From Amphiura filiformis (Eukaryota > Echinodermata > Ophiuroidea > Amphilepidida > Amphiuridae), in NCBI RefSeq assembly GCF_039555335.1, contig NC_092646.1, forward strand, positions 29,751,780-29,815,779: DNA of 64,000 bases. The letters are read 5' to 3'. The notes beneath the pieces were generated by a model. That model did not search any database. It was not told where the DNA came from and worked only from the letters and a program-made list of their open reading frames with translations. Below are positions 1 through 64,000 of this stretch, one piece after another (positions within the stretch are counted from its first letter, which is position 1; the number at the start of each line of letters is the position of its first letter). The position numbers and the translations under genes were made by a program.

Positions 1-1130
1 CGATTCTGAAATGAACGTGCCGGCGAAGAGGGAAATGTTCAAAATGTGTCCGTTTTACAATATATTAAATAGAATCAAGGATACTAATATGATCCATTTT
101 GTTTGTAAGAAATTAATATGTTAAAGCTACAGCGATGTGTGAAAATTTAACTTAATTCAAACGCGAGGTTCATACGTTGAGATTTTCTATTGAAATGTGT
201 GTGATACTTTCCGTATAAAAAATGACATTGCGATTTCACATTTGGGACACCAACGTCGTATAAAACGCACGGTTGACGTTGAAATAAAAAAGTCTCATTT
301 ATGTTAGTCTTGGTATCAAAAGCATGATATATTGAAGTAGGCATAGGACCCGGTGACCATTAAATTTCAAGCGCGTCGCCCTCTATTGACCAGATCAGAT
401 GTTAATCTTTGTTCCATCCGCCTTGTTCTCCTTCGTGACGAATGCAATCCAGCTTGGAACCGAGACTATCAATATAAAACGACGTTTTAAACGCCGTATA
501 AACGCATGGTCCACGTAGCGCGTATGTAACATCGCAATCTCTCTAATACCAACTCCCACTGCTTATATCCCTCTCCTAACGTTATGCGCATAGATACTCG
601 GACTTCCTTATATTGAAAATCAAAATTGCAAGATATACAATTACGTTTTCTTCATAAAAGTGAGCAGCTATTAAACATGATTAAGTACATAATAAAAAAA
701 CCAACAAGCCCCCAGCCTCCTACCCACACCGTACACAACCCATACTTGTACGCATTTGTAAATCTTACATCCAGTAGACGTATCAAGATAGATATTGGAA
801 TAATCATTATTAGTATTAATATAATCCACGGGATCAGTTGTCGCATGAATCCATACTGTCTCCCCTTCACCATAAGAACAAGCTGGCTGGAAAACTCCAG
901 TAAATGGGTCTGCCGCATCACATGTCAACCGAGCTATAGAGATGAAAATCGGAAAAAGTGTGTGCGATTAGGACTAACAATATATTATTATATATAAATA
1001 GAAAACACAAAATGTTTTACAGAAAACGTTTTATTGTCGGGTTACATAAAGGATATAAACATGCAAAACATTCTGACATAATGTTAATAAGAGTTGAAAA
1101 ATATTTTGCAAAAATGTTTGCCAGAAATAT
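1..1130. repeat. Inverted segmental duplicate A (partner 55100-56301)
   Basis: Read on the minus strand, this block matches 55100-56301 almost base for base, including exon 2, its splice sites and about half of the intron-2 palindromic element (1 to about 551). The first bases of the window match the region ending at 56301. The left copy lacks about 85 bp that the right copy has near 55960-56045. The block is cut by the window edge. Confidence 0.85.
724..933 (-). CDS. Exon 2, left copy of the Calx-beta gene
   Basis: The acceptor CTATAG lies just upstream on the minus strand (AG read from 935-934) and the donor GTAGGAGG starts at 723. The exon is 210 nt: two bases finishing a split codon, 69 codons, one base. 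It encodes a short cysteine-bearing segment starting RLTCDAADPFTGVFQPAC and ending in a hydrophobic KCVQVWVVYGV. It is intact and about 96% identical to the exon at 55314-55523; differences include DP/DT, D/E and N/F. An alternative donor at the GTATGG inside the exon would leave phase 0, which does not fit the next exon of the paralog. I recognise no named domain in this segment. Exons 3 onward would lie left of the window. Confidence 0.7.
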
Positions 1131-1139
1131 ACTGCGCCA

Positions 1140-1735
1140 AAAAAGTATCCTTACACTTGGAAAAATAATCACAATTTTAAAACTGAACAATTTTGGGATA
1201 CATAGATGCACTGTTTAATCATGACATTATGACACCTAATTGAATCCAATTGACCTCAAGAAGTAAAGTTACAAAGTTACAAGCAATTGAATAGACGAAG
1301 GTCCAGTTTTAAAAATGACAAACTGGCCTATACAAAAATATTCCAACAAGCGCAACAAAGAGACAACACAGTTTCTTGAATGAAGCTTTATTTAAAGCAG
1401 CATTTATTTCAGTTTTTACCTCTCTGTACTTTTCATACTTCCATTTTATTTGTCTGCTCTTTTGTTTCAGTTTTCTTTTGTTTCTTTTGTTTCAAATTAA
1501 AGGCACGCACAAATTAGCCATTTACCACTCTCAAACCAGCTGTCTAGTCCGTGGAGATTTGAATAAGCCAGCATGTCACTTTTAAAACTGGACCTTCGTC
1601 TAATCAAATGGTTGTAACTTTACTCCTTGATATCACATTTGATTCAATGGGGTGTCATAATGTGCCGGACTAGATAATGCATCTATTAAAAAAAATTACC
1701 CCAATATGGTTCACTTTTGAAATTGTGATTATTTT
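1140..1735. mobile_element. Fold-back MITE
   Basis: Arms of about 130 bp face each other. ACATTATGACACC near 1222 pairs with GGTGTCATAATGT near 1650, and GGAAAAATAATCACAATTTT pairs with its complement near 1720-1735. The inner arms carry the matching GACGAAGGTCCAGTTTTAAAA words. No transposase. Confidence 0.65.
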
Positions 1736-1792
1736 TCCATGATTTATGACTTTACCCCTATTTCCTAAAATTCTGCTTCCCTCTTTTTAAAG

Positions 1793-2198
1793 GATGACTC
1801 CGGCAATCACAACATTATATCTTATATGTTGGAAAATTAATTATCAAGCACGAATCACGTGGTTTTATTTTAAACAAACTCATATTGACCATAAAACGAA
1901 TTAAAACAGCCGTCTATTAGCACGGATATTCAAAATTCCCGGGCGCTGAGATTGTCGAGTGCTAGTATAACGTACCAGTAATACAACGAAGGCTGACGAC
2001 AATGGAGCACAAATAACCATTACGTCATTGCACTGGATAATTTCGGCGCGGGAATTTTGAATATCGCATGTTGAGAGCCGGCTGTTTTTATTCATTTTAT
2101 GGTCAATATGAGTTTGTTTTAAATAAAACCATGTGATTCGTGCTTGATAATTATTTTTCTAACATATAAGGCATAATGTTGTGGTTGCCGGAGTCATC
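1793..2198. mobile_element. Fold-back MITE, TTAA-flanked
   Basis: GATGACTCCGGCAA at 1793 mirrors TTGCCGGAGTCATC ending at 2198. The arms, about 130 bp, include ATGGTCAATATGAGTTTGTT. TTTAAA lies outside both ends, compatible with a TTAA-type target duplication (piggyBac or Kolobok style). Confidence 0.65.
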
Positions 2199-3412
2199 AT
2201 TTAAATACCCCCTTCTTTATAACTACACCAATTTATTAACCCCCTAAATCACATCTATACCCCTTTTCAAATGGGGGGTTCTCCCCCACCCAGTCGGGTG
2301 AAAATAATATTGAATGTACGGTATTATAGTGTTTAGTTGAGTTCGGAGCTCTATATATACTACCACTTTTAACCCCTGTTCACACTAACACAATGTCTAG
2401 TTTTAGTCTGTTTTTACAATCCCGATTATGCATGTTTTGACAATACCGAATATACATAGGACTACATCAGAGAAGATGAGAATCTTCTTTGCCTACATAC
2501 AGGGTGTCCCCCCAAAAAAGAGGCCCCTCATTGCGCCCTCTTTTTCGCCTATTTCTGAAAAATTGATCAAATATGTTTTGATATGTAAAGAAACATTTAA
2601 TTGTTAGCTTTAATAAACCAAAACAATTATTTCAATCGGCTGACAACTTTTGAAGGTATGACCTTTTAAAGACAAGTACCCGTTTTTCACTCTGTCCACG
2701 GATAGCAAACAGAGTGGTTGGGATGGGTTATGCTGCGGAGTGGACTGCAACTTTTTACTGTTGTATGAAATCCCGTGATTAAAATCTAATTACTTGGCTT
2801 TCATGCCTGGCTGGTATATTTGTAAGGAATATTTTAGAGCTAATGACACTCTATGACATGTGATCCAAACAAACAGACAAGCATATTGATTGATTGGTCT
2901 CAACTGCAACTTTTTACTGTTGTATGAAATCCCGTGATTAAAATATAATTACTTGGCTTTCATGCCTGGCTGGTGTATTTGTAAGGAATATGTAAGATGC
3001 TTAATGCTCTGCGTGCTAGCAATGCGCTTCAACGGAAAAAGTTCAATTTTTGAAATATTTTCTCAAAATATCAAGAGGTATCTTAAGAACTACTGAACCA
3101 AATACTAGGCTTGTTTGTACTCATTTTAATGCATTTTTCATGCTGATTCCAAATATGGTCTTGAAAATTTACAATTCTGCAATTTTTTTTTTTTTTTTTC
3201 AAATTTTTTTGAAACATGCCGTCTACAGTCGACATCCGCGTGAAGAGAATTAAGGTACTGACGCCACATGCCACTGATTATTAATCACATAGACAATTTT
3301 CATTGTTGGGACGAAATAACAACCAATCCTTGTGGTTTACTGTAACCTCCTACGCACAATGAACCATGTGAGCGTGTCATTCACCCACAATCTCAATTAT
3401 TGTCGTGCTAGG
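2199..3412. other. No gene seen; short direct duplication
   Basis: Contains an ACAGGGTGTCCCCCC word near 2500 that looks like one end of a transposon. A direct duplication of about 90 bp (2750-2831 and about 2903-2988; shared ACTTTTTACTGTTGTATGAA) and a T-rich run near 3182 are also present. Nothing else supportable. Confidence 0.5.
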
Positions 3413-3890
3413 CCCGGGCGCAATATTTTTTCCGTAGTTAACATTTGAATAGAAGAAACTTATGATACATAATGTATAGCGTTACGTGTATTATGAAGCT
3501 AGATTCCACCATAGTGCCATTTTATTTCTTCTTACTTAACAAAAAGAACCGAAATATATTATATTTAAAATTCTACCAAGGATTGGTCGGGGCTCGAAGG
3601 AACAACCTATGGATCAATAGTCAGACGCTTTACCACTGTGCTACGAATCGCTCTGCAAGAAAGGCGTCTGTTTATCGTACTTATTGATTACACAGGATCT
3701 CCGATCAACAATGAACCCTAACCCTAAACCTAATCTTAACCATAACCCTCAACCTAGCCCTAACCCTAACCCTAACCCTAACCCTAAACCTAGCCCTGAC
3801 CCTATTAGGCGGGACACCACATAATACAGAGGCTTAAACGGTCACCCTATTCAAGTGTTAACTACGGTAAAATAATTCGTTGCCCGGGCA
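3413..3890. mobile_element. Element with inverted ends, tRNA-like SINE head and TTAGGG-type repeats
   Basis: CCCGGGCGCAATATTTTTTC (3413) and the following CGTAGTTAAC mirror 3855-3890. On the minus strand at about 3590-3645 a tRNA-like promoter is visible: TAGCACAGTGG (A box) and TTCGAGCCCC (B box). An imperfect CCCTAA array follows at 3714-3803. Confidence 0.5.
3714..3803. repeat. Interstitial telomere-like (CCCTAA)n
   Basis: About 14 imperfect CCCTAA units with variants CCTAAA and CCTAGC. It is internal to a larger element, so not a chromosome end. Confidence 0.8.
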
Positions 3891-5184
3891 GTATACTGAT
3901 TCTGTGTTCGATTTCAGTAATTCAGATATAATACTCATTGATTTATTGACCAATGCGATAGTGCGCGGTTTGCTGCTATTATGCTGATTGGTCCAAAATC
4001 AACCACTCGACGCTCATCCACTGATTGTCCATTCTTTTCATAAGATCAAAAAGTATAATTTTTTGGGGGTGCGGACAGTAAAATTGTGCTTCCAGGAACT
4101 TTACTCTGAAATGTATATTTTAAACTTCTACTGCCGTGAATGAGACCATGATTATGACTAAAATACGTGAAATTATAATGCTAGCGAACAATTGAAATGA
4201 CTTGGGATCACTGTACTGATACTCAGATTCTACATGTAATTATTGGTCACGACATGATATATATTTTGCCAGCATATATGGTCACAATTAATAAAGGCCG
4301 TAATGATGCGTCACCACCGTCACAGGATAACAAAGAAATCTCAATAAATTTTCGAACATACGGTACTGAATGTCCTTGGTACCTGTGCAAAGAGGTAAGA
4401 TATTATGAACTGAGTGCAATGCATTAGTCAAGATAATCACACGCGCCGTGGAGTTATTGCATTTAGCTCGAAAACCGATAGGCTCGAGAGCTAAATGCAA
4501 TGGTAAATGCGATTTTCGTGACGAATGCATTTGCACGAGTACATTATACGTCACATACTTCGAGTATGTTAAAACAATAGGCAATGTTAATGGCTGCATT
4601 CATTATTTTAGTTTGAACATTAGGAAAAATATCTTAAATTTTAAAAACACCGTCAGGCCACTGACCTGGTAGCAAGGCTGCATGTAACTGGTCAGAAAAA
4701 ATTAATCACTGTATCAGTTAACTATCAATGGTATCGATTGCGCCATACGTCATACCTTAAGTCGTGTTCACACAGTCGGACATTAATCACTTATTACCGG
4801 ACCTAAATTACGTCGGTAATAGTATCGGATATAAATGGCAGTGTGATCGAGCGTCGAAAATAACTCTATCGGACTTAATGTGCCTTAAATCCGACGATTT
4901 AAAGCCGAAGTTGAGCAGGATTAAGACCGGTCATAACCTTGCATCCGGTAATAGTAATTACGTGTGGACAGCATTATTGTGCTGTCGGATATAAATGTGA
5001 CCTTTCACCTTGGTGCGTGAAGAGGTACGGCTTCTCCGTGCCTCTTCTAGTCGAGAACTTCAGCAGAGGTGTTGTTTCATTTACATCGCCATTCGCTTCG
5101 AAATATTGCCGCAAAAGCATGAAATCGAAACAAAACCAAATTGGCAAAGTCATTTTGGTACCGATTTTTTGTTGTTTACAAGTA
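3891..5184. other. No gene seen; small hairpin
   Basis: An imperfect hairpin at about 4457-4500 pairs TTGCATTTAGCTC with GAGCTAAATGCAA. The rest is unique-looking AT-rich sequence with only short frames. Confidence 0.4.
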
Positions 5185-5267
5185 GAGAGGTGACCGTATT
5201 TGCCGGAACGGGTTAGGGTTAGTGGTTAGGGTTAGGGTTTCCGGCAAATACGGTCATCGTCACTCTC
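5185..5267. mobile_element. 83-bp inverted-repeat element with TTAGGG core
   Basis: The ends GAGAGGTGACCGTATTTGCC and the complement of GGCAAATACGGTCATCGTCA face each other around a short GGTTAG/GGGTTA array. A larger copy is at 40293-40549 in the same orientation. Confidence 0.75.
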
Positions 5268-6211
5268 TTACAAAATCACATTTCGCGCGATTTGTGTCAA
5301 CACGATTCCAGTTTGTCACGGACCATTTCCGGTTACCTGTGACCGGTAATAGGCTTGACGGACATAAAACGTCGGATCTAGCGCTATCAGTGGCGGTACA
5401 AGAGGTCGGCTTTTACAGCGACCAAAACACTGATGCACGGTGGCAGCGTGTGTGGCAGTGGCGGTACGAGCAAGCGAAGGTACAACAGAGGCAAGACCAA
5501 TTGCGCTTAGGAGGCAGAGGATAATGACGAGGGCAGTGAAAGCGAGACGTTTGAATGTGTATACTGCTAGTCACTGCATATGAGTTTACCTGTTTCGGGC
5601 ACCCAAGTTATCCCGAGCTTTCCAGCAGCATGAGGTCGAACCAAAGTTAAACCATCATACTAACCATTCATTATTCCATCAAGGTTCGTTGTACTGGCTT
5701 GATCTGTTAGCGGACTTGGGAAATACTAACCAATTTACTAACCATTATTCCAGCAAGGTTCGCTGTACTGCCTCTAATTTAAAAATTCACAATACAAATT
5801 TGCTGAAAAAGTTTGAAAGTTTCCGCATAATTTTACGGCATTTTGATGACGAAAATGGCCACTACACCACACCATACACCGCTCCCCCTATACACACACC
5901 ACCCTACTAAACCCCATCCACCCACCCCACACAGTTTCAAAGACTCAACCAACCAATAGTACACACTTCACTTCAAAGACCCATACACATGAACAGGTAA
6001 CTCCTGAAGGTAAAAAACACCATGTATCAGACAGAAGTCATGTGGGGGTATTTGTGTGGGGGTGTGTGTGACACACTACATGTAAACTCACAGTTAACTT
6101 GTATGCGTGCAGCACAGATCCACGATCCGTGGTGCAGCATACATGTGAATCAAAGGCAATGTATTCAAATACATATAGAAAAATAACATCATCATCAACG
6201 TTATCATCATC

Positions 6212-6278
<67 letters not shown>

Positions 6279-7075
6279 CTAACAGAAATTCACCTTTTCA
6301 GAAATATTTGGTTGTGTGATATTAAAGGCTTAATGTACGATTTCCTTCAAATTTTAAATTTGTCATTATATACTCAAAATGCTGAAATAAAACTAGTAAT
6401 AATGATCGGGAATGGTTTCTGTCCATTTTGAGCTGAAATAACGAGGTAACGTGAAAGAAACACTGCTTGTTATTTTGGCCGTTTAACACGCAGTTCAATG
6501 GGCGGCCATAAAGTCATAATTTCTTGAATTCTGACTTTATGTCGAACTTTGCTCTGTTTACCTAAAAACACAACAAATTTGGCTGATTCCATTTAGGTGC
6601 AAGTTGTGACATGTGTAAACATTACAAATATGCAAAAAAATCAGGTTTGAAAAAAATTAACCAAATTCATATTATAAGATCGTATATTATGACTTTAATG
6701 GTAAACATTTTTTCAGAATTGGACAAATGTCCCAGACAAATGTGCAGTAAGTAGTGAGCACACACAAATTACAGACACCCAAGCCCAATGGATGAGTACC
6801 AAGTTATTGAATGGGAGCTATCATGTATGGTCCAATGTGCATATATATCTCTTTCAAGAGTTTAATGGATTAGAAAGTTCCATGAAAGAAGTTTTAGATA
6901 TATTTATATAGTCCAAATATTTAATGATTTTATGCATTTTATTAATTATCAATAATATGATTCTGCTATAAATCTAAATAATTTGGGATGTGTATAATAT
7001 ATGACAGATCACAGATTTGACAGCTCCCAATTAATTTATGGTCAAATAAGTGAAGTCAACAAATTTGAGATTTAT
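5268..7075. other. No gene seen; AT-rich, CA-rich tract and (ATA)n
   Basis: 5860-5940 is C/A-rich (CACACCACC words). 6213-6275 is an (AAT)n microsatellite. No element ends or coding exon are recognised. Confidence 0.5.
6213..6275. repeat. (AAT)n microsatellite
   Basis: About 20 perfect AAT units. Confidence 0.95.
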
Positions 7076-7117
7076 TTTGACATTTTTAGATAATCATTTC
7101 ACATGGATTTAATATTG

Positions 7118-7240
7118 GACTGGACTCGGACCGGACTAAGCTTCGAGTCCGAGTCCTTTGTGTGCGAGTCCGAGCCGAGCCGAGTCTTTTTGTGTCCGAG
7201 TCCGAGCCAAGTCCGAGTCCAACACAAAACGGACTCGAGT
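7118..7240. repeat. GAGTCC/GGACTC minisatellite
   Basis: Imperfect units of GACTCGGAC and GAGTCCGAG type running in both senses. The same array is at 43445-43552 in the inverted B block, with different unit numbers. Confidence 0.75.
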
Positions 7241-7998
7241 CCGCTGCCAATTGCTGTCAACTTTGACGCCATCAACACTATGAACATAACTTAATTTTAT
7301 GCGCTCTCTCGATTTATGAATAATGATTAGGAACTCCAAAGTAGTCAAAATTAATTTAACGTGAAGGATTTTTATAGTGATACAATGACACGTAGTGCAA
7401 TTAAATATAAATTTATGAGATTTTTTAAAAGTGCCAAATTCGACCCGTAGGGTTGTAAATAAAATATATAGCCGGTAGGTAATGATATTGATTAGATATC
7501 CTCCACACGTGTCAAAAATCGGGCGGATTGAAATCTGATGGGAATAGAGCTGAAATCGGTCTTCATAATTGAAAGCCATTTTACAAAATTTTCATAAAAA
7601 ATAGATTGGTATTTCATTTCCATAAAATGTTAGATTTTACTTTCAGATATGTCTCCTTTTAACTTTGAGCTGAACAACTGAAGTAAAGCAAAGAAAATTG
7701 GAATTTACTACCAGCGCCGATATCGCCAATGCGTTTCACTCCGTCGGTCGTGCTACGTGCTGTGTTATGAACATCGTGTATACGCGTCGACTAAATATTT
7801 TCATCGTAATAGTTAAACGACGGTTCCTGCGCTTTATTCAAAATCTCGGTAAACTACAGCATCTAAAGTCTTGATTTTTGCAGATGATGTTAGTTTAATA
7901 AAGTACATTACAATCGTGTAAAACAGAATTTTGAAAAATATTGAAGGCATCCTCTTCAGCAAATGTTACAATATGGCTTTAAATAAAACAAGACTTAC

Positions 7999-8077
7999 TT
8001 TCCAAAGTGGGATTGTGTGAGGCATCCACGCACTTCAAGAAAATTAAGTAAGCAAGCAGCAGAAATTTACATCCCAT
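7999..8077 (-). CDS. Exon 1 (signal peptide), left copy of the Calx-beta gene
   Basis: ATG at 8077 opens 26 codons plus one base and ends at a consensus GTAAGT donor (7998-7993). The peptide starts MGCKFLLLAYLIFLKC and continues VDASHNPTLE: a short n-region with one lysine, a hydrophobic core of about ten residues and small residues near position 19, as in a secretory signal peptide. The phase-1 end joins in frame to exon 2 at 933. Plus-orientation copies lie at 32642 and 42637. The homology extends several hundred bases upstream of the ATG, so a promoter and 5' UTR may be included, but I cannot place a start site. Function follows from the downstream modules and is inferred. Confidence 0.65.
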
Positions 8078-8398
8078 TTTCGTTTCAATTGGAATTTCAG
8101 TCAAAGAAATTCAAATAGGTATGGAGCCATTAAAAAGTATATAGAGTTAAACATCCAACCAATGTAGCAGTAATCAGTTCGCTGCTTTTCTTGTGTCGTC
8201 TATTCTGCTAGACATTCAACAGGTTTATGGCATTGATATACCTCATGCACATCAAAAATGCAAGGTCATTCTAAAGTTTTTCAACCTTATATATATATAT
8301 CTGCTTCTGCAAATGTAAGCTTCTTGAAACTGTGCGTGATCATGCATTGTGTGGGTAAATCATACTACCAATTTCATATTTCACAGTTTCCATTGGAA

Positions 8399-10029
8399 AA
8401 ATTAGTTACTTCAAGTAGTTTTATAATATCCAATGAAAAGACATAATAATCAGTTATAGATAGGAGGATGAATTCCCATATGATCAAAACGATAATGATG
8501 ACCTAAGACTTTTCTTTTAAAGCATCCAGCAAGAAGACCCTACATTTTAGTGCGCCTTCGATTCGTTGTACCTCATGTGTTACACAATTAGCGGGTGATG
8601 GAAAATAGACGTAGAGTGGTTTTTTGGGTACAATTTGATCAAAACTGTGAAATAAGGAGAGAAAACATACAATTTTAACATCACGTCAGTCTGAATTTGC
8701 ACCTTTCATGATCTAGTTAAGTAATTTAGTGAGTTTAAAGCACCTTTTCCAAATGGCCTGAATAATCCCTCATTTGATTTCATGCACCGCCTAGCTTTAA
8801 TGGGTGGTATCCAACATTGAAGGCATATGTGTATTCTCGATCTTGTAGATGACCTCCGGAACACCTGAGTGTAAAAATTCTTCAAACATTTACATCTGAT
8901 TTTGAGACAATAATTAATTAGTGTCTTGATTATGATAAGAAATGAAACTGATACAAATATCAAGTGTATAAAGAGACAGAATGCATGGAGTAAAACTGAG
9001 ATTCTTTAAAACAGAACAATTTAAAATTTTGGAAGCATCTTTCACGACCTTGACTCTAACGATCTTGACTCTGTGGTTCTACCCAGCCTCTGGGTCACAG
9101 AGATTCAGAATAATGACACTACCCCAACATTGTGGACCACTTGCTACTTTCACGTTTTGGTTTCTTCGATATTCAATAATTATTAATTAACAGATTGTCA
9201 TAATTATTCGTATAATATCATGTATGGGAAGTTTGTAATGCCGCCATTTCTTCTAATATTTACCAAGTATGCATAATTGTTTTAACGAGTGATATTTGTG
9301 CTTCTTTGTCAATCCACAGGATTTTGATGATCCTCTTTCTTTATGTTCGCGTCGTTTCAAACATCTAAGATAATCAAATGGTATTTTAAAGACATTTTGT
9401 CGATTGATATTATTGATATTTTCTTTTTAGACACCTGTGCAGGTTCAATTAATTTTTAAATGACATTTGTATAGAAAAAACGAAGCTGAGGTTAATCTTA
9501 ATGGGCTTTGATATTATTTATATTTTCTTTTTAGACACCTGTGCAGGTTCAATTAATTTTTAAATGACATTTGTATAGAAAAAACCAAGCTGAGGTTAAT
9601 GTTAATGGGCTTTGGTTGGATAACTCTAGAACTAATGAGCCATGTTATTTTGTAACGGAACTACGACTATGACAATTATCAAACATCATATATCATTATA
9701 TTTGGTATCAATGTATAGATATTGGTCTCCTTTATCCAAGGATACCAAAATAAGTACAAACATCCCACTCATATGTCGCTATGACGTCATAATGTAAGGG
9801 TACCGATGCCAATTTGGGAAATTCTGGCTATGTACAAAAGTATAGGCAAAATTGGTTTCCGCTAAAAATTCTACAAAATGCGATTTATAAAAGGAAATGA
9901 CTATTTAAAATTAACTAACAAGTAAAAAAAAGGTATATTTACAATAAACACGCTGAATGTCTAATATTGAACAGATCAGTCCCATGATTGACATTTGTTA
10001 ATGGTATATCAGTTAGACATATTCTTCAT
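8399..10029. other. No gene seen; tandem duplication of about 103 bp
   Basis: A tandem duplication near 9410-9615 shares TTTTTAGACACCTGTGCAGG and AATGACATTTGTATAGAAAA. The rest is unassigned AT-rich sequence upstream of the left exon 1. Confidence 0.5.
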
Positions 10030-10312
10030 GGGCGAATAGTTTCCTTAATTGGACGGTGCAGTCTTCTGGATCTACACAATGGCTTGTAATGGTAGACGTA
10101 TTACATGTATCTCTAGTAAAGGGAGAAATTAACAAATGGTGTTTCACAGAGACAGTATTAACAACCTTGGTTGTCATGCTTGTAATCTTCTAACGCATAA
10201 TACAACAACAAAATCCCAGGGAAAATGGTAGGAAAATCGATGTAGTGTTGCGACGGTAACCTATAACTTTATTATTAATTTTAGGTTAGTATTCAATTAT
10301 ATAAATTTTTAT
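10030..10312. repeat. R1 repeat, copy 1, left part
   Basis: Matches 20643-20950 (direct) and 29050-29340 and 36660-36960 (inverted): shared GAATAGTTTCCTT, GGACGGTGCAGT, ATGTATCTCTAGT and AATCCCAGGG words. It is split from 14839-15425 by the Penelope-like insertion. Confidence 0.8.
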
Positions 10313-10439
10313 AAAATTAAATATTCATACGTAGTGGTATGAATTAAATTAGAAGAATTGTTTGACTTCAACACTACTTAAAATTTGATCGCTTACCGGG
10401 AGCGCTTTCACAGTACCGTACCAACTGCGTCCTCAGCCG

Positions 10440-11115
10440 GATGTTATGGCTCTGAGGATTTACGGCTTGTTGACAACCTTCGCAGACGTCACACTAGAAG
10501 CAGATGACGTCAAAGGTGTTGTCCTCGTCCCCCTGGTGGTCTTGGGTATGAGTAGGTTGTCCCAGACTGGATCTAAGTCCAGTCCAGTGTCTCTGTTCAA
10601 GTTTGGTCCTTTTTTCATGATGTGAATGGCCTCTAGGACTCTTCTGGAAAATTCTGTGGGTTCTTTTTCCAGCACATTTACCTTTTCCCCGTCTATTTGA
10701 TGGGTGTTTTTGCTCCTGGAGATATGCTCAGGTACTGCAGATTTGGAACCGGCAGCCTTTGATTTATGTTACGTTTTTCCAACTTTCTACCTGTTTCACC
10801 AATGTACATGGCATCACAATCTAAACAGGTGATTTCGTAGACGGTCCCTGACTGTTTGAATTTGTCTACTTTATCTTTCGGTGATATACAAGTGTTTGCC
10901 GGAGTGTGCGGTATGGTTTGAAAGCTGTGGGAACACCCGCTGTTTTAAATGCGAAGCTGCTCCGAAGTTCCTTCCAAATAAGGTATTGTGAAACCCTTGG
11001 AAGTTTCACTTTCTGGATCGTCCTGTGAAGTTGGTTTTCCACGCTTCTTCTGGGCTCTAAAAAAGGTCCAGTCGCGATAACCGCAGTTTCGGAGCGCTCC
11101 TTTCACGTGTTCAAT
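10440..11115 (-). pseudogene. Penelope-like endonuclease (GIY-YIG type) tail, minus copy
   Basis: Continuation after the RT: RALRNCGYRDW-like linker, then [20 protein letters not shown], the CxxC plus YIGET core of Penelope GIY-YIG endonucleases. It ends with the C-terminal frame at 10675-10460 (NRDTGLDLDPVWDNLLIPK). Stops interrupt it. Confidence 0.8.
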
Positions 11116-11735
11116 TTACTCCGCTCTATCCTCCGGATCCGTAACAATTTCACTCCTATATAACAATGTCTTGATCACACTTAATTTATGCTCCAGTGGG
11201 TGGTGTGATGTAAAACTTAGATACTGGTCAGTGTGAGTTGGCTTTCTAAAGATCTTGACCTTCACACTACCATCGCTAGCTCGCATGATCAGAGTGTCTA
11301 GGAAAGGAAGTTGCCCGTCTTCCTCTTCCTCTCTGGTAAACTTAATGTTGACGTCTTGCGAATTTGTGTGTTCTGTAAATTCATCCACGTGCGAAGTTTT
11401 TATATCGCAGAATGTGTCGTCAACATAGCGAACCCACATGCGCGGTGGATGACAAAGCTCGCTTTTCAAAATGCTCCATATACGCGTTGGCCACCAGGGG
11501 ACTACAAAGACTGCCCATTGCGCATCCATCCTTCTGTTGGTAGTATTTCTCTCTAAACACAAAGTATGTCGTGCTCAAGCAAAAGTTCAAGAGATTAATG
11601 ATGTCATCCACCTCTAGATTTTCCGCTGTCCCTACTTTCCAGGTTTCGTCATTTTCCAGCAAACTGCGAACAACGACGAGGGCTTCTTTCACCGGGATAG
11701 AAGTGAACTATGCCAACGCGTCAAAGGACATTATA
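11116..11735 (-). pseudogene. Penelope-like ORF, catalytic RT part (broken)
   Basis: Resumes after the insertion with SFDALA-stop-FTSIPVKEAL, where SFDV-LFTSIP is the usual motif-A region. Then follow KDGCAMGSLCSPLVANAYME (motif B region) and, in another frame, WVRYVDDTFCD with the catalytic YVDD. LPFLDTLI, FRKPTHTDQYLSF and HHPLEHKLSVIKTLLYRSE complete the family signature. A stop and at least one frameshift disable it. Confidence 0.85.
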
Positions 11736-12718
11736 TCCTTCATTCATAGATTCTTGTTCATTGATTGGTTAAAAGTGTGTCACATGATAAAAAATAAACG
11801 CACTATTCTGTGAGGAAGTGCAAAAAAGTACTATTTACGTCCGTAAATAGTACCTTCAAGCCGTAAATAGTACTTCTGGATATTTACTATTTACGGATCG
11901 CAGCATACCCACGTAGCAGTCCATAAAGCATAACAATAACATTGAACGTCGACATTGACTATGAGAGTATTTTGTCACTGCCGAGAAACGACAACACAAA
12001 AATGGCGAAATATAAATCAAACTGGAGTGGGCTGCTACTGCTGAAGAAGATTCACGATTTCAGCTGTTTAATTTGAATTGTTACCAGTTCTAGCGCAGGA
12101 ATATGTTTTAGACCAACACAGTCAGATTCAGAGCAATACCGTACTGACATGGTAAGCTTAAAAACAAACACTGACAGTGCGAGACTAGTCTTGGACCGCC
12201 GGCCGCCTAGCCGGCCTAGTGCCATGAGTGCCGTGCGTACGGAGGCCTATCCCGATGCATGATGGCATTAGAGTTTAGGCCTACATGTAAATCATTTTAC
12301 ATGTACATCTTTTCACTAATCTTTGTACAAATAATCTATGAATGAAGGCAAAGTGGAATGAAGATACAACTTGAACAAAATACACTGACAATGAGTAAGC
12401 TTAAAAACCATGAACACATGGACCGCCTAAACCGGCCTACCGTGCATAGGTCCTACCTAGGCCTTTCTCGCAACATGGTGGACCGTGGAGTTTTCATGTA
12501 ATCTTTTAACCAATCAATGAACAAAAAATCTGTGAATGAAGGATATAAAACAAATATATACTGCCTTCATTCGAGGTACTGGTTAAAACTATGGTCCCTC
12601 GCTGAGATCAATAGTACTATTTTCGTTCGGGGCTGCGCCCCTCAGGAAAATAGTACTATTGATCTCACCTCGGGGCCCATAGTTTTAACCAGAACCTCTC
12701 ATGGCAGTATATATTTGT
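11736..12718. mobile_element. Fold-back DNA inserted in the Penelope RT
   Basis: Two inverted-repeat units share a boundary. In 11736-12545, TATATCCTTCATTCATAGAT and TTCATTGATTGGTTAAAA face their complements at about 12500-12545. In about 12553-12716, AAATATATACTGCC and CTGGTTAAAACTATGG face their complements around a centre of AATAGTACTATT words. There is also a local palindromic cluster of GTACTATTTACG at about 11835-11895. The reading frame on either side is continuous if this block is removed. Confidence 0.75.
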
Positions 12719-12719
12719 A

Positions 12720-13890
12720 TACTATGGACTCATCAGGCTCTACTTTTAAGTCTTTGATCTGGTTTACAAAGGCCAGAGAATTAATGATGTGATGTTCCGT
12801 TTTTCCTATTAAAGGTGATATAATGTCCGCAACAAATCGCGCACGATTATAGGTCATGCACCGATGCTTGACACGATGGGTCTTAACGGTGCCTCGGCTT
12901 TATGTATCTTTATGAGACCATAAAATCTGGGAACATCAGCTACGGTAGGATATAAGTCCCAATATGTCTTGCTAGTTATCGCACCTATTCTTTAAGCAAC
13001 TTGATAAGTCTGTTCTGAAATTTCTGAGTGGGGTCTTTTTCAGATTCTCATAGGCACTTTCATCTTGCAGTAGAGCTAAAGCTTTCTCTTCATACACTGA
13101 ATTGTCTATCACAACAGTTGCTCTTCCCTTATCAGCTGGCAATATTTGGATGCTTGTGTCTTTCTTTAAAGATTCAACCGCCGATCGCTCTGCTTTATTG
13201 ATATTGCTTACCGGGGATTTAGCATTTTTTGCAATGTTCACAACTCTAGCACGTAATTCAGCCGCTTTATCGTTTGCAATTTGTTTACATGTACTTTCAG
13301 TGGCAACTACAATGTCATTGATGGGCAAACTTTCTGGACTTACCGTGAAGTTAAGACCGCGTTCTAACACATTAACGTCCGGCTGCGTAAGCTTCCTAGA
13401 AGACAAATTCACCACCCACTTGTCTTTACTCCTCTTATCCGCTGTAATACCGTCTTTAACCAAATTACCGGCGTTCTCTTTCTCTGTTTTTAAGCGTCCG
13501 AACTTCCGAATTTGGCGATTTTTTACCAGGTCATGTTCTTGCTTCTGCGCATGGGCGATGAACTCCGATACTCTCACTCATGCAGTTTCCGGCCGTAAAC
13601 CGCGTAATTTGGTTTCCAATTCTTGATGTTTTTGCTTTAAAATATCCAAAGTAAAATTATTTTGCCGTATCCGTTCGTTGTGTAAAGATCTTTGTGCTTT
13701 TTGGATGATATTTCTCGCACGAAATCCTTTTACTTCCGGGGTCGGCAGACGAAGATATTTTGGTGTCACACGATTATTAAAGCACGTCAGGTTAAATCGT
13801 AAATGATTCTTGAACCGCGCGAGTTTGAGTGATGTTTTTTCAAACTGTCTAACAATTAAGCCGAAGGCAATCACTGCCGAATTCAGTCTT
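12720..13890 (-). pseudogene. Penelope-like ORF, N-terminal part and first RT motifs (broken)
   Basis: Two adjoining frames (13874-13578 and 13577-12972) hold the N-terminal part: basic coiled segments, then VLERGLNFTVSPESLPIND and ILPADKGRATVVIDNS, which are hallmark Penelope RT entry motifs. Further on, with stops and a frameshift, YGLIKIHKAEAPLRPIVSS is the conserved family motif before the fingers. The frame is then cut at about 12718 by inserted fold-back DNA. The enzyme would copy element RNA; this copy is dead (in-frame stops, frameshifts, insertion). Confidence 0.8.
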
Positions 13891-13984
13891 GATATAAAAT
13901 TGAATATTCATACGTAGTGGTATAAATTAAATTAAAAGAATTTTTTGACTTCAAGACTACTTAAAATTTGATCGCTTACCGCTT

Positions 13985-14732
13985 TACTGGAGTATAAATT
14001 AAGTGTGATCAAGACATTGTTACATAGGAGTGAAATTGTTACGGATCCGGAGGATAGAGCGGAGGAAATTGAACACGTGAAACGAGCGCTCCGAAACTGC
14101 GGTTATCGCGACTGGACCCTTTTTAGAGCCCAGGAGAAGCGTGGAAAACCAGCTTCACAGGACGATCCAGAAAGTGAAACTTCCAAGGATTTCACAATAA
14201 CTCTACCTTATTTGGAAGGAACTTCGGAGCAGCTTCGCCGAGCATTTAAAACAGCAGGTGTTCCCACAGCTTTAGAACCATACCGCACACTCCGGCAAAC
14301 ACTTGTGTCACCGAAAGATAAGTAGACAAATTCAAACAGTCAGGGACCGTATACGAAATCTCCTGTTTAGATTGTGATGCCATGTACATTGGTGAAACAG
14401 GTAGAAAGTTGGAAAAACGTAACATAAATCAAAGGCTGCCGGTTCCAAATCTGCAGTACATGAGCATATCTCCAGGAGCAAAAACACCCATCAAATAGAC
14501 TGGGAAAAACGTAAATGTGCTGGAAAAAGAACCCAAAGAATTTTCCAGAAGAGTCCTAGATGCCATTCACATCAGGAAAAAAGGACCAAACTTGAACAGA
14601 GACACTGGACTGGACTTAGATCCAGTCTGGGACAACCTACTCATACCCAAGACCACCAGGGGGACGAGGACAACACCTTTGACGTCATCTGCTTCTAGTG
14701 TGACGTCATCGAAGGTTGTCAACAAGCCATAA
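13985..14732 (+). pseudogene. Penelope-like 3' part, plus copy
   Basis: Begins abruptly inside the RT tail (KLSVIKTLLHRSEIVTDPED) at a 5' truncation and runs through the CGYRDWTLFRAQEKRG linker. It then continues, with a stop near 14322 and a frameshift, into the [19 protein letters not shown] endonuclease core and the NRDTGLDLDPVWDNLLIPK tail. Orientation is opposite to the main copy. It differs from it by scattered substitutions and retains longer uninterrupted stretches in the linker. Confidence 0.8.
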
Positions 14733-14838
14733 ATCATCAGAGCCATAACATCCGGCTGAGGACGCAGTTGGTACTGTGAAAGCGCTCCCGGTAAGCGATC
14801 AAATTTTAAGTAGTGTTGAAGTCAAACAATTCTTCTAA

Positions 14839-15440
14839 TATAAATTTTTATTTTTAACCATTTCAGAAACACAATAGACGACCATGTTAGAAGGGCATTT
14901 CGTGATCCACAGCAGCATTCCTCCACTTTTCTCAAAAAAGTTGACATTACGTTTCACTACCTGGAGAGAATTGATCAAAAAATGAATTCCCTCCTGAGGT
15001 TTGTATCTGTCAATGAGTTGACCAGATCACAAGGATGCCATTATAGCTAGAGGCAGTATATAACACAAATGGGTCAATGATTTTTATACCACTGGAAACG
15101 TCTGGCTACATAATGTTTGTGTACATAAAATTTGTTAGCAAAAATATCGTGAAATTTGAATTTCGTTCTGGTACACAGAACGAAATTACACCACATTGTC
15201 TATGGAGAGCAGTTTAATACACATAATAATGTGTAACTCGCAAACGCAAAATCAGAATCAACTGACATTTTGAGAATAAGATTTGTTCGTGGGAAACTAT
15301 TGCAAAATGTCTATGGGGCAGTTTTTAAAAATACACATAATCATGTATAACTCGCAAACGCAAAATCGGAATCAACTGACATTTTGGGAATGAACTTTGT
15401 TCGTGGGGAACTACTGCAAAATGTCATTAAAAGGTTATAG
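14839..15440. repeat. R1 repeat, copy 1, right part, with tandem duplication
   Basis: Matches 20950-21260 from TTTCAGAAACACAATAGACG onward. About 108 bp is tandemly duplicated inside (15211-15425; shared ACTCGCAAACGCAAAATC). Confidence 0.75.
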
Positions 15441-15623
15441 AGCATGAGTTATGTTGAGTTATAGTGAAGGAAAATCTAACCGTGCAATTGCAAGATTATT
15501 GAATATTGACGAGGGATCTGATCGATATAATTTGAGAAAAAAAGGAGATTCATGGCTCAATGGACAATCGCCCGAAATCTTGACGGTCGAAAAAAATACA
15601 ACACCCAGAGTTTTTCGGAACTA

Positions 15624-16320
15624 CCCAGCAAACACAAAACGTTTTCGACATCATTCCCAAAAGGTTATAAAAGGTTGTCAGAAAACGTTTAAATGTCGGG
15701 TTATATAAAGGGTATATTAACAGTATAAAACGTTTTCATAACCTTCAAAAACATTTTTTTTATAATCTACTGCTCAGCAAACAAAAATGTTTTACAGAAA
15801 ACGTTTAAATGTCTGGTTATATAAAGGTATAAAAACGTTTTAATAACATTCCAAAAACATTCTTGAAAACTTGATACAAAACATTCTAAACAGAATGTTA
15901 TTTTGGGGTTGAGAAAATATTCTCGCGAAAAATGTTTGCCCAAAATATTTTCAATAACGTTTTTAAAACATTTTCATGACCTTTATATAACCCGACATTT
16001 AAATGTTATTAAAAGGTTTTGAAAAAAAAAAACATTTTAAGAACATTTTTGTGTTTGCTGGGTTCAAATATTTTAACATAATGTTATTTAAGTATTGACA
16101 CAATATTTAGCAAAAATGTTTGCAAAAATAGTTTACAATAACATTTTTTGAAAACATTAAAAAATATTGTTGTAGTGTGTTTTCATACAAAACGTTTTAA
16201 AACGTTATCATGACCTTTATATAACCCGACATTTTAATGTTATTAAAACGTTTTTACCTAAACCAAAAGCCAAAATATAACTTATTTAAAACGTTTTTAA
16301 ACGTTTTTGTGTTTGCTGGG
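15624..16320. mobile_element. MITE with CCCAGCAAACAC ends and TA duplication
   Basis: The ends CCCAGCAAACACAAAA and TTTTGTGTTTGCTGGG are flanked by TA on both sides, a Tc1/mariner-style target. The interior consists of AAAACGTTTT and AACATTTT words in both senses. Related decayed copies lie at about 54940-55245 and 58550-58740. The 85-residue frame overlapping its left end is not a gene. Confidence 0.8.
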
Positions 16321-16383
16321 TAGAGATATATGCCGTTGGTGGCGTTTGGACATATGAAGGGGGCTATACCCGGCTCCCTGTAG

Positions 16384-16800
16384 AGTGCACTACACTAAAT
16401 CCTTCCGCATTTGGTGTAACCCTTCATAGTTCCGGTAAAAAATAGCGCCTATGCGAAATATATCGGCGTCCCAAGGGAACCAAATTTTAGTGACTCTTGG
16501 TTGTTTTGATAAAAACGATAAAATAGGAGCTCAACATTACAAATCTGTTCAGAAAATGTTCCGAATCGAATGTACATGGGCAATAGGCCCTCGGAACAAT
16601 ATCATGGCCGGAACTGGTAAGGAGGCGAGAGTGTCGGCTGAAATTCGGGATGGCGCTGTTCAGGAGTTCGTATCTCTTAAGCTTGTCTCAACTTGTCCCA
16701 AAATATTAAAAATGTTGTTACATGGGGTAGAAAAACAAACTTACTTTCTTGTATTTTCCCGTGTATTTCAATGGGACGATTATTTAGTGGTGTGCGCCCT
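16384..16800. mobile_element. MITE, copy 1 of a pair
   Basis: The ends AGTGCACTACACTAAAT and the complement of ATTTAGTGGTGTGCGCCCT are imperfect inverted repeats. The body (CCTCGGAACAATATCATGG, GTGTCGGCTGAAATTCGGGA) recurs at 18032-18501. The 128-residue frame over it is not conserved beyond this repeat. Confidence 0.65.
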
Positions 16801-18031
16801 TCGAAGACTCATTTTTATAGGCTATGGACATGATTAATACCTGATTTTAAGTGCCAAAAAGTTGAAATTTTTGTCTGAAACTGATGTCTTTGCAAAGAAA
16901 AAAGATGGTTTTCTATTTCCGTCTACAAATACGCGATTTCATTCTTAAACGCACGAGAAATTTGCTTCAAAACACAAGTTCCCGTCGAATTGACAATTTA
17001 AGACCGGGCTATTGAAATTGAGCTATTTTGGCCACAATATCATAGAAGTGGTCACTTTTGATTATCTCGGTGCAGAAAAAATGAAACATCTTTGGAATTA
17101 TTTTGATGCAAAATGTAATTATAAGATCAAAACTCAATTATAACCGTTTTGAAAATAATCACTGAACCTCTAATTGGGTCTCAATAGACATTTAAAGTCA
17201 AAGCATACTATATTACGGCCTAATGATGGAAAAATGACGGCATTTTTATTATATGACCAAATATTCAATTCCCAAGAGAGAAATTTATCAAACAATTTTA
17301 ATGCTGTGGGTTCTTAATTTTAGATCTTGTAAAAATAATACACACAACTGGGAAATTTAACATTTTAGAGTGTCAAATTGACGTTCTATCTACCCACCCC
17401 CCCCACAAACTTTAGGCACATGCCTATTTGCACGTCCTTATATTATGCATGATATAAGAGTGGGGGGGGGGGGGATGAAATGATCACATGTCGCTTTTCG
17501 GTCATGTTATATTTGTGATTGTACATATTTTTAGTAAACAAAGTCACTTTCCTGATGTTAATGGGATTATAAATACAGTTTAGATCTTGCAAAAATAATA
17601 CACACAACTGGGAAATTTAACATTTTAGAGTGTCAAATTGACGTTCTATCTACCCATACCCCCCCACAAACTTTAGGCACATGCCTATTTGCACGTCCTT
17701 ATATTATGCATGATATAAGAGTGGGGGTGAAATAATCACGTGTCGCTTTTCGGTCATGTTATATTTGTGATTGTACATATTTTTAGTAAACAAAGTCACT
17801 TTCCTGATGTTAATGGGATTATAAATACAGTTTAACATGGTCAAAATGTTGTTCTGGCCCTTGAATGCCGAAAATTGCGAAAAGTATCATATTTTTCACC
17901 CAGTCCCAGCTTGTTTGGAGCCCTGTTTTATAACTTTGGAGCGACTAGCGATAAAAAGCAATTTTACTTTTTTAGGATGTTGACCACTGATTCCAAAAAT
18001 AAAGAATATCAAAAATATTTTTTCTTAGAAG
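16801..18031. other. No gene seen; two tandem copies of about 258 bp
   Basis: 17321-17580 and 17581-17836 are near-identical direct repeats starting TAGATCTTG and containing C-runs and G-runs (copy 1 has longer G and C runs). Flanks are unassigned. Confidence 0.75.
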
Positions 18032-18501
18032 AGTGCACTACACTAAATCCTTCCGCATTTGGTGTAACCCTTCATAGTTCCGGTAAAAAATAGCGCCTAT
18101 GCGAAATATATCGGCGTCCCAAGGGAACCAAATTTGAGTGACTCTTGGTTGTTTTGATAAAAACGATAAAATAGGAGCTCAACATTACAAATCTGTTCAG
18201 AAAATGTTCCGAATCGAATGTACATGGGCAATAGGCCCTCGGAACAATATCATGGCCGGAACTGGTAAGGAGGCGAGAGTGTCGGCTGAAATTCGGGATG
18301 GCGCTGTTCAGGAGTTCGTATCTCTTAAGCTTGTCTCAACTTGTCCCAAAAATCAAATTTAAATAAAAGTTTAATCTTTATTTAAGACGTTGATTCGATC
18401 AAAATATTAAAAATGTTGTTACATGGGGTAGAAAAACAAACTTACTTTCTTGTATTTTCCCGTGTATTTCAATGGGACGATTATTTAGTGGTGTGCGCCC
18501 T
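18032..18501. mobile_element. MITE, copy 2 of a pair
   Basis: Direct copy of 16384-16800, nearly identical but with about 54 extra bases (18352-18402, TTAAATAAAAGTTTAATC region) that copy 1 lacks. Confidence 0.65.
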
Positions 18502-18510
18502 GTACATGTA

Positions 18511-18545
18511 TAGACCCGTGACGTCACGCAGACGTCACGGGTCTA
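18511..18545. promoter_or_regulatory. Perfect 15-bp palindrome containing CRE-type TGACGTCA
   Basis: TAGACCCGTGACGTC, a 5-base centre (ACGCA), then the exact complement. TGACGTCA is at 18519-18526. It may instead be a tiny fold-back element abutting the MITE end at 18501; binding is not implied. Confidence 0.5.
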
Positions 18546-19440
18546 TTAGATCTGTCGATTAAATGCACTTTTTGGCCCATATCTATGCTGTTTCGTATAT
18601 TTATCAGCGTTTCCAACCCTTTTGAATCCATTCTAAGGCATTCCATGCGCTACAATGTCATAATTGTGGTTACATTATAGATATCTCGGTCATTTCAGAG
18701 CATTACCTGGTTTTTCCATATGAAAGTAATTGAGGTTTTCCATCAAAGCTTTCGTCGTGTGCTGCCACCTAGCGATGGTTCCGGGAACTTTGCGTCAAGA
18801 TAATAATAACAACCGAACCCAAATGGCGTTTGTATCAAACATTATTGATGATGACCAGCAGTGCAGTTGGGATAATTGCAAGTCGATTGTGATAACTTTT
18901 TGATAGCAACAGGGTATCGATGTCATAATAAGCCTCGTTAAACAGCGCCGCCACTTTTTTCAATGGAATTTTACTGTGTAATTTACCAAAAAATAAGGAT
19001 ATTTTTTATTATTTTATTTTTGTAATAAATGATGGTTCCCGGTTCCTGCAATTATGACTATTATTGATTAAAGGGTTTATATTTTAGTGACAGTTAGGTT
19101 TGATACGTTTTCCATTTGTGGTACGACGTACCATGGCAATTTAACATTTTCTGCGGTTATAGGGAGTGCGGAATGCCATTTCAACGCGAGAGTGTTCTCC
19201 AGAGCAAATATGAAGTTCAAACCATATTTACTCTCAAAGTTATATCTGTTTTAATAATGGGCATTTTTGGTAAAAAAAAAGGGGGAAAAGATCACAAAAA
19301 CTACATTTTTAAAACCAAATATCTCAGCTCACGTCACTTTTCACAAATGCCAGCCGAGTAAATCAGAAAGATGAGACTCTCATGATTAATTTTAACCCGG
19401 CTGGCACCTTTGGCCAAAAATCATGTTGAACGAAAACCTT
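18546..19440. other. No gene seen
   Basis: AT-rich sequence without recognisable exon or element ends. Confidence 0.5.
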
Positions 19441-19448
19441 AACTAGAG

Positions 19449-19513
<65 letters not shown>

Positions 19514-19658
19514 GGATCATCATCATCATCATCATCATTATTATTATCATTCATTATTATTATTATTAATAATTAGTGTTGTTATCATTATTATTATTTC
19601 TCAGGCCTATTAGTGTTATTATTATTATTATTACTATTGTTATTATTATTATTAGGCC

Positions 19659-19735
<77 letters not shown>

Positions 19736-19739
19736 TATA

Positions 19740-19807
<68 letters not shown>
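19449..19807. repeat. Compound (CAT)n and (ATT)n microsatellite
   Basis: (CAT)n from 19449 to about 19539, then (ATT)n with a few GGCCTA interruptions to 19807. The apparent poly-D, poly-N, poly-I and poly-L frames come from this. Confidence 0.95.
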
Positions 19808-19808
<1 letters not shown>

Positions 19809-19869
19809 GCGCCACGTGCCAAACTTGACGCAGAAAGCCACCGTAGAAAAACAAGACGCCCATTGACTA

Positions 19870-20410
19870 ACACGTTTATAGCGCCACATGCCTGATTTTT
19901 TTACTAATTGAATCGAGGGGGCAGAACGCTTTTGTGCTAGAGTCGTGTGTTTACATGATCTGTCATTAATTCGAATCAAAACTAAAAGGGGTACATATCT
20001 GGGTACAATTCTGGTTTACACTGCGCACCCTATATTTTAGGGTTAGGGTTAGGGTTGAGGTTAGGGTCAGGGTTAGGGTTAGGGTTATACTTGTGCACAG
20101 GGTATACCAGAATTGCTCCCATATCTGTTACTGAAAACTACTATGAGCAGTTTGTGGGAAACAAATGAACGTATCTTGATGGCGTTAATTCCATTATGAT
20201 GAAAACATTTAAAAATAGAATCTGCCTGTTACTGTCATTTTGTAGATCCTAGCTTTTGGGCATATTTTATAATTATTTTAATGTTATTTTATGAACAACA
20301 GTAAAACCGTAGAACATGTAGAAGAGGGCACCATCCTAAGGCCAGTTTAACTTCATATTTCATTATTCTTCCGCTGCGTTATTTTAGTAGCATATACATA
20401 GATAACAGGC
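19870..20410. repeat. Block V (inverted partner 25800-26340)
   Basis: Shares, in inverted order, the GCGCCACATGCC, ATTAATTCGAATCAAAA, TTAGGG-core element, GATGGCGTTAATTCCAT and ACATGTAGAAGAGGGCACC landmarks. Confidence 0.8.
20000..20120. mobile_element. Second family of inverted-repeat element with TTAGGG core
   Basis: Ends GGGTACAATTCTGGTTTACA and the complement of GGTATACCAGAATTGCTCCC surround a GGGTTA array with variants. An inverted copy lies at about 26067-26199 within duplicated block V. Confidence 0.7.
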
Positions 20411-20642
20411 TAACAGGCGCGTATACAGAACTTCATCAACCGGGGGCGCGAATTTCTTGATGAGCTAAGAAAGGATCATGAAACGTGTAAATATACATAT
20501 TGAAGCTTAAATTTGAGACCACTACCTACCTAGTAGTGATCTAAAGGTTCCATACTCCGGTCCATACTAAATACCTATGGTGTAAAACCTTCACCTTATC
20601 TGTAGAGGCTGTTAACGAACTTTGAGGTTGCTGCTCCTAGTC

Positions 20643-21260
20643 GCGGCCCGAATAGTTTCCTTATTAAAAATTGGACGGTGCAGTGTTTTGGATCTAAGCA
20701 TGACTTATAATGGTAGACGTAATTACATGTATCTCTAGTCAAGGGAGAAATGAACAAATGGTGCCTCATAGAGTATTACCAACCTGTTCTTGGTTGTCAT
20801 GCCTGTACTCTTCACAATCTAGCATAATATAAGAACAAAAACAACAGCAAAATCCCAGGGGAAATGGTGGGAACATCTATGCAGTGTTGCGGTAACCTAT
20901 AACTTTGTTATTGATTTTAGTTGGTATTCAATTATATATATTTTATTTAAACAATTTCAGAAACACAATAGACGGTCGTGTTAAAAGGGCATTTCGTGAT
21001 CCACAGCATCATCCCCCCACTTTTCTCAAAAAAAGTTGAGATTTTTTATACAAATTCTTGCAAATTAATTCGTTAGCAAAAATATCATGACATTTGAACA
21101 AACACGGTGTCTATGGAGCAGTGTAATACACATAATCATATAACTCGCAAACGCAAAATCGGAATCAACTGACATTTTTGGGAATAAGCTTTGTTCGTGG
21201 GGAACTACTTACTGCAAAATGTCATAAAAAGAGGATGCTAGGATCTAGAAATACTCCTTT
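20643..21260. repeat. R1 repeat, copy 2 (empty site for the Penelope insertion)
   Basis: Runs uninterrupted from GAATAGTTTCCTT through ATTCAATTATATATATTT and TTTCAGAAACACAATAGACG, so it shows R1 before the element inserted at 10313-14838. Confidence 0.8.
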
Positions 21261-22165
21261 AAGAGGTAACTCAGAAGTGCAACACTAACTCGCAACTAGA
21301 CTACCCCGTAGTCCACTTGCCCATTGTGCATACTCTGGATATTGTATTTAAGCTTAAAACTCTGATTTAATTAATGTGTGCACAATTGATAGATTTTCAC
21401 ATCTAATCAGTCACCCTACTCCCTCTGTTTGTTAGCTTCCCAAGTGGACTACTGACATTGCCTTGCGGTTAAGATTTTTAACACGGGACTCTATGGAGAG
21501 TTATGCCAATTTCTGGCCTAACTAAAATTGGCCATGATGTAATGCATCTTTAAATGGATCCCGGGAAATGGATCTGCCTTGTGATTGGTCGCAAATACCT
21601 CGCTATGGTTTAAATCGTCTGGGCCCGCGCCAATACCATTAACTACACCGTAAACAACTGTCTGTGGTATTTGCGGCGCTTTTGTGTTGACGCGAAAGTT
21701 AATCTCTCATCAAACATCTAGCGCGTCCATGCTTAGTACTTGTGGTTAATGGACTGATAAACAAGTATGCTTGACAGTGTGTTTTTAGGAGCAAAGTCCA
21801 GGGGTAAAGTTCTGCTTACAATTCAAAGTTCATAGTCGAAATTTCGGGGTTCGCTATTAATAAACTGGTAGATTCCAAAATCAGAATTGTTCAGTATTAA
21901 AGTGAGCCATTATAATTATTCAAGATAATGTTGCATTCAATTACTTTTATTGTCACTAATTGTCTGATATTTTTAACTCTTTATGACCATTTTACTATTG
22001 AATACTTTAATTTTAATAAACATCAGTATAATTTTGAGTTCAACGAAATGGGATCATCATGACTAATAATAACATATTTTTAATAAAATTCGACTATGGC
22101 ATAGTCTAACTCGCAACCGGGACAGAATTGGATAGTCGTCTGGGTTCATACACTTCTCTTCTCTG
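21261..22165. other. No gene seen
   Basis: Starts with a stretch shared with 28750-28800 (CTCCTTTAAGAGGTA); the remainder is unassigned AT-rich sequence. Confidence 0.45.
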
Positions 22166-23510
22166 TGATTTTATGTACAAGTATTGCCGATGGCCGAATG
22201 TCCCCTCCAAAAGGACGGGTCACAGTCATGATTTATATACTCAATTGAATACATGAATCCAAAACCCACCCAAGTCCATGGGAAGTGATTTTGAGAAAAA
22301 AACCTGTGTATCATTTTAAATCCTTCAGTTAGATTTACCTGGTCAATATGGTAAGTTGTACGTGCAAATGGGTGGGCTAAACTGTATTAGGTATGACTAT
22401 TAGCATTTCAGGGACTTCGTGGGGTTCACTTTAAATTCTGGACTTGGGTGTTTTTTTGAATCATATACAAAGACAATAATGTTGAAATGAAATTACCACT
22501 AGTAAGATAATACAAAATAAAGCACACAGTTATGTAAATTTATAATGTTGATAAGCATTCTGCCATGTAATATAAACCACACACTTTCCTTGATTAAACC
22601 CATCTTTTTTCAAAAGTCACTCTCCAGCAATGAAGTTGTTACAAGTGGACTTTTATACATGCTAGATTTCAATCAATGTGTTACAAGACTCAAATCATGA
22701 ACTTGGGTTGATTCTTTCATACATGCTATTTTTCACATGCTCAATAGACACAGAGGATGAATTTGAGTTGTTCTTTCAAACATATGACAGGCTATGTATA
22801 GCAACACTTTCCCATGCTTAACTCAATTTGGTCAAAGTATGGACTTGGGTGGCTTTTGTATTCATATATTCAATTCCAAGGGCACTGGGAGAGCAGAAGT
22901 TTGAATTTATCTATTTATTTATCTATTATTTATCTATAGATACTACCAAATGAAGTCAGAATCCCACCCACGAACCGATACCCAGCAAGTTTTAATCGCC
23001 GGGAATGGAACCCACGACCTCCGCATGCATCAGTGGCGAATACCCTAACCGATTTTGTTTTTTCGATCAAATAGCTCCTTGCACATGTAAGGCCGAATGT
23101 CAAACCTGCGGGTAAGATGAGGGGGTGGTGAGGCCCACTGGTATTTATTTATTTTTGCTCTCAAATATTCTAACAATATTTCATTCATTTCATTTCATTC
23201 GGCTGCGAAGCAGGCGACTACAAAGTTTCTCCATGTACTACGATCTAAAGCCAAAGTGGCAATGGCATCTGCCAGTAGAAAGTTGTCGAAAGTAATGTTG
23301 TTGTTCGACAACAACAATATATTTACATTATAATGTGTGATTTTCTATTATTTCATAGTTGGCCAAAAATGCGGTGAGAATCGCATCTTTCCACGAATCA
23401 TTGATCAAAATGCTACAATACAAATTTCATAGCACAGAGTTGGGATTTTGTAATATCATCATGATCATGGAACGTAGCGACCCAAGGCCAATACATCTGA
23501 TATCTGATAT
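22166..23510. repeat. Block S (inverted partner 28180-28735)
   Basis: Landmarks 22170-22260 (GCCGATGGCCGAATGTC) and 22860-23510 (GGCGAATACCCTAACCGATT, GGCCAAAAATGCGG, CCCAAGGCCAATA) recur inverted at 28665-28735 and 28210-28660. About 600 bp at 22261-22860 has no partner. Confidence 0.8.
23180..23312 (-). mobile_element. 3' stub of a LINE with 8-bp target duplication
   Basis: On the minus strand it reads ALDRSTWRNFVVACFAAE, stop, then an ATGAA-type tail: the usual C-terminus and short simple tail of a non-LTR element. AACAATAT lies on both sides (23172-23179 and 23313-23320), and the inverted partner block near 28370 lacks the insert. Confidence 0.65.
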
Positions 23511-24639
23511 CTGCAATAAATCATAGGTTCCAGTATTGTGCATAGGCAAACTGTGCACGTATCAAAAGCCCGTGCGTTGATACTCAATCAGTTGAGGTAA
23601 GCACGTTCACATGGTATAAGGAAGAAAGGGAAAGAAAGGAATATGCGCACGCGCTAGCAGTACTCGCAACAGAATACGTGAAGTTGTATTATTTTATAAT
23701 AAGTGTAGTTTTTACCAGGTTAACCTAATTTTTGCTTTAAAATAATTTACAGTTATTAAAATAATATTTAATTGACTATAAGAATGAGAATAAACGGTAG
23801 GAATTCTGGTTTTTACTATCATTTACTTATGATAGACGACAAACAGGTCCAATATTTTTGTTTATCGTAGTGGATGCCGGCGTACCGGCGTCCCATCATG
23901 CAGTTATTGTTAACTACATGTATGCACACAACACAGGGGCACTCACAATAGGCAATGGAACCCTACTGGTAGCGCTGTATTGTAGATATAGCAGATGAAC
24001 TAGTTAGCGTCATATATGAAAAAGTATAAAAGCTATGATTTTACTTGCTCTATGTTTCAATTACTTATTCTTTTCAAAATATCTGAATTTTCAATCCGGT
24101 ACAAGCTTTAATAACGGGGACCATACATTTGTATAAACCATCTATATCCAAACTCCCGTGTTATTCCAATGCACATTTTGCTTCACCGGGCCGCCCTGGC
24201 TTGGTCACATTTGCAAGAGGGTTGTCACGAAACCGTAATAGGTACAAATTAAGTACTTTCTGTCAATCAAGTATGATTTATTCTCTACATGTCAATTTTT
24301 AAATCATTAGCGTATTCCTTATAATAAAGGTGGACCGCCTTGATGAGTAAATGACAGCAAACCAGTGAAAAATACCCCAAAACTCAGTCAGTGGAGCTCC
24401 GCCCGTACATGTCAATAGCGTCATTATCAATTGGATTAGTCGACCGTAGCGGACAATTCGATCGCTCATTGGATTAATATTATCACGTGGTAATAGATTT
24501 ACGTTGGACAATCGATTACTATAATGATTTAGTACTGCATATCTTGGTTTAATCTTCACTAAGCGGGTTTATGGCTGAAAAGGTCACGGTGAATTTGCCG
24601 TGGACATAAGTGCACTATGCAATGCTCAAAATATTGGAA
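23511..24639. other. No gene seen
   Basis: Unassigned. Short frames only; no recognisable exon. Confidence 0.45.
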
Positions 24640-24870
24640 CTTCCCGTCGTATATCACACGGACAGTAAAAACAATACTAGAAGTTTTTTCAGTGTTTTTT
24701 CAACAAAACTGGAATCCAGTTAGTTGGAGTTTCACAATTCCAAGTGAAACAATGGTGACAACAAACTTGATATTTACAAATAATATTCGTCGCTTGATTG
24801 CAGTCAAGTAAATGCTTTGAACTACAAAGAAAAAAATCACCCATACGTGTTAAACAGACTAGCAAGTGTA
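24640..24870. repeat. Block T (inverted partner 27421-27570)
   Basis: CAACAAAACTGGAATCC, TGGTGACAACAAA and TGATTGCAGT recur inverted at 27421-27570; the inner edge of the partner abuts the element at 26719-27420. Confidence 0.75.
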
Positions 24871-24972
24871 ATTATATTATAGATAGAAACCCATACAGTA
24901 GAACAATACATGACAAAATACGTCTCGAAGCAAAAAAAAAGGAAAAAAAAAAAGATTTAGGTTAAAATATAA

Positions 24973-25582
24973 TATGTGACGGTACACCACGAATCAGCCG
25001 TAAAGTCGGCCCGGTCAATTTTGTTTTATTTCGTGTTTAGAAAATATAAATCATAAGCTTTAAAATTGTATATTATTTTGACTTCAAACGATATCCAGAA
25101 GCGGGGTTATGGTTTGTTGAACTCTTCTCCGTCAACAAAATGGTACCCTTTTTCGGCTCTACATAGGTCTCTTTTTCCACATTGCTGTTGATAAATATCA
25201 AACAGTCATAATTGGCGGTCATTAAAAATAATCCCCAAGTCAACGAGGTTCAGGAATTTCTTCTCATTGTTAATTGTTGGTTATACATACCTGGACAAAA
25301 TAAAATGGTATGTAACCCACCACTTGAACAGGATTTAGCCAAAGCAAACAAAGACAAAGAGCTATTTAAGGATTCTATAGAAATAGGTAGAGGACTATAA
25401 TTATCCTCTTCAGCAATAGAATTATTGATTGGTTTAAACAGTGTTTGACTCGCGCTATCAAATGAAAAACTTGTCGCAACAAGTTGAGGTACCTATGAAT
25501 ACGACCTTCACGCACATTTTACACTGTAACTCAGAATACAATTTGCCGTCTTTGCGGCTCATTCTTTGTGTACGGCCACATA
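24973..25582. mobile_element. Element U with TATGTGRCCGTACAC ends
   Basis: TATGTGACGGTACACCACGA at the left mirrors the right end (complement TATGTGGCCGTACACAAAGA); both then read ATSAGCCGYAAA. A partly matching inverted copy is at 39682-40060. No transposase frame. Confidence 0.7.
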
Positions 25583-25799
25583 TAAGAAACCATCATATGC
25601 ACATAGTAGGACAGTTTTAACTTTTAATTAAAGCAGTGGTGCAAGTGCCTTATTATATGATTCGTATTGTTTAAAGAACGTAATGAATATTCGCCTACCG
25701 GATTCACTTACCAGCTAAAGTAGTTGGTGCTTTTTCAAGCAGCCTGTCGCATAACGAAAAGGCAATATAGCTCCACTGATGCTTTTACTGACGGTCCAG

Positions 25800-26340
25800 A
25801 CTGGCTATAAAGGTTATCTATGTAAATTCTACTAAACTAACGCAGCGAAAAATAATGAAATTTGTAGTTAAATTAGAAGGAGGGTGCCCTCTTCTACATG
25901 TTCTATGGTATTTACTGTTGTTCATAAAATAATTATACAATAATGCCCAAACGCTAGGATCTAAGAAATGACAATAACAGGCAGGTTCTCTTTTTAGATG
26001 TTTTCATCATATGGAATTAACGCCATCAAGATACAAACTGTTAGTTTTCAGTAACATATATTATATGGGAATATTTATGGTATACCCCGTGTACAAGTAT
26101 AACCCTAACCCTAATCTTAAGCCTAACCCTAAACCTAACCCCAATCCCAACCCTAACCCTAAAATATAGGGTGCGCAGGGTAAACCAAAATTGTATTGAA
26201 AACTCAAGGTGCGCAGATACCCTTTTAATTTTGATTCGAATTAATGACAGAACACACGACTGTAGCACAAAAGCGTCAAGCCCCCTCGATTCAATTAGTA
26301 AAAGATTTCAGGCATGTGGCGCTATAATACTACTACTACT
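25800..26340. repeat. Block V, inverted copy
   Basis: Partner of 19870-20410. Both copies sit next to trinucleotide microsatellites (19807 and 26349). Confidence 0.8.
26067..26199. mobile_element. Inverted copy of the TTAGGG-core element of 20000-20120
   Basis: CCCTAA-rich core between GTATACCCCGTGTACAAGT and GGTGCGCAGGGTAAACCAAA. The C-rich strand is on plus here, as expected of an inverted duplicate. Confidence 0.7.
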
Positions 26341-26365
26341 ACTACTACTAATAATAATAATGATG

Positions 26366-26445
<80 letters not shown>
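26323..26445. repeat. (ACT)n then (AAT)n microsatellite
   Basis: ACT units to about 26348, then AAT/GAT units to 26445. Confidence 0.95.
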
Positions 26446-26718
26446 TTGGTTAACAGTTATTGTCGTACTATGTTTAAAATGACTTCGTTAGTGCATATGG
26501 TGGTTCCTTATATTATAAGCTAAATCGGCCAAACGATTAAAACAAGAAATAAATCCTGCAAAAACCGGATTTTGGTTCCATGCATGCTACTCCTTGCACA
26601 TTTACGTATTTCAAGAGCTAACAAGAATAACGCATAGACCCGCTCAGGGGGGTCTAGTGACATTTTGCTTCTTGTCATGTTTTGTTATATTGTATGTGTT
26701 TTTATATTATGATATAAC

Positions 26719-27420
26719 AATATAAACGCATCCCAAAAAGAAAGTATCAGTTTGATTTTGGTCAATAAATCATAGATGAGGTCTTAAATCAAGACCTACC
26801 AAAAGTATGGTACAGATGAAATTATTTCGCACAGTTTGATACCTCATTTGTCCAAATCGATGCAGAATTGATGACACAATGACCTTTTAAATGCAATCAC
26901 CTCAATTTTAAAAGTTGCAGTAATCCCCATTGATGTGGTTTTCCTGCTTCTCAAGATTCTTCATAAAGGTACACAATAACAGAGACGGTATAAGACTGTT
27001 TGACTTCACTTCATGTGTTTTATTCAATACAGATGCTCTTTTACTCCTTCCTCAATGTTTTATCATTCACTCTTCACAGTCAATATCTGGTATGTCCTCC
27101 TGCTGCATCAATGACTGCCAGCCAGACATCTGCGGCGCATGCTCTCAGCGAGACGTCTGATGCGCCCTGGCCTTGATCTATCGCCCATATTGAGCATGTT
27201 GAGTAGCAGGACCAAATCAATAGAAATTTACTGCAACTTTTAAAATTGAGGCGATGGCATTCAAAAGATCATTGTGTCATCAATTCTGCATTGATTTGGA
27301 CAAATGAGGTATCAAAATGTGCGGAATAAATTTATCTGTAATATAGGCCTACTTTTGGTAGGTCTTGATTTATGGACCAAAATCAAATTGGATACTTTCT
27401 TTTTGGGATGCGTTTATATT
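26719..27420. mobile_element. Fold-back Tc1/mariner-like relic
   Basis: Arms of about 200 bp begin with an identical 29-bp end at both sides (AATATAAACGCATCCCAAAA). On the minus strand of the core (about 27155-27060) the sequence reads SLRACAADVWLAV then IDAAGGHTRY, which resembles the C-terminus of an IS630/Tc1-family transposase (GGHTRY). Only that stub is left. The rest of the arms is non-coding. Confidence 0.55.
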
Positions 27421-27570
27421 ACATTGCTAGTCAGTTTAAAACGCATGGGTGATTTTTTCTTGGAAGTTCCAAGCATATACTTAACTGCAATCTAGCAATG
27501 AATATTAGTTTTGTTGTCACCATTGTTTCACTAGGAAATGTGAAAATACAATTAACCGGATTCCAGTTTA
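27421..27570. repeat. Block T, inverted copy
   Basis: Partner of 24640-24870 (TTTTGTTGTCACCATTGTTT, CCGGATTCCAGTTT). Confidence 0.75.
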
Positions 27571-27880
27571 ATTGACAAAACATCTGGCATCCATTAATAC
27601 ATATTGTTGTGTGATTGGAACAGTTGACGTTCACATTACAGGTACAGCTCTCAATGGTGAATATTACCTTTTTATGATGAATATTAATGATACTCTTTTC
27701 CTAATAACAAACGCCCATCCCTATTCCCTACTCACCCCTCCAATATTTCATAGAATTCAGAAAATATTATACTCAATCAACTTCAACCCCCTCTATTCAT
27801 GAGTAAATTTGCATGAGCTTTTACATAATATACAGTGTACACAAATATTGGTTTTGGTACACAAACATCTCTCTCGCCAT
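27571..27880. other. No gene seen
   Basis: Unassigned AT-rich sequence between block T and a LINE 3' end. Confidence 0.45.
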
Positions 27881-28160
27881 TGCCTCACATTGCCTTCATT
27901 TGCCATAGGTGCTCCCAAAATATGGAATGAGCTACCTACTGAGATCGGAGAGGCGGAATAGGTGTCTGGGTTTAAGCGCATGCTCAAAACTCATTCTATC
28001 CAGATTAGTATTGCTGCATGTTTTTGTATTTTAGCTTCAATGTATATTTGCTTGAATTGAATTTGTATATGTTTTCTTGTAAGGCGCTCTGTGCTTTGTG
28101 GAGCGCCATAATGTTTTATGTTAATCTATAGATAAATAATAAATAAATAAATAGATAAAT
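27881..28160 (+). mobile_element. 3' end of a CR1/L2-type LINE
   Basis: GAPKIWNELPTEIGEAE, stop, VSGFKRMLKTHS is the standard C-terminus of CR1/L2-like ORF2 (WN-LP-I, FK--LK). It is followed by AAGGCGCTCTGTGCTTTGTG/GAGCGCC, a stem-loop-like 3' motif, and ATAAATAAATAAAT tails. Only the last 40 or so codons remain, with one stop. Confidence 0.7.
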
Positions 28161-28179
28161 TCAAAGTTCCGCTCTCCCA

Positions 28180-28735
28180 GGACCGTTGGAAATTAGAATT
28201 GAGTAAAAAGGTGTATTGGCCTTGGGTCGTTGCGCTCCATAACAAAGTACCAACTCTGTGCTATGAAATTTGTATTGTAGCATTTTGATAAATAATTCGT
28301 TGAAAGATGCGATTCTCGCCGCATTTTTGGCCAACTATGAAAGGAAATCACACATATAATCTGAATATATTGTTAGAATATTTGAGAGCAAAAAGAAATA
28401 AATACCAGTGGGTTTCACCATTCCACCTCATCTTACCCGCAGGTTTGACAGTCGGACGTACACATGGAGCTATATTTGATCGAAAAAACAAAATCGGTTA
28501 GGGTATTCGCCTCTGATGCATGCGGGGGTCGTGGGTTCGAATCCCGACATGCTGGGTATCGGTCCGTGGATGGGAATCTGACTACAATTGGTAGTATTTG
28601 GTAGTATGATAGATAAATAAATAGATAAATTCAAACTTCCGCTCTCCCAGTAATTGGAATTGAGTAAATAAATCATGACTGTTGCCCGTCCTTTGGAGGA
28701 GACAGTCGGCCATCGCCAATACTTGTAAAATCTGT
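28180..28735. repeat. Block S, inverted copy, with tRNA-like head
   Basis: Inverted partner of 22170-23510. On plus, 28497-28548 reads as a tRNA-like SINE head: GGTTAGGGTATTCGCCTC (A-box region) and GGTTCGAATCC (B box, 28534-28544). The left copy holds the complement at about 22993-23050. Confidence 0.75.
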
Positions 28736-28769
28736 CCCTGTTGCGAATAAGTATTCCACTTCTGAGATA

Positions 28770-29340
28770 CCTCTTAAAGGAGTTTTTCATGATCCTAGCA
28801 TCCTCTTTTTATGACATTTTTCAGTAGTTCCCCACAAACAAAGCTTATTCCCCAAATGTCAGTTGATTCCGATTTTGCGTTTGTGTGTTATACATGATTA
28901 TGTGTATTACAATGCTCCATAGATTATGTGTTGTAATTTTCACTAACGATATTTTTGCTATCGAATTAATGTGCAAGAATTGTTTTGTACACAAACATTA
29001 TGTAGCCAGAGGTTTCCAGTGGTAAAAATATCTCAACTTTTTTGCGTTTTCTGAAATTGTTAAAAATAAAAAAAAATACATAATTGAATACCAACTAAAA
29101 TTTTCCCCACCATTTTGCTGTTGTTATTGTTCTCATATTATGCGTTACCTACATTGTGAAGATTACAGGCATGTCAACCAAAAACAGGTTGTTAATACTC
29201 TTTCTATGAAACACCATTTGTTCATTTCTCCCTTGACTAGAGATACATGAAATTACGACTAGCATTGCTTAGTCATGTGTAGATCCAGAACACCGATCAA
29301 TTAAGGAATCTATTCGGTCATGAATAATAATAAGGACTGG
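28770..29340. repeat. R1 repeat, copy 3 (inverted)
   Basis: Reverse orientation relative to copies 1 and 2; first part of the unit of about 7 kb repeated at 36380-43582. It lacks the TTTCAGAAACACAATAGACGG to TCTCAAAAAA segment that the 36380 copy has. Confidence 0.75.
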
Positions 29341-30290
29341 TCTACATGAGATGCCATCAACAAAGGTCAATCACGTGACTCATATGTTCAATATTTGACT
29401 ATAATCATTAACTATATATCTTCCTTCCACAGCCGTGGCTAACGTCAGGGCAGGAACAGGGGCGTAGCCAGCTTTCTTGTTCGGGGGGGGGGGGAGTAAA
29501 ATAAAAGTTTTGGGGCACGGACAAAAAAAATTACATTTGCATCATACAATACATAGAGACTGTGTGTCTTCGAGCTTCCAGAAAAAGGCCTTATTGGGAT
29601 GATGTGCGCGCGTAGCGCTCACAAATTTTGTACCTTACACTATTTTGGCCCTTAATTTTGCTAGAAAAGGGCTCCTTGCCCTTTTCTTTTCCTTTGCCCT
29701 CCTGATTTTCTCTTTCATTTTTTTGTCAAGGGGGCACTTTTTTTTCTTTCGTTTTTGCTACTGGGCAGGAAGCCGAATCTTGAACACCTATCCAGTTACC
29801 CCAAGATCAATTGCTTTATTCCGTGTGGGAGTAACTAACTTTCTTTCTTTCTTTCTTTCTTTCTTCGATTTTGACCTAACATGGTCCCAACCATCACAGA
29901 ACATGCCCATCCATGTAATATTTGGGGTCAAAGGTCACGCAGGGCTCATAAGGTCAAAAACGTCATTTCGACTCAACATGCTTCTTAAATCACGAAGGAC
30001 AGTGAAGCCACTTGAACACATGCACCCAGTGTCTATATTGAAAATGACCATACATGTCGCAGGGGTCATATAGGGGTCAAAAACTTAAAATGCCTCTTCT
30101 CCCAGAAATTAATAGGACAGTGAGGCCACATGCACACATGCATTCATAGACACCCAGTGTCCAATTATACAATTGAATAACCCGCGCTATATACGGACAC
30201 ATAGCTTGGTCACGCATATTATTATTATAATGACTGCGTCATCGTTTTGATTTGCAAATTTCAAATACTGGCATCAAATTAGCACTTTTA
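29341..30290. other. No gene seen; TTTC microsatellite and degenerate 130-bp tandem
   Basis: 29842-29865 is (TTTC)n. 29885-30165 has about two degenerate units with GGACAGTGAAGCCAC / GGACAGTGAGGCCAC and CACCCAGTGTC. GGGGCGTAGCCAG at 29460 is a common repeat start also seen near 58855 and 63842. The 142-residue frame is composed of this and is not supported. Confidence 0.5.
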
Positions 30291-30391
30291 GTAGCAAATG
30301 CGGAATCAAGTTGGAGCTAGGAAGATTCTGCATACGGCTATATCAATCTTGATTGTTATTTAGTAGCAAATGCGAAATCAAGTTGGAGCTA

Positions 30392-30820
30392 TAATGAAAG
30401 ACAAAGATAAAAAGACTAGTTTGCGTCTGACGTCACTGTCAATCAAATTCTCTACGATACTTGATTGGCTAATAGCGCGTATAAGGAAGGTCGATTCGTC
30501 TGACTGGTGCCGATCGGAGAAAAGGAATAGCAGTGAATGGCGAAAAATTCAAAAAATTACGTACTCTTACAAGGCAAAAAGCAAGTTTTCTAGGCATTGT
30601 TGACATGGTGCCTTCACCAAAGAAAGTTTCCAAGTATAAAGACCTAACTTTTGAGATGGTTTGTATGGTTAAAGGTGCAAAATTAACAATAAGGCGCCCG
30701 GTTTTACCGCCGTGTTCAGCAACTCATATAATCACGACACTTGTAAACAAACCGTGCTCGGAGTTTGATTGACAGATGACGTCAGACGCAAACTAGTCTT
30801 TTTATCTTTGTCTTTCATTA
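30392..30820. mobile_element. 429-bp MITE with near-perfect inverted ends and TA duplication
   Basis: The first and last 44 bases are exact complements (TAATGAAAGACAAAGATAAA...GTCTGACGTCA) and the match continues for about 15 more. TA flanks it (30390-30391, 30821-30822). A tandem copy of the host sequence at about 30291-30357 (GTAGCAAATGCGGAATCAAG, GGAGCTAGGAAGATTC) shows the empty site. Confidence 0.9.
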
Positions 30821-30822
30821 TA

Positions 30823-31204
30823 GGAAGATTCTGCATACGGCTATATCAATCTTGATTGTTATAACATGAGCAGGTTTAGATTGATGGCAGATTACGTTAG
30901 TGAAGACTTTAATTTTTGTGTTGTGTTTACTACCTGTAAATGATAGCGGGATTTAGTGGATATATGCAGCGAGAAAATAACTATCAAGCGCCTCTGTAAA
31001 TTATCAACTTCCAAGCACTTAGAGTCATATAACATTGAACTTACGTCAAACAATATATTGCTGGTCATAATAATAAAACTATTGAAATACCCTGTATTTC
31101 TGATACATCGTTACACCCAAAAGTGCTCTAAAGGGCAAAGATTTGGCAGGTGATCATTTAATTTTCCCATGGTTACTTACATGGACGCATACAGAACACA
31201 ATGC
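30823..31204. other. No gene seen
   Basis: Host sequence duplicated around the MITE up to about 30870; then unassigned. Confidence 0.45.
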
Positions 31205-31590
31205 GTTGGCGAGAACTTTGTCGCACTCTCCAGTCTGATGGAATCTAAAACAATATCAATAGATTTCTATGTATGTTTCTAGGAATTAACACATGCCAGT
31301 GACGCCATTGAGCTCTAACTTGTTTATTACCAAAGTAATCTAACTGTAACTTGTTTTCGCTACGAATGATATATCATGGATTCATGCATGATGGAAATTA
31401 AAAAGAACCAATCTATCCTGCCAAGTAAACAAGCGGTATCTACTGTCAATTACAGACAATTATTGTTTTTACTTTAGGCTGATTCAAAACATGTAGGTAC
31501 AGGTGGTAATTGGCAAAAATGATTGGCACCTACAAGTTTGGTTGTTTATTGAAAGGCCAGCTTCTTCCAAATACAACAATTGATAATTTT
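31205..31590. repeat. Block X, copy 1
   Basis: Direct copy of 40138-40735 (TTTGTCGCACTCTCCAGTCT, TTTATTGAAAGGCCAGCTTC). It shows the empty site of the TTAGGG-core element at 40293. Confidence 0.75.
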
Positions 31591-31866
31591 GAAACAAGCC
31601 GAGTTTGCCAGTGTTATGCACTTTTATTACGTAATCTGTTTGTTAGGTGAAACACGCGCCAATCATGTCCATGGCCTCCTCAGGGGTGTTTTGGTACCGG
31701 TTGGGGGGCTGCACGGCTACCACATGGGCTACACATAAATGCATGATAGCAATTGAACCGGAGTAGCTTTTGGCGGGGAAAGGTCATTGAACACAGGGTC
31801 CAATTTCAAATTTCAAAGTTGCTCAAATCGTGTTAAAATCATTCCAATGACCTTTTTGTCTATAAC

Positions 31867-32007
31867 CAGGGACAAATGATTTGAGCGAAAAAAAAATTGC
31901 GCGGAACCTTTTTAGCGCAAATCATGTGTCCCTGCCCATAGGAAAAAAATAGCCAATTGCGCGGAGATTGCGCGGAACTTTTCCCCCGCACAAATCATTT
32001 GTCCCTG
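31867..32007. mobile_element. hAT-like MITE
   Basis: CAGGGACAAATGATTTG at the left and CAAATCATTTGTCCCTG at the right; flanks TCTATAAC and CCTATAAC are an 8-bp duplication with one change. CAGGG ends with 8-bp duplications fit hAT. Confidence 0.65.
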
Positions 32008-32641
32008 CCTATAACTTAAGAACTGCATATCGGAGACTGGTTAAACTATACTTTTTCTGTATCCTTATGATGAGAGCAAGACATTGGTATGGTTTTTAAC
32101 AAGATTTGACCAACTTTGAAATTTCGCCCCCTGCATAAGTGGCCATTTTGGATGTGTGCAAATTAGGCACTGTTCCACTACTTAGACTTTTGGGGACTTT
32201 GATATTGTCTTTAATATACTTTTTTTGAAATGAATGGTGATTAAATGGTTTCTGTTGAAATTAGTGGTAGGTTAAGCCCTGATTTCCCTTAATTTGATTG
32301 GCCTATATTTCCAATGGACACTGTGTTATAGCAAATTTGTAGTATGATTTAACCATACAATACATGATCATGTACATGTACAGTTTCAAGAAGCTTACAT
32401 TTGCAAAAGAAGGGATAAGGTTGAGAAACTTTTGAACAGCCTTGCACTTTTGATGTGCATGAGGTATATCAATGCCATAAACCTGTTGAATGTCTAGAAG
32501 AATAGACGACACAAGAAAAGCAGCGAACTGATTACTGCTACATTGGTTGGATGTTTAACTCTACTTTATGGCTCCATTTCTATTTAATTTCTTTGACTGA
32601 AATTCCAACAAATCTGGAAATTTATGTGAACTGAAACGAAA

Positions 32642-32720
32642 ATGGGATGTAAATTTCTGCTGCTTGCTTACTTCATTTTCTTGAAGTGCGTGGATGCCTC
32701 ACACGATCCCAATTCGCAAA
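32642..32720 (+). CDS. Exon 1 (signal peptide), right Calx-beta gene, best candidate
   Basis: ATG at 32642 gives 26 codons plus one base, ending CAAA before a GTAAGT donor. The peptide starts MGCKFLLLAYFIFLKC and continues VDASHDPNSQ, a secretory signal. Its phase-1 end is what exon 2 at 55314 requires; the split codon reads ACT (Thr). The intron would be about 22.6 kb and would contain the RSS-like transposon at 32946-35268, the second exon-1 copy and many repeats. It differs from the left copy at a few residues. Whether it is joined to exon 2 in real transcripts is inference; the frame, the signal peptide and the donor are seen directly. Confidence 0.6.
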
Positions 32721-33016
32721 GTAAGTTTTGCTTTTAGCCATATTGTAATATTTGCTGAAGAGGATGTCCGCAATATTTTTCAAAATTCGGTTTTATCATC
32801 ATCTGCAAAAGAATCAAGACTTTAGATGCTGCAATTTTGTCAAAATCCGTGATTTTGAATAAAGCACAGGAACCGTCGTTTACGATATTACGATGAAAAT
32901 ATTTAGTCGAACGCGTATACACGATGTTCATAACACAGACCGACGCACAGTGGGCCAGAATCACCTCAAAGTGTGCCAAAATTATAAACGGACAATCAAA
33001 CCCATAAAAACACAGT

Positions 33017-33523
33017 AAAATGACTATATTAGGGGTTTTTGAGGCTGAAGAATTCAATGGAGGCATTTTCAAAAATGTATGACGTCATCAAAATGCTGAA
33101 CGGTGATTGGTCGATTATTTTTACAACAGTATTTCAAATGACATATGTTAAAATTGTAATTGAAAAAGCAAAATAGGGGTTCCAAGGGGTGCGAAATTCA
33201 GTGATGACATTTTGAAAAGCGTATGACGTCATTAATATGCTGATATGTGATTGGTCAATTATTCCTCCCACAGTTATTCAAATGCCTGTGTAAGAATTAT
33301 TATAAAAATTTCAAATCGGGGGTTTTAAGGACTGTGGAATCCAATAGAGCCATTTTCCAAAGCATATGACGTCATTAAAATACCGAACCGTGATTGGCTA
33401 ATTACTCTTACAACAGTAATTCAAATGGAAAAGTATTAGCAAATAGCATATTCAAGGTTACACGGACTGCAAAATTCACTGACGGAATTTTCTAATACGT
33501 ATGACATCAATAAAATACTGATG
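33017..33523. repeat. Tandem repeat of about 140 bp with CRE-like and CCAAT-like words
   Basis: Units start at 33082, 33226 and 33369, with partial units on both sides. Each full unit starts ACGTCAT after TATG, giving TATGACGTCAT, and carries GTGATTGG about 20 bases later. The unit from 33504 is decayed (ACATCAA). The word pairs resemble a CRE site (TGACGTCA) followed by an inverted CCAAT box, but no activity can be claimed from sequence. Confidence 0.75.
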
Positions 33524-33884
33524 TTTAATATAAGCAAGCAAACAAACAAACAACCAGCCAGATTAGATGTTGGGGGTGGTTTCTCTCACAAAATTTATAT
33601 ATGATTCTTCCTGCCCGACTCCAAAACGTCGCCATTATCTTAAACATAATTTTGGCCCTAATTTTCAACCCATCACTGTATACCAATTTCCCGCTTGAAA
33701 AAGCAACCAATTTTGCCCAAATTGGGTACTTTTACCAACATGTTTCTCAAAATACACAATGACATACTGGGCGCTTTCGTCTGTGGTGAAAACCCACCCA
33801 TCGCTTTACAAAAAGCACCCCAAAAGGCAAGTCATATACGTATACACTGTCAATGGGAGACCCCCACCCGGATGATACAACTTA

Positions 33885-34550
33885 TTGATTTAATTCACAA
33901 ATTTAATATTTAATTAACGAATCTAATATAATATATAATTTGCAGATTTAATATTAAATTAGTAGATTTAATATTTAATTTATTCAATATTAAATTCACA
34001 GATATAATATTGAATTCACAGATTTGAAATTCAATTCGCGAAATTTATATTAAATTCACGGATTTTGAATTTTAATTCGCAGATTTGATATTTAATTTAC
34101 AAATTTGATATTTAATTCTTGAATTTAATATTAAATTCTCAGGTTTGATATTAAATCTGCGAATTATATATTACATCTACACATTTAATATTTGCGAATT
34201 AAATATTCAATTTGCGAATTAAATATTAAATCTGCGAATTCAAATGCTAATATAATATTAAAATATACGAATATTAAATCTCCAAATTAAATATTAAATC
34301 TGCGAATTAGATATTAAATTCAAGAATTAAATATGAAAATTTCGAATTAAATATAACATTCGCAAAATAAATTTTAAATCTGCCAATTTAATATTAAATC
34401 TGTGAATTAATAAATTATAAATTTAAAATGTGCAGATTTGATATTTAGCCTATATCAAATCGGTGAATTAAATATCAAATCGGTGAATTAAATATTAAAT
34501 CTGCGAATTCAATGTTAAATTTGCGAATTAAATATTAAATTCTAGGCCTA
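33885..34550. repeat. AT-rich degenerate array of AATATTAAAT / CTGCGAATT words
   Basis: Irregular units of roughly 18-26 bp built from ATTTAATATTAAAT, ATTCGCAGATTT and their complements, so the array reads similarly on both strands and could form many small cruciforms. It lies inside the RSS-like element. No coding potential. Confidence 0.7.
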
Positions 34551-35716
34551 CTAGTGTATTAAAAGTTTGTTAAACCAGGATCTGTGGTTAAACTTTATCC
34601 CTCTCTATGCGGCGGTTGTACGGTATTCTCCCATCAAGCTATTAATAGAACTCGGTGCAGATGTTTGTACACGCTGCAGCGCGGTATCTCTTTTCACCTG
34701 AATTTACGATTTTGTGGCCACTTTTACTGGCATAGGGCCTCATAAAACTGACTCCACTGCAGAAGACTGCAGAAAGCTGCAGCTGAATTTGGTACCATCA
34801 CAAAGATTAACCTTTTCTGATTGTGCCTGTATAAGTTTTAAGGCGGGAATCAACGGGAATCTAATCTTTCGAGATCAAATTTGTTAAAATGTAATTTTTC
34901 CTTAGTTTCAAGGACGTTTAAGCCAAAATATTTAATTCCCTGAAGGTTTTCACATTCTTCATATCCTATTGTTATATTTTACAAATAGTTTCTCAAATAG
35001 CTGTGAAAGCACAGATGAATCAGAAATGTCAAAACTAAATTATAGAATTTTACCCCCAAATCATGATTTTTCTAATGAGAAGCAGATTGTGGCAATTTCG
35101 CGTGTTTATTATAAAAAATACCACCTTTTTGAACAAACCAGTGGTGAAATATTTTCAGAAAATATTCTTAGGTTCATTATCTTTCCAAATCGCATAAAAA
35201 AAATTCAAACATTGAAAGTCACTAAAGTAGGGTTTTGGCACACTTTGACTTTGGCCTGGCCCACTGTGCGACGGGGTGAAACGCATTGGCGATATCGGCG
35301 CTGGTAGTAAATTCCAATTTTCTTTGCTTTACTTCAGTTGTTCAGCTCCAAAGTAAAAGGAGACATAAAAAAATCTTTTTATGTAAAAGAAATACTAATC
35401 TATTTTATGGAAATGTTTAGAACATAGCTTTAAATAATTACGAAGAACGATATCAGCTGTATGCCTATAAGATTTTAATCCGCCCAATTTTTGACACGTG
35501 TGGAGGATATCTAATCAATATCATTATCTACCGGCTATTGATTTTATTTGCAACCATACGGGTCGAATTTGGCATTTTATTAATATCTAATTGCACTTCG
35601 TGTCATTGTATCAGCATAAAATTCCTTCACACTAAATTAATTTTGACTACTTTAATACAAAACTTAATTGGAGTTTCTAGTTATTATTCATAAATCGAAA
35701 GAGCGCACAAAATTAA

Positions 35717-36379
35717 GGTAAATTTTGACATGACCATAGTAGATCTGTTATCAACCCGAGTTATCAACATGATCAAACATATCATGCTGTGCTCACTGCC
35801 CAGTGGTCTTGCATGTCTCCAAACAAGGTGACAGGAGGAGAAAATATCAAACATTACTTCAAAGAAAGTATATCATAACTTGAACGTGTTTGGTGTCAAT
35901 CTGGACTGAAATTGAGTCATGCACCAGATTTCTTTGATTATAGCAAAATTCACCCACAAACAAAAAAAACATATCCAGCTCAATTCATATCTGCCTAAAT
36001 TCTTCTAGTAAAATAAGCAAAGTCATCGCCACTAGAAGTGCCTACTCTAATCTTGAATTGTTTATTTCGCATGGTCATCAGCTGTCATCATGCATTCTAG
36101 CAGACTAGTCAGTGACTGAATTCCATGGCTTGGAGTGCATGAATGTAAATTAGTTGAATAGAACTCAAGACGAAACATAGTACACTGACATATGAGCCAA
36201 GCTTTGGTCTAACCCAACTATATGCATGCCAATCTGACAACAATAGCAGTATGAGCCCAAATTAGACATAAATTCCGCCAACATTGGGTGAAATAAATAA
36301 AGTTATTAAAAGATAAGAGACCCACATAGCACCCGAATGGGCTATTTTTAAGTGCAAATTCCATATTAGTGCCACTGCC
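35717..36379. other. No gene seen
   Basis: Unassigned AT-rich sequence between the B and R1 blocks. Confidence 0.45.
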
Positions 36380-36960
36380 GTGGGAAAAATATAAGTTGAT
36401 TCCGATTTTGCGTTTGCGAGTTATACATGATTATGTGTATTACACTGCTCCATAGACAAGTTCAAATGTAACAATATTTTTCCTAACGAATTAATGTGCA
36501 AGAATTCTTGTGTACACAAACATTATATAGCCAGATGTTTCCAGTGGTATAAAAAATCTCAACTTTTTTGAGAAATGTGGGGGATGATGCTGTGGATCAC
36601 GAAATGCCCTTTTAACATGACCGTCTATTGTGTTTCTGAAATTGTTTAAATAAAAATATATAATTGAATACCAACTAAAATCAATAACAAACGCTGCATA
36701 GATTTTCCCACCATTTCCCCTGGGATTTTGTTGTTGCTTTTGTTCTTGTATTATGCTATACTGTGAAGATTACAGGCATGCCAACCAAGAACAGGTTGTT
36801 AATACTCTTTCCATGAGGCGCCGTTTGTTCATTTCTCCCTTGACTAGAGATACGTGTAATTACGTCTATCGTTATAAGTCATGCGTAGATCCAAAACACT
36901 GCACCGTCCAATGAAGGAACTATTCGGCCATGAAGAATATAATAATAGGCTAGGAGCAGC
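36380..36960. repeat. R1 repeat, copy 4 (inverted, fullest)
   Basis: Reverse complement of 20643-21240 including AAAGGGCATTTCGTGATCCA (complement here). Start of the second unit of about 7 kb. Confidence 0.8.
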
Positions 36961-36986
36961 AACCTAAAAAAAAACGAGTTCGTTAA

Positions 36987-37643
36987 GGGAACTGGAATGA
37001 GCGTTTTGAGCGTTTCGACAGCATTTTTTGTGGGACATGAGAGCACATCAGACCTATCGAATTGCATTCTGAATACGTAGAATGTCTTTCTGATATCAAA
37101 TAATTTTCATTTTATGAAATTCACAATATAATACAAATTTTATGACAATTTATAAAAATTTGATATTTTCCACATTTTGAGATATAACAGTCCTCGAAGT
37201 AAATTTTATAAATTTAATGATATAGTCTTAAAGTGTATGTAGCTGGGAGGAAAAGCCGACGATCAATTGAAAATTTTGACCTTTCATATTGAAGATATGG
37301 ATTTTTCCCCCCAAAGACCTTTTTTTTGTTGGTTTTTTTGGAAAAAAATCCATATCTTTAATACGAAAGGTCAAAATTTTCAATTGATCGTCGGCTTTTC
37401 ATCCCACCTACATACACTTTAAGTAGAAATCATCAGATTTATAAAGTTTACTTGAGTACTGTTAAATATCAAAAATATCAATTTTAATGATTTGCCATAA
37501 AATGTGTATTACATTGCGAATTTCAAAAATCAAAATTATTTGATATCAGAAGGCCATTCTTCGTATTCAGAATGCAATTCGATATGTCTGATGTGCTCTT
37601 ATGTCCCACAATAAATACTGTCCAAACGTTCATACCCCTTCCC
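36987..37643. mobile_element. Fold-back element flanked by TTAA
   Basis: Arms of about 300 bp (for example GGAAAAGCCGACGATCAATT versus its complement near 37395) meet at an A/T-rich centre near 37315. TTAA lies at 36983-36986 and 37644-37647. The ends begin GGGAA, consistent with a TTAA-targeting superfamily. Confidence 0.75.
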
Positions 37644-37836
37644 TTAAGGCATGGGGTATGAGCGACCTTGAAGTACAGGTATCTGGAGAAGGGAAGCAAC
37701 GAGTTACCCCAAATCACAGCGACAGGTAGTGACTGGGCCGCCGAGTGCTAATATATATTTATTTTGGAAGGTTCGTGTTTGTTTTTAATTTTGGGGCGTT
37801 TTTCCAAAATTTCATATTTTTGGCGATATTTCAAAA

Positions 37837-37948
37837 AAGCGACATGCCAAAGACAAATCTTTTTGCACATACTTTGTTATTGCTAATACAACTCTTTTCT
37901 GCATACCTACGTTACAATTCGTTGTGGTGATTTAGTAATATTATAAAT
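37837..37948. repeat. Direct repeat Y, copy 1 (partner 43586-43698)
   Basis: GCCAAAGACAAATCTTTTTG and ACAACTCTTTTCTGCATACC occur in both, nearly identical. Confidence 0.8.
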
Positions 37949-38214
37949 TGTCGCTTGTTCGAAACCAGGCGGCGGATGACATGATCGAGCCGGCAACTCG
38001 TGAAACCGCTCGGCCGTATGGCATTTTCCATATACTCGGTTAGTTTTGTGGGGTTCATTATCGAACCCCAACGGTTTTAGCTTGTATTTATATTATTTAT
38101 CAACATAGGCCTATTTGTTTGTGATATTTCAAGCGTTTTAAAATTTCAAAATAATCCCATTCAATTACACGGTTGACGATGAAAATTTACTGAATTTAGG
38201 GAATGCACGTCATA

Positions 38215-38311
38215 CACCACCTGTTCGAAACCGTGCGTCTGTTACTTTTCTTATGCTGCTTTATTTTTCCAGCGTAGGGCCTAGAAAAACTAATATATAA
38301 TTTCTTTTTGT

Positions 38312-38379
<68 letters not shown>

Positions 38380-38700
38380 TTCATTTATTCATTTATTCAT
38401 TTATTCATTTATTCATTTATTCATTTATTATTTATTTATTTATTTATTTATTCATTTATTCATTTATTTTTATTCATTTCATTCATTCATTCATTCATTG
38501 ATTCATTGATTCATTTATTTATTTAATTATTTATTTATTTATTTATTTATTTGTTGATTGATTATTTGATGATTGAGTGAGCAGATTTATTTGCTTTAGT
38601 TGTGGACTTCTATTTGATTTTGAATGACATCGTACATTAGTATTGATTTTTATTTCCGTTAATCATTATCAAGAATTAATATCACAGGTTTTAGTGCAGA
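38215..38700. repeat. Repeat Z with (TTTA)n, copy 1
   Basis: CTGTTCGAAACCGTGCGTCT, TTATGCTGCTTTATTTTTCC, then a TTTA/TTCA array (about 38310-38560), then GATTATTTGATGATTGAGTG. The same order recurs at 46290-46590 with a shorter array. The frame of repeated FIYL residues is an artefact. Confidence 0.8.
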
Positions 38701-38775
38701 TAGGAAGTTGGCTTAGTGATACTATCTGTTGATTCAGAAACGGAAGGTGCCGGGTTCGATTCCCACCTATGACTA
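38700..38775 (+). repeat. tRNA-like sequence, probable SINE head
   Basis: TGGCTTAGTGA (38709, A box) and GGTTCGATTCC (38753-38763, B box) are spaced as in Pol III tRNA promoters. I cannot draw a full cloverleaf, so a SINE head is more likely than a tRNA gene. Confidence 0.45.
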
Positions 38776-38943
38776 TTTTTTTAAAGACTTGGAAAATTAC
38801 TACAGTAAGTTTATTTGACGCGCGATCTCAGTTATTCATTTTCTGATGGCTGTGCCTCTTACAGACACCCTCCCTCTGGAATCCAAACCACGGTTCGCTC
38901 ATTACACCTCCCTTAACAGCCTCTACAGATAAGGTCACTTATT

Positions 38944-39203
38944 ATATGTGACTCCTCGGCACAACTGAGCCCTGAAGTCGCCAATCATCATTTTTGAGAT
39001 ATTCAACCAAAATATTCTGCTTAAAATTAGCTTTAAAATGATGTATATCATGTCTATAGTACTTGACATTTAAGTAGTGAAAAATCAATAAAACAGTCAA
39101 TAAATCCTTTGTTTCCTATTGTTTATTGTTAAGTTCGATGGAGCATATCTCAATAGTGGCACTGGCGACATCCGGGGCTCCAGTTGTGCCGAGGGTCACA
39201 TAT
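38944..39203. mobile_element. MITE with ATATGTGACYCTCGGCAC ends
   Basis: ATATGTGACTCCTCGGCACA (38944) mirrors TGTGCCGAGGGTCACATAT (ending 39203); the inner arms share CTGAGCCC/GGGGCTCCAG and GTCGCC/GGCGAC. Confidence 0.7.
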
Positions 39204-39681
39204 ATGGACGTGTAATAGCGTAAAATCCCGACTAAATTAAGGGGTAGAGGAAATATAAACTCCCATACTCAACTTCTACTTATGACAATGAAGTCTAATT
39301 TTCAATATGTTTTGATTGTTATAACTTTCTAGTATTATTTGAAAGCAAACCTAGCTTTCATTAAAACATGATTGGATGCGGGTAGTCCATACACCAGTGG
39401 AAAATTAGATTTTTCATAACCATATGTAGAGTGAGTGTGTATGTGATACTGGCTTCAAATCGAACTACTACCCAATTTTTTGGTCAAAATTGGTTATATA
39501 ACAAACTGAAATGAAAACCGAATCTCCTTGCTACAAAATTTAAGTTTCTAACAAAGGGTAGAAACAAAGATATCGATAATCATGTCAGTCAAGAGCTTAG
39601 GCCGGATAATAGGAAACCACGTGACCAAACCAAAACTAAAATTCAATATTTGAAATGAGGGACTGTTCACTTTCTTGTACT
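39204..39681. other. No gene seen; repeat shared with 62650-62800
   Basis: 39545-39670 (AGGAAACCACGTGACCAAAC, TATTTGAAATGAGGGA) recurs inverted near 62660-62800 and partly at 63785-63835. Confidence 0.55.
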
Positions 39682-40060
39682 ATATGTGACCGTACATGAC
39701 GAATGAGCCGCAAATGTCCTAAATTGTATTCAGTTACAGTGTAAAATGTGCATGAAGGTCGTATTCATAGGTACCTCAAGTTGGTGCGACATGTATCTCA
39801 TTTTGATAGCGCTAGTCAAGCACCTTTTAAACCAATCAATTATCCTATTGTTGAAGAGGATAATAAGCTTCTACCTATTTCTATAGAATTCTTAGATAGC
39901 TCTGGTCTTTGTTTGCTTTGTTTAAATCCTGTTCAAGTGGTGGGTTACAAAGCATTGTATTTTGTCAAGGTAGGTTTAACCAACAATTAACAATGAGAGG
40001 ACATTCCTGAACCTCGTTGACTTGGTGATGATTTGAAATGACCGCCAATCATGACTATTT
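39682..40060. mobile_element. Element U, second copy (one end kept)
   Basis: Starts TATATGTGACCGTACATGAC and carries the same body as 25170-25530, inverted relative to it. The right end is missing or decayed. Confidence 0.65.
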
Positions 40061-40137
40061 GATATTTATTACCAACAATGTGGAAAAAGAGACAAATATA
40101 TATAATATATATTTTCTAAACAATTTGTTTAAACAAC

Positions 40138-40735
40138 TTTGTCGCACTCTCCAGTCTGATGGAATTTAAGTGACTTGTTTTCTTTGCCAATGATATAGGG
40201 TCATGATCATCGATTCATGCATGATGTTGGGAATTAAAAAGAAGCAATCTATCTGTAACTTGTTTTCGTTACGAATTATGATTCATGCAGTAGAGAGGTG
40301 ACCGTATTGGCCAGAACGGGTTTGGGTTAGGGTATGGGTAAGGGTTTGGGTTATGGTTAGGGTTAGGGTTAGGGTTTGGGTTTGGGTTAGGGTTTTGGTT
40401 AGGGTTTTAGTTAGGGTTAGGGTTTTGGTTAGGGTTTGGGTTAGGGTTAGGGTTAGGGTTAGGGGGTTAGTTGGGGGGTTAGGGTTAGGGTTAGCGTTAG
40501 GTTTGGGTAAGGGTTTGGGCTTCCGGCAAATACGGTCATCGTCACTCTCCATGCATGATGGAAATTAAAAAGTATCAATCTATCCTGCCAAGAAAACAAA
40601 CGGCATCTATTCTGTCAATTACAGACAATTATAACTCTACTTTGGGAAGTACAGGCTGTAATTGGCAAAATGATTGCCACCTATAAGTTCTGTTGTTTAT
40701 TGAAAGGCCAGCTTCGTCCAAATACAACAATTGTG
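40138..40735. repeat. Block X, copy 2, holding the TTAGGG-core element
   Basis: Direct partner of 31205-31590, interrupted at 40293-40549. Confidence 0.75.
40293..40549. mobile_element. Second copy of the TTAGGG-core inverted-repeat element
   Basis: Same ends as 5185-5267 around about 200 bp of GGGTTA/GGGTTT variants. The target is known: the X repeat at 31380 reads GATTCATGCATGATGG, while here CATGCA appears on both sides of the element, a 6-bp duplication. The long LTLTLT and VRVRVR frames over it are simple-sequence artefacts. Confidence 0.8.
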
Positions 40736-40838
40736 GTGTGATCAGGCAAAATCGGTCTGAAGTCGCACATATTTAATTTTCAGTTTCTTATATTATTATA
40801 AGAAGTATTTGCAAAGCTACAGTTTGCAAAACACTCCA

Positions 40839-40985
40839 TTAGCCTTTTGGAAGTATGGCGGGCACAAAAGGAGAGGGCGTACTTTGGTTTGGGTAATCTT
40901 TTTTATGCTTCGCAGCTGACAAAAGATTACCCAAATCAGAGTACGCCCTCTCCTTTTGTGCCGGCCACATTTCAAAAAGGCTTAT
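40839..40985. mobile_element. 147-bp near-perfect hairpin
   Basis: Arms of about 65 bp (GGCACAAAAGGAGAGGGCGT and its complement) with a loop of about 18 bp. A 124-residue frame starts here, but half of it is this hairpin. Confidence 0.75.
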
Positions 40986-41390
40986 TGAAATTTGACAAGC
41001 AGTTCAGAAGATATGAGCACTTAAAGAGTTTTCAAAACAGTAGAAAACAAAAGGAATTATTTCATTTGTTTGACTATAATATCAAAATCAATATTTCCGA
41101 AGCATTTCGATACATCCTCTCAAATCAAGACATTGGTATTTACGTGTGGATACTTATTTCTACTTTATGGTGCAGCAATATTTTCTCAAATTCCATTCAA
41201 TCTATATTTCTGATTTCATGAAGAACATGACACATCATGAACATCTATTAGATTCACATTTCAACAAATTTGGTGAACTTCAATTTTGATGTTTCAATTT
41301 TAATTGTCAGTGATGCCATTGACCTCTAATAGAGTTATCGAATGATGATGGAAATAAGCAAAAGCGGCAACAAACAAACAACCTTAAACT

Positions 41391-41491
41391 GTAATTGTAA
41401 ATTTAAACTTATAATCTCAACAAAAAATTAAGACGTACCTCAAATTTTCGGTCATTTTTTGTTGAGATCATAAGTTTAAATTTACAATTAT
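41391..41491. repeat. Hairpin, arms of about 36 bp
   Basis: TAATTGTAAATTTAAACTTA...TCAACAAAAAA pairs with its complement ending at 41490. Confidence 0.7.
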
Positions 41492-41639
41492 GAAGTCTAC
41501 CAACACAGATGAACTTTCATGCTAGTAACCTTAAACTGATTACTTTATCGAGGTTCCTGCTGATTGTTTCATTGTAATAAGACCTACTGCCTAAGTAAAC
41601 ATACTCAGATATCTCAGTGCAGTAGATTTATATTTTCCA

Positions 41640-42062
41640 ACAGTTCCATGTCGATAAATAAATAATAAATAAATAAATTTCGGAATTTATATTGCGCTTT
41701 TTCCAGAGGATTCAAAGCGCTGTAATTTCGCTGCGTGGTGAATCATCACCATCAGATCGCATCAACAAGGCTAGTTGCAGCCGAACCTGGCGCAAACCTA
41801 TCCGCACTTAGATTGTAACATCCACCCATTTTCTGCAGCTCCCCAAATTACATTGGGTGAAGGAAGTTTTTGATAACGAAACAACTAATCACCGATTTTG
41901 AAAGCAGGAGGAAACCGGAGATCCCGGAGAAAACCTGCGAGAGCGAGCATGGATCGGGATAAACCAAGTGCACATGAGTCCTTGGACCGCGCCGGGGCTT
42001 GAACCCGGGACCTCAGTGGTGCAAAGCGAGGGAACTTACCGCTGCGCTAACTCGCCCTCGTC
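41640..42062 (-). mobile_element. tRNA-derived SINE
   Basis: Read on minus: TTAGCGCAGCGG (A box, from 42050) and GGGTTCAAGCCCC (B box, from 42006) sit at the head. A body of about 300 bp with the complement of GGAGAAAACCTGCGAGAGCG follows. A tail with AAAGCGCAATATAAATTCCG ends in ATTTATTTATT. This is a typical invertebrate SINE layout. Confidence 0.75.
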
Positions 42063-42389
42063 GATCCGAGAACAAAGTGCTTTTCGCCGCACGCTATTGC
42101 AGCTTGTTAATTTCACAATTTATGAAAGCATGGTAAGGGTGAACCCAATTTCAATACCATTCACTGTAGCATATCAACACGATTGAAAGATTTTGTTTAT
42201 AGATTTAACCCTAGAACTACGAAGGGGGTTAAACCCGAAGACTTTTTATCCGCCATTAAAAAGCACGCCCATTACGCCCAAACGACCTTGTCTAATAGCT
42301 GCTAATTATCTATCCATTCTTTGTGTTCATTTTATTGATAACATTTTTACCCCAGCACCTTACCGGGGGTAGAACCGGCAATCAAAAAT
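42063..42389. other. No gene seen
   Basis: Unassigned, between the SINE and block B. Confidence 0.45.
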
Positions 42390-42636
42390 GCACGGATAAG
42401 GTTGAGAAATTTTTGAATGACCTTGCATATAATATTATACATGTTGGTGATAGTACTTTTGATGTGCATGAGGTATGTCAATGCCATAAACCTGTTGAAT
42501 GTCTAGCTTAATATACGACACATATAAAGCAGCGAACTGATTACTGCTACATTGGTTGGATTTTTAACTCTATATACTTGTTAATGGCTCCATTCCTATT
42601 TGAATTGTTTTGACTGAAATTCCAAGTGAAACGAAA

Positions 42637-42696
42637 ATGGGATCTAAATTTCTGTTGCTTGCTCACTTCATTTTCTTGAAGTGCGTAATTCGCAAA
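42637..42696 (+). pseudogene. Third copy of exon 1, frame-broken
   Basis: The sequence encodes MGSKFLLLAHFIFLKC and then lacks 19 nt present in the 32642 copy (its GGATGCC...CCC segment). The GTAAGT donor is kept, but the exon is 60 nt and ends in phase 0, so splicing to the exon at 55314 would shift the frame. The earlier GTAATT after codon 16 is also phase 0. This copy is closest to exon 2 and shares the upstream block with the other copies. It is probably a dead alternative first exon, unless an unseen donor or linker exon restores phase. Confidence 0.6.
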
Positions 42697-43444
42697 GTAA
42701 GTCTTGCTTTTATTTAAAGCCATATTGTAACATTTGCTGAAGAGGATGCCTTCAATACTTTTCAAAATTCTGTTTTTACACGATTGTAATGTACTTTATT
42801 AAACTAACATCATCTGCAAAAATCAAGACTTTAGATGCTGTGGTTTATCGAGATTTTGAATAAAGCACAGGAACCGTCGTTTAACTATTACGATGAATAT
42901 ATAGTCGAGCGCGTATACACGATGTTCATAACACAGTACGTAGCACGACCGACGGAGTGAAACGCATTGGCGATATCGGCGCTGATAGTAAATTCCAATT
43001 TTCTTAGCTTTACTTCAGTTGTTCAGCTAAAAATTAAAAGGAGATATATCTGAAAGTAAAATCTGACATTTTATGGAAATGAAATATCAATCGATTTTTT
43101 ATGAAAATGCTGCAACGTTGCGTTGTAAATTATGAAGAACGATTTTAGCTGTATTCCCATCAGATTTCAATCCCCCCGATTTTTGACACGTGTGGAGGAT
43201 ACCTAATCAATATCATTATCTACTGGCTTTTATTTGCAACCATACGGGTCGAATTTGGCACTTTAAAAAATCTCATAAATTAATGTTTAATTGCACTACG
43301 TGTCATTGTATCACTATAAAAATCCTTCACGTTGAATTAATTTTGACTACTTTGGAGTTCCTAATCATTATTCATAAATCGAGAGAGCGCACAAAATTAA
43401 GTTATGTTCATAGTGTTGATGGCGTCAAATTTGACAGCCATTGG

Positions 43445-43552
43445 CAGCGGACTCGAGTCCATTTTGTGTTGGACTCGGACTTGGCTCGGACTCGGCCACA
43501 AAAGGACTCGGACTCGAAGCCTAGTCCGGTGCGAGTCCAGTCCAATATTAAA
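43445..43552. repeat. GAGTCC/GGACTC minisatellite, inverted copy
   Basis: Counterpart of 7118-7240. Confidence 0.75.
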
Positions 43553-43585
43553 TCCATGTGAAATGATTATCTAAAAATTTCAAAA

Positions 43586-43698
43586 AAGCGACATACCAAA
43601 GACAAATCTTTTTGCACATACTTTGTTATTGCTAATACAACTCTTTTCTGCATACCTACGTTACAATTCGTTTTGGTGATTTAGTAATATTATAAATT
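43586..43698. repeat. Direct repeat Y, copy 2
   Basis: Partner of 37837-37948; it begins right after the B block ends. Confidence 0.8.
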
Positions 43699-44093
43699 TT
43701 GTGACTGCATTTTGGCGTTTTCGATGCGATTTTAGGCTTACCGTGATTTAACGTTGATATCTGGTCTTGCTCCTTCTATAATTTCACTTTGATCGTCGGC
43801 TTTTGTAAATAACAGAATGTAGATTGGCTCTGGCTGTTTTCGGAATACCCGTGGACTCAAACAAGTGCACGAGTGGCGACTATGGTTTTATACTTCCCGC
43901 ATTGATGATTGCGTCTCACACCGTCATCGTCCCTATATCTTCGTGTCAAAAATTGCCGTGATAGTACGATGAATCCTCACGTTTTTCAACAGCTACGCAT
44001 GGTGATTTTTTTCGAGAAAGGCCGAGCGACTCAGGCTAAGCATACAATTTGAGATTTTGAGAGCATGTTTTACGATTTTCGCATGATCAGTAT

Positions 44094-45508
44094 ATGGCTG
44101 GCCGTAACCGCCACAACGTGGAGCTGCTACGCGTAGCTTACTTTTCGCTTCGCGGAGCTAAATTGACCAATCATGTTAGATCTTTTCATTACGCGGAGCC
44201 AGTGGATGCATCCTCGTTCCAGAGAGAGAAAACTCTTGCCAAAATTAATGTTACTACTGGGGATTTAAATGAATCGATTGTAAATAAACCACGACCAGTT
44301 GTACAGGATCAATACCATTGTTTGATTAGTGTATAGTCAATGTTACCTTGCATGCATGTGTCATGTGTGTGGCGTGTTTGTTTGTTTGTCCACTGTGTCA
44401 GGCCAGGATCACTGACACCCACGGTACTGATACTGTCATACTATCACGGTGATCATATTGTTGAATGTTGTTGACTTTAAAATAATCATGATGCAGACAT
44501 GTCTACAGTAGAATTCACCACGACCTTTGAAGGACTTAAACCCCATTAAAAGCTATTAAACCAAGATAACACTCAATGAAAACAGCTCAACTATGTTACA
44601 TCAGATCTTCTCTGGTTAAATACACACTGCACTTGTGTCTGTTTTACCTGTGCAATGAGCAATGAGCTGGTATCATAGTTTCAGTTGGGTGAACGATTAT
44701 AAAGCGAACGCAAGGTAACAATACTGTGGGCTTTTGTTTACGAAATGAGACAATAGTCTGCTTATTGTTAACCAGCGTTCTTGAAAATGAGAAGCTTAAT
44801 GACTTAACACGGTTTAGAAATAATTTCTTCATATTTTTTGGTGTTATCTGTCGTTTACATATCCTTCCTAAAACACAAAAGTACCAATATTTCCAAACAC
44901 CTAAATTAGCTAAAAATTTAGGACATGTTACAAAACTATATTTTCTAGAATTTCAGAGAATACTTTAAATATTGGCCGGTTATTTTTTACACAGTGACGT
45001 CAACTAGGCAATGGCCTATACTTCTAACATACACTATTTGTAGAGGTCACGCGTCAATGGTGAGCGCACTGAGTATTGTGTATAGGAAAACGGACAGTAA
45101 ACTACAGTATGTATGGCCTACTACTAGTATATAAAGTAAATCCGAACTGGTTTGCTGAAGGTCGAATTCCGCAGGCCACACCGCGCTATATAGTTATGTA
45201 CAATACTGTATGAGTTTCTTATGAGTGCATGTCCATCTTAATAATAAGTCGGTTCGTACTTTTCATAAACTACTTTTTGAATCGCAACTTTCGTAACCGA
45301 GGATATCTTGCAACTACGTGACGCTCGTCTGGCAAATTCTTAATGAATAAATTCGCTTCACGTAATGAGTAAGTCGTACTTGATTGGTCAGTTTTACCTG
45401 CGAGTAATGAAAAACTCTAACATGATCATGATTGGTCAATTTGGCTCCACGGAGCAGAAAGTCAGCTACGCGTAGCAGCTCCACGTTGTGGCGGTTGCGG
45501 CCTACCAT
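44094..45508. mobile_element. 1.4 kb fold-back transposon with perfect 8-bp duplication
   Basis: ATCAGTAT occurs at 44086-44093 and 45509-45516. The terminal repeats (ATGG...GGCCGTAACCGCC / GGCCGCAACCGCC, then ACAACGTGGAGCTGCTACGC) exceed 100 bp. The interior includes a stretch near 44650-44790 related to element W. No transposase is recognised. Confidence 0.8.
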
Positions 45509-45516
45509 ATCAGTAT

Positions 45517-46239
45517 CCCATATGATATTTCTATTGCAAGAAAATTTTATTTGTTGTCAAGTAAATCACATGTTTTATCTTAAATACACTAACTGGAAAT
45601 TAAATACACTAATTAGTGAGGACCGGTATTTTACTGTGGATATGTTTAACTGCAATTTTGCGGTAAAAAATTTGAAATCCTGGGTAAAAATTGTGATCAT
45701 ATTCAACTCTTTGAGAATATATTTATATAAAGGAATGCATGTAAAATCCAGCTGCAATACAATGTACGTTATTGACACACTATCACTCTCTTTATCTACG
45801 TCAATAATAGAATATCGATTTCAATCGAATTGAATACATTGCTCAGTTTTGAGTTTGTAGTTGACTACTAAGCGACCTAAGCGATCGATTGCTAGCCAAT
45901 CAGATAGAACTCCTTTTCTTGCGTTCGGTGAAATACCACTCGCCCGTCGCTCACCAACGGAGTATTAAATTTATATTTATCGTATAGGACGTCGACACTG
46001 TGCGTCTACGCCTAACAATATACTTCTTTTTATAATTGACTGTTGTTGGTATATACACTGGTATACAAAGAATTGGTTACATGTCAATGACCATTAACTT
46101 CAGGGATAGACCCTTAGATTATTTATGCGCCTTTCTACCATGCAGTATCTTTACCCGCAGACGTATGCCCGTGTCCTGTGCCAATATTGCGTAACGTTAA
46201 AGGTTAATACATTTCTTTGACTTCAAAGAAACTGTGTGA
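45517..46239. other. No gene seen
   Basis: Unassigned; short frames only. Confidence 0.45.
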
Positions 46240-46590
46240 TTCTATGGCCTAGCGGTCTAAGGCGTTGTGGTTTCTAAGTTGCTGTTCTGGGCGTCGCTTG
46301 TTCGAAACCGTGCGTCTGTCACTTTTCTTATGCTGCTTTATTTTTCCAACGTTAGGGCCTAGAAAAAATAATTTATAATTTCTTTTATGTGTTATTTAAT
46401 TAATTAATTAATTAATTTATTTATTTATTTATTTATTTATTTATCGATTGATTATTTGATGATTGAGTGAGCAGATTTATCGATTGCTACTTTAGTTGTG
46501 GGATTTCTATTTGATTTTGAATGACATCGTACATTAGTATTGATTTTTTCCGTTAAGCATTATCAAGAATTAATATATTATATATAATAA
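46240..46590 (+). mobile_element. tRNA-derived SINE (repeat Z, copy 2)
   Basis: TGGCCTAGCGG (46245-46255) followed by TCTAAGGCG, and GTTCGAAAC (46300-46308), resemble a tRNA-Leu/Ser-type head. The body matches 38215-38700 and includes TTAA/TTTA repeats. Confidence 0.65.
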
Positions 46591-46854
46591 TAATAACACT
46601 AATAATAATAATAATAATGATGATAATAATGATAAAAAAATACCTGGGTTATAAACCTGATAAGTTTAAAGTTTTAAGAAAAATCAAACATTCTGGTTCC
46701 CTATTTTCAGTTTCCAATTTCTCCAATGCTTAAGCAAAAAATATACGTCGCTTATGTAAATGTCTGATATTCATTAAAAAAAATTGCTTAAAAGGGAATT
46801 GTCTGTAAATTTGATCTTGGATCCTTGGTTCTCAAGTGCCACGATAAGGGGTTC

Positions 46855-47155
46855 AGGATGGTCAATGAGAGTCTTTGTGGGTCAAGGGGTGTCGACTATC
46901 ATGGTGGGTCAAGGGGTGTCAGAGTGGGTCAAGGGATATCAAGGGGGTCATTTATTTATTTATCAATGGGTCAATGGGGTCATGGTGGGTCAAGAGGTAT
47001 CATGGAGAGAAAGTGCGTGTCATTGTGGGTCACGGGGTGTCACTGTGGGTCAAGGGTGTCATTGTTGGTCACGGGGTGTCATTGTTGTCACGGGGTGTCA
47101 TGATGGGTCATGTGGTGTCATGGGCGAACATGGTTGGTCAAGGGTGTCATGATGG
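46855..47155. repeat. Minisatellite of GTGGGTCAAGGGGTGTCAT type
   Basis: About 14 imperfect units of 17-22 bp (GGGTCA...GGTGTCA) interrupted once by TTTATTTATTT. All three forward frames stay open, so several glycine/valine-rich frames appear; they are artefacts. Confidence 0.85.
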
Positions 47156-47229
47156 ATCAAAGGTCGATGGCGTCTTGTTTGACCACCAGGGTGGTGTCAA
47201 ATGAATGAAAATTACAGCTGTGGAGAAAA

Positions 47230-48297
47230 ACATAAGGAAGACAGTCAAAAACAATTAAGGGTCACAGTTTTAAACTGAACCTAAAAAGCGGCACCAGCAA
47301 ATAAAAGTTGTTACCAACTCCAGTAAAACTAAGCTCACCACAGACATCCCAGGTATTGAGGCGATTCTGGCGATTGAAAGGTAAAGCTAATGCCATCAAT
47401 ACCAAGTTTACTCAGGTCTCTGAGGGCCTTGACCCTTTAAATTTTGCTGAAAAACCTCCTCAGTTGTATCCGTGGGAGGTTTTTGCTGAGCTTGGTAAAA
47501 CTGAAGCCTACCAAAGCCGCGGGGCCTGATCAAATTCCTCCTCGGTTGGTAAAAGAGTTTGCATATGAGCTGAGTGTGCCCCTGACTAATATATTAAATA
47601 GTTCTTACTCAGAAGGTAAAGTTCCAAAACAATGGAAACAAGCAATAGCTGTGCCTATTCCTAAGCAACTGCCCCCCTATTGAAAAACTGAGACCAGTGT
47701 CACTCACCTCTGTTATTGCTAAAGTTGCCGAAGGTTTTGTTGCGGGGTGGGTCAATGAAACTGAAACTGAAACTGATATTCAGCATAAAATTGATGAGCA
47801 CCAATTTGGCAATGTTAAAGGTGTCTCAACATCCCATTACCTTTTGAGCCTTCTTCACCATCTGCATCAAGGCGCAGAAGGAAATCACAATGTTGGAACG
47901 GTGGTCCTAACTGATTTTTTTCAAAGCGTTTTACTTGGTCGACCATACCATCCTTGTTGATAAGACAATCCGCTTGTGAGTCCATGGGTCCATCGTTCCA
48001 TGGATTTGTGATTTCCTTCATGATAGGCAGCAATGTGTTCGCTTTAATGACACTCTGTCATTATGTTCAACTTCATGGGGAGTACCTCCAGGCACGAAAC
48101 TAGGCCCCATTGGTTTTCAGATTCTCATTAATTTTCCACTTCTAGTTGTTGGAAATAAATACGTGGATGACCTGACATTTGCAGAGAATGTAAATGGATC
48201 GCAACCATCCAGCTTTTTACAATCTGATCTTGATCAGTTTACTGAGTAATCCAGGGGTAATTTGCTCAAATTAAATCCCTCCAAATGTTAGGCCCTC
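47230..48297 (+). pseudogene. LINE A: non-LTR reverse transcriptase relic, 5' part
   Basis: Across three frames: AAGPDQIPPRLVKEFAYELS, GKVPKQWKQAIAVPIPK, LRPVSLTSVIAKVAE, DEHQFGNVKGVSTSHYL, VLTDF and KYVDDLTFAENVN (catalytic YVDD near 48160), then LLKLNPSKC. This is a standard non-LTR RT order. It is interrupted by stops and frameshifts, and physically by LINE B at 48311. It resumes at 50892. Confidence 0.8.
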
Positions 48298-48310
48298 CAA
48301 ATTTGCTTCA

Positions 48311-50878
48311 CTTCACTTTTCACTTAAAGCTTTCCTCCCATGACACAGGTAGGTCCTGGAGATAGCTGCCTAGCCACTATGCTTCGCCACTCAGCTCTGT
48401 TGTTTGCCATCCGACCGGCTTCTACTACGGATTGGATTCCCACTGCACTGCAGTTTGCTTTGATGTTGTCCATCCAGCGCATTGGGGTCTTCCTTTAGGT
48501 CGTTGCCCTGGGATTCTTCCTTCTAATACGACTTTTGGATATCTGGATGGAGGCATTCTTTTCACATGGCCATAGTAGGACAGCTGTTTTGCACGGATCT
48601 TGTTCATTACAGTGCACTGGTAATCAAGGGTGTCTCTGATTGAGGTGTTCCTAATCCTGTCCCTTCTAGTAACACCCAGGATTTTTCTGAGACAAGCCAT
48701 TTCAAATACCAGAAGTCGCTGCTCATCACGTTTTTGATTGTCCAGGCTTCAGAGGCATAGGTTGCTATAGAAAGCACCAGTACTTTGTACAATTCCAATT
48801 TTGTTATGGTGGATATTTCTTTGGATTTCCAGATGGGGTTGAGTTTTTGCATGATGCCCATGGCCAAGCCAATTCTCCTTTTGATGTCTTTCTCGCTGCT
48901 TGCCTTTTCAGTGATCACTCCACCTAGATAGATGAATGATTCCACCTGCTCAAGGGTGGAATTTCCAATGGATATGGTGGCTTTTGCTGTTTCTCTACCA
49001 ATCACCTGGACTTCGGTTTTAGCGATGTTTATTGTCAGACCAAACCTCATGCTTTCATTGTGTACTTTGTCGACTAGAGTTTGGAGGTTAATTTCAGAGT
49101 CGGCCAGTAAAACAATATCATCGGCAAATCTCAGGTTGTTGATGAGCTGTCCTTGAATTGTAATTCCAATGCCGACATCTTCAATAGCTAGGCGTAGGAC
49201 CAGTTCCAGCAAGATGTTAAACAGCTGGGGGGAGAGAATGCATCCCTGTCTGACTCCTGTTTGAGTGGTGAACCAGTTTGTCAGCTCTTCATTCACTCTT
49301 ACTGCACTTTTAGAGGTGTTATATAAGGCTTGGAGAAGTCTAACCATTTTTCTAGAGTAGCCTAGGTGGTCCATAGCCTTCCAAAGACCTTCTTGCCAAA
49401 CAGTATCAAAAGCTTTTTGATAGTCGATGTAGCAGCAGTATAGTGGTTTCCCTATCTCCGTGCATTTTTCAGCCAGTTGTCGTAGCGAAAACAATTGGTC
49501 CACTGTACTCCTGCCTGCTCTAAATCCTGCCTGAGATTCTGAGAGGATCTCTTCAGTTTTCTTCTGGATTCTAGATTGGATGATCGAGCAAAATACTTTC
49601 CCTGCCAAGCTCAGGAGGCTGATACCTCTGTAATTACCACAGTCCATTTTATCCTTTTTCTTAAATATGGGGACAATGATTGCCTTCCCCCAGTCCTCAG
49701 GAATTACTTCAGACTCCCATATCTTGTTACAGAGTTTTAGAAGAGCATTACATCCAGCTTCTCCTGCTGCCTTGATTTCTTCCGCTGATATACCATCTTC
49801 TCCTGCTGCTTTATTTCCCTTGAGGCGTTTGATGGCCAGTTCCACTTCAGATTTGAGAATGTGGGGCTCTATGTCTTCAGTTGAAGTACTTGGTAGAGAC
49901 TGTAAGATACTTGTATCGGATGGGATGGGTTGATTATACAGCTCTTCATAGTTTTCTTTCCATCTGTCCTTTATTTTCTTGTCATCGGTGAGCACCTCGC
50001 CACCTTTGTCCTTTTTACACCTCTCATACGAGTAGATTTTGATCCAGTGATGGTCTTGATGGTAGTGTAAACCTCTTTGGTTTTCTTTGCATCATTTGCA
50101 TGCTCCACATCTTTGCACAGATTTTGAAGCCATACTTCTTTGCACTCTTTACACTTCCGTTTTATTTCTCTGTTGAGAAAGTTGTACCTTGGCTTTTTTG
50201 AGTTGTCTTTGAGTCTTTCCTGCTTCACCTTACTTCTTTCTTCCGTCAGCTTAAGAACTTCGGCAGTTAACCAAGGTTTTTGTCTCTGAGGTTTCTTTGC
50301 TCCTAGGACCTTGTCAGCTGTTTCATTAAAGCCTGACTTAATATTCTGCCATAGCTCTTCCGTCTCTATGTCTGTGTCGGGTAGTTCAATTAGTGGGTTA
50401 AATTTTCCACCAATTGTTACTTGGTAGTCACTGTAAGTCTGCTGTAGGTACAGTTTGCTTACATCAAATTTCTTGATCTTGTATTGTTTCCCTCTGGATC
50501 TAAGTTTCAGTTTAATGTTGGCTAAAACAAGTTGGTGGTCAGATCCGATGTCTGCGCTGGGAAAGCTGCGCGAGGAAGTCACGCTCGTTTTCCATTTTGT
50601 CGTATTAGGATAAAATCGATCTTGTTCCTTGTGGAACCATCTGGGGATTCCCAGGTCCACTGGCGACTTGGTTTGGATTCTTTGAAGAGAGTGTTTGTGA
50701 TACACAGGCTATTCGATGAACAAAAGCTGAGCAGCTTTTCACCTCTGTCGTTTGCTTCTCCAATACCAAACTTCCCAATAACGCCATTCCATGGTTCCCA
50801 GTCGATACCAACTTTCGCGTTGAAATCACCCATGATGATAAGGATGTCTTGGGAAGGTGTTTTATTTATTTCCAATTG
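48311..50878 (-). mobile_element. LINE B: APE-type non-LTR retrotransposon with 13-bp duplication
   Basis: CAAATTTGCTTCA is at 48298-48310 and 50879-50891. The element is 5'-truncated within the endonuclease, and the 3' end near 48311 has an AAGTGAAAAGTGAAG-like tail. It belongs to the RTE/CR1-like group judging from endonuclease-RT order and the GHVKRMP / GRPKGRPQ C-terminal module; the clade is inference. Confidence 0.85.
48607..49995 (-). pseudogene. LINE B reverse transcriptase
   Basis: Long frame of 462 residues. Landmarks: NKAAGEDGISAE (about 61-72), IIVPIFKKKD (106-115), NYRGISLLS, QAGFRAGRSTVDQLF, YIDYQKAFDT (motif A, Asp191), GVRQGCILSPQLFN (247-260), RFADDIVLLA (catalytic FADD at 290-293) and YLGGV. 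After about residue 422 the frame shifts; the true continuation is LGVTRRDRIRNTSIR and YYGHVKRMPPSRYP at 48700-48425, then a further shift. The catalytic aspartates are intact, but the ORF is broken. Confidence 0.9.
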
Positions 50879-50881
50879 CAA
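49971..50881 (-). pseudogene. LINE B endonuclease (APE-like), truncated
   Basis: IIMGDFNAKVG (catalytic Asp-Phe-Asn) near 50835, NKIDFILIR and, in another frame, SADIGSDHQLVLANI (GSDH motif) define an apurinic-type endonuclease that nicks target DNA. The N-terminal part is missing and one frameshift separates the two pieces. A basic linker of about 150 residues leads into the RT. Confidence 0.85.
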
Positions 50882-50891
50882 ATTTGCTTCA

Positions 50892-51137
50892 GTAAAAATA
50901 AACCCCAGGCTGGCGACTTGAGAATCGGTGCAGAACCACTGTCATACGTCATTTACGGAAGCTAAGGTCCTTGGGATTTATCTTCAGGACAACCTCAAGT
51001 GGGACACCCAGGTTAATAACATGCTTAAAAAGCCAATAAGAGGTTGTTTATGCTAAGGTCCCTTAAGAAAGAGTTTGTGTGGATAAAATTCGGGCTCGTG
51101 TTCTTCCCCCGTTTGAAGCGAAATTAATTGTCAAGGC
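50892..51137 (+). pseudogene. LINE A, 3' continuation
   Basis: EAKVLGIYLQDNLKWDTQV follows KLNPSKC after about 50 bp, the usual order of the post-catalytic region (LGV-L---L-W--H). It is separated from 48297 only by LINE B. Confidence 0.75.
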
Positions 51138-52310
51138 AGCGTGCTATGACGTAAGTAAATGAAGCGGACACAATATCATGCTCTCATCATACAATCACAA
51201 TCCCTTTGACAAGATTGACATTAGCAACAATGGGTTGTACTATTATTTACCATAACAATGCTGCATGATAATATGCAGACTATTGTTCTCATTTGGGAAA
51301 CAAAGCGTCACACCGTATTGTTACTATGCGTTTGCTTTGTAATATTTCATAACTGAAACTATAATAACTATAACATTGCAATATCGCACAGGGAAATCAG
51401 ATACATGCGTTTGTGGACTTCACACAGTTAATATGCTAGTCTCAGATTGATCACGCTGAAATTCTAAGCTCAAATTATTTTGTTTATTTTTTAGCCCAAA
51501 TATTTCTCATGATCACCTAGGTTTCATTATCATTGAGGTATAGGACTTTTTATTTTTTTGGAGAAGAGCAGGTAGGGCAACTACTTGATTATATTTCTAC
51601 ATGTTCATTTTTTTTTAAATCACATTTTTGTTCCTAAAATGGGGGTTATAGCGCCCTCAACGGGCACTCTCTCCATAGGGCTACATGTAAAGACCAGTTA
51701 TAGACACTTGAACAAATTCATCAGGACTGTTCCATAAAACTGTATATTTTTTCATATACTAGTCCAAGTTAAACACACTTACGTGCAGACGTTTCGATAG
51801 CTACCAGCTATCTTTCTCAATGCTACTGTTGATGTGATGATCGCTGTACAGCTGTTGTTGATCGCTGCTTGGCAACGGAATTGCCAGACGATTTCTCCAT
51901 CAACAGGTCGTCATAGATGTGACTTAGGTTGTACTGGCCCTCGTCTCGGTTCATTGTTGCTCCTTGCTTTCTGATGGTGATGGCCTCCTTTATCCATCTT
52001 ATGTATTTTATAACTCTCTTTTCCGACAATCCTTGCCTCCTCCCAATTGATGATATGATTATTGTCCACAACATGGTCAGTTATCGCAGATTTATGGATG
52101 GTAGATTGCGAAGCTTTCCTGTTGGCTCTAGTGCAGATATTGGTAGCGACTTTATCTGCCTCACTTCTATGTTCATCTAAGATGAACATAGAAGTGAGGC
52201 AGATAAATGAACAACTCAAAAAAGAGTCATTTTCATTGTCCTCATAATATTACCTTGCCAATGATATGATGTTGGCCGAGCAATGCACCTGACCTTTAAG
52301 TGTTCAATCT
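51138..52310. mobile_element. Element W, inverted copy, interrupted
   Basis: 51138-51490 and 52220-52303 match 59770-60062 and 59367-59440 in reverse, with a TTAAAGGTCAGGTGCATTGC end near 52300 (complement). The middle holds Penelope-like sequence. Confidence 0.65.
51823..52180 (-). pseudogene. Penelope-like endonuclease tail fragment
   Basis: SEADKVATNICTRANRKAS, SAITDHVVDNNHIINWEEAR, IRWIKEAITIRKQG and NRDEGQYNLSHIYDDLL are the C-terminal signature of Penelope GIY-YIG endonucleases. Two frames are used. At its 5' side it abuts a palindrome at about 52152-52208 with 28-bp arms, a short inverted extension of the same element. Confidence 0.8.
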
Positions 52311-52383
52311 TTTTAATGTGATTTAATAAAATACCGTTTTATCATGTTTATTATAAAGAAAAATCGTGTATTTTGGGTTCCTG

Positions 52384-52414
<31 letters not shown>

Positions 52415-52810
52415 GAGGGGTACCCATTTCTCCAACGCTTAAGCAATAACATATACGTCACTTATACGTCAATTTTAAAATTGCTGCATTTTAGCTAAAA
52501 GTTGGAGTATATAAACCTAAGGCGGAGGGGAAAACGTGAAAAATTCTTTGACTGGTCACGTGATAGACGGCTAGGTATCGTCTTGATGGCCCGGTCCCAC
52601 GTATGAGATAAGTTAAAGCGGAGTCCCCCTCTCTTGTTTAAAGGTTATTTGACGTCTAAGGTTATGAAGGGAATAAGTTTTGATATTGCTCCGATTGGGC
52701 TCAGCTCAAAGTTGGTGGACATGAAGAGGGGGGTTACTCAAACTGGCACAGCTGTGCCGTATAGTGTTTTCGAATTGAATCTAATACTGGAACTTACTTT
52801 TTGCAAATTT

Positions 52811-52850
52811 GCGACGTTGCGTCTGGAACCACCAGACTTCATCAGGCAAC
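52811..52850 (-). ncRNA. Hammerhead-like motif, minus-strand copy
   Basis: Complement reads GTTGCCTGATGAAGTCTGG and CCAGACGCAACGTCGC. Confidence 0.4.
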
Positions 52851-53126
52851 CGAACCGCATGACTGGTCACGTGATAGACGGCTAGGTATCGTCTTGATGG
52901 CCCGGTCCCACGTATGAGATAAGTTAAAGCGGCGTCCCCCTCTCTTGTTTAAAGATGGCTGCTATATACGCTCCCAGATAGCTTCTTTAATGCCTCTCCT
53001 ATGCCACTGTTCCTCCTGATCCAGAATAACGAATTCCTTTTGCGCATCGTTGGTACTGGATCTTCTGTGTTGACCAATTGATGCGGGTTTTTAAAGCCTG
53101 TTTGGTTTCGTCTATCACGTGACCAG

Positions 53127-53418
53127 CAGGGCTGTCAACTTTTTGGAATTGCTTGGCGTGAGACAGAGGCGTACCGGGATTTGCCGACTCCAATGCTCAT
53201 TTTGTACCATGATTATTTGAGCCACGGCGCCCTAGAATGTGAAAAGCGGAAAGGAGCAAAAAATTATTCATGACGGTGCGTGAGATTTTACTCATTTTCC
53301 CGCTTTTTGCGTGAGATTTACTACCTAGGCGTGAGATTATACTACCTTGGCGTGAGACCGTGAGAAAGTGACCCAATGCGTGAGACTCACGGCCAATGCG
53401 TGAGAGTTGACAGCCCTG
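53127..53418. mobile_element. hAT-like MITE with GCGTGAGA repeats
   Basis: CAGGGCTGTCAACT at the left mirrors AGTTGACAGCCCTG at the right. CAGGGCTG fits hAT ends. The interior has at least six GCGTGAGA words. GTGACCAG / CTGACCAG flank it, but offset by three bases, so the duplication is uncertain. Confidence 0.65.
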
Positions 53419-53442
53419 GGACTGACCAGTCCAGCGGGTCAG

Positions 53443-53482
53443 TTGCCTGATGAAGTCTGGTGGTTCCAGACGCAACGTCGCA
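53443..53482 (+). ncRNA. Hammerhead-like ribozyme motif in Penelope end
   Basis: GTTGC-CTGATGA, stem GTCTGG/CCAGAC with loop TGGTT, then GCAAC-GTC-GCAA. The layout matches a type I hammerhead with a minimal stem III, and Penelope-like elements are known to carry such motifs. The core GAAA is GCAA here, so activity is doubtful. Confidence 0.4.
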
Positions 53483-53515
53483 AAGTTGCAAAAAGTAAGT
53501 TCCAGTGTTAGATTA

Positions 53516-55099
53516 AATTTGAAAAATCTGTTAAAACTACTGGAAGACTAAGAACATTCACTCATTTGTGCCGATTAGTCTTCTCCTCCTTATGCCCGTG
53601 CTACAAGCACCATCCTCAAGTATGATATAGTATGCCATGCTGCTCTTTTTAATGCTTAGTTTGGTAGAAAATCCTGATCATTTCGTGTATTGGAATATCG
53701 ATATATCAGGACGCCAAGTATCCCGATACATCTGAAAACGAAAGATGGGCTCGCAGATATGGACAAAGTAGATAACGGAAGATATCATCATCTGTTTTGC
53801 ACTGATTCGACAACACAAATTGGAACATGGATCGATTGGCGCGATTTCCATATTGGTGCGTATGCACCAAATGTTTATCTTGTTAACGGTAGTCATGGTA
53901 TTAGTACCTTGTAGTCACTAGGTACAGAGTGCCCGCCTTGACAAAAAACAGAGAAAATCGGGAAAGCAAAGGGTAAAAGAAGAAAAAAACGCGCCATATA
54001 ATTGCCTGCATCTTCTGTGCTGCCCGTTTCCCACCAGACTTCACAAATCGCACATGTTCGCGTCCCAATAAAGCCCTTTTGCGAGACATGAAGATTTTAT
54101 TGTACTGTTTCTCTAAAAACACACTATAGGTATAAACGCCGCCGATAATACCGGGCCAAAATGATTCAACGCGGAAAATTGTTCGTCTTTTGCCCCTCCC
54201 CACCAAAACCGGGAATAACTTTTATTTTGCTCACTACCAAAAAAGCTGACTACGCTACAGCTGGTAATGCTAGTTCCTAATCGCACTCCTTCCACAAAAT
54301 AACCAAAGAACATGATGCACAGTGTCATCGCCCCGATATCTCCATGGTAGAAATCGCCATGGTAGGTTGAATCCACAGCCACGAAAGGTCATTTTATTCC
54401 GAATATGAGACGCATATAAGCTCATATAATTAGCCAAGTGACCTGACTAAGGCTACTGACAATAGCCGGGGTAATTGATTTCTCGCTGTGTGAGCAAGCT
54501 TGTATACGACATTGCGGTCAATGGTCATACTGCCTACACTGTAGTGAGTGCAGATTATAGCTTGCGCGCTGTAGTCCATATAGGACCAACGCAATATAAA
54601 ATTAGCGATTTTGGTCAGATTTTGAGTTCAAGACTCACGGCCGTTTCTCAAAGCGCAAACTAACGACTATCATATCTGTTCAACACGTATTTTCAAATGT
54701 ATGAAACCAGATCTGGTTTCTTGAGAAAAAATCATTTACGGGAGATATTCATCATTTTCTAACCCGGTATCCGAAGATTTTCGTCTGATATCAAAATCGT
54801 GCATAGCAATTCACGTGTATTGATCCCGTGTATTCATTTTAGTGTCTCTGCTGCACCAAATAATTATTAGCCAGGCGATGTCGGTGTGTGATGTTGGTGT
54901 TTTTTCTTGTTAAACTCTTTTCTATTCATTTTCCCCCAGCCAACACAAAAATGTTTTTATGACGTTGGTTTTGTTCTAAACGATTTAATATCATTTAAAT
55001 GCCGGGTTATATAAAGGTCGTGAGAACGTTTCTAAAACGTTTTATATGCAAAACACTACAACAACATTTTTTTAATCTGAGACTAGAATACAAAATGTT
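53516..55099. other. No firm gene; intron 1 of the right gene
   Basis: Holds the possible exon at 53690-53914 and, at about 54940-55099, one side of a decayed CCCAGCMAACAC-type fold-back. The rest is unassigned. Confidence 0.45.
53690..53914 (+). other. Possible coding exon, unrecognised
   Basis: A 74-codon open stretch has non-repetitive, protein-like composition, with segments such as DNGRYHHLFCTDST, GTWIDWRDFHIGAYAPN and VYLVNGSHGI. The mix of aromatic, glycine and polar residues resembles an extracellular beta domain, but I cannot name a family. A stop lies just upstream in frame, so a coding exon would have to start at an internal acceptor. It sits inside the presumed intron 1 of the right gene. 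It could equally be a relic of a mobile element. Confidence 0.25.
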
Positions 55100-56301
55100 A
55101 TTGTAAAATATTTCTGGCAAACATTTTTGCAAAATATTTTTCAACTCTTACTAACATTATGTCAGAATGTTTTGCATCATGTTTATATCCTCTATGTAAC
55201 CCGACAATAAAACGTTTTCTGTAAAACATTTTGTGTTTGCTGAGCCGTTTCTATTCCTATTATATTGTTAGTCCTAATCGCACACACTTGTTTTCCAATT
55301 TTCACCTCTATAGCTCGGTTGACATGTGATGCGGCAGACCCATTTACTGGTGTTTTCCAGCCAGCTTGTTCTTATGGTGAAGGGGAGACCGTATGGATTC
55401 ACGCGACAACTGACACCGTGGAATATATTAATACTTTTAATGATTATTCCAATATCTATCTTGATACGTCTACTGGATGTAAGATTTACAAATGCGTACA
55501 AGTATGGGTTGTGTACGGTGTGGGTAGGAGGCTGGGGGCTTGTTTTTTTTATTATGTACTTAATCATGTTTAATAGCTGCTCACTTTTATGAAGAAAACG
55601 TAATTGTATATCTTGCAATTTTGATTTTCAATATAAGGAAGTCCGAGTGTCTATGCGCATAACGTTAGGAGAGGGATATAAGCAGTGGGAGTTGGTATTA
55701 GAGAGATTGCGATGTTACATACGCGCTACGTGGACCATGCGTTTATACGGCGTTTAAAACGTCGTTTTATATTGATAGTCTCGGTTCCAAGCTGGATTGC
55801 ATTCGTCACGAAGGAGAACAAGGCGGATGGAACAAAAACTAACATCTGATCTGGTCAATAGAGGGCGACGCGCTTGAAATTTAATGGTCACCGGGTCCTA
55901 TGCCTACTTCAATATATCATGGTTTTGATTTCGAATAAAACCAAGACTAACATAAATGAGACTTTTTCGTGGTGAAATTAGGCGCGTTGCATGAACCTCG
56001 ACATGCCGTAAAAATTAGCATATTTCCACGTCAACCGTGCGTTTTATACGACGTTGGTGTCCCAAATGTGAAATCGCACTGTCATTTTTTATACGGAAAG
56101 TATCACACACATTTCAATGGACAACCTCAACGTATGAACGTTTGAATTAAGTCAAATTTTCACACATCGCTGTAGATTTAACATATTAATTTCTTACAAA
56201 CAATATGGATCATATTAGTATCCTTGATTCCATTTAATATATTGTAAAACGGACACATTTTGAATATTTCCCTCTTCGCCAGCACGTTCATTTCAGAATC
56301 G
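55100..56301. repeat. Inverted segmental duplicate A, right copy
   Basis: Inverted partner of 1-1130. Homology starts inside a fold-back element rich in AACATTTT/AAAACGTT words (about 54930-55245) and runs through exon 2 into the first arm of the palindromic element. At both loci, homology ends inside mobile DNA on the exon-1 side. Confidence 0.85.
55314..55523 (+). CDS. Exon 2, right copy of the Calx-beta gene
   Basis: The acceptor CTCTATAG ends at 55313 and the donor GTAGGAGG starts at 55524. The 210 nt exon is two bases, 69 codons and one base (phase 1 to phase 1). It begins RLTCDAADPFTGVF and contains cysteines, GEGETVWIHATTDTVEYIN and a C-terminal VWVVYGV. Joined to exon 3, the split codon is GTA (Val), giving VVFYTRDG across the junction, which looks like the entry into a Calx-beta strand. 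The minus-strand exon at 724-933 is its inverted paralog. No named domain is recognised for residues 1-60 of the exon. The donor was chosen because it is the one matching exon 3's phase. Confidence 0.7.
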
Positions 56302-57321
56302 TAAATGTTGGCTAAATTCGAGACCTCGCATCGTCACAGGAGAGTGGTTTTGAATAGTTACAAGGGCGTATGATCACGGCGTTTGGTAATCACAAGCTCT
56401 TTCTATTAGCTAAAATTTGAGTCCAGACTGTTTTGTTTATAATAGAGATATATTGCGATTTCCAAACGCAGTGATCGGACGCACGTCGATCTATTCAAAA
56501 CCACTCTCCTGTATCGAAGCAAGGTCACGTATTTAGCCAGTTTTGAAGATTTTGAACGTGCGAAATTAACGTAGATACATCGTTGAAAATGCACAGAATT
56601 TGTCCATTTTACAATATGTTAAAGACAGTCAAGGATAATGAACATACGAAGGAGAGTCTAATTATCATTATGATCCCTTTTGTTTGTAACAAATCATTAT
56701 AATAAAGGTACAGCGATGTGTTAAAAATGGACTGCATTTATACGCAATGTTCACACGCAGAGATTGTCCATTGAAATGTGTGTGATACTTTCCGCATAAA
56801 AATGGCATTGCGATTTCACATTGTGGACAGCAACGTCGTATAAAACGCACGTGTTACGTGAAAATATGCTGATTTTACGACATGTCGAAGTTCATGCAAC
56901 GTGCCTAATTTTCAGCACGAAAAATTCTCATTTTGAAAGTAAAGTCATGATATATGGATGTAGTGGTCCTTAATCTACCAAAATATATGTTTTTGGGCAA
57001 CTATAATATTTGGGAAGCACAAAAATACAATTCAGTTGAAGCAGCATACTAACCTTTGTTTTTAGTCTAAATCATTGTATTGAATTAGGCAGGGACTCGG
57101 TACCATTAAATTTTCAATCACATTGCCCTCTATCGACCAGATCAGATAAGGGATCAGATATTAGTCTTTGTTCCAGACGCCTTGTTCTCCTTCGTGACGA
57201 ATGAGCACAATCTAGTTTGGAACCAAGATTTTAGCAATATTTAACACCGTTTTCAACGTCGTATAAACGCACAGGCCAACGTACGTGCCACGCACCACGT
57301 ATGTAACATCGCAATCTCTCT
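55699..57321. mobile_element. 1.6 kb palindromic fold-back element in intron 2
   Basis: The outer ends are inverted copies of each other (AGAGAGATTGCGATGTTACA at 55699 and its complement ending at 57321). The two halves match along most of their length: 55700-55930 pairs with 56950-57321 and about 56020-56290 with 56590-56880. The centre is about 300 bp of weakly related sequence. It contains no coding frame. A truncated copy is at 1-551, so the element was there before the gene duplicated. Confidence 0.7.
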
Positions 57322-57539
57322 ATTGTGTGTGGAAGGAAACTTTGATTGGGGCACTATAATCTACCTAACACGTAAGATAGGCCAATGTGGACAAAACGTT
57401 CTTGACCTTTTTTTAAGAACGCTCTACTAACATTATATAATATTTTTATACTAATTTCATATCGAATATAGAATCTCATTCCAAACATTATTTGTATCTA
57501 ACATTTTGGTTGGTGTCATTTTTGGTCACATCATATTAT

Positions 57540-57575
57540 TATTATTATCATCATCATCATTATTAATATTATTAC
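57540..57575. repeat. (ATT)n/(CAT)n microsatellite next to the exon 3 acceptor
   Basis: ATTATTATTATC then ATCATCATC units end about 20 bases before the acceptor of exon 3. Confidence 0.8.
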
Positions 57576-57596
57576 ATGTATTGTAATTTTCTACAG

Positions 57597-57959
57597 TATT
57601 CTACACCAGGGATGGTAGTCTGGCAGATCAAGGACTAACTTTTGGAGACCCAGACCTTGTCGGCACCAATAAAGCAACCTCTGGTAAAGACTACGGACCA
57701 CTTGTGATAGAACACGATGGTCAGAGACTGCCTTCGGCTCTGCAGCAGGTAGAGCATTACGAAATTGATATTTTTCAAGATATTGATTCCTTCGGCCGTC
57801 AAGGCGATTTAGATTACATCCCGATCGAAACCGTTGATGACTGTGACGTGGAAGGTGACGAGGTCTTTTCCGTCTTATCAAGACCTCAAAATAACCGGGA
57901 TTATCTGGATACTTCAAACCCGCAAGACGGGTTTGAAGTTAAGATCGTGGATAATGATG
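57597..57959 (+). CDS. Exon 3, first Calx-beta module of the right gene
   Basis: The acceptor TTTTCTACAG ends at 57596 and the donor GTAAAT starts at 57960. The 363 nt exon is two bases, 120 codons and one base, so it is a symmetrical phase 1-1 module. It starts FYTRDGSLADQGLTFG and has ATSGKDY, the usual A-x-x-G-x-DY Calx-beta landmark. It ends with an acidic stretch (DDCDVEGDEVFSVL) followed by VKIVDND, the family's terminal calcium-binding strand. Calx-beta modules occur in Na/Ca exchangers, integrin beta4, ADGRV1 and FRAS1/FREM matrix proteins. The signal peptide and tandem modules point to an extracellular protein, FRAS/FREM-like or lineage-specific. Calcium binding is inferred. Confidence 0.8.
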
Positions 57960-58214
57960 GTAAATTAAACACTTAAAAAAATCAACCAATTATAGCGTTT
58001 TTAAATGCATAAAAGTAAAAAAAGATAAATACTGAAAACTCAGTTGTATTTTAGTAGTATGTTACGAAGTCGCATAAATCGAATTGTGGAACAACATAAT
58101 GGAGTGTGACTCTTACGAAATTTATGCCAAATTTTTTATTGCACATATGTAAATTACACGTGTAATGTATGTTTGCAAAAATGTTTAGCTTCAACATGTT
58201 CAATTTCCTTTCAG

Positions 58215-58325
58215 ATGAATTTTGCTTTATATCTGAACACATTGACGTCGTAGAGGGCGCTGACGGCGACATAAGTCTGCCATTGACTGTGAAACGAACC
58301 GGTGTTCTTGCAGCTAAAACCATAC
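58215..58325 (+). CDS. Exon 4, first half of second Calx-beta module
   Basis: The acceptor TTCCTTTCAG ends at 58214 and the donor GTAAGA starts at 58326. The exon is 111 nt: two bases, 36 codons, one base. It starts EFCFISEHIDVVEGADGD and contains LPLTVKRTGVLAAKTI. The pattern of a strand, VxEG, then a V-x-R-x-G strand followed by a hydrophobic strand is typical of the N-terminal half of a Calx-beta domain. The split codon with exon 3 reads GAT, so the previous module's VDND runs straight into D-EFCFI, the usual spacing between tandem modules. Exon 5 supplies the rest. Confidence 0.8.
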
Positions 58326-59090
58326 GTAAGACAAAAATGGCAAATTCAATATATTAAAAACATATATCGTGTTTTTTGTATTGATAAAAGTACTGTCAGT
58401 TTCTGATTTGTTGTTATAATTTGTTTGTTTGTTTATTCAAGGTATTATATTGTATCATTTATTGACCTTTGGTGTGTTTTGTGTCCTCGTCCGTGCACCA
58501 TACCCACCTTTTCATGAAAACTGCTTTTTAAATATTTTCCATGAAAAAACACCAACAACATTTCAGAAATGTTGTCCAAATGTTATTGTAAAATATTATT
58601 CGGCAAACATTTTTGTCAAATAAATATAATAGTCAACACGTAACTTTCAAAACAATTTTTTAATGATATTAAAACATCTTATACCATTTATATTACCTGA
58701 CATTTAAACGTTTTCAGTTAAACGTTTTATGTTTGCTTGGCCTCTGCTGTGTGAGGGGAGAAAGGGCTGAGGTGTGAAATCAATTCAGGTTTGTTCGGTT
58801 ATATTTTTAGAAGCAATTTTTTGCCCGCCCCCACTCTGATTTGTATATGCAACCAGTGGCGTAGCAAGGGGAATGGGGGATTTCCCCTCACAGAAATTTT
58901 TAGGGATAAAAGGGAGACGGCGAATTGACAAATGGGGACGAAAATTTGGCTTTGCCCCCTCAGACTAAAAGGCTGCCCCTATGCAACCGATTTTAAAAAC
59001 AAAAACAATACGTATTATATAGTTGCGATGCCTAAACAGGTTTGCGAGTTTCTTGAAAATATAGAAGCCGTATAGAGTTTTGGAGTAAAT
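58326..59090. other. Intron 4, first part: decayed MITE
   Basis: 58540-58740 has AACATTT/AAACGTTTT words of the CCCAGCAAACAC family. 58855-58990 starts AGTGGCGTAGCAAGG, a common repeat start. Confidence 0.5.
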
Positions 59091-59362
59091 CTAATACTGG
59101 AACTTACTTTTTGCAACTATTGCGACGTTGCGCCTGGAACCACCAGACTTCATCAGGCAACTGACCCGGTGGGCTGGACACGTGATAGACGGCTAGGTAT
59201 CGTCCCGATGGCCCGGTCCCATGCATGAGATAAGTTAAAGCAGCCCCCCTTTCTTGTTCAGTGATGGTTGCTCAATGCGTTCGCAAATGGCGTCTTTTAT
59301 GCCTCTCCTATGCCATTGTTCCTCCTTATCAAGAATAACGACTTCCTCGTCACTGCTCGTTC
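59091..59362 (-). pseudogene. Penelope-like endonuclease C-terminus and terminal repeat
   Basis: Minus strand: SSDEEVVILDKEEQWHRRGI and KDAICERIEQPSLNKKGG, then non-coding end with CACGTG and the hammerhead-like motif. It continues the fragment at 61345-62000; the DNA between them is inserted. Confidence 0.75.
59122..59161 (-). ncRNA. Hammerhead-like motif, minus-strand copy
   Basis: As the others but with CCAGGC in stem II (one G-U pair), still GCAAC in the core. Confidence 0.4.
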
Positions 59363-59366
59363 TTAA

Positions 59367-60252
59367 AGGGCAGGTCTATTGCAAAAACAACATCATATCA
59401 CTGGCAAGCTAATATAATGAGGACAATGAAAATGACACCTTTATTAAGAAAATAAGACGTTTAAAATTGATATTCCGCAAAAACCAACTTAAACGGTGAG
59501 TTCCATCGAACGAGACAGATTTAGCCTAGAAAAACGGTGACGTCATGAAATGAGATGTGCCCGCTTTGAGGAAAGGGACTATAAACGCTCTCAATGGACA
59601 GAACGTATACTTTTGTTGTTCACAGAAAAAAATCCAAATGAAGTATTACAAATTTAATGGTTTTTAAACATATGGATAAAATCAGCCGCTTCTTTTTTTA
59701 TATATTAGACAATTGTGATATTACAATTCATATGTATATCAATATCATTAGAAATATTATGCCTAAAAAATAAATACATAATTTGAGCTTAGAATTTCAT
59801 CTGAGACTAGCATATAAACCGTGTTAAGTCCACAAACTCATGTATCTGATTTCCCTGTATATTGCAATGCTATAGTTTCAGTTGGATGAAATATTACAAT
59901 ACTGTGTGGGCTTTGTTCCCGAAATGAGAACAATAGTGTGCATATTGTTATGCAGCATTGTTATGGTAAGTGATAGTACAACGCATTGTTGCTAATGTCA
60001 CTGGTCAAAGTGATTGTATGATGAGAGCATGGTATAGTGCCCGCTTCATTTACCTACGTCATCAGCCAAACGGGGGGGAGAACACGTACGCTTCAAACGG
60101 GGGAAGAACACGTACGAGGCTGAACTTTACCCACACAATTTCTCCTTTTTCAGGAGAAATACGCACAAAAAATTGCAACAAGTGTCAACTTGTAATGTAA
60201 TAATTATTCTCTTCGAATAGAGATAAACCTGTTTTTGCAATAGACCTGCCCT
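59367..60252. mobile_element. Element W, 886 bp, TTAA-flanked transposon
   Basis: AGGGCAGGTCTATTGCAAAA at the left and its complement at the right end directly next to TTAA (59363-59366, 60253-60256). TTAA with AGGG/CCCT ends suggests a piggyBac or Kolobok-type element. No transposase frame. It sits within the Penelope relic. Confidence 0.8.
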
Positions 60253-60546
60253 TTAATTGAGTGTCCTTTAAATGGAGGTAAACAGCGGAGTTTTGCGCTT
60301 CGTCATTAATAATATTAAATATGAAATAGGTCCTGGACAGTACCTGCCTCCAATCGGAAATTGTCATAGGCGATGATAGTTAAAATTAAAAATCAAATAA
60401 AATAAAACTATGGGATATTTTAATATATTAATTATATAAATATAATTTCCAACTTGGAAATTCCTTGGTAATTACTAACTTGTAATACCTTATTTTATTA
60501 CAAGTATAACTTGTATACTAATTGACATGTCAATCAATAACCTGTC

Positions 60547-60656
60547 AATCATCCTTTGTGCTTTGATCTAATTGACGGTACCCGCGGAGCCGTGGATTAT
60601 ATTGATTGATCAACTATGAAAAGATTGTCGGTTCATGTCATGTTGGCTTTTAATAT
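60547..60656. repeat. 110-bp direct repeat, copy 1
   Basis: Identical over 110 bases to 61201-61310 (begins AATCATCCTTTGTGCTTTGA, contains GGTACCCGCGGAGCCGTGGA). LTR-like in position. Confidence 0.9.
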
Positions 60657-60788
60657 GTAATTGCATTTTTAATTAACGTGGCGAAATATCATGACTTTCT
60701 AGGCTGTATCTGAATTCTCTAACTTATATGCTATGCTGATATAATAGATTAAACTAAACTTCTGAGAAAATGTGTAACTAAATTCCAA

Positions 60789-61061
60789 ACTCTAATGCAA
60801 TTTCTTGCCTGCAGAGTCCGATTAAAATTACAAATAAAATGAACTAGAAAACTCTAATGCAATTTCTTGCCTTAAGAGTCAAATATAAAAGATTAAATTA
60901 ATTAGCTGAAAATCTCCAATGCAATTTCTTGCCGAAGGAGTCATTTCAACATGTTTAACTAGTATAAAACTCTAATGCAATTTCTTGCCTAAAGAGTCTG
61001 AAAATTTCATTGAATAAATTTAAGGTAAAAGAACTCTGGTGCAATTTCTTGCCTTTAGAGT
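60789..61061. repeat. Array of five 29-nt repeats with unique spacers
   Basis: Units at 60789-60817, 60851-60879, 60913-60941, 60969-60997 and 61033-61061. Each reads ACTCT, a conserved AATGCAATTTCTTGCC core, two variable bases and AGAGT, so the ends can pair. The third unit has CTCC at the left and GGAG at the right, a compensating change. Spacers are 33, 33, 27 and 35 bases and unrelated. A sixth unit lies inverted at 61323-61344, outside the 110-bp repeats. Confidence 0.85.
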
Positions 61062-61200
61062 AATGAAATTCGAAAGATATACACACGGTTATTTTATTAT
61101 ATTAAATAAATGAAAGCGACACAGGACACATGGGAACAAAGTCATTTCTCTTATTGGAAGGTAGGGTGGCCCTGAAAAGGGCCTTTGGGTTTATTAAACA

Positions 61201-61310
61201 AATCATCCTTTGTGCTTTGATCTAATTGACGGTACCCGCGGAGCCGTGGATTATATTGATTGATCAACTATGAAAAGATTGTCGGTTCATGTCATGTTGG
61301 CTTTTAATAT
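61201..61310. repeat. 110-bp direct repeat, copy 2
   Basis: Exact copy of 60547-60656; the interior between them is 544 bp. Confidence 0.9.
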
Positions 61311-61344
61311 TTTTAAATATGCAGGCAAGAAATTGCATTAGAGT

Positions 61345-62007
61345 TTGGCGCCTGTTTGGTTTCTCCAACATAAGCCGTTGAGCAATCAGTGTCACCGCAC
61401 ACAACCATGACAACCCCGTACACTAAGTTTGAGCGTTTGTCCTTCTACTGTTTGTGCTTTACATTCACAAGTGTCCCGCAAAGCGTGTTAACTGGTTTGA
61501 AGGATGTTGAAATTCCGAAGGATTTGAAGTGGTTATTCACGCGTTCCAAGATTCCCGAAATATATGGTGTAGTAATGCGGGCTCTGTTGGTTTGACCACT
61601 CGCGCCTCCGGTCTTTGGCTCCTTACTCTTGGTGTCTTTGAGAAAGGCCCAGTCCGGATAACCACAGTTATTAAGGGCTGTCTTAATGTGGTCCTTTTCT
61701 TCGGGAACTTATTCAGAGTCACTTCAGCTCTATATTGGAGAGTTCGAATTACTCCTAACTTGTGTACGAATGGATGGTGGGAACCAAACTGATAATGGTC
61801 AGTATGTGTGGGTTTCCTATACACCTTAGATGTCAGGGTACCATGTTGACCTAGTCGTCTATCACGTGACCAGCCCAGCGGGTCAGTTGCCTGATGAAGT
61901 CTGGTGGTTCCAGACGCAACGTCACAATAGCTGCAAAAGGTAAGTTCCAGTATTAGATTTAATTCCAAAACTCTGTTTGAAACTACTGGATGACTAAGAA
62001 CATTCAC
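61345..62007 (-). pseudogene. Penelope-like RT tail and endonuclease start
   Basis: Minus strand: TSKVYRKPTHTDHYQFGSHH and KLGVIRTLQYRAEV (RT tail), then in other frames NNCGYPDWAF-like linker and AYVGETKQA (GIY-YIG core). The right end (61860-62000) is an inverted copy of the element's terminal repeat. Confidence 0.8.
61885..61925 (+). ncRNA. Hammerhead-like motif, second plus-strand copy
   Basis: Same layout as 53443-53482, with GTCACAAT after the core. Confidence 0.4.
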
Positions 62008-62322
62008 TCATAGAAGCTAAGTGGAGTTAAGGTTATTAACCCGGTAGCTTATCCAGTAGATTAGGACAATCGTTAGTCAGTACGGGCTCCGTGAAGCATT
62101 AGTCTCTCTATACGTCCTGAAAAGTGATTCATCCGATGACAGTTTCATTCACCTTCACTTTTCATTGGGTTCAATTATGTTGGGTCCTATTCTGAAATTA
62201 ATTATAATTTGTCGACTCTGTCACCTTAATTTACTCTCCACAATGTTAAGATGAATTTGATTTATGTATTTCTAGAATTTGATAAATTTGTATATTTTTC
62301 ACAACATCATGTTACCTTTCAG

Positions 62323-62571
62323 AATATTCAACAATCCCGTTAACCACGAATTTAGATGATTTTGATTCCATAACTCTCGGTAACATCGTCTTCGGTATGG
62401 GGTCCGAAGAGGAAACTGTGGACATTACCATCAAGTGTGACGGTGAAGTAGAAGGACCGGAGATATTTGCTGTCGAGCTCTACCATCCTACTGATCCCGA
62501 CCCATCTGTATGCACTGGAAAAATTGGTCGTCCTGGTAGAGCCTTTGTAACAATACACGATCATCAAAAGT
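62323..62571 (+). CDS. Exon 5, second half of second Calx-beta module
   Basis: The acceptor CTTTCAG ends at 62322 and the donor GTGAGT starts at 62572. The 249 nt exon is two bases, 82 codons and one base. The codon split with exon 4 gives Gln, so the junction reads TI-QYSTIP. It contains DDFDSITLGNIVFGMGSEEE, a strand VDITIKC, the acidic EVEGPEIFAVEL landmark and a closing FVTIHDH strand, completing the domain begun in exon 4. The phase-1 end implies further exons beyond the window; I see none before 64000. Intron 4 (58326-62322) is about 4 kb and full of mobile DNA. Confidence 0.8.
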
Positions 62572-64000
62572 GTGAGTTGTTTATTTACTATGACTAGCAG
62601 TCACCATCGTTCGCGGTCACTATCTTAGAAAATAAGTTTTAATAGCAATGTTTTAATTAACAGTGCCTCATTTCAAATATATAGTTTTAGTTTTGGTTTT
62701 GGTTTTGGTCACGTGGTTTCCTATTGTCCTGCCTAACCACTTGAATCACAAGATATCGAACTCTTTGTTTCTACCTTTTGTTTAAAACTAAACATTTGTG
62801 ACAGGTAGTTTCGGTTTTGGTTTCAGTTTCTTATAAGTGGTGTGACGAATAAAATTACAGGATTTTCGAGTTACCTGATCTAAGTATACAAAAGAAATGT
62901 TTAAATTTCGCAGTGCAATATTCACGAGCAGAGAAGTCGAACAAAACAGTCTACATTTGAAAGCATTGATTTAGTTTGAAAGCATTGGCTTGAGACTACG
63001 AAATAGCCTAAGCTGATTTCACTGTGAAAATATATAGACCATCGAAATATTTGCATTCGACATTACAAAGGGGCCACTACTGTAATTGTATAGGTGCTAT
63101 AAACAAAATCGATTCATGTCCTTAATCCCATGTACCAGAATCGATGGAAGGCCATTATATGACCTCTAATAACCTAATGACTTTTACTGAAGCAATTTTA
63201 CTGCAAAAGTAGAAGATAGAGGGAGAAGATTGGGGTGTGTGTGTGTGGGGGGGGTTGGAGGGCAAGGGGATATGGGCCGGGAGAGAGAGAAACATATGAG
63301 AGAGAGCATTGGAAGTGAAAGAGAAGGGGAGGAGAGCTCGAGATGAAGATATCGAATGTAGGGGAGGAGGAGGGGAAAGGGGTAATTTAGGAAAGAGGTG
63401 GTTATATAGGAGGGAGCCCCCTCTTAACGAGGTATGGGTTGTGCTTCCGGGGATAATAAACTAATTCATAATCAAATCATCTCCATGCATCGTTTATGTT
63501 TCATACAAACAAACAAATTCCCCACCCCACCCCATCCTTCAGTATACGCGCATGTATATGATTTCTAGGCCTAGAACTCGTGAGTGTAATATGCCACCTA
63601 CCTTCGACAGAGAGCATCAACTGTCGCCGCGGGATAGACTTCCGATATCAATCATGATAATAATTATGCTAGCACAATAGGCTATTGTATACTTCTGGTT
63701 ATATACCCTATACTGTGTCCTCCCAGCATAATAGTGTTATGATTGCAGATCAGATCAGCTCTACTTTTTAATCCCTTGATTTTTGGTTTCTGAACAATAG
63801 GGAAACCAAAACTATATATTTGAAATGAGGGAGTGGCCTGCAGTGGCGTAGTAGGAGGGAATGAACCCTCTGTCAACTATTAATTGCGACTCGTCGATTC
63901 CTGATGCAAAATTAATTTCCAGTGCAGTAAAAAGAGAACAAAGATGGCAAAATGGTCTTATTGTGTTTATTATAGAATGATGCTATGCATTGAGATGATA
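62572..64000. other. Intron 5 of the right gene; no further exon seen
   Basis: 62650-62800 is a repeat shared with 39545-39670. 63220-63420 is purine-rich (GAGAGA, GGGG). GTGGCGTAG near 63842 marks another repeat start. I see no acceptor-bounded Calx-beta exon. Confidence 0.5.

Follow-up and report, generated by a model that had tools for sequence, protein, structure and literature searches.

A probable non-autonomous Transib-type transposon with two-block ends, inserted in a repeated block of the Amphiura filiformis genome

The window, a 64,000-nucleotide stretch of Amphiura filiformis DNA, holds a transposon in a block of host sequence (block C) that also occurs, uninterrupted, as two paralogous blocks (A and B). 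The initial annotation had placed this element at 32941..35273. The element is indeed located there, but that span takes in both copies of the CGACG duplication, and the element proper is ten bases shorter. The features of the locus are as follows.

32946..35268, no strand assigned: transposon of 2323 bp, no transposase gene recognised
32941..32945, no strand assigned: left target site duplication CGACG, occurring once in each of the two empty sites
35269..35273, no strand assigned: right target site duplication CGACG, occurring once in each of the two empty sites
32946..32958, plus strand: left terminal motif CACAGTGGGCCAG, beginning CACAGTG, identical to the right end at 13/13 positions
35256..35268, minus strand: right terminal motif CACAGTGGGCCAG, identical to the left end at 13/13 positions
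32959..32966, plus strand: left variable linker of 8 bp, containing all six mismatches of the 36-bp ends
32967..32981, plus strand: left inner motif CAAAGTGTGCCAAAA, overlapping the proposed nonamer and identical in both ends
35233..35247, minus strand: right inner motif CAAAGTGTGCCAAAA, identical to the left inner motif
33032..33545, no strand assigned: tandem repeat of ~143-bp units, inside the element
33888..34545, no strand assigned: AT-rich array of 20-bp units, 658 bp, GC 0.18
32305..32940, no strand assigned: host block C, left part, a repeated block hit by the insertion
35274..35720, no strand assigned: host block C, right part, a repeated block hit by the insertion
42457..43585, no strand assigned: block B, a paralogue whose site is unoccupied, with a single CGACG at 42950-42954
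7075..8402, minus strand: block A, an inverted paralogue whose site is unoccupied (plus-strand CGTCG at 7742-7746)

Elsewhere in the window, a LINE-type element lies on the minus strand (48607-50941), with frames for a reverse transcriptase (Pfam RVT_1, PF00078, E 4.3e-37) and for part of an endonuclease (Pfam Exo_endo_phos_2, PF14529, E 2.5e-06). A histone 3' UTR stem-loop (Rfam RF00032) was detected at 61143-61188, also on the minus strand, with 38.3 bits at a cut-off of 34, and is adjoined by a 110-bp exact repeat (60547-60656 and 61201-61310). The window has 29 frames of at least 110 aa, of which 27 were given to Pfam, the low-complexity frames 19566-20015 and 26045-26482 being omitted. 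Among these 27, no match to a histone family was found. Apart from RVT_1 and Exo_endo_phos_2 none of them had a match at the curated cut-off, and none matched a transposase or RAG1.

From left to right, the interior of the transposon consists of the ~143-bp tandem units, a stretch in which no repeats were recognised, the AT array, and 723 bp reaching to the right end. The tandem repeat amounts to 2.8 copies (33032-33427) followed by a decayed partial fourth, and three of the four units contain the palindrome TGACGTCA, known as the CRE site. The first and second parts of the AT array are oppositely oriented, and a strand of the array could form a long hairpin from these mutually inverted parts. 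A nested insertion of the array is not supported, as 33801-33900 and 34531-34640 have no words of 6-13 bp in common.

Two stop-to-stop frames of at least 110 aa overlap the element (116 and 123 aa), and each of them runs out through one of its ends. An uninterrupted transposase gene in the element is excluded. The 12 frame-halves of the element outside the AT array matched no Pfam family at E values up to 1, and the 123-aa frame had no match among solved structures, also at E up to 1. The Pfam result is compatible with a decayed transposase remnant or a gene in short exons, either of which may be present. RAG1L and RAG2L likewise had no Pfam match in the 12 frame-halves, an absence that is expected for a non-autonomous copy.

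The flanks of block C were joined, leaving out the element and one CGACG, and compared with blocks A and B. Across the junction, the joined sequence is 86.9% identical to block A (963/1108 positions) and 81.8% identical to block B (874/1068 positions). Both paralogous blocks hold a single CGACG at the unoccupied site, at 42950 in block B and, inverted, at 7742 in block A, just as the initial annotation had reported. Its statement that insertion is demonstrated here rather than inferred is therefore upheld, and the element is confirmed as a real transposon insertion. Block C also differs from A and B near this site in missing 11 bp that both of them contain, 2-3 bp outside the left duplication (32937-32938 versus 42936-42947).

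With one extra base on each side, the target site reads C[CGACG]G. Because CGACG is palindromic around its centre, an outward shift of the element's boundary by 1 or 2 bp is possible and gives a 3-bp (GAC) or a 1-bp (A) duplication, with ends that read GCACAGTG or CGCACAGTG, respectively. Either reading is consistent with the empty sites. A 5-bp duplication presupposes that the element starts at CAC; with longer ends, 3 or 1 bp fit as well. An inward shift by 1 bp (leaving a 2-bp GC repeat) was rejected, since the extra CGACG-like stretch that it predicts is absent from the empty sites in A and B. hAT or P elements, with their 8-bp duplications, were rejected because the 8-bp flanks differ (GACCGACG versus CGACGGGG). 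Tc1/mariner elements duplicate TA and piggyBac elements TTAA; the duplication found here is neither, and both were rejected for that reason. Duplication lengths of hobo, P and the S-element are given in PMC3276498.

CACAGTG opens both ends of the element, and the terminal repeats are 36 bp long with 30/36 positions identical, all of which agrees with the initial annotation. The agreement is unevenly distributed. Left and right agree throughout positions 1-13 (13/13) and 22-36 (15/15), while in the linker between them (positions 14-21) only 2/8 agree, and all six mismatches are found there. The probability of all mismatches falling inside that linker is 1.4e-5, and 4e-4 when all 29 possible 8-bp stretches are allowed for. 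This confinement of the mismatches to 8 bp suggests that each end has two distinct blocks of importance.

The inner block resembles the outer one. In both ends the inner CAAAGTGTGCCAA, the first 13 bases of CAAAGTGTGCCAAAA, matches the terminal CACAGTGGGCCAG at 10/13 positions and lies exactly 21 bp from it. Within 120 bp of each end no other same-strand match to the terminal 13-mer exceeds 6/13, and the best inverted match within the same distance reaches 6 (left) and 7 (right) of 13. A match at the 10/13 level occurs at 0.016% of window positions, or ~0.5% over 33 offsets, with the element's own copies counted. There is moderate evidence that the inner block is a second copy of the terminal motif; it is no stronger than moderate because the resemblance was spotted post hoc and the two ends are not independent. 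The outer 13-bp copy carries the exact heptamer of the recombination signal sequence (RSS), and the inner copy extends into the region of the nonamer.

The initial annotation had read the same region as a nonamer at 23-bp spacing. Its counts for the nonamer ACAAAAACC at 23 bp from the heptamer, 7/9 at the right end and 5/9 at the left, were reproduced, but the reading is weaker than it was presented. Genuine RSS-like ends, with a nonamer after a 23-bp spacer, would be compatible with Transib, and Transib ends with a heptamer and nonamer-like blocks at 20-22 bp, some of them in a 12/23 arrangement, are described in PMC8355894. The 7/9 match of the right end is also fairly uncommon, as 0.31% of window 9-mers match at 7/9 or better. 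However, 7.7% of window 9-mers match at least as well as the left end does, and a spacing of 22 bp gives the same scores as 23 bp at both ends. The nonamer is weak evidence for these reasons. CCAAAA, the part of the nonamer common to both ends, falls within the inner block, the one resembling the terminal motif, and sequence conservation begins 8-9 bp earlier than the nonamer would; for this reason a doubled terminal motif is preferred, and true 23-bp RSS-like ends appear improbable.

The whole 64-kb window was scanned for CAC...GTG pairs lying 80-8000 bp apart with equal 5-bp flanks. Three pairs had ends alike at 10/13 positions or more, and only this element reached 13/13. In 20 first-order Markov simulations 0-2 such pairs were found each time, with 12/13 as the best. 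A second Transib-like element in the window is not supported by the other two equal-flank pairs, which are alike at only 10/13, a level that the simulations also give. CACAGTG alone is not rare, with 10 occurrences on the two strands of the window. Loose matches to CACAGTGGGCCAG (up to 3 mismatches) number 20, of which 16 are outside the element; this is an excess, as 6.9 were expected and the maximum in 100 shuffles was 12, and several of the matches sit in paralogous or tandem repeats. None of the 16 matches outside the element is accompanied by the inner motif at the 21-bp offset; the highest two-block score elsewhere in the window, 19/26, is at 46900 in a local repeat.

A blastn search of the element without its AT array against the rest of the window gave no second copy at E values up to 0.01. 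Two patterns of the two-block end had 0 matches each in viral contigs, and one pattern had 0 matches in prokaryote genome contigs; these zeros are of little weight because such collections are not expected to contain this DNA. Literature searches with literal end-like strings yielded no titles or abstract starts on transposons among the matches listed. With Transib end strings, the word Transib appeared in none of the matches listed and the RSS topic in one.

Taken on its sequence, the element is probably a non-autonomous cut-and-paste DNA transposon of Transib type, and Transib, whose members are related to the enzyme responsible for antibody gene rearrangement, appears to be the best-fitting superfamily. 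Three features underlie this reading: the ends begin with CAC, 5 bp are duplicated, and the target conforms to CGNCG. Ends beginning with CAC and 5-bp duplications are common to Transib, RAG and RAG-like transposons (PMC7204232). Here the terminal inverted repeats begin with CAC, the duplication is 5 bp (3 or 1 bp if the ends are moved outward), and the target is both palindromic and of the CGNCG type, although this is one site only. CGNCG is named as the Transib target site in PMC4735498, and in a strand-transfer structure of mouse RAG the target is 5'-CGCCG (PMC11844651). Duplications of 5 bp were found in 532/533 hopper and 7/7 transib2 insertions (PMC3276498). The target is not uniform in the Transib superfamily, since according to the same source hopper and transib2 use a palindromic 7-bp motif, CCANTGG, rather than CGNCG.

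Alternatively, the element may belong to a different cut-and-paste superfamily, duplicating 3 bp (GAC) or 1 bp (A) and having GCACAGTG or CGCACAGTG as its ends, or to an undescribed superfamily with 5-bp duplications. After the outward shift by 1 or 2 bp the ends are still complementary and the empty sites still agree. The combination of CAC-first ends, 5 bp and CGNCG would then be pure coincidence, however, and we consider this explanation unlikely. To our knowledge, none of the superfamilies with 3-bp duplications begins with GCACAGTG.

The initial annotation had proposed a non-autonomous element mobilised by a Transib or RAG-like transposase. Its non-autonomous nature is well supported and Transib is the best fit, but the RAG-like half of the proposal is disfavoured by the sequence of the ends. 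A RAG-like transposase (RAG1L/RAG2L, of ProtoRAG or TransibSU type) in place of Transib would account for the CAC start and the 5-bp duplication equally, non-autonomous RAGL elements have been reported in an oyster and several deuterostomes (both PMC7204232), and the first 7 bp are the RSS heptamer consensus as quoted in PMC8289069. Against this, the ends agree with the protostome RAGL consensus CACTWMCAAACKTYKBB at only 6/17 and 5/17 positions, with GGC at end positions 8-10 where the consensus has AAA. ProtoRAG ends, unlike those found here, start with CACTATG and bear GCCATCTTG after 27 and 31 bp (PMC8289069). The comparison was made letter by letter for the protostome consensus and ProtoRAG, and by published description for the starfish ends. 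The starfish TransibSU-1_PM has 13-bp identical ends, the outermost 7 bp of which are said to closely resemble Transib and the RSS (PMC4411706). Because of this description a RAG-like transposase keeps a small probability, and overall we regard it as decidedly unlikely.

For a Transib-type element, mobilisation would proceed as follows. A Transib transposase supplied by another copy would act on the transposase-less element, binding two spaced sites per end, the terminal CACAGTGGGCCAG and, 21 bp inward, the inner CAAAGTGTGCCAA. It would cut directly outside CAC, the element would insert at CGACG through an attack staggered by 5 bp, and the five target bases would be duplicated during gap repair. 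The Transib identity of the enzyme, the role of both motifs as its binding sites, and the place where it is encoded are all putative.

At this locus a clean insertion can be checked against empty sites. As a lone copy that lacks its enzyme, the element amounts to an ordinary annotation of mobile DNA, and the doubled motif is the one feature of the element worth following. It could be imagined that the heptamer-nonamer signal began as a duplicated Transib terminal motif, that is, as two direct 13-bp copies of a transposase site placed 21 bp (two helical turns) apart. This is a long shot, which we put forward as very improbable. If the doubled motif at 21 bp is kept in other copies, it would be a testable idea for the origin of the two-part recombination signal.

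Among known systems, RAGL and ProtoRAG elements resemble this one in the CAC start and the 5-bp duplication, but differ in that the ends here have no A-rich tract at positions 8-10 and no remnant of RAG1L or RAG2L was recognised in the element. In addition, the inner block is unlike the GCCATCTTG described for ProtoRAG. The 23-RSS has the same consensus heptamer, CACAGTG, exactly. However, the nonamer positions here match at 5/9 and 7/9 with a spacing of 22 or 23 bp, and conservation of the inner block begins 8-9 bp ahead of the nonamer position. A possible difference from Transib lies in the inner block, which here repeats the terminal motif instead of forming a clear A-rich nonamer. In other respects the element is like the non-autonomous members of Transib, with CAC-first repeats, a 5-bp duplication, a palindromic target of the CGNCG type and no recognised transposase, and its site C[CGACG]G is laid out like the CCANTGG reported for hopper and transib2.
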